Virus record (IMG/VR): IMGVR_UViG_3300006736_003897
Location: 1 to 20,433 of that record
DNA from: a virus
Strand: one strand, 5' to 3'
Length of the DNA: 20,433 nucleotides
Shown: positions 1-20,433 of the stretch, one piece after another
Position numbering within the stretch: the stretch's first letter is position 1
Layout: every line of letters starts with the position of its first letter
The notes under the pieces: generated by a model
What the model saw: only the letters and a program-made list of their open reading frames with translations
Databases searched by the model: none
Told to the model about the DNA's origin: nothing
Program-made: the position numbers and the translations under genes

Positions 1-1392
1 GACATGGTCCGTCAAGGATTTGCAGATGCCGGAATTGGAGCTGAAGATCTGACCTCGAACATGGCAGCTGCTCGAACTGCTGCCAGTCAGATGAATCTCA
101 CAGTGGACCAGCTTCAGCGCGTGCTCTCGGCAGAGGGTGTGCAGGACATCAATGAGATTCTGGAGGGTACTGCTGATGCCGCTGCGGATGCTGCGGACGC
201 CACCACTGCGGACATGGTCAACGCCCTTGACTCAGACATGGCGAGAGTTCAGCGCACGCTCGGAGCCACCCACGAGGAGATGCTTGACATGCTTCAGGGT
301 CAGGCCACCATGGCTGGGTGGGCGACCCTTCAAAGTGAGGCCGCCAAGACCACTGAGGAGATCGAGCGGATGTCCCAGACTACCGTAGAGATGGCTGGGG
401 CGATACAGACTCCTATCGCCGCTGTGGGGGAGGCCATGGCGTCGGAGCTGGGTGAGAGCTTAGAGGAGGCTCTTCACGGCGCTGAAGAAGGCGCCGGAGG
501 TCTCATCGGTCAGCTCGAGGATATTGCTGCAGATCCGATCTGGCAAGAGCTAGGTAAGATGGGTACCGGCCTGGGCGGAGTTCTCGGTGAGGAGCTGGGT
601 GAGACGGTGACAGGTCCGCTTCTGGAGGCTGCTGAGTTAATGGAGGAGGTCTCTGGCGAGATAGATCTGGCAAGAGGGAAAATGGAGGATTTCCTCGATA
701 CAGTCAGAGAGGGCCGAGAGGGTGCCGGTGTGCCGGGAGAGACAGGCTATGTTCCCCCGTGGGAGGCAATGCCTGGTTTCGACATGGAGCAGCTCGGAGA
801 GGAGCTCGGGAACATGCTTGCAAATGTGGGTGAGGAGGGCGGTGCCCGCTTTGGAGCGGAGGTGATCGGAGGCATCACAGATGCCTTCACAGATACCGAG
901 ACTCTTGACGAAGCCATCGATGCTCTCTTCGACCACATCCATGAATCGGCTGTTAAAAACGGCATGGAGGCGCAGTCAGCTAGTCCGTTCGGCCTGAGCA
1001 TTGTGGAAGGCATCGTCACTGCTCTACAGGAGAGTAATGAGGAGATTGCCCAGGCGCTGGTTGACGCCGACCCAATCATGGCCGCCTTTGATGAGGTGGA
1101 GGCCCTAATGACCCAGCGCCAGGACTCCATCGTTGCTGACATGGCCAAGCTTAGTGTCCCCGTAATTCCAGCACCCAGGCTGGAGGCACAGGACGTCGAC
1201 CTGACAGTACAGATTGATAACCTAAATCAGGCCACCGATGCCTTCGTCGCCGCTGCTACTGACAGGCCACCTCTCAATCTCAACGTGAAGTTTGAGCTTA
1301 CCCGACAAGGAACAGGTGAGCTGATCGCCATGCTTGAGGACGGTGATGTGTACGGCAAGGCAGTCACCACCGCGGGTGGAACAGGAGTTTAG
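1..1392 (+). CDS. Tail structural protein, C-terminal part (tape-measure candidate)
   Basis: The frame is open from the first base, so this is the 3' end of a longer gene and the ATG at 4 is probably internal. The 463 visible residues are rich in Ala, Glu, Gly and Met. Predicted helical stretches are separated by Gly-rich turns, and there is an Ala/Asp repeat around residues 57-70. No enzyme motif, signal peptide or clear membrane segment is visible. The last 70 residues look more beta-like. Position is the main evidence: it lies directly before baseplate-type genes and a LysM-type gene, where contractile-tail phages commonly keep the tape measure protein, which sets tail length and is packed inside the tube. 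The alternative is another large helical virion protein. Tail structural is fairly likely; tape measure is an inference. Confidence 0.5.
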   Translation, partial: DMVRQGFADAGIGAEDLTSNMAAARTAASQMNLTVDQLQRVLSAEGVQDINEILEGTADAAADAADATTADMVNALDSDMARVQRTLGATHEEMLDMLQGQATMAGWATLQSEAAKTTEEIERMSQTTVEMAGAIQTPIAAVGEAMASELGESLEEALHGAEEGAGGLIGQLEDIAADPIWQELGKMGTGLGGVLGEELGETVTGPLLEAAELMEEVSGEIDLARGKMEDFLDTVREGREGAGVPGETGYVPPWEAMPGFDMEQLGEELGNMLANVGEEGGARFGAEVIGGITDAFTDTETLDEAIDALFDHIHESAVKNGMEAQSASPFGLSIVEGIVTALQESNEEIAQALVDADPIMAAFDEVEALMTQRQDSIVADMAKLSVPVIPAPRLEAQDVDLTVQIDNLNQATDAFVAAATDRPPLNLNVKFELTRQGTGELIAMLEDGDVYGKAVTTAGGTGV

Positions 1393-1402
1393 AGGAGAAA
1401 AG

Positions 1403-1654
1403 ATGAGCAAGGATGGAAAGCTAAGGATAACAGATCGGATTTACCTGCATCCCACCTTTAGGGAGCTCTACGACCGTCTCAGCGAGAAGCAACGTCAAGC
1501 TGTCGATCTTCACGTGCAGCAGATGGGAGGTCATCTCCAGAGCACGCGAGATAAGCTACGTGCGTCCTTGCAGGAAAAAGATAAGGTTCAGAATTTTGTC
1601 AAGTCCCTAGACGAGGCGATGTTTTTAAGCGCTAAAAAGAAGGGAGACAGCTAA
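1403..1654 (+). CDS. Small helical protein of the tail operon, function unknown
   Basis: This is an 83-residue charged, mostly helical protein that I do not recognise. The frame is open further upstream, but the ATG at 1403 is the likely start because a strong Shine-Dalgarno sequence (GAGGAG, 1393-1398) sits just before it and upstream starts would overlap the preceding gene. The central part (residues 18-60) is rich in Arg, Lys, Gln and Glu, with many Leu spaced as in an amphipathic helix; the C-terminus is Lys-rich. No Cys pair or catalytic motif is visible. It starts ten bases after the tape-measure candidate and its TAA overlaps the next ATG (TAATG), so it is co-translated with tail genes. 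A tail assembly chaperone or minor baseplate part is possible, but nothing in the sequence proves either. Confidence 0.7.
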   Translation: MSKDGKLRITDRIYLHPTFRELYDRLSEKQRQAVDLHVQQMGGHLQSTRDKLRASLQEKDKVQNFVKSLDEAMFLSAKKKGDS

Positions 1655-4600
1655 TGGCTAGAGAGACTCTTAAAGCCTATCTATCCTCTTTAGGTGCTGC
1701 TGGAAACTCCATCACCTACACCGTCGACGACGATAGCGGAGACGGGTCCTTGGGTGTCGGTGATGATCTGGGAGTAGATCCGGGAACCCAAAAAGAGCTC
1801 CTTGGACTCCGAGAACCGATTCAGGGAAAGGACGGGACCGACGGCCGTAGTCCCGACGACACTGGACTAATTGGCGACTACCTCAGATATATTCTTGATC
1901 ACTACACTGAGGCTGCAAATTATTTTAAGCTAGAGGCAGGAAACAGAGAGGCCGCTAGCATAAATCGAGGTAGCTCAATTAGTCCAGCTGAAATTCAAGG
2001 GGCTGAAAATGTATTTATCCCTGTCGCTGATCCGAGCTCTGAGATGGGAAACATGCTGTCACAATACTCTAATAGCGGAAAGTTTGACGAGACCGATCAC
2101 ACGCTATTAGAGATAATTGATAAAACGCAGGGAGTGCAAGGAAACGAGCTATTACCAGAGATTGAAGGAAGCAACATTAACACCTCGGGGCAGGTTCAGG
2201 TTGACACCTCGGCTGATAAGGCGACCGACGCGACTGAGTCTGTCTCTGAGATTCTGACTGCCTATAACCGATTTCAACCTGGCACCACAGGACGTGCTTT
2301 CGCTCCGAGGCAGACCTCCTCTAGTGAGCTTGATGAGAGCGATTTCATCTATCCTCAGACTGAGTATGGAGAGTATGAGAGAGGACCCGAGGAAGGAGTT
2401 ACGTCATCTCCTCTGCTTTCCTCTATTGATCCGACATCTTTGGATAAATTTAAGGAGGTGGCTCACTCTTTGCTGCTCAAGGCGGCTGGGTTTGATACCT
2501 CTGCCACACCCGGAGATAGCATAGATCCTGATGAGTATGACTATGGAGGCCAGGAGTATACAGAGACGCAGGAGAAGAGAAAGGTTGAGCTATCTGCTCT
2601 TCGAGCTCGAAATGCCTATAACTTTCCCGACCGCGGGGGCATCTCGGTTCGAGCTGGAGCCGGAGATTTTCTCACGCTTGACGAGTCTAACACCACGTCA
2701 TACGGAACCACTAACACACCTGAGAGCCCGTTTGATCCAATTGATCCCGCTATTCTCGCCGCCCAGGCTGCTGCAGCGCTGGTGGCACTAGGTGAGGTGG
2801 CCAGTGACCTGAACGATGACATCCTTAGCTCTCTGGTTGAGGCAGACAGAATTCCGTTAGGGAGGGGTCCGCTTCTAAACGGGGTGTTCTCATCTGAGGT
2901 TCCGGCAAACATTCGCCTCTTGAAGTCTGTGATCTTTGTGCCGACCGACTGGCCGTTTGAGGACTGCGTGAACCGGGGTCTACAGATGCTCTTCGGTGAC
3001 ACCTTCACATCGATCTCCAAGGTGAGCACGTCAAACCAGTCTGCCATGGAGGACGCCACCCTGGTGCAGGACTCGCCAGGATATCTGCTTGCCATCTGCC
3101 GGAGCATCCTTAGGTCTGCCAACACCATCGAGGACCGCCTGGCTGAGGCCTCTAACACTGACTTTAGCACGGGTAGCCTTCTAGTCCTGATGAAGACCAT
3201 CCAGGGATCTAAGATAGTTGGATTCTTTAAGATGCTAGCGACCATCGGAAACGCCTCCCTTCAGGCGGGTATGGGACAGAGCTTTGATCAGTCGATGGCT
3301 AACGACGGATTCTTTAACGTGGACAACCTTCCAGACAGCCCGTCCACGAGAATGGCCAAGAGTCGCTCGGACACTGGGTTCACCAACATGGCCCTGGCAT
3401 GGCGAGGAAACGTGCTACCTTCAGCCTATCTGGTTCCCAAGGGGGTGATTAACGCTGCCATGGACATGGGTACCCTCGGAAATGGACCAAATCCGCTTAA
3501 GGCTCTCACCACTACCACACTAAATGACAAGGCATACCTAGATGCTAACATGTCCGGCGAGTCGTCACGCATTCCAGGTGACGTTGTGGAGAGGCTTGAG
3601 AATCTACTGGACTCAGAGTACTCTCCCTTCTACTTTCATGATCTGCGGACGAATGAGATCGTCGCCTTCCATGCCTTTCTCTCGTCTCTGAGTGACACCT
3701 ACTCGCCGCGGTGGAACGGGGTGGAGGGATACGGTCGAATGGATAACGTGCAGATCTACAAGCAGACCACCAGATCGATCAGTCTCAGCTTCATAGTGGC
3801 TGCCACCTCCCAGGAGGATTTCGATGAGATGTGGTTTAAAGTCAACAAGCTCGTCACCATGGTGTACCCACAGTGGTCTAAGGGAATGCAGGTGCTAACT
3901 ACAGACGGTGCTATGACATTTACGCAGCCCTTTAGTCAGGTCTTAAAGTCTTCACCCGTGATCCGATTGCGTGTGGGTGATCTGGTGAAGGGAAACTACT
4001 CTAAGTTTAATCTAGCGAGACTCTTTGGAGTGGGAACTGGGGCATCAGGTCTAAAAGGCGCTGATGACTCCTCTCTGATATCAGGAACTGCAGTCGGAGA
4101 TGCTGTAGAGTCGGCATCTTCTTTCATGTCTTCGGTGACCGATTCTATTAACAACACGCTTACAGACCTGTTCTTTCTACTTTACGGCACGCCGCTTGGG
4201 TGGGGAATACTTGAAGATACAGGCACCAGTGCAGATAGAGCGCTTCGGGCCGGAGTATCACAATTATTAACAAATGGATTTGCAAACCCTGCACTTACTG
4301 CGCTCGTGGGGGGAATGATGCGAGATCCAGATACCGTTATAAATCCTTCGCCTACTTCATCCACCATATCTGGCCTTCTTGACTCGTTCGGGTCGTATTT
4401 GGGCAACGAAGTTGCAGAGTCCTTGTATGGGTATCACACCGGTACAACCGTGTTTATTAAGCCTAGCGCGGCTGGATACTACACGTTTATCGAAGGGGGA
4501 AGCAAATATCGGGTTAGATTCTCTCGACCAGTTCGAGGCACCGTCTTAGGACAGGAGACAAGGGACGTCGATACAGCTTTTTCTGATCCTTCCGGTTCTG

Positions 4601-5256
4601 GAGTGCTGGGTATCGGCCAGACAGCGCCGTCTAGCGGTCGCACCTCAAAGACCGTCTACTCGATTATGATAACTGATCTAGGAGCTCCAACCTGGGCACT
4701 ATTAAACACGCTGGAGGTCACACACTCTGACCTAATTCTTGATCCCAACTTCCTTTTTAATCTATGCATCCTTCCAATGCTTGACCTGGGAGGAGTAGTT
4801 GATGCTCTTGTTGATGCGGTCACCAACGAGGCAGCAGTGGCGGCTGGGATTCCAGCGGACACCATGGACATGACAATGAGTGACACCGCTAACTTTATGT
4901 CATCCTATAGCAACCCTGTGGTGAAGGCATTTAACTCCTCGAGAGGTCGCGGCCTCGCCGGTGTCATCACCCGACTTGACTTTCGGTGGGTTGACTCACA
5001 AACTGTGTGGGAGACAGACTGGAACTCCCGGGCCCCCAAGATGGCGAAGGTAACCCTAGGCTTCACACCCATTCACGACATCACACCCGGAATTGATCAC
5101 GAGGGCTTCAACCGAGCACCTATCTATAATGTGGGTCGGGCGATGGAATACATCTCGGGAGATCCCTATGACGATCACGGCCTCGCATCTAAGTATGGAT
5201 TTAGAAACGACGGAAGGTCGACGTGGCGAAGTAAACGAAACAATGAGGAGGACTAA
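1654..5256 (+). CDS. Large baseplate-type structural protein (1200 residues)
   Basis: The start at ATG 1654 overlaps the previous stop and has a GGGAG ribosome binding site at 1642-1646. Roughly the first 400 residues are rich in Asp, Ser, Thr and Gly and look poorly ordered. The middle and C-terminal parts look folded. Around residues 655-745 there is a segment with an FHDLRTNE motif, a GYGRMD motif, a beta strand (SISLSFIVAATS) and an EDFDEMWFKVNKLV helix followed by YPQWS. I associate this arrangement with baseplate or tail-tube-initiator proteins of contractile-tail phages. A C-terminal block (about residues 1095-1165) carries LDFRWVDSQ and GFTPIHDITPGID. Its place between a tape-measure candidate and a LysM/gp53-type gene supports a baseplate role. 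The family assignment is from pattern recognition, not a search. Confidence 0.65.
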   Translation: MARETLKAYLSSLGAAGNSITYTVDDDSGDGSLGVGDDLGVDPGTQKELLGLREPIQGKDGTDGRSPDDTGLIGDYLRYILDHYTEAANYFKLEAGNREAASINRGSSISPAEIQGAENVFIPVADPSSEMGNMLSQYSNSGKFDETDHTLLEIIDKTQGVQGNELLPEIEGSNINTSGQVQVDTSADKATDATESVSEILTAYNRFQPGTTGRAFAPRQTSSSELDESDFIYPQTEYGEYERGPEEGVTSSPLLSSIDPTSLDKFKEVAHSLLLKAAGFDTSATPGDSIDPDEYDYGGQEYTETQEKRKVELSALRARNAYNFPDRGGISVRAGAGDFLTLDESNTTSYGTTNTPESPFDPIDPAILAAQAAAALVALGEVASDLNDDILSSLVEADRIPLGRGPLLNGVFSSEVPANIRLLKSVIFVPTDWPFEDCVNRGLQMLFGDTFTSISKVSTSNQSAMEDATLVQDSPGYLLAICRSILRSANTIEDRLAEASNTDFSTGSLLVLMKTIQGSKIVGFFKMLATIGNASLQAGMGQSFDQSMANDGFFNVDNLPDSPSTRMAKSRSDTGFTNMALAWRGNVLPSAYLVPKGVINAAMDMGTLGNGPNPLKALTTTTLNDKAYLDANMSGESSRIPGDVVERLENLLDSEYSPFYFHDLRTNEIVAFHAFLSSLSDTYSPRWNGVEGYGRMDNVQIYKQTTRSISLSFIVAATSQEDFDEMWFKVNKLVTMVYPQWSKGMQVLTTDGAMTFTQPFSQVLKSSPVIRLRVGDLVKGNYSKFNLARLFGVGTGASGLKGADDSSLISGTAVGDAVESASSFMSSVTDSINNTLTDLFFLLYGTPLGWGILEDTGTSADRALRAGVSQLLTNGFANPALTALVGGMMRDPDTVINPSPTSSTISGLLDSFGSYLGNEVAESLYGYHTGTTVFIKPSAAGYYTFIEGGSKYRVRFSRPVRGTVLGQETRDVDTAFSDPSGSGVLGIGQTAPSSGRTSKTVYSIMITDLGAPTWALLNTLEVTHSDLILDPNFLFNLCILPMLDLGGVVDALVDAVTNEAAVAAGIPADTMDMTMSDTANFMSSYSNPVVKAFNSSRGRGLAGVITRLDFRWVDSQTVWETDWNSRAPKMAKVTLGFTPIHDITPGIDHEGFNRAPIYNVGRAMEYISGDPYDDHGLASKYGFRNDGRSTWRSKRNNEED

Positions 5257-5259
5257 ACG

Positions 5260-5553
5260 ATGGCATTTAGTAGGTATAGCGGGGTTCCAAAGATTCTCAA
5301 TAGGACCCAGTATGGCACAAGTAGGCTAACCTCTAAGATATTCTTAGGATGTGAGAGCGGAAGAATTAAGTTTAGGGCTCACACCTTGCAAGGCGGTGAG
5401 CGCCTCGACACTCTCGCCGGCCAGATATATGGGGACTCCTCCTACTGGTGGGTCCTTGCTGCTGCGTCCGGAATCGGATGGTGCCTTCAGGTGCCCGCGG
5501 GAACCCTCATAAGGATCCCCACAGACCTTGGTCAGATAGGAAAGATATCATAA
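5260..5553 (+). CDS. LysM/gp53-like baseplate wedge or tail protein X
   Basis: This 97-residue protein has the layout of short phage LysM-type tail proteins (T4 gp53 C-terminal region, P2 protein X). A GERLDTLAGQIYGDSSYWW segment (about residues 46-64) is followed by a helix and then a strand with PAGTLIRIP (about residues 79-87). The repeated Trp pair and the Gly-x-Leu-x-Ile-Pro end are characteristic of the family. In virions such proteins join the baseplate to the tube or hub, and LysM folds may touch peptidoglycan. The ATG at 5260 follows the previous stop by three bases and has a strong ribosome binding site (GAGGAGGA, 5245-5252) inside the end of the upstream gene. The next gene starts one base after the stop. 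I am fairly sure of the family and less sure which baseplate position it fills. Confidence 0.8.
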   Translation: MAFSRYSGVPKILNRTQYGTSRLTSKIFLGCESGRIKFRAHTLQGGERLDTLAGQIYGDSSYWWVLAAASGIGWCLQVPAGTLIRIPTDLGQIGKIS

Positions 5554-5554
5554 G

Positions 5555-8500
5555 ATGGGGAAGAACGTTACCAAGATTCTTGAGGAGTCAGATGTTCTCA
5601 AGTATTTTAACATCAAGAGCCAGTTTGATCTGCTGAGGGCAGTTGTGATTGACGAGTCTGGGAGCTCTCTCCTCGATTCTGCCACAGCCGCTGCCGATGC
5701 TGCCACCGATGCACTGGCAGGAGATGCATCACCCAGCAATGGAATCATATCTGCGGCGGCTAACACTTCCCTTGCCGACGCGCTGCTTAACGTCACAGAG
5801 GGGGCTTGGACGACCGCAACTCTCATCACCTCAGGTGAGGAGCTAGAGATAGATGTTCCTGACCTTGAGAAGCTGTTTAGGATATACTTTGAGCATGACT
5901 CCTTCACCGCTAGCTCACCGGCATATTTTGCCTCTACCCGAGACGGCGACCCCGTCTCAATCAAGCAGATGATCATGATCGGAGATCAGTCCTCGGACCC
6001 CTCGGGGATAAATTCGAACCCGTCGGCGCCTAGCAAGTCCTCTAGCCCAAACCTCTCCCTCATCATGTTACAGTCTCCTAAGCTCTCTCCGGCTGCCCGG
6101 GACGCCGGTGCAGTGGAGTTCTTCATGAACACCATCCCCCCTCTTGAGTTTAGCAGGTGTGTCCCTTACATCGACCTACAGCTTCGAATCAAGAGACCGG
6201 TAATGGCGGAGGGAAAGATACGAAACATCAGCATGATGAGATTTTTGGGTGCCTTCGACGCTGTTGACGACGGCCTGGCCGGAGAGATCGTCCAAGCACG
6301 CCCGGTATGGGGCCAGGATAACGTCGCCGGCGCCTCCGAGCTAACGTCTGAAGCCGAGGCTGCTTACGACACCAGCACCGGTACCTGGGATGCCTACCTT
6401 GCCTCCACTGAAAGTGAGATCGCAACCAAAGCGCAAAGCTACACCGGAATGGAGATCTTCACCTCTCCGCAGACTCTGGTGAATTATGACCGGGATCTTG
6501 ATTACAGTCAGCTTCATGCTCCCTCTTCTACCGGGATACTTGATGTCACCCGCCCATTTATGACGCTAAGGGGGATCTCTGTCACCCACGTCCCGATGCG
6601 GCAGGGGGCGATCAACGTCATCCGGGCTAAGGTGGACATCACCCTCCATGACCGATCTCGTCTGGGCGAGGTGGCCTCTTTCATCGCTCCGGGGGTCTTT
6701 AAGGATACCGAGGCACAGCTCGAGTTTGGATGGGCCCATCCTGATGGGGGCCCCGACAGTGATAACGTCTTCGGTATGTTTCTCAACGCCATGAGAAACA
6801 AGCAGAAGTACTTTCTAGTGAAGTCAGACTATCAGTTTACGCCAGATGGTCAGGTGACCATCTCTCTAGACCTGGCAAATTGCACCTCAACAATGTTAAA
6901 AGGCTATAATGCCTCGTCAGGTTACCTGGTCAATGTGGACACAGTAATCAACACCTACCAGCAGGCCATCGACGCCGTCCGGCAACAGGCGAAATCAGAC
7001 AACGTGGCTGCCTCTGTGCTACCGAAGACTGTCTTCGCCTCACAGGATGTCACAGATGCCTCGATGATGCTACCGGCTGAGCTGTACAAGGAGATAAAGG
7101 AAGTGATCGACCTGGCAGTAAATGATGATCAGGAGATGTCCTTTACGGACGCCATCAGTAAGCTCGACGAGATTCTGGAGGGTGATTCCTCAAAGTATGA
7201 GACTGGAAAACCGTATAGCGTGTTCACCATCCTCAATGAGAAGATCGGCACCTTTAGGAGAGATGAGGACATCGAAAATATGGCACTTGACCCCTTTCTC
7301 CGGGTGCCCACAACCAACTCTGCAGCTTACAGTGCTCTAGCTGCCAACTTTATTGATAGAAAGAGATACGTGTCATTTGGTCGGCTCGTTCTGGCATTTA
7401 TTGGCCAGCCCATCGCCGCGGCAGGCGACTATGACGAGGTGCAGATCTACTTTCACTCCTTTAACGAGTCTGCTGGCGCGATGCACGGCATGAACATCGC
7501 CTCGTTTCCTGTAAATCTAGACAGGCTCCATAAGCTGCTTAAGAAGTCGACTGAGAAAAGTAGAGACATCAACGTGTTTACCCTCTTTGGTCTCTGTACA
7601 CGAATTGTTCAGGACATCCGCTCCTTCGCCTACGGGATATCTCGTGACATGAGTTACGAGTATGGAATTGAGGCTGAGAACAGCGAAGGTATGGCAGTTG
7701 CCGAGGCCTCAGTTAATGTAGGTGACAATGAGGTCACTGAGGATGACTCTCAGGACTCAACTGAAAAGGTGGAGACGTTTCTCTTTGAGCGTCTAAATGA
7801 GCTTGGGTGTCCGAAGCAGGAGTTTAAGCCACCCATAGTCTCTTATATGATTGAGTCGCTACCCTCTCTCCAGCTATCGGATGACGGATCAGCCATCGAA
7901 GACGGCACTAAGACCATCATGCGGATTCACATCGTCGACGAAAAGGCCTCCCCTTACACCGGAGAGTCTTTCGTGTTACAGTCTCTGGCTGAGGGTGAGC
8001 AAGCGATCATGAACTCAGGGAATCAGTCGGGATCCGACAGCGCCCAGTCTGACTCAGACGACGAGGAGAAGATCCTGGAGAGGGCAGAGAGAGAGTCTGA
8101 GTCCGAGGCACTTGATAGGGTTAATGCTGAGGCGGGCTCGACGGCATCGACGTCACTAGATGATGTGGTCGACTCGGTGGTGGCCTCCGTCACCGGAGAT
8201 TCGAGTGTCGAGATCAAGCAAGCCTCAATGGAGGGCATCAGCACGGATCTCGCCCACACCATAATCTCAAATAATATTCCAACCATAATGTATGGAATCG
8301 CCCACTCTGCCATCTCAACGATTGACATACGTGGCACCACCACCGGCGGTGTGGCCGACTCCCTGATAGTCGCGGCCTATCAGAAGGAGAGGGAAGGTCA
8401 GGTCGAATCCGGGCAGGGAGCCGCCGGTGATGTGGCTAGCATGACTCTAATCCCAGCCCTCCTAACCATTAATTCTCTTGGCTGCCCACTGCTTGCCTAC

Positions 8501-8719
8501 GCTCAGCAATTTTTTGTTCGACTGGGCACGGGCACCACACTTGAGCAGGTCTACGGCATAACAAAGTTGTCTCACACGATTCGGGCCGGAGAATATAAGT
8601 CTACTGCTGGGCTTCACCCAATGAACTCAGGAAAGATCTTCTCCAAGCGCGCGCTGTTAACCGGAATCAAACAGGTGATGGAGACAGAGGACAGCGGCGG
8701 AACTAACGTCAGCTTGTGA
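5555..8719 (+). CDS. Baseplate hub candidate (gp27-like), 1054 residues
   Basis: The gene is coupled to the LysM-type gene (TAAG then ATG). The N-terminal 150 residues are Ala/Ser/Asp-rich. Folded blocks follow: a segment around residues 180-225 (FFMNTIPPLEFSRC, LQLRIKRP), one around 335-440 with RGISVTHVP, VDITLHDRSRL and the FGWAHPDG turn, and a C-terminal block at about 985-1035 with RLGTGTTLEQVYGITKLSHT followed by AGEY. The last has the pattern (TGTT, Y, V or I, H, G, then a final strand) that I know from gp27/gpD-type hub proteins. A very acidic Ser/Asp/Glu linker lies near residues 828-855. Hub proteins form the ring through which the tube and spike are assembled. Gene order (LysM protein, then hub) supports this. 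It is far longer than T4 gp27 (under 400 residues), so it probably carries extra domains or fuses two baseplate functions. Confidence 0.6.
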   Translation: MGKNVTKILEESDVLKYFNIKSQFDLLRAVVIDESGSSLLDSATAAADAATDALAGDASPSNGIISAAANTSLADALLNVTEGAWTTATLITSGEELEIDVPDLEKLFRIYFEHDSFTASSPAYFASTRDGDPVSIKQMIMIGDQSSDPSGINSNPSAPSKSSSPNLSLIMLQSPKLSPAARDAGAVEFFMNTIPPLEFSRCVPYIDLQLRIKRPVMAEGKIRNISMMRFLGAFDAVDDGLAGEIVQARPVWGQDNVAGASELTSEAEAAYDTSTGTWDAYLASTESEIATKAQSYTGMEIFTSPQTLVNYDRDLDYSQLHAPSSTGILDVTRPFMTLRGISVTHVPMRQGAINVIRAKVDITLHDRSRLGEVASFIAPGVFKDTEAQLEFGWAHPDGGPDSDNVFGMFLNAMRNKQKYFLVKSDYQFTPDGQVTISLDLANCTSTMLKGYNASSGYLVNVDTVINTYQQAIDAVRQQAKSDNVAASVLPKTVFASQDVTDASMMLPAELYKEIKEVIDLAVNDDQEMSFTDAISKLDEILEGDSSKYETGKPYSVFTILNEKIGTFRRDEDIENMALDPFLRVPTTNSAAYSALAANFIDRKRYVSFGRLVLAFIGQPIAAAGDYDEVQIYFHSFNESAGAMHGMNIASFPVNLDRLHKLLKKSTEKSRDINVFTLFGLCTRIVQDIRSFAYGISRDMSYEYGIEAENSEGMAVAEASVNVGDNEVTEDDSQDSTEKVETFLFERLNELGCPKQEFKPPIVSYMIESLPSLQLSDDGSAIEDGTKTIMRIHIVDEKASPYTGESFVLQSLAEGEQAIMNSGNQSGSDSAQSDSDDEEKILERAERESESEALDRVNAEAGSTASTSLDDVVDSVVASVTGDSSVEIKQASMEGISTDLAHTIISNNIPTIMYGIAHSAISTIDIRGTTTGGVADSLIVAAYQKEREGQVESGQGAAGDVASMTLIPALLTINSLGCPLLAYAQQFFVRLGTGTTLEQVYGITKLSHTIRAGEYKSTAGLHPMNSGKIFSKRALLTGIKQVMETEDSGGTNVSL

Positions 8720-8747
8720 TATCTGTGAACAGTTGATCCTCTAGAGA

Positions 8748-8753
8748 TACAAT
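8748..8753 (+). promoter_or_regulatory. Possible -10 element before polA
   Basis: TACAAT lies six bases before the polymerase ATG. The only positionally plausible -35 (GTGAAC, 8725-8730) is weak. No Shine-Dalgarno sequence precedes the ATG. If used, this would give a leaderless or nearly leaderless mRNA. It is the only gap of any size after the late operon, so a new transcription unit starting here is reasonable. Confidence 0.3.
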
Positions 8754-8759
8754 TCTAAC

Positions 8760-9980
8760 ATGAGGCTATGCTTGCATCGAGACGTATTGGGTGCCGACAG
8801 TCACCTGATAAGCTACGCGGGTACCGGTGAGTTTGAGTGGGTCTCATCTCTCCCGTCCGATGTCATGGTCTTTGGGGGCCCACACTCGAGTCACCTTTCT
8901 CTCGACGAGATTCTCGAAGCTCTTCAGGTGAAGGTGTCAGCCAGCCCAGGAGAGAGATATGAGACCGCCTGGCAGGAAGTCCGAGGCGGGGATCCTGGAT
9001 TTATCAAGTGGCAGTGGGTGCTGCCTCCTCGGGTCTTCCACAGATACGTCTCTGAGCTTCTGGATCAGCTCTGGAGGGTTCTTGAGGAGATAGATGGGAC
9101 GTACTATACGCAGGAGTTTCAGGTAGGTAGAAAGTTAATCCTAGAGCTAAGATCATCCAAGATCGATACGAGCTTATTGAATGATTTGATGAACTCCGAG
9201 GCACATTCAACTGTTAGGTCTACCCTTGCAGGATTCAAACCGACCAAGGGAGATATGCTAGATCCGCCGCGCTATAGTCGCACCGCATCTGTAACTGGAA
9301 GATTAACGGTAAAGTCAGGTCCAAACATTCTCACCTTGCGAAAAGACAACCGAAAAATAATTAAGTCAAGATATCCAAGAGGCAAAGTTATTCAGGTGGA
9401 TTTTGTCAGCTTGGAACCTCGTGTTCTGTTAGCTTCACAAGGGCAAGACCCACCTAGAGATATCTACAGTTATATTGCTAGCAGGGTTTTCAAGAATGAC
9501 ATCTCCCGGGCTGTTGTAAAGGAAGCGACACTAGGTGCGATGTTTGGAATATCTCCTAGAAGATTTCAGGAGACAACGCAGCTAGACATTAACAAAGCCA
9601 GTGACGTTCTCAAGGAGGTGAAAAAGTTTTTTAATATCTCGAGTCTCGGAAGAAGCCTAAAGAAAGAATTTTCAGAAAATGGTCATATTCTTAATCTATA
9701 TGGCAGAAAAATATTTCCGTCATCCTCAAGATCAAATGTTCTTGTCAATAATAAGGTGCAATCCTCTGGTGTTGACGCAGCCTTACTGGGATTTTCAAAT
9801 TTTCTAGAGATGGTTTCACATGCTGGGTGTGAGGTGATACCGATGTTCATCATCCACGACTCTCTGGTGCTTGATGTAAAAGAGAAAAACCTCGTAGATC
9901 TTCAGAGGATAGCTGATAGAGGTGTAAAAATTTCGGGATTTTCTGTGAATTTTCCCCTTTCTGTTGAAACTGTGAGCTAA
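8760..9980 (+). CDS. polA: Family A DNA polymerase, polymerase domain only (Leu762 type)
   Basis: This 406-residue protein has the core motifs of family A DNA polymerases. A thumb-to-palm segment contains TGRLTVKSGPNI (179-190). Motif A is VDFVSLEPRV, with catalytic Asp214, the sugar-selecting Glu219 and Arg221. Motif B on the O-helix has Arg250, Lys254, Leu258, Phe262 and Gly263. Motif C is IHDSLV, with His366 and catalytic Asp367. By alignment Leu258 takes the place of E. coli Pol I Phe762, and Phe262 that of Tyr766. The E of the usual HDE motif is Ser. The N-terminal 160 residues show neither 5' nuclease motifs nor the DxE of a 3'-5' exonuclease, so proofreading, if any, must come from another gene. 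It is shorter than T7 or Pol I enzymes. Base composition changes inside the gene. Likely role: phage genome replication with the helicase, recombinase and gp32-like protein encoded downstream. Confidence 0.93.
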   Translation: MRLCLHRDVLGADSHLISYAGTGEFEWVSSLPSDVMVFGGPHSSHLSLDEILEALQVKVSASPGERYETAWQEVRGGDPGFIKWQWVLPPRVFHRYVSELLDQLWRVLEEIDGTYYTQEFQVGRKLILELRSSKIDTSLLNDLMNSEAHSTVRSTLAGFKPTKGDMLDPPRYSRTASVTGRLTVKSGPNILTLRKDNRKIIKSRYPRGKVIQVDFVSLEPRVLLASQGQDPPRDIYSYIASRVFKNDISRAVVKEATLGAMFGISPRRFQETTQLDINKASDVLKEVKKFFNISSLGRSLKKEFSENGHILNLYGRKIFPSSSRSNVLVNNKVQSSGVDAALLGFSNFLEMVSHAGCEVIPMFIIHDSLVLDVKEKNLVDLQRIADRGVKISGFSVNFPLSVETVS

Positions 9981-10041
9981 ATTGGTCATTTTCTTGATGA
10001 ACATTTGACTCAATGTTGATATCTTATATCTGGATTACACT
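9981..10041 (+). promoter_or_regulatory. Intergenic gap with possible promoter
   Basis: This AT-rich gap holds a -35-like TTGACT (10005-10010) with a weak TATCTG (10027-10032) 16 bases downstream. A short inverted repeat (AACATT/AATGTT around six bases) surrounds the -35. No Shine-Dalgarno sequence precedes the ATG at 10042. Weak evidence only. Confidence 0.25.
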
Positions 10042-10629
10042 ATGAGCGATAATTTATCTGAAATTGAAAGAAACTGGAATCTCTTTACAAAGTTATGTGA
10101 AAAGACCGATGTGAATGCTGAAGCCATATCTGGTCTTCTTGATGAGCTTGGAGACCGAATTGTGATGTGCCCAAGTAGGGATAGAAACACGTGGGTCACG
10201 TGCAAGACCGGAGGTCTGGTTGAAAATGCCTTAAACACCTTTAGAATTATTAGATCGCTTGATGAGGTAATGAAGTGGAATACACCAATTGGCTCTCTGA
10301 TCCTTGTGTCTCTATTTTACAACATAGGAAAGATTGGAGATCTCGACGGAAATGACCTGTTCTTACCCCAGGATTCTGATTGGCATCGAGAAAAGCTTGG
10401 ACAGCTTTACAAATACAATCCGGATATAGAGCGGATGTCAACTCCTCACCAGAGTCTCTTTATTCTGCAGTCTTTTGGTGTGGTCCTGAGTCAGGATGAG
10501 TGGCTAGCAATTGCCACTAGCTTTGGACCGGCCTTTGATGAAAATAAATTTTATGTGGGTCATGAGACTCAGCTTGCTTTGCTGTTGCAACAAGCTGTTC
10601 GGCTTGTGCAAGAAGAAGAAAAAGTATAA
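10042..10629 (+). CDS. Degenerate HD-domain protein, likely not a metal-dependent hydrolase
   Basis: This 195-residue protein follows the layout of small phage HD-domain hydrolases: GGLV-x-x-(S/A)L, then an LFHD(L/I)GK helix, a W...Y.N segment, an H-x-S-L turn, LS-x-x-E-x-x-AI-x-x-H, and a final LL-x-x-AD helix. Here the order is kept but the metal ligands are not. The first His is Asn62 (GGLVENAL), the HD pair is Tyr93-Asn94 (LFYNIGK), the His after the AI motif is Ser160 (AIATSFG), and the last Asp is Val186. Only His136 (TPHQSL) may remain. An intact HD protein would be a phosphohydrolase; this one probably lacks that activity and may bind nucleotide, DNA or a partner. It lies between the DNA polymerase and a protein of unknown function. 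The start has no ribosome binding site. The fold assignment is by motif spacing, with no alignment run. Confidence 0.6.
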   Translation: MSDNLSEIERNWNLFTKLCEKTDVNAEAISGLLDELGDRIVMCPSRDRNTWVTCKTGGLVENALNTFRIIRSLDEVMKWNTPIGSLILVSLFYNIGKIGDLDGNDLFLPQDSDWHREKLGQLYKYNPDIERMSTPHQSLFILQSFGVVLSQDEWLAIATSFGPAFDENKFYVGHETQLALLLQQAVRLVQEEEKV

Positions 10630-10644
10630 TCTGTGATCCTTCGC

Positions 10645-10650
10645 TATAAT
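10645..10650 (+). promoter_or_regulatory. Possible -10 element before the 511-residue gene
   Basis: A perfect TATAAT ends seven bases before the ATG at 10658, with no Shine-Dalgarno sequence between. A second TATAAT lies exactly 20 bases upstream (10625-10630), overlapping the stop of the previous gene. There is no good -35. It may drive a leaderless transcript. Confidence 0.35.
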
Positions 10651-10657
10651 TAATAAT

Positions 10658-12193
10658 ATGGCGAAGACAAAATCTGATCAGCAATACTCAGGCCGCGGAA
10701 TAGCTGTCCCCCTAGCCGGAGCGATGCTCGGTGGCGATGACTATAAAGATAAAATAGGTGGCGGAAAGAAGCCATACTATAGAGGAAATCAAGGAACCCC
10801 CAGCCAGGGCGCTGATTCAACATATTCTTCCTATCTTGCTCGAGTTAACAGAGGGTTTGAAGATTATGAAGACTGGATGATGTTTCCTGAGCAAGAAGAG
10901 GAAGAGCTTGATATTTATGATGTAGATATAGAGGTTTTGCCTCTTACATCTAAGATGCCTAGATATGCTCGAACAGCCAGGAGAGCTAGATTGCTGGCAC
11001 CAAATGTGTCGGAGAAAAGAGTGACAAAAAGATACAGCCTGCTTGACCTACCTGATCCCCAGCGAATAGACGAGGGGACTCTCGGCTGGGCTGCTGATGT
11101 CGGGACAGATGTCTTGGGCGATATCGGCATGGCAGTTGCAGGAGCCGTCCCAGTCTTTGGAGATGCTGCTGCTGGACTCGCCGCCACTTGGAATGTCAAA
11201 CAGCTTGATGATGATATGTCAAGATCAGCATCAGCAATTCAGGATTTCTTAACGCTTCCGAGTGACGAGACCCGTGACAAACTAGAAGGCTGGATCGGCT
11301 CGATAGGTACCAATCTCATCGACCTGTTTCAGCGGCTTCTGGAGATGTCACCAGATCCTGGCGGAACTGAGACATTGAGCGGAGTGATAAGTGTAACTGG
11401 AGCTCTAAATAAACTGAAGCACATCATGACAGTCTTTAAGCGTACAAAGGCGGCCAGGCTCGCCGGCGTCGAGGGCTCATACATGGCCCCTGGGATGACA
11501 GTTGCTCAACGTCTTCGTCAGTCCTTGGGCAGAAGCTCGACGGGAGGAATTGCTGGGTTTAGATCAAAGCTCCGGCTAGGAGCACTTTCTGAGTGGTTTA
11601 TGGATGACTTAGCGTGGCTCTTAGAAAAAGGTGCCTCTTGGCTCCCAGGCCCGGTAGGTGAGGCTACTGAGTGGCTTTTATATGTTCCGTTGAGGATTGA
11701 TTTATTGGGTGACCTAATTGATGACTATGATCATCAAAAGGAAGTGTATGCCAGCGCAGGTCTTCCATTGGAATACGCATCAAGGGTGGATGTGAGTGAC
11801 ATAGAAAATTATCAAAGTGGAGCTGTCCCCGTGTGGGAAAGACCCATGTCTCAGATTGAGACGTTATCACAACAGGAATTAGGAGAAGGTATCATGATTA
11901 CAAACAAGGAACTGTTACAGAGATTTATTCGAGAGGCCATCGATCTAGAAAGCAATGAATCTAATTATATCTCTACGCTGGGAGGCTCTGCGGTTTACGA
12001 ACCATATTTGATGTCTCGCGCCGGAGAAGAGTCAGATGACGGAGAGTTTCTCAAAGGATTTGTGGTTAAACAAAAAATGCATGTCGGAACACATGGCAGT
12101 CATCCCAGAGTGACAGAGTCTCTCTTTAGGGAATTTATCAGGGGAAGACTTCGTGAAAAGCTAGCAGAAGCCAAAAAAAAAAGAAGAAGGTAA
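10658..12193 (+). CDS. Protein of unknown function, virion-type composition; zero-frame product
   Basis: This is a 511-residue protein I do not recognise. The N-terminal 110 residues are polar and rich in Gly, Tyr and acidic residues. A Gly/Ala-rich amphipathic or hydrophobic segment follows at about residues 150-175 (VGTDVLGDIGMAVAGAVPVF), then helical regions (185-285, 310-355). Two basic-acidic helices of the LLQRFIREAI and LFREFIRGRLREKL type lie at about 425-433 and 488-502. The Gly/Ala-rich stretch and overall composition resemble internal virion proteins or pre-toxin-like segments, but this is only resemblance. The zero frame ends with AKKKRRR and TAA directly after a run of ten A. The -1 frame stays open for a further 81 codons or so, so this ORF is probably not the whole protein. 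The start has no ribosome binding site but has a TATAAT seven bases upstream. Confidence 0.65.
   Translation: MAKTKSDQQYSGRGIAVPLAGAMLGGDDYKDKIGGGKKPYYRGNQGTPSQGADSTYSSYLARVNRGFEDYEDWMMFPEQEEEELDIYDVDIEVLPLTSKMPRYARTARRARLLAPNVSEKRVTKRYSLLDLPDPQRIDEGTLGWAADVGTDVLGDIGMAVAGAVPVFGDAAAGLAATWNVKQLDDDMSRSASAIQDFLTLPSDETRDKLEGWIGSIGTNLIDLFQRLLEMSPDPGGTETLSGVISVTGALNKLKHIMTVFKRTKAARLAGVEGSYMAPGMTVAQRLRQSLGRSSTGGIAGFRSKLRLGALSEWFMDDLAWLLEKGASWLPGPVGEATEWLLYVPLRIDLLGDLIDDYDHQKEVYASAGLPLEYASRVDVSDIENYQSGAVPVWERPMSQIETLSQQELGEGIMITNKELLQRFIREAIDLESNESNYISTLGGSAVYEPYLMSRAGEESDDGEFLKGFVVKQKMHVGTHGSHPRVTESLFREFIRGRLREKLAEAKKKRRR
12173..12182 (+). other. Run of ten A: candidate -1 slippage site
   Basis: The zero-frame codons here are GCC AAA AAA AAA AGA AGA AGG TAA. 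The run contains the A AAA AAA type of heptamer that allows -1 tRNA slippage, and it is also long enough for RNA polymerase to slip. A hairpin (TCCACC, TCA, GGTGGA; 12211-12225) lies 28 bases downstream, further than usual for a stimulator. A miscounted homopolymer (11 A, or 8) would give the same fusion. Confidence 0.55.
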
Positions 12194-12438
12194 TTAAGAA
12201 AAACGAGGCTTCCACCTCAGGTGGAGTCGGAGGATGGACCGGCCCTCTTGGAGCGGGGAGTGGTCAAAGTTATGAAAAACTCACTAAGAGAAATGCTAGC
12301 TTTTTTGGAGGAGGAAGTCTTGTTAATCCAGACGCTCCTAAGGGAATTGTTAAGCAGGCAAAGGCGTTTGCAACCGGTACAGCTGGCAAACCCAAATCAA
12401 AGAAGAAGAAATCACGTAAAAAGAAATCTAAAAACTAA
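12184..12438 (+). CDS. -1 frame continuation of the 511-residue protein
   Basis: Reading on in the -1 frame from the A run gives KKV and then about 81 more residues to TAA at 12436-12438, for a fused product of about 593 residues. The sequence looks coding: a Gly-rich segment EASTSGGVGGWTGPLGAGSG, then SYEKLTKRNASFFGGGSLV, and a Lys-rich end (KPKSKKKKSRKKKSKN). I know Gly-rich PLG-type ends like this from other marine phage proteins. The zero frame after the stop gives only a Leu/Arg-rich peptide of no recognisable kind from a GTG at 12221. No ribosome binding site or start codon serves the -1 frame on its own, so it should be reached by slippage or be artificially split by an indel. The basic tail would suit nucleic acid binding. 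Confidence 0.55.
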   Translation, partial: KKVIKKNEASTSGGVGGWTGPLGAGSGQSYEKLTKRNASFFGGGSLVNPDAPKGIVKQAKAFATGTAGKPKSKKKKSRKKKSKN

Positions 12439-12537
12439 ACAATAAATTTTGAACATTACCCTGTTGTTGGGTATCTTTAAGTTGTGCTTAGCACAAGTAA
12501 ATTAAAAACTACATTATAAACATTAAGGAGTTAAAAA
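12439..12537 (+). promoter_or_regulatory. Structured leader and possible promoter of the gp32-like gene
   Basis: The 99-base gap holds TTGAAC (12449-12454) and TATCTT (12472-12477) with a 17-base spacer, a passable promoter. Two small hairpins follow one another: TACCC/GGGTA with a 7-base loop (12457-12473) and TTGTGC/GCACAA with a TTA loop (12482-12496). From 12498 to the ribosome binding site there is no G at all. AAGGAG (12525-12530) sits seven bases before the ATG. A TATAAA at 12515-12520 could instead be a late-type promoter (T4 late consensus TATAAATA). If the 12449-12477 promoter is used, the first hairpin overlaps its -10 and only the second would be in the RNA. Confidence 0.45.
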
Positions 12538-13329
12538 ATGGCAGTTGATTTTGATGCAATCAGGCGTAAGCTTGATCAGCTTAGTGGAAACAATCGTCGG
12601 ACGTCGTCTACGTGGCGTCCCAAAGAGGGAGAGGAGCATACAGTTCGGCTTCTATCATTTCCCGATAATGACGGACAGCCCTTTAAGGAGCTGTGGTTTT
12701 ATTATAACATCGGTAGCAATCCAGGGCTTCTAGCCCCCTACCAGTTTGGAGATCCCGATCCCATTCAGGAGCTAATTACCAAGCTTCGGGATGAAGGTAC
12801 AAAAGAATCTTATGAGCTAGCTAAGAAGCTCTACCCCAAGATGCGGTGCTATGCTCCCGTGATTGTTAGAGGGGAGGAAGACAAGGGTGTTCAGGTGTGG
12901 GGATTCGGCAAGATGGTATATCAGTCACTTCTGAATATCATGCTTGATGAAGACTATGGCGATATCACAGATCATGCTGATGGTCGGGATATCAAGGTTA
13001 GCTGTAATAAGCAGCCTGGAAAGAAGTGGGCTACCACTGAGGTACTTCCTCGTGGGCGGACATCGCCTCTCGCAACCACAGCAGAGCAAGCTAATGGGTG
13101 GATGGATAATATCCCAGACGTGTCTACAATGTATGAGTGCAAGTCTTATGATGAGCTTTCAAAGATTGTAAGTGATTGGATTAATGGATCCTTCGAAGGA
13201 GAAGAAGACTCTCGTTCCGGTACCTCTAGAGGTGGTAGTGACTCTGAATCTTCTGGCGGAAGTGACACTCCCAAAAATAGCAAATATAAGAATCTAGACG
13301 ATGCATTTGCAGATTTGATGGGCGAGTAG
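12538..13329 (+). CDS. gp32-like single-strand DNA-binding protein
   Basis: This 263-residue protein has the layout of T4 gp32 relatives in marine phages. The N-terminal segment is basic and Ser/Thr-containing (MAVDFDAIRRKLDQLSG, then NNRR). The core binding domain, from about residue 28 to 215, has aromatic strands such as HTVRLLSFPD, ELWFYYNIG and VQVWGFGKMVY. A flexible Ser/Gly/Asp/Glu linker (220-248) leads to an acidic tip, NLDDAFADLMGE. The acidic tail is the usual contact for replication and recombination partners. The Cys/His zinc cluster of T4 gp32 is not visible: only Cys104, Cys156 and Cys201 occur, not in a cluster. It should coat single-stranded DNA for the polymerase, helicase and RecA-like protein encoded nearby. 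A strong AAGGAG site, its own leader and a hairpin terminator suggest separate, high expression. Confidence 0.88.
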   Translation: MAVDFDAIRRKLDQLSGNNRRTSSTWRPKEGEEHTVRLLSFPDNDGQPFKELWFYYNIGSNPGLLAPYQFGDPDPIQELITKLRDEGTKESYELAKKLYPKMRCYAPVIVRGEEDKGVQVWGFGKMVYQSLLNIMLDEDYGDITDHADGRDIKVSCNKQPGKKWATTEVLPRGRTSPLATTAEQANGWMDNIPDVSTMYECKSYDELSKIVSDWINGSFEGEEDSRSGTSRGGSDSESSGGSDTPKNSKYKNLDDAFADLMGE

Positions 13330-13348
13330 TCTCATACGTGTCTGACTT

Positions 13349-13377
13349 ATCCTGGCGAGATTATTTCTCGCCAGGAT
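13349..13377 (+). terminator. Rho-independent-type terminator after the gp32-like gene
   Basis: This is a perfect 12-bp stem (ATCCTGGCGAGA / TCTCGCCAGGAT) with a TTATT loop, starting 19 bases after the stop codon and followed by TTTAT. The stem is GC-rich within an AT-rich gap. The T tract is short, so it may stop transcription only partly or act mainly as a 3' RNA-stabilising hairpin. Confidence 0.8.
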
Positions 13378-13429
13378 TTATATGAACAAACCTTCTATGA
13401 GAGTGTATTTTTAATATGCTAGATTTAAG

Positions 13430-14623
13430 ATGTCAAGAAAAAAAGAGATAAATGCTAATGGAAAAACACAGGATTTTACTGTTGATCTAATTGAGGCTCT
13501 TAACAAAGAGCACGGATCACGAATCGCGTATAATCTAAGTGCTGATACCTCTCCTACACACGTTAAAAGGTGGATTAGTACGGGATCTAAGCTCTTAGAT
13601 TATATTTGCTCTAATCGACGGGATGGAGGTCTTCCAGAGGGAAGAATTGTTGAGATTTTTGGCCCTCCTTCTATTGGCAAGTCTCACATCGCGACTCAGA
13701 TTGCTAGAACCACCCAGAATATGGGTGGAATTGTTGTCTATATTGACACTGAAAATGCTACGTCTGTTGAAAATTTAGGTCTTTTGGGTGTTGATGTCTC
13801 TAGTCGGTTCGTGTATGTAGATACACACTGTACTGAAGAGGTTCTGTCTATTGCTGAGGCAACCATAATGAAAGCGAAGGCGATGGACAAGGACGTGCCA
13901 ATTACTATCATTTGGGATTCAGTTGCTGCGTCATCCCCAAAGGCAGAGCTAATTGGCGACTATGACAAGGAGTCTATTGGGTTGCAGGCTCGTGCCATCT
14001 CAAAGGGGATGAGAAAGATTACAGGAGTAATTGCAAATCAGAATGTGCTGTTTGTCATTCTCAATCAGATTAGAACAAAGATTGGAGTGATGTATGGAGA
14101 TCCTGATGTAACTCCTGGGGGAAAGGCGATTCCATTTCATGCTTCAACAAGAATCAAGCTCGGAGCTGGGCAGCAGATAAAAGACGGCGACGACGTAATT
14201 GGAATTCACGTTTCGGCCAAGACAATTAAGAATAAGGTTGCGCCTCCGTTTCGAAAGATTGATTTTGAGATTCATTTTGGAGTCGGGATCAAAGAGCATG
14301 AGCAGATGTTTGACATTCTGAGAAAGCACGGACCCGAGGTCATCGATGGAAAAGAAGTCGTAGTATCAGGTACAGGTTCTTGGAAGTGCATTACAATAAC
14401 TGATACAAAAACAGGTGAAATTCTCTCTGAGAAAAAATTTCACAAACCTAAGTTTAATGAGATCGTGAGATCTCCAGAGTATGCTCCATACATTGATGAT
14501 CTTCTGGAAAAAGTTATGATTAAGATATTTTCCGTCGATAATCTTGATATAGACCATGAATCTTATGAGGAGATTAGGTCACTCTCGGTGAGCTTAGGGG
14601 AGACTGTGGAACTTGAGAAGTGA
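13430..14623 (+). CDS. RecA/UvsX-like recombinase
   Basis: This 397-residue protein is a strand-exchange ATPase. Walker A is GPPSIGKS (78-85). The catalytic-Glu strand is YIDTEN (104-109). Walker B is ITIIWDS (158-164). The L2-region motif LNQIRTKIGVMYGDPDVTPG (211-230) is followed by GGKAIPFHAS, which is very close to bacterial RecA. It should form filaments on single-stranded DNA and drive recombination-dependent replication and repair, working with the gp32-like protein just upstream and the exonuclease, helicase and polymerase nearby. The L2 region is nearer RecA than T4 UvsX, so I give no symbol. The ATG at 13430 has no clear Shine-Dalgarno sequence; TATGCT (13415-13420) or TAGATT (13420-13425) could be a -10. 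The stop overlaps the next start (GTGA), giving translational coupling. Confidence 0.93.
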   Translation: MSRKKEINANGKTQDFTVDLIEALNKEHGSRIAYNLSADTSPTHVKRWISTGSKLLDYICSNRRDGGLPEGRIVEIFGPPSIGKSHIATQIARTTQNMGGIVVYIDTENATSVENLGLLGVDVSSRFVYVDTHCTEEVLSIAEATIMKAKAMDKDVPITIIWDSVAASSPKAELIGDYDKESIGLQARAISKGMRKITGVIANQNVLFVILNQIRTKIGVMYGDPDVTPGGKAIPFHASTRIKLGAGQQIKDGDDVIGIHVSAKTIKNKVAPPFRKIDFEIHFGVGIKEHEQMFDILRKHGPEVIDGKEVVVSGTGSWKCITITDTKTGEILSEKKFHKPKFNEIVRSPEYAPYIDDLLEKVMIKIFSVDNLDIDHESYEEIRSLSVSLGETVELEK

Positions 14624-15570
14624 AAACAGTTCTCCTAGTTGATGCTCTTAATCTCTTTACACGTCACTTTGTAGCCAACCCCTCCATGAGCATACATGGA
14701 CACCACGCCGGCGGAATGGTTGGTTTCTTAAATGGAATTAGGCTTCTTAATGAGCGGCTTCGACCATCACAGGTTATTGTTATCTGGGAGGGTGGGGGTT
14801 CTAGTCGTCGAAGAGCGATATATTCGCAGTATAAGGCCCAGCGACGGGCCCAAAAACTAAATAGATTTTATGGTGATGAAATTCCAGACTCTGTTCAGGG
14901 TAGGAATAATCAAATTTCTGTAATTGTGGAAATTTTAAAAAAGACTCCCGTATCTCAAATCTACGTACCTGACTGTGAAGCTGATGATGTAATAGGCTAT
15001 CTAGCTAGATACAAGCTTAAAGATAACAAGAAGGTGATCGTGTCTTCTGATAGGGATTTTTATCAGCTTTTGAATGAAAATGTTAGCATGTTTTCTCTTT
15101 CAAAAAAAAGATTTATCTTACCAGAAACTGTTTTAAAAGAGAACGGTATCTCTGCTAATAATTTTTGTCTCGCTAGAGCAATATGCGGAGACACCTCTGA
15201 TAACATAGGGGGAATAAAAGGCGCTGGGATTAAGACAGTATCTAAGAGATTCTCTGGCATGGCGTCGAGTCAGAGCATGACAATAGATGATATCATTAAT
15301 GAATCTAAGAAAATGTCAATGGGTAAACGTATTCCTAAAATTTATAAAGAGATATTGTCAAATGAAGACATAGTCAAAAGAAACTGGAAGCTGATGTATC
15401 TAGATACAAATAATCTGTCAGCTTATCAAATTAAGAATATTGACGACACAATTGATACTTTCAATCCTGTTAGAGATAAAATCTCTGTAATGAGAACACT
15501 GATCAGAGAGGGAATTCAAACTCTTGATGTTGATCGACTTTTCTTATCATTTAGCACAATGGATCTCTAG
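14620..15570 (+). CDS. 5'-3' exonuclease / flap endonuclease (T4 RNase H type)
   Basis: This 316-residue protein has the PIN-like nuclease plus helix-3-turn-helix layout of the 5' nuclease family. LLVDALNL (5-12) carries Asp8. A basic arch segment is SSRRRAIYSQYKAQRR (61-76). The metal cluster includes PDCEADDV (117-124; Glu120, Asp122, Asp123), SSDRDF (142-147; Asp144, Asp146) and GDTSDNI (190-196; Asp191, Asp194), followed by the DNA-binding turn GGIKGAGIKT (197-206). The usual second-strand Asp is Glu57 here (IWEGGG). It should remove RNA primers and 5' flaps on the lagging strand, a job not covered by the polymerase, which lacks this domain. The GTG start overlaps the recombinase stop, so expression is coupled; no independent ribosome binding site is needed. 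The next gene begins two bases after the stop. Confidence 0.9.
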   Translation: MKTVLLVDALNLFTRHFVANPSMSIHGHHAGGMVGFLNGIRLLNERLRPSQVIVIWEGGGSSRRRAIYSQYKAQRRAQKLNRFYGDEIPDSVQGRNNQISVIVEILKKTPVSQIYVPDCEADDVIGYLARYKLKDNKKVIVSSDRDFYQLLNENVSMFSLSKKRFILPETVLKENGISANNFCLARAICGDTSDNIGGIKGAGIKTVSKRFSGMASSQSMTIDDIINESKKMSMGKRIPKIYKEILSNEDIVKRNWKLMYLDTNNLSAYQIKNIDDTIDTFNPVRDKISVMRTLIREGIQTLDVDRLFLSFSTMDL

Positions 15571-15572
15571 AC

Positions 15573-16970
15573 ATGAATTCTGAAGAAGTATCTCCCCATC
15601 AGTCTCCCACATATTTCAAACAGTATGGAAAGGCCTTTCAAGAGAAAATATTTCAGTCTCTTATGACTGACAGTCCGTGGTCACTTCAGATGACTGAGAT
15701 CATGAATCCCTCATATTTTGAGCTTAATTATCTGAGATATCTCTCTGATAAGTACTTTACATATTTTTCAAAATACAAAGATTTCCCTACGATGCCTATC
15801 TTGATAACCATTATCAGGGATTCGCTTAGAGAGAGTAAGGATATTATTCTAAGAGATCAGATAATTGATTTTTTGCATAGAATAAAGACAAATCCGGACA
15901 TGGGAGATCTCAAATATGTTAAGGATAAGACTCTTGACTTTTGCAAAAGGCAGGCCTTTAAAGATGCGCTAGAGCTTGCGGTTACGGATATTGATCAGGG
16001 AAACTTTGACGGAGTTGTCTTTCGAATGAAAGAGGCATGTGCGCTTGGATTACCACACTCAGTTGGGCATGATTTTTTTGAGGATATGGAGTCTAGATTT
16101 TCTCTTATAAAGAGAAGCACATGTCCAACAGGAATTTCCGAATTAGATAAAAAAGATGTTCTAAATGGCGGATTGGGAAGGGGAGAGATTGGAGTTATCA
16201 CAGCTAATACGGGCGTAGGAAAATCTCACTTTTTGGTTTCTTTAGGTGCTGAAGCCTTGCGTCGAGGAAAAAATATAATTCACTATACTTTTGAGCTATC
16301 TGAGAACGCAGTTGGTCTAAGATATGATTCAAATTTCTGCAGCATACCCAGCAATGAGGTGATTGAAAGAAAATCGGAAATAATCCAAAAATATCAAGAC
16401 ATGGACCTTGGAAGGTTAATAATTAAATCATACCCAACAGGCTCCGCTACAGTGACAACCCTTCGCAGTCACATTGAAAAATTACTTTTAAAATCTTTTG
16501 TTCCCAACATGATTATAATTGATTATGCTGATATCATGAGATCGACTAGAAAATATGATTCCATGAGACATGAGCTAAAACTAATTTATGAGGAAATTAG
16601 AAATCTTGCGATGGATTTAAACCTACCGATCTGGACGGCGTCTCAGGCAAATAGAGATTCGGCGAACTCAGCCATAGTTGGTTTGGAAAACATGTCTGAG
16701 GCCTATGGAAAAGCTATGGTGGCCGATGTTGTGGTTTCACTTTCTAGAAAAGCCGCCGAAAAGACCTCAGGAGTCGGGAGGCTGTTTGTTGCTAAAAATC
16801 GAGCCGGACGGGATGGGATGCTTTTTCCAATTAATATCAATACAGCGATGTCAAAGATAACTGTTGTTGAAAATTCAGGGGAAATGTCTGTTAACGAGGT
16901 GATTGAAGCTCATGATAATTCAATGAAAGAGCTGCTAAAATCTAAGTGGGATGAGATAAATAGAAACTAA
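15573..16970 (+). CDS. Replicative DNA helicase, DnaB/gp41-like
   Basis: This 465-residue protein has the RecA-fold ATPase of DnaB-family hexameric helicases. Walker A is ANTGVGKS (211-218). The catalytic Glu lies in YTFELSE (Glu241). Walker B is MIIIDYAD (313-320). The glutamine motif is TASQANR (355-361), and a probable arginine-finger loop is KNRAGRDG (408-415). Residues 1-180 are helical and correspond to the N-terminal assembly domain, without a primase zinc finger or TOPRIM motif. A separate primase is therefore expected outside the window. It unwinds the fork for the family A polymerase, as gp41 or DnaB does. The ATG follows the exonuclease stop by two bases. The C-terminal 45 residues beyond the core are polar and may contact partners. 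Confidence 0.9.
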   Translation: MNSEEVSPHQSPTYFKQYGKAFQEKIFQSLMTDSPWSLQMTEIMNPSYFELNYLRYLSDKYFTYFSKYKDFPTMPILITIIRDSLRESKDIILRDQIIDFLHRIKTNPDMGDLKYVKDKTLDFCKRQAFKDALELAVTDIDQGNFDGVVFRMKEACALGLPHSVGHDFFEDMESRFSLIKRSTCPTGISELDKKDVLNGGLGRGEIGVITANTGVGKSHFLVSLGAEALRRGKNIIHYTFELSENAVGLRYDSNFCSIPSNEVIERKSEIIQKYQDMDLGRLIIKSYPTGSATVTTLRSHIEKLLLKSFVPNMIIIDYADIMRSTRKYDSMRHELKLIYEEIRNLAMDLNLPIWTASQANRDSANSAIVGLENMSEAYGKAMVADVVVSLSRKAAEKTSGVGRLFVAKNRAGRDGMLFPININTAMSKITVVENSGEMSVNEVIEAHDNSMKELLKSKWDEINRN

Positions 16971-16980
16971 GGGAGAGTCC

Positions 16981-19458
16981 GTGGCTAAATTTGAAGAGGT
17001 TGTAAGCAAAAGCATTGAATATTTTAACGGGGATGAGCTTGCAGCAAATGTGTTTGCCACCAAATATGCTCTTTGTGATAAACTTGGAAATTATTTTGAA
17101 TTTACGCCAGACGAAATGCACAGAAGGCTAGCAAAGGAATTTGCAAGAATTGAGAAAAAGTATCCAAACCCGATGCCAGCAGATGAGATCTATGCTCTCT
17201 TTGAAAAATTTAAGTATGTAGTTCCGCAGGGCTCACCGATGTCTGGAATTGGAAACCCCTATCAGATCCAATCGATCTCTAATTGTTTTGTGATTGAATC
17301 ACCTCATGACTCATACGGAGGAATTCTTAAGACGGATCAGGAGCTTGTTCAGATTGCTAAGCGCAGGGGCGGTGTGGGATTTGATATCTCCACAATTCGA
17401 CCTAAAGGATTATCTACCGCTAACGCTGCTAAAACGACTGATGGAATTAGGATCTTTATGGAAAGATTTTCTAATTCATGTAGAGAGGTAGCCCAGGGAG
17501 GACGTCGAGGGGCGTTGATGATGACGATTTCAGTTCATCACCCTGACATACAGACGTTTATAAACATAAAGAGAAACCTTAAAAAAGTGACCGGTGCAAA
17601 CATTTCGATTAGATTAACAGATGAGTTTCTGGCTGCAGTTAATTCAAAGGATAAGGTACGCCTAAGATTTCCAGTTGAGAAAGACTCTGAGCCGCTGGTT
17701 GAAGCCTGGGTTGATGCACAGGAGCTGTGGGAGGAGATAATCTCATCTGCTTATGAGTGTGCTGAGCCCGGATTGCTATTTTGGGATACAGCCAGGCGCT
17801 GCACTCCTTCTGACATATATGAAGAAGAAGGATTTGGGTCTACATCTACGAACCCATGCGGAGAAATTATTTTGTCTCCGTATGATAGTTGTCGACTCAT
17901 GGTTATAAATCTTCTTTCCTTTGTTAAGAACCCTTTCACAAGTGATGCAGAATTTGACTATGAGAAGATGGGAGACGTAGTTCAAAAATCCCAGCGTCTC
18001 ATGGATGACATGGTAGATCTTGAGATAGAGCAGGTTAAAAAAATTATTCAAAAAATAAAGAATGACCCAGAGCCTACTGCTGTCAAGGTGATTGAAATTG
18101 ATTTATGGAAAAATATTGCAACCATGGCTAAGCTTGGAAGAAGAACAGGCTTAGGAGTCACTGCAGTGGGAGATGCCTTAGCAGCGCTTGGAGTTCAATA
18201 TGGATCTAATAGATCTATTGAGACCGTTGGACTTTTTTATAGGACTTTAGCAGTAAATGCATATCGGTCTTCCTGCATCATGGCAAAGGAAAGAGGAGCA
18301 TTTGAAATTCATGATCACGACAAGGAGCGAGGGAATGAGTTTTTAGAAAGAATCTGGGCTGAGGCGCCTGACATATATGAGATGAGCCATAAGTTTGGTC
18401 GTCGTAATATTGCTCTGACGACAACAGCACCAGCAGGATCAGTTTCTGTTCTTACGCAAACCACCAGCGGGATTGAGCCGGCATATATGCTAAAGTATAC
18501 CCGTCGTAAAAAGTTAACTGAAAACGATCTCGATGGAAGAGTAGATTTTGTTGACGATTCAGGCGATCGATGGCAGGAATATGACGTTTATCATCATGGA
18601 TTTGAAAAGTGGATGAAGGAACAGAAAGACGAAATAAAAACGTTGCCCTTTGAGGAGCTTGAGGGACTAAGCCCATACTCAAAAGCAATCTCAGGTGATG
18701 TTAATTGGGTCGCCAAGGTAAAGATGCAAGCAGCAGCACAAATGTGGGTCTGTCACGCAATCTCTAACACAACTAACATTCCATCTGATACTGACATTGA
18801 GACTGTTAAGAAGATATACATGACAGGATGGAAGTCTGGCTGTAAAGGAGTTACTGTATATCGAGATGGATGTCGTTCAGGTGTGCTTATCAAAAGGAAA
18901 AAAAGCAGGTTTAGGACGCATGATGCTCCTTTCCGGCCCAAAGAATTAACGTGCTCCATTCATCACGCGTCAATTAAAGGTGAAGACTGGACCATTCTTG
19001 TTGGACTTATGGATGGTAGGCCCTATGAGGTCATGGGAGGTCTTCAAAAGTACATAGAGATTCCCAGAAAGTACAGGGAAGGAATCATTGTAAAGCATCC
19101 AAGAAAAACTCGAAACTCTATTTATGATCTTCGAGTGGGGAAAAATGGTGATGAATTTGTGATAAAGGATATCGTTTCAGTATTTGATAATCCTAATCAT
19201 GCCGGATTTACGAGAACCATCTCATTAGCTCTCCGTCACGGTGCTTCAATTCACTATGTTGTTGAACAGCTTCAAAAAGATCGAGAGATGGATATGTTTT
19301 CATTTTCTAAGGTGATCTCTCGAGTTCTTAAAAGCTATATCAAGGATGGTACTGTTCCCGGAAAGACGACTTGTGAAAATTGTGGGGCCGAGGATTCCCT
19401 AAGATATCAAGAAGGATGTGTGATGTGTACTGCATGCGGAAGTGGTAAGTGCGGATGA
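16981..19458 (+). CDS. nrdJ: Adenosylcobalamin-dependent class II ribonucleotide reductase
   Basis: This 825-residue enzyme reduces ribonucleotides to deoxyribonucleotides using a B12-derived radical. The active site is complete: Cys102 (SNCFV) and Cys304 form the substrate-reducing pair, and NPCGEI at 291-296 supplies Asn291, thiyl Cys293 and Glu295. The 11-residue spacing Cys293-Cys304 equals that of Thermotoga NrdJ. TTAPAGSVSVLTQTTSGIEP and the TGWKSGCKGVTVYRDG segment are typical of the family. A TSCPD-like domain spans about 655-790, and the C-terminus has a Cys-rich tail (C798, C801, C813, C816, C819, C824) that includes the mobile redox pair CGSGKC. No class I or III features occur. 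The start is GTG with a GGGAG site five bases before it. It supplies dNTPs to the replication module. The host, or the phage's host community, must provide B12. Confidence 0.95.
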   Translation: MAKFEEVVSKSIEYFNGDELAANVFATKYALCDKLGNYFEFTPDEMHRRLAKEFARIEKKYPNPMPADEIYALFEKFKYVVPQGSPMSGIGNPYQIQSISNCFVIESPHDSYGGILKTDQELVQIAKRRGGVGFDISTIRPKGLSTANAAKTTDGIRIFMERFSNSCREVAQGGRRGALMMTISVHHPDIQTFINIKRNLKKVTGANISIRLTDEFLAAVNSKDKVRLRFPVEKDSEPLVEAWVDAQELWEEIISSAYECAEPGLLFWDTARRCTPSDIYEEEGFGSTSTNPCGEIILSPYDSCRLMVINLLSFVKNPFTSDAEFDYEKMGDVVQKSQRLMDDMVDLEIEQVKKIIQKIKNDPEPTAVKVIEIDLWKNIATMAKLGRRTGLGVTAVGDALAALGVQYGSNRSIETVGLFYRTLAVNAYRSSCIMAKERGAFEIHDHDKERGNEFLERIWAEAPDIYEMSHKFGRRNIALTTTAPAGSVSVLTQTTSGIEPAYMLKYTRRKKLTENDLDGRVDFVDDSGDRWQEYDVYHHGFEKWMKEQKDEIKTLPFEELEGLSPYSKAISGDVNWVAKVKMQAAAQMWVCHAISNTTNIPSDTDIETVKKIYMTGWKSGCKGVTVYRDGCRSGVLIKRKKSRFRTHDAPFRPKELTCSIHHASIKGEDWTILVGLMDGRPYEVMGGLQKYIEIPRKYREGIIVKHPRKTRNSIYDLRVGKNGDEFVIKDIVSVFDNPNHAGFTRTISLALRHGASIHYVVEQLQKDREMDMFSFSKVISRVLKSYIKDGTVPGKTTCENCGAEDSLRYQEGCVMCTACGSGKCG

Positions 19459-19913
19459 CAACATCTGAACTTATGCACCTTGTGACCGTCACTGACGATG
19501 CCGGTATCCAAGTGCGCAAGCTGCTCAACGAAGAAGGCAACCCTGCGATGGGACTTCGCCTGGGAATTAAGGGCGGAGGCTGCTCTGGGTTGTCCTATGT
19601 GATGGACTTCACAGAGGAGCAGGAAGGGGACACTGTGATCGAATATGATGGATTCCGGGTATTTCTAGACCGAAAGAGCACGATTTATCTCTCTGGCATC
19701 ACCTTGGATCACCAGAGTGGACTGGAAGGAAAGGGTTTTGTCTTTCAGAACCCGGCAGCCACCAACACCTGCGGTTGTGGGGAAAAGCTTCTCTCTCTGA
19801 CATGCGTGCAGGATAAATTATTTGATCTTGCTGATATTAAGTTATGCATAGACATGAAGCCCTATTTATTTCTTAATGGATTGGAGATAGACTATTCAAT
19901 CATGCGGTTGTAG
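19455..19913 (+). CDS. A-type Fe-S cluster carrier (ErpA/IscA/SufA family) with C-terminal extension
   Basis: The first 115 residues are a complete A-type carrier: GGGCSGLSY (Cys43) and NTCGCGE (Cys106, Cys108) give the three cluster-binding cysteines at normal spacing, with FVFQNP before the last pair. Such proteins receive Fe-S clusters from a scaffold and pass them to target enzymes. Family members normally end soon after CGCG-x-x-x; this one runs on for about 37 residues (CVQDKLFDLADIKLCIDMK and beyond) with no known match. The carrier part is GC-rich (36 of 60 bases at 19501-19560) and the tail AT-rich (21 of 60 at 19801-19860). I chose ATG 19455, which overlaps the reductase stop (ATGA); GTG 19449 is an alternative. 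It sits in the nucleotide and host-takeover operon. I cannot decide between ErpA, IscA and SufA. Confidence 0.92.
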   Translation: MTTSELMHLVTVTDDAGIQVRKLLNEEGNPAMGLRLGIKGGGCSGLSYVMDFTEEQEGDTVIEYDGFRVFLDRKSTIYLSGITLDHQSGLEGKGFVFQNPAATNTCGCGEKLLSLTCVQDKLFDLADIKLCIDMKPYLFLNGLEIDYSIMRL

Positions 19914-19938
19914 TGAGAATCTCTTTTTAGGATACAGT

Positions 19939-20433
19939 GTGCATTGGACAGTTAAGATCTCTCCTCTTTTAAAGGAATATGAGCTAAGAAAAAATCCAGT
20001 TATTGTCAGAGTAAATAAATTTGATGAAAAATCAGCAAAGGAATTTCAGGAACAAATTGCCTTAGCTCACAACACAGGGCAGCAGATAATTCCGGTGATC
20101 ATCGATTCATATGGAGGTCAGGTCTACTCCCTGATGGCAATGATAAGTACTATTAAGCATGCAGAGATTTCTGTAGCCACTGTGGTTGAGGGAAAGGCGA
20201 TGTCGTGTGGAGCAATTCTCTTTTCTTTCGGTGAGGAGGGATTACGATTTATGGATCCAGATGCCACGATAATGATTCACGACGTCTCTTCAATGGAGAT
20301 TGGAAAGGTGGAAGAGATAAAGGCATCAGCCGAAGAAACAGAAAGGCTCAATCAAAAAGTTTATACAATGATGGCTAGAAACTGTGGAAAGAAAGATGAT
20401 TATTTTCTAAAGCTAGTTCACAAGAAAGGTCAC
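19939..20433 (+). CDS. clpP: ClpP-like serine protease, 3' end cut by the window
   Basis: The 165 visible residues fit the ClpP/crotonase fold used by ClpP peptidases. The IIDSYGGQVYSLMAM segment (54-68) forms the oxyanion region. Nucleophile Ser89 lies in GKAMSCGAIL, and His114 in TIMIHDVSS. The Ser-to-His spacing of 25 residues equals that of E. coli ClpP. The catalytic Asp should lie just past the window end, since LVHKKGH is usually followed by a D-W-aromatic motif in phage relatives. In host ClpP, rings of seven degrade proteins fed by ClpX or ClpA; phage copies may tune host proteolysis or process virion proteins. The start is GTG at 19939 with TTAGGA (19926-19931) seven bases upstream, after an in-frame stop at 19888. 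The gene is open at the 3' end. The gap to the Fe-S gene is 25 bases. Confidence 0.85.
   Translation, partial: MHWTVKISPLLKEYELRKNPVIVRVNKFDEKSAKEFQEQIALAHNTGQQIIPVIIDSYGGQVYSLMAMISTIKHAEISVATVVEGKAMSCGAILFSFGEEGLRFMDPDATIMIHDVSSMEIGKVEEIKASAEETERLNQKVYTMMARNCGKKDDYFLKLVHKKGH

Follow-up and report, generated by a model that had tools for sequence, protein, structure and literature searches.

An HD-fold protein that has lost its metal ligands, encoded beside a small family-A DNA polymerase in a virus

The locus

The window analysed here is a stretch of 20,433 nucleotides, positions 1 to 20,433 of the IMG/VR virus record IMGVR_UViG_3300006736_003897. At its centre lies the gene of a 195-residue protein, referred to below as HDL, whose reading frame extends from an ATG at 10042 to a TAA ending at 10629. 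The genes that bear on its interpretation are as follows.

8760..9980, + strand: small family-A DNA polymerase (PolA), 406 aa; Pfam DNA_pol_A at 7.4e-16, polymerase domain only
10042..10629, + strand: HDL gene, putative pseudo-HD protein, 195 aa; open reading frame, PHROG 28876, AlphaFold2 model and YhaM HD fold match
12538..13329, + strand: gp32-like ssDNA-binding protein (SSB), conserved neighbour
13430..14623, + strand: UvsX-like recombinase, conserved neighbour
14620..15570, + strand: 5'-3' exonuclease, conserved neighbour
15573..16970, + strand: DnaB-like replicative helicase, conserved neighbour

The window protein matches a single family, PHROG 28876, named 'metal-dependent phosphohydrolase' (E = 2.3e-5). 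A search of Pfam-A returned no match for it, whereas 42 of 50 members of its family match PF01966 (HD), the best at 4.6e-10. Pfam HDOD is likewise unmatched by the window protein and is matched weakly by 26 of the 50 relatives (best 2.6e-4). A PDB sequence search with a profile of the window type gave no credible match. Relatives in IMG/VR numbered 136 in a first scan and at least 585 in a profile-based scan, and phage HD homologues include the 'phosphohydrolase' of Flavobacterium phage immuto (immuto35A_150) and gp21 of Streptococcus phage Dp-1, a member of PHROG 28876 that differs from HDL in its long extra C-terminal tail.

A predicted HD fold closest to that of YhaM

An AlphaFold2 model of the window protein, built from a 50-sequence alignment, has a pLDDT of 95.4 and a pTM of 0.91. 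It is almost entirely helical, and its best match in the PDB is the HD domain of YhaM (9h3f; TM 0.67/0.63, Foldseek E 0.011), which covers HDL along its length and leaves no additional domain. Weaker matches are to other HD proteins (SAMHD1, dNTPases, MIOX and 1xx7), and the top match among viral models is a 434-residue protein (TM 0.74), close in length to the PHROG 28876 profile. By this model HDL is an HD-fold protein, as an earlier note on this DNA had proposed from the letters alone; the model and the Foldseek matches together rule out an unrelated fold.

A separate model of L187, a relative with an intact site (HHD-H-D) from the same genomic place, again gave YhaM as the best match (TM 0.70/0.66, E 1e-3), and a profile from an alignment led by L187 matches Cbf1/YhaM by sequence (9o7t, E = 0.001). 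Because the individual Foldseek E-values are modest, assignment to the branch of YhaM/Cbf1, a 3'-5' exoribonuclease, is to be read as a best match and not as proof. YhaM carries an additional N-terminal OB-fold domain. HDL differs from it in having no separate N-terminal domain, in its length of about 195 residues and in its own QDSDWHREKLG motif; its derived clade (see below) further differs in lacking D186 and H160, and the window protein in lacking every ligand. DatZ, the small HD dATPase of phage S-2L, was considered as an alternative relative; no DatZ chain stands among the 50 listed fold matches of the window protein, no sequence match was found, and the metal ligands are also absent.

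The metal site in the window

Alignment with intact-site homologues fixed the ligand columns at H62, H93-D94, H160 and D186; position 136 is accessory, and a further His, at 52, is ancestral. Immuto and the relative L193 read HHD-H-D across these sites, and freshwater-type relatives HHD-N-D; immuto35A_150, unlike the window protein, keeps H, HD, H and D. The corresponding features of the window gene are listed here with the conserved motif.

10195..10197, + strand: Val52, where the ancestral type has a conserved His (H52; His in 97% of members keeping D186, 115-sequence set)
10225..10227, + strand: Asn62, first of the HD ligand sites; intact relatives have His here (alignment)
10318..10323, + strand: Tyr93-Asn94, site of the 'HD' doublet (His-Asp in intact relatives; alignment)
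10369..10401, + strand: QDSDWHREKLG motif, residues 110-120, near-invariant with or without D186; residues 110-119 invariant in alignment A1
10447..10449, + strand: His136, the only canonical HD position still occupied by His; this residue is conserved to 97% among derived-clade members and varies in the ancestral type
10519..10521, + strand: Ser160, ligand site (His in intact relatives, elsewhere mostly Asn, Ala or Ser; alignment)
10597..10599, + strand: Val186, last of the ligand sites; intact relatives have Asp here, most of the derived clade Lys or Arg, and the window and L314 Val

The residues that the earlier note had read at these sites (Asn62, Tyr93-Asn94, Ser160 and Val186, with His136 kept) are exact, and Val52 is added to its list. 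With N62, Y93, N94 and V186, the window protein lacks the H...HD...D set of catalytic members of the HD superfamily (PF01966). The note had also allowed for ligands elsewhere in the chain; no displaced H...HD...D set is present in the rest of the protein. The unusual residues are not a sequencing error, since a second IMG/VR contig, 3300006753_004704, 99.9% identical to the window over 10.6 kb, encodes an identical HDL, and since the sister protein L314 (56% identical) has lost three of the sites as well, with F62, A94, S160 and V186. Across IMG/VR the window-like pattern YN.GK.GDL retrieved only the near-identical contig.

Stepwise loss of the site across the family

The window protein was aligned with 154 unique viral relatives, giving a set of 155. 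The minimal H...HD...D set is kept in 58 of these. D186 is absent from 96, where it is replaced by Lys (74), Arg (16), Asn (3), Val (2) or Ile (1). In 36 of the 155, H62, H93 or the acid at position 94 has additionally been lost, and none of these 36 retains D186. All four sites are gone in the window protein only.

On a tree built with the ligand columns left out, H160 and D186 each require a minimum of two changes, and D186 is missing throughout a clade of 93 members (SH-aLRT 96), the derived clade. The earlier note had asked whether the loss is shared by homologues: that of D186 is clade-wide, and that of the complete site is peculiar to the window. The window protein pairs with L314 (SH-aLRT 99), and L323 joins them next to members having Lys or Arg at 186. 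Sites 62, 93 and 94 require at least 10, 3 and 7 changes, respectively, with Asp or Glu at 94 scored as kept. All reconstructed losses at these three sites fall on branches without D186, but 73% of the total tree length lies on such branches (P ~0.1 to 0.4 per site), so that this confinement is suggestive and not strong. Because most members of the derived clade retain H62 and H93-D/E94, loss of activity is less certain for them than for the window protein. This single gene family, at one genomic place, offers a graded natural series that runs from an intact HD metal site to its complete loss.

A different combination of changes is seen in L380, L390 and L376, in which the HD doublet has become Cys-Leu, accompanied by Ala160 and Asn186, with H62 retained. 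Judged from these residues, the three appear to be a second, separate lineage of dead HD proteins.

What has been conserved

In pairs of other decayed relatives, dN/dS (where computable) is 0.06-0.18, indicative of purifying selection. Of 49 positions with a conservation of 90% or more across the derived clade, the window protein retains 43; H93 and K186 are among the six that it has lost. Its divergence from L314 by codon position is 0.38/0.22/0.62, with synonymous sites saturated. The QDSDWHREKLG motif is near-invariant both in members that keep D186 and in those that do not, which argues that its role predates the loss of the site and is independent of the canonical metal; the remaining constraint on HDL sits in this older motif. 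From the alignments, the HD fold, His136, the motif and an E-N-x-x-Y patch appear to be what selection has retained.

The genomic neighbourhood and the small polymerase

The loci of 114 relatives were compared; the same PolA is present in 99 and the same SSB in 104, and the gene order is baseplate, PolA, HDL, SSB, UvsX, 5'-3' exonuclease, DnaB. To avoid selection on HDL itself, a second set of loci was fetched with PolA as the query, and HDL lies downstream of PolA in 78 of the 79 PolA-seeded contigs with room for it, at spacings from a slight overlap to ~1.8 kb; the two genes often overlap by a few bases. The position beside the polymerase gene, remarked upon in the earlier note, is not due to chance. 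HDL is not strictly required, because L365 carries the same PolA and SSB without an HDL anywhere on its 26-kb contig; there, an unrelated ORF of ~210 residues (L365:5155-5793) occupies the place of HDL.

Almost every complete PolA has close to 400 residues, and Pfam recognises the polymerase domain only. The window PolA retains the aspartates of motif A (VDFVSLEPR) and motif C (HDS; alignment A3); motif C reads HDS in the window and HDA in aligned relatives, instead of HDE. Across 13 related contigs of 38-298 kb, no PolA-type exonuclease (PF01612) and no PolB were found, and a DnaQ-type exonuclease (PF00929) occurs in one. Ten of the 13 encode PolIII-alpha; the window is too short to reveal a second polymerase. 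As most large related contigs also carry PolIII-alpha, the small PolA is probably a second polymerase rather than the main replicase.

This arrangement recalls the divPolA1 phages, immuto among them, in which a divergent PolA with an inactivated exonuclease accompanies conserved replication genes and a second, regular polymerase (Yutin et al., 2024, PMC11348598). The window PolA fits by description and may be a second polymerase of the divPolA1 type. Neither 'HD domain' nor 'hydrolase' occurs in the main text of that study. No small PolA was recognised beside the HD gene of immuto, the PolA profile has no close match in that phage, and an identification of immuto gene 154 as a PolA is not supported.

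Gene order supports a partnership of PolA and HDL, to which correlated distances add little: once shared ancestry is allowed for, the two co-vary weakly (partial correlation 0.28 in a mirror-tree test), and no natural fusion of the two was seen among the fetched loci. Since the whole gene order is conserved, PolA need not be the partner. HDL can nonetheless be described as an unrecognised conserved neighbour, and possibly a partner, of the divergent small PolA in marine phages.

Function of HDL

The reading that we favour, with a probability of roughly 0.55, is that HDL is a pseudo-HD protein, a non-catalytic partner within the replication module descended from a YhaM-like metal-dependent enzyme; both the partner and the role are deduced from the context described above. 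The proposal of the earlier note that the fold is kept while the chemistry is gone holds for the modelled fold and for the complete loss of ligands, shared in graded form with the sister protein and the clade, and it agrees with the purifying selection in decayed lineages; inactivity itself is what these observations lead one to expect. As relatives display stepwise loss beside the same small polymerase gene, the window HDL has probably ceased to be an enzyme and serves as a binding component of the viral DNA-copying machinery. The features that selection retained (fold, motif, His136 and the E-N-x-x-Y patch) make binding its most likely mode of action, and HDL would be expected to hold no metal, to have no activity and to bind PolA or DNA.

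The history may be pictured as follows. In tailed, mostly marine phages, the ancestor would have been a small HD metalloenzyme of the YhaM kind, with the gene of a family-A polymerase of ~400 residues beside its own; Mn-dependent 3'-5' nuclease activity or phosphohydrolase activity is plausible for it. Loss of H160 would have come early, and that of D186 would date to the base of the large clade or close to it, after which the remaining ligands would have drifted away repeatedly, until in the window all were gone. The resulting protein would serve as a non-catalytic subunit or cofactor holding PolA and/or ssDNA or nucleotide in a PolA-HDL-SSB-UvsX-exonuclease-DnaB module. Beside a polymerase in which no exonuclease is recognisable, an ancestral role in end trimming would be plausible.

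Using Mn(II), YhaM degrades ssRNA and ssDNA from their 3' ends, and its HD mutants are inactive (PMC11347170). Its HD mutant D193A still bound RNA, so that loss of catalysis in this fold need not abolish binding (PMC11347170). A bolder account, which we regard as doubtful, is that a trans-acting 3'-5' nuclease of the HD type gave rise here to a phage polymerase subunit: the ancestor would have provided end trimming or proofreading to the exonuclease-less PolA, and the derived clade would have dropped the chemistry and kept the protein as a partner for structure or processivity, the window marking the end point. The comparable proposal that YhaM proofreads in trans for B. subtilis DnaE was tested and not supported (PMC5627055). 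Whether HDL is a polymerase subunit becomes a directly testable question with this family.

The retention of a non-metal pocket and of motif residues while ligands were lost could instead reflect a sensor of nucleotides or nucleic acids, in which the HD pocket would bind a nucleotide or a DNA end and signal to replication or recombination proteins, without HDL being a polymerase subunit. Non-catalytic HD-fold proteins are known in cells; HDOD and other pseudo-HD proteins, such as the inactive hydrolase domain of RelA, keep the HD fold, have lost the ligands and act as regulatory domains. HDL resembles them in retaining the fold without metal ligands and differs in that the window protein has no Pfam HDOD match. 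The strict position after PolA and before SSB suits a replication component at least as well, and we consider a sensor unlikely. Somewhat less probable still is an enzyme that remains active through a rebuilt metal site, with H136 joined by H115, D111 and D113 of the QDSDWHREKLG motif in place of the canonical ligands. In its favour, conservation of His136 rises to 97% in the derived clade, whereas ancestral-type members vary at this position, and the motif residues H115, D111 and S112 hardly change; however, the motif is equally conserved where the canonical site is intact, and so did not arise as a replacement, and D113 is variable in the group lacking D186 (71/96).

That the window protein is merely a decaying, functionless relic of a dispensable enzyme is very improbable. 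It is the most degenerate of the 155 and the gene is missing from L365, but its reading frame is intact, the conserved positions are largely kept, the divergence from L314 is biased to third codon positions, and decayed sister lineages evolve under the low dN/dS given above. A decoy role, raised in the earlier note beside accessory and sensor functions, finds no support. Among the open-licence full-text papers searched, no case of clade-wide, graded loss of the HD site in a phage replication-module gene was found.

Further genes at these loci

In about half of the related loci an ORF of ~140-230 residues, absent from the window, lies between PolA and HDL (for example L028:4315-4941, L134:4365-4937 and L029:4454-4975); Pfam and PHROG searches of such ORFs of ~190 residues gave no confident family. 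The ORF in this place at L065:4079-4999, and similar ones in some other loci, resemble homing endonucleases. Directly after HDL, window positions 10658-12193 encode a 511-residue protein that has no Pfam or PHROG match and whose relatives lie between HDL and SSB in 40 of the 114 loci. Farther downstream, positions 16981-19913 encode the large subunit of a ribonucleotide reductase, which matches TSCPD weakly close to the C-terminus, and the end of this gene is overlapped by that of an Fe-S cluster biosynthesis protein of the A type.
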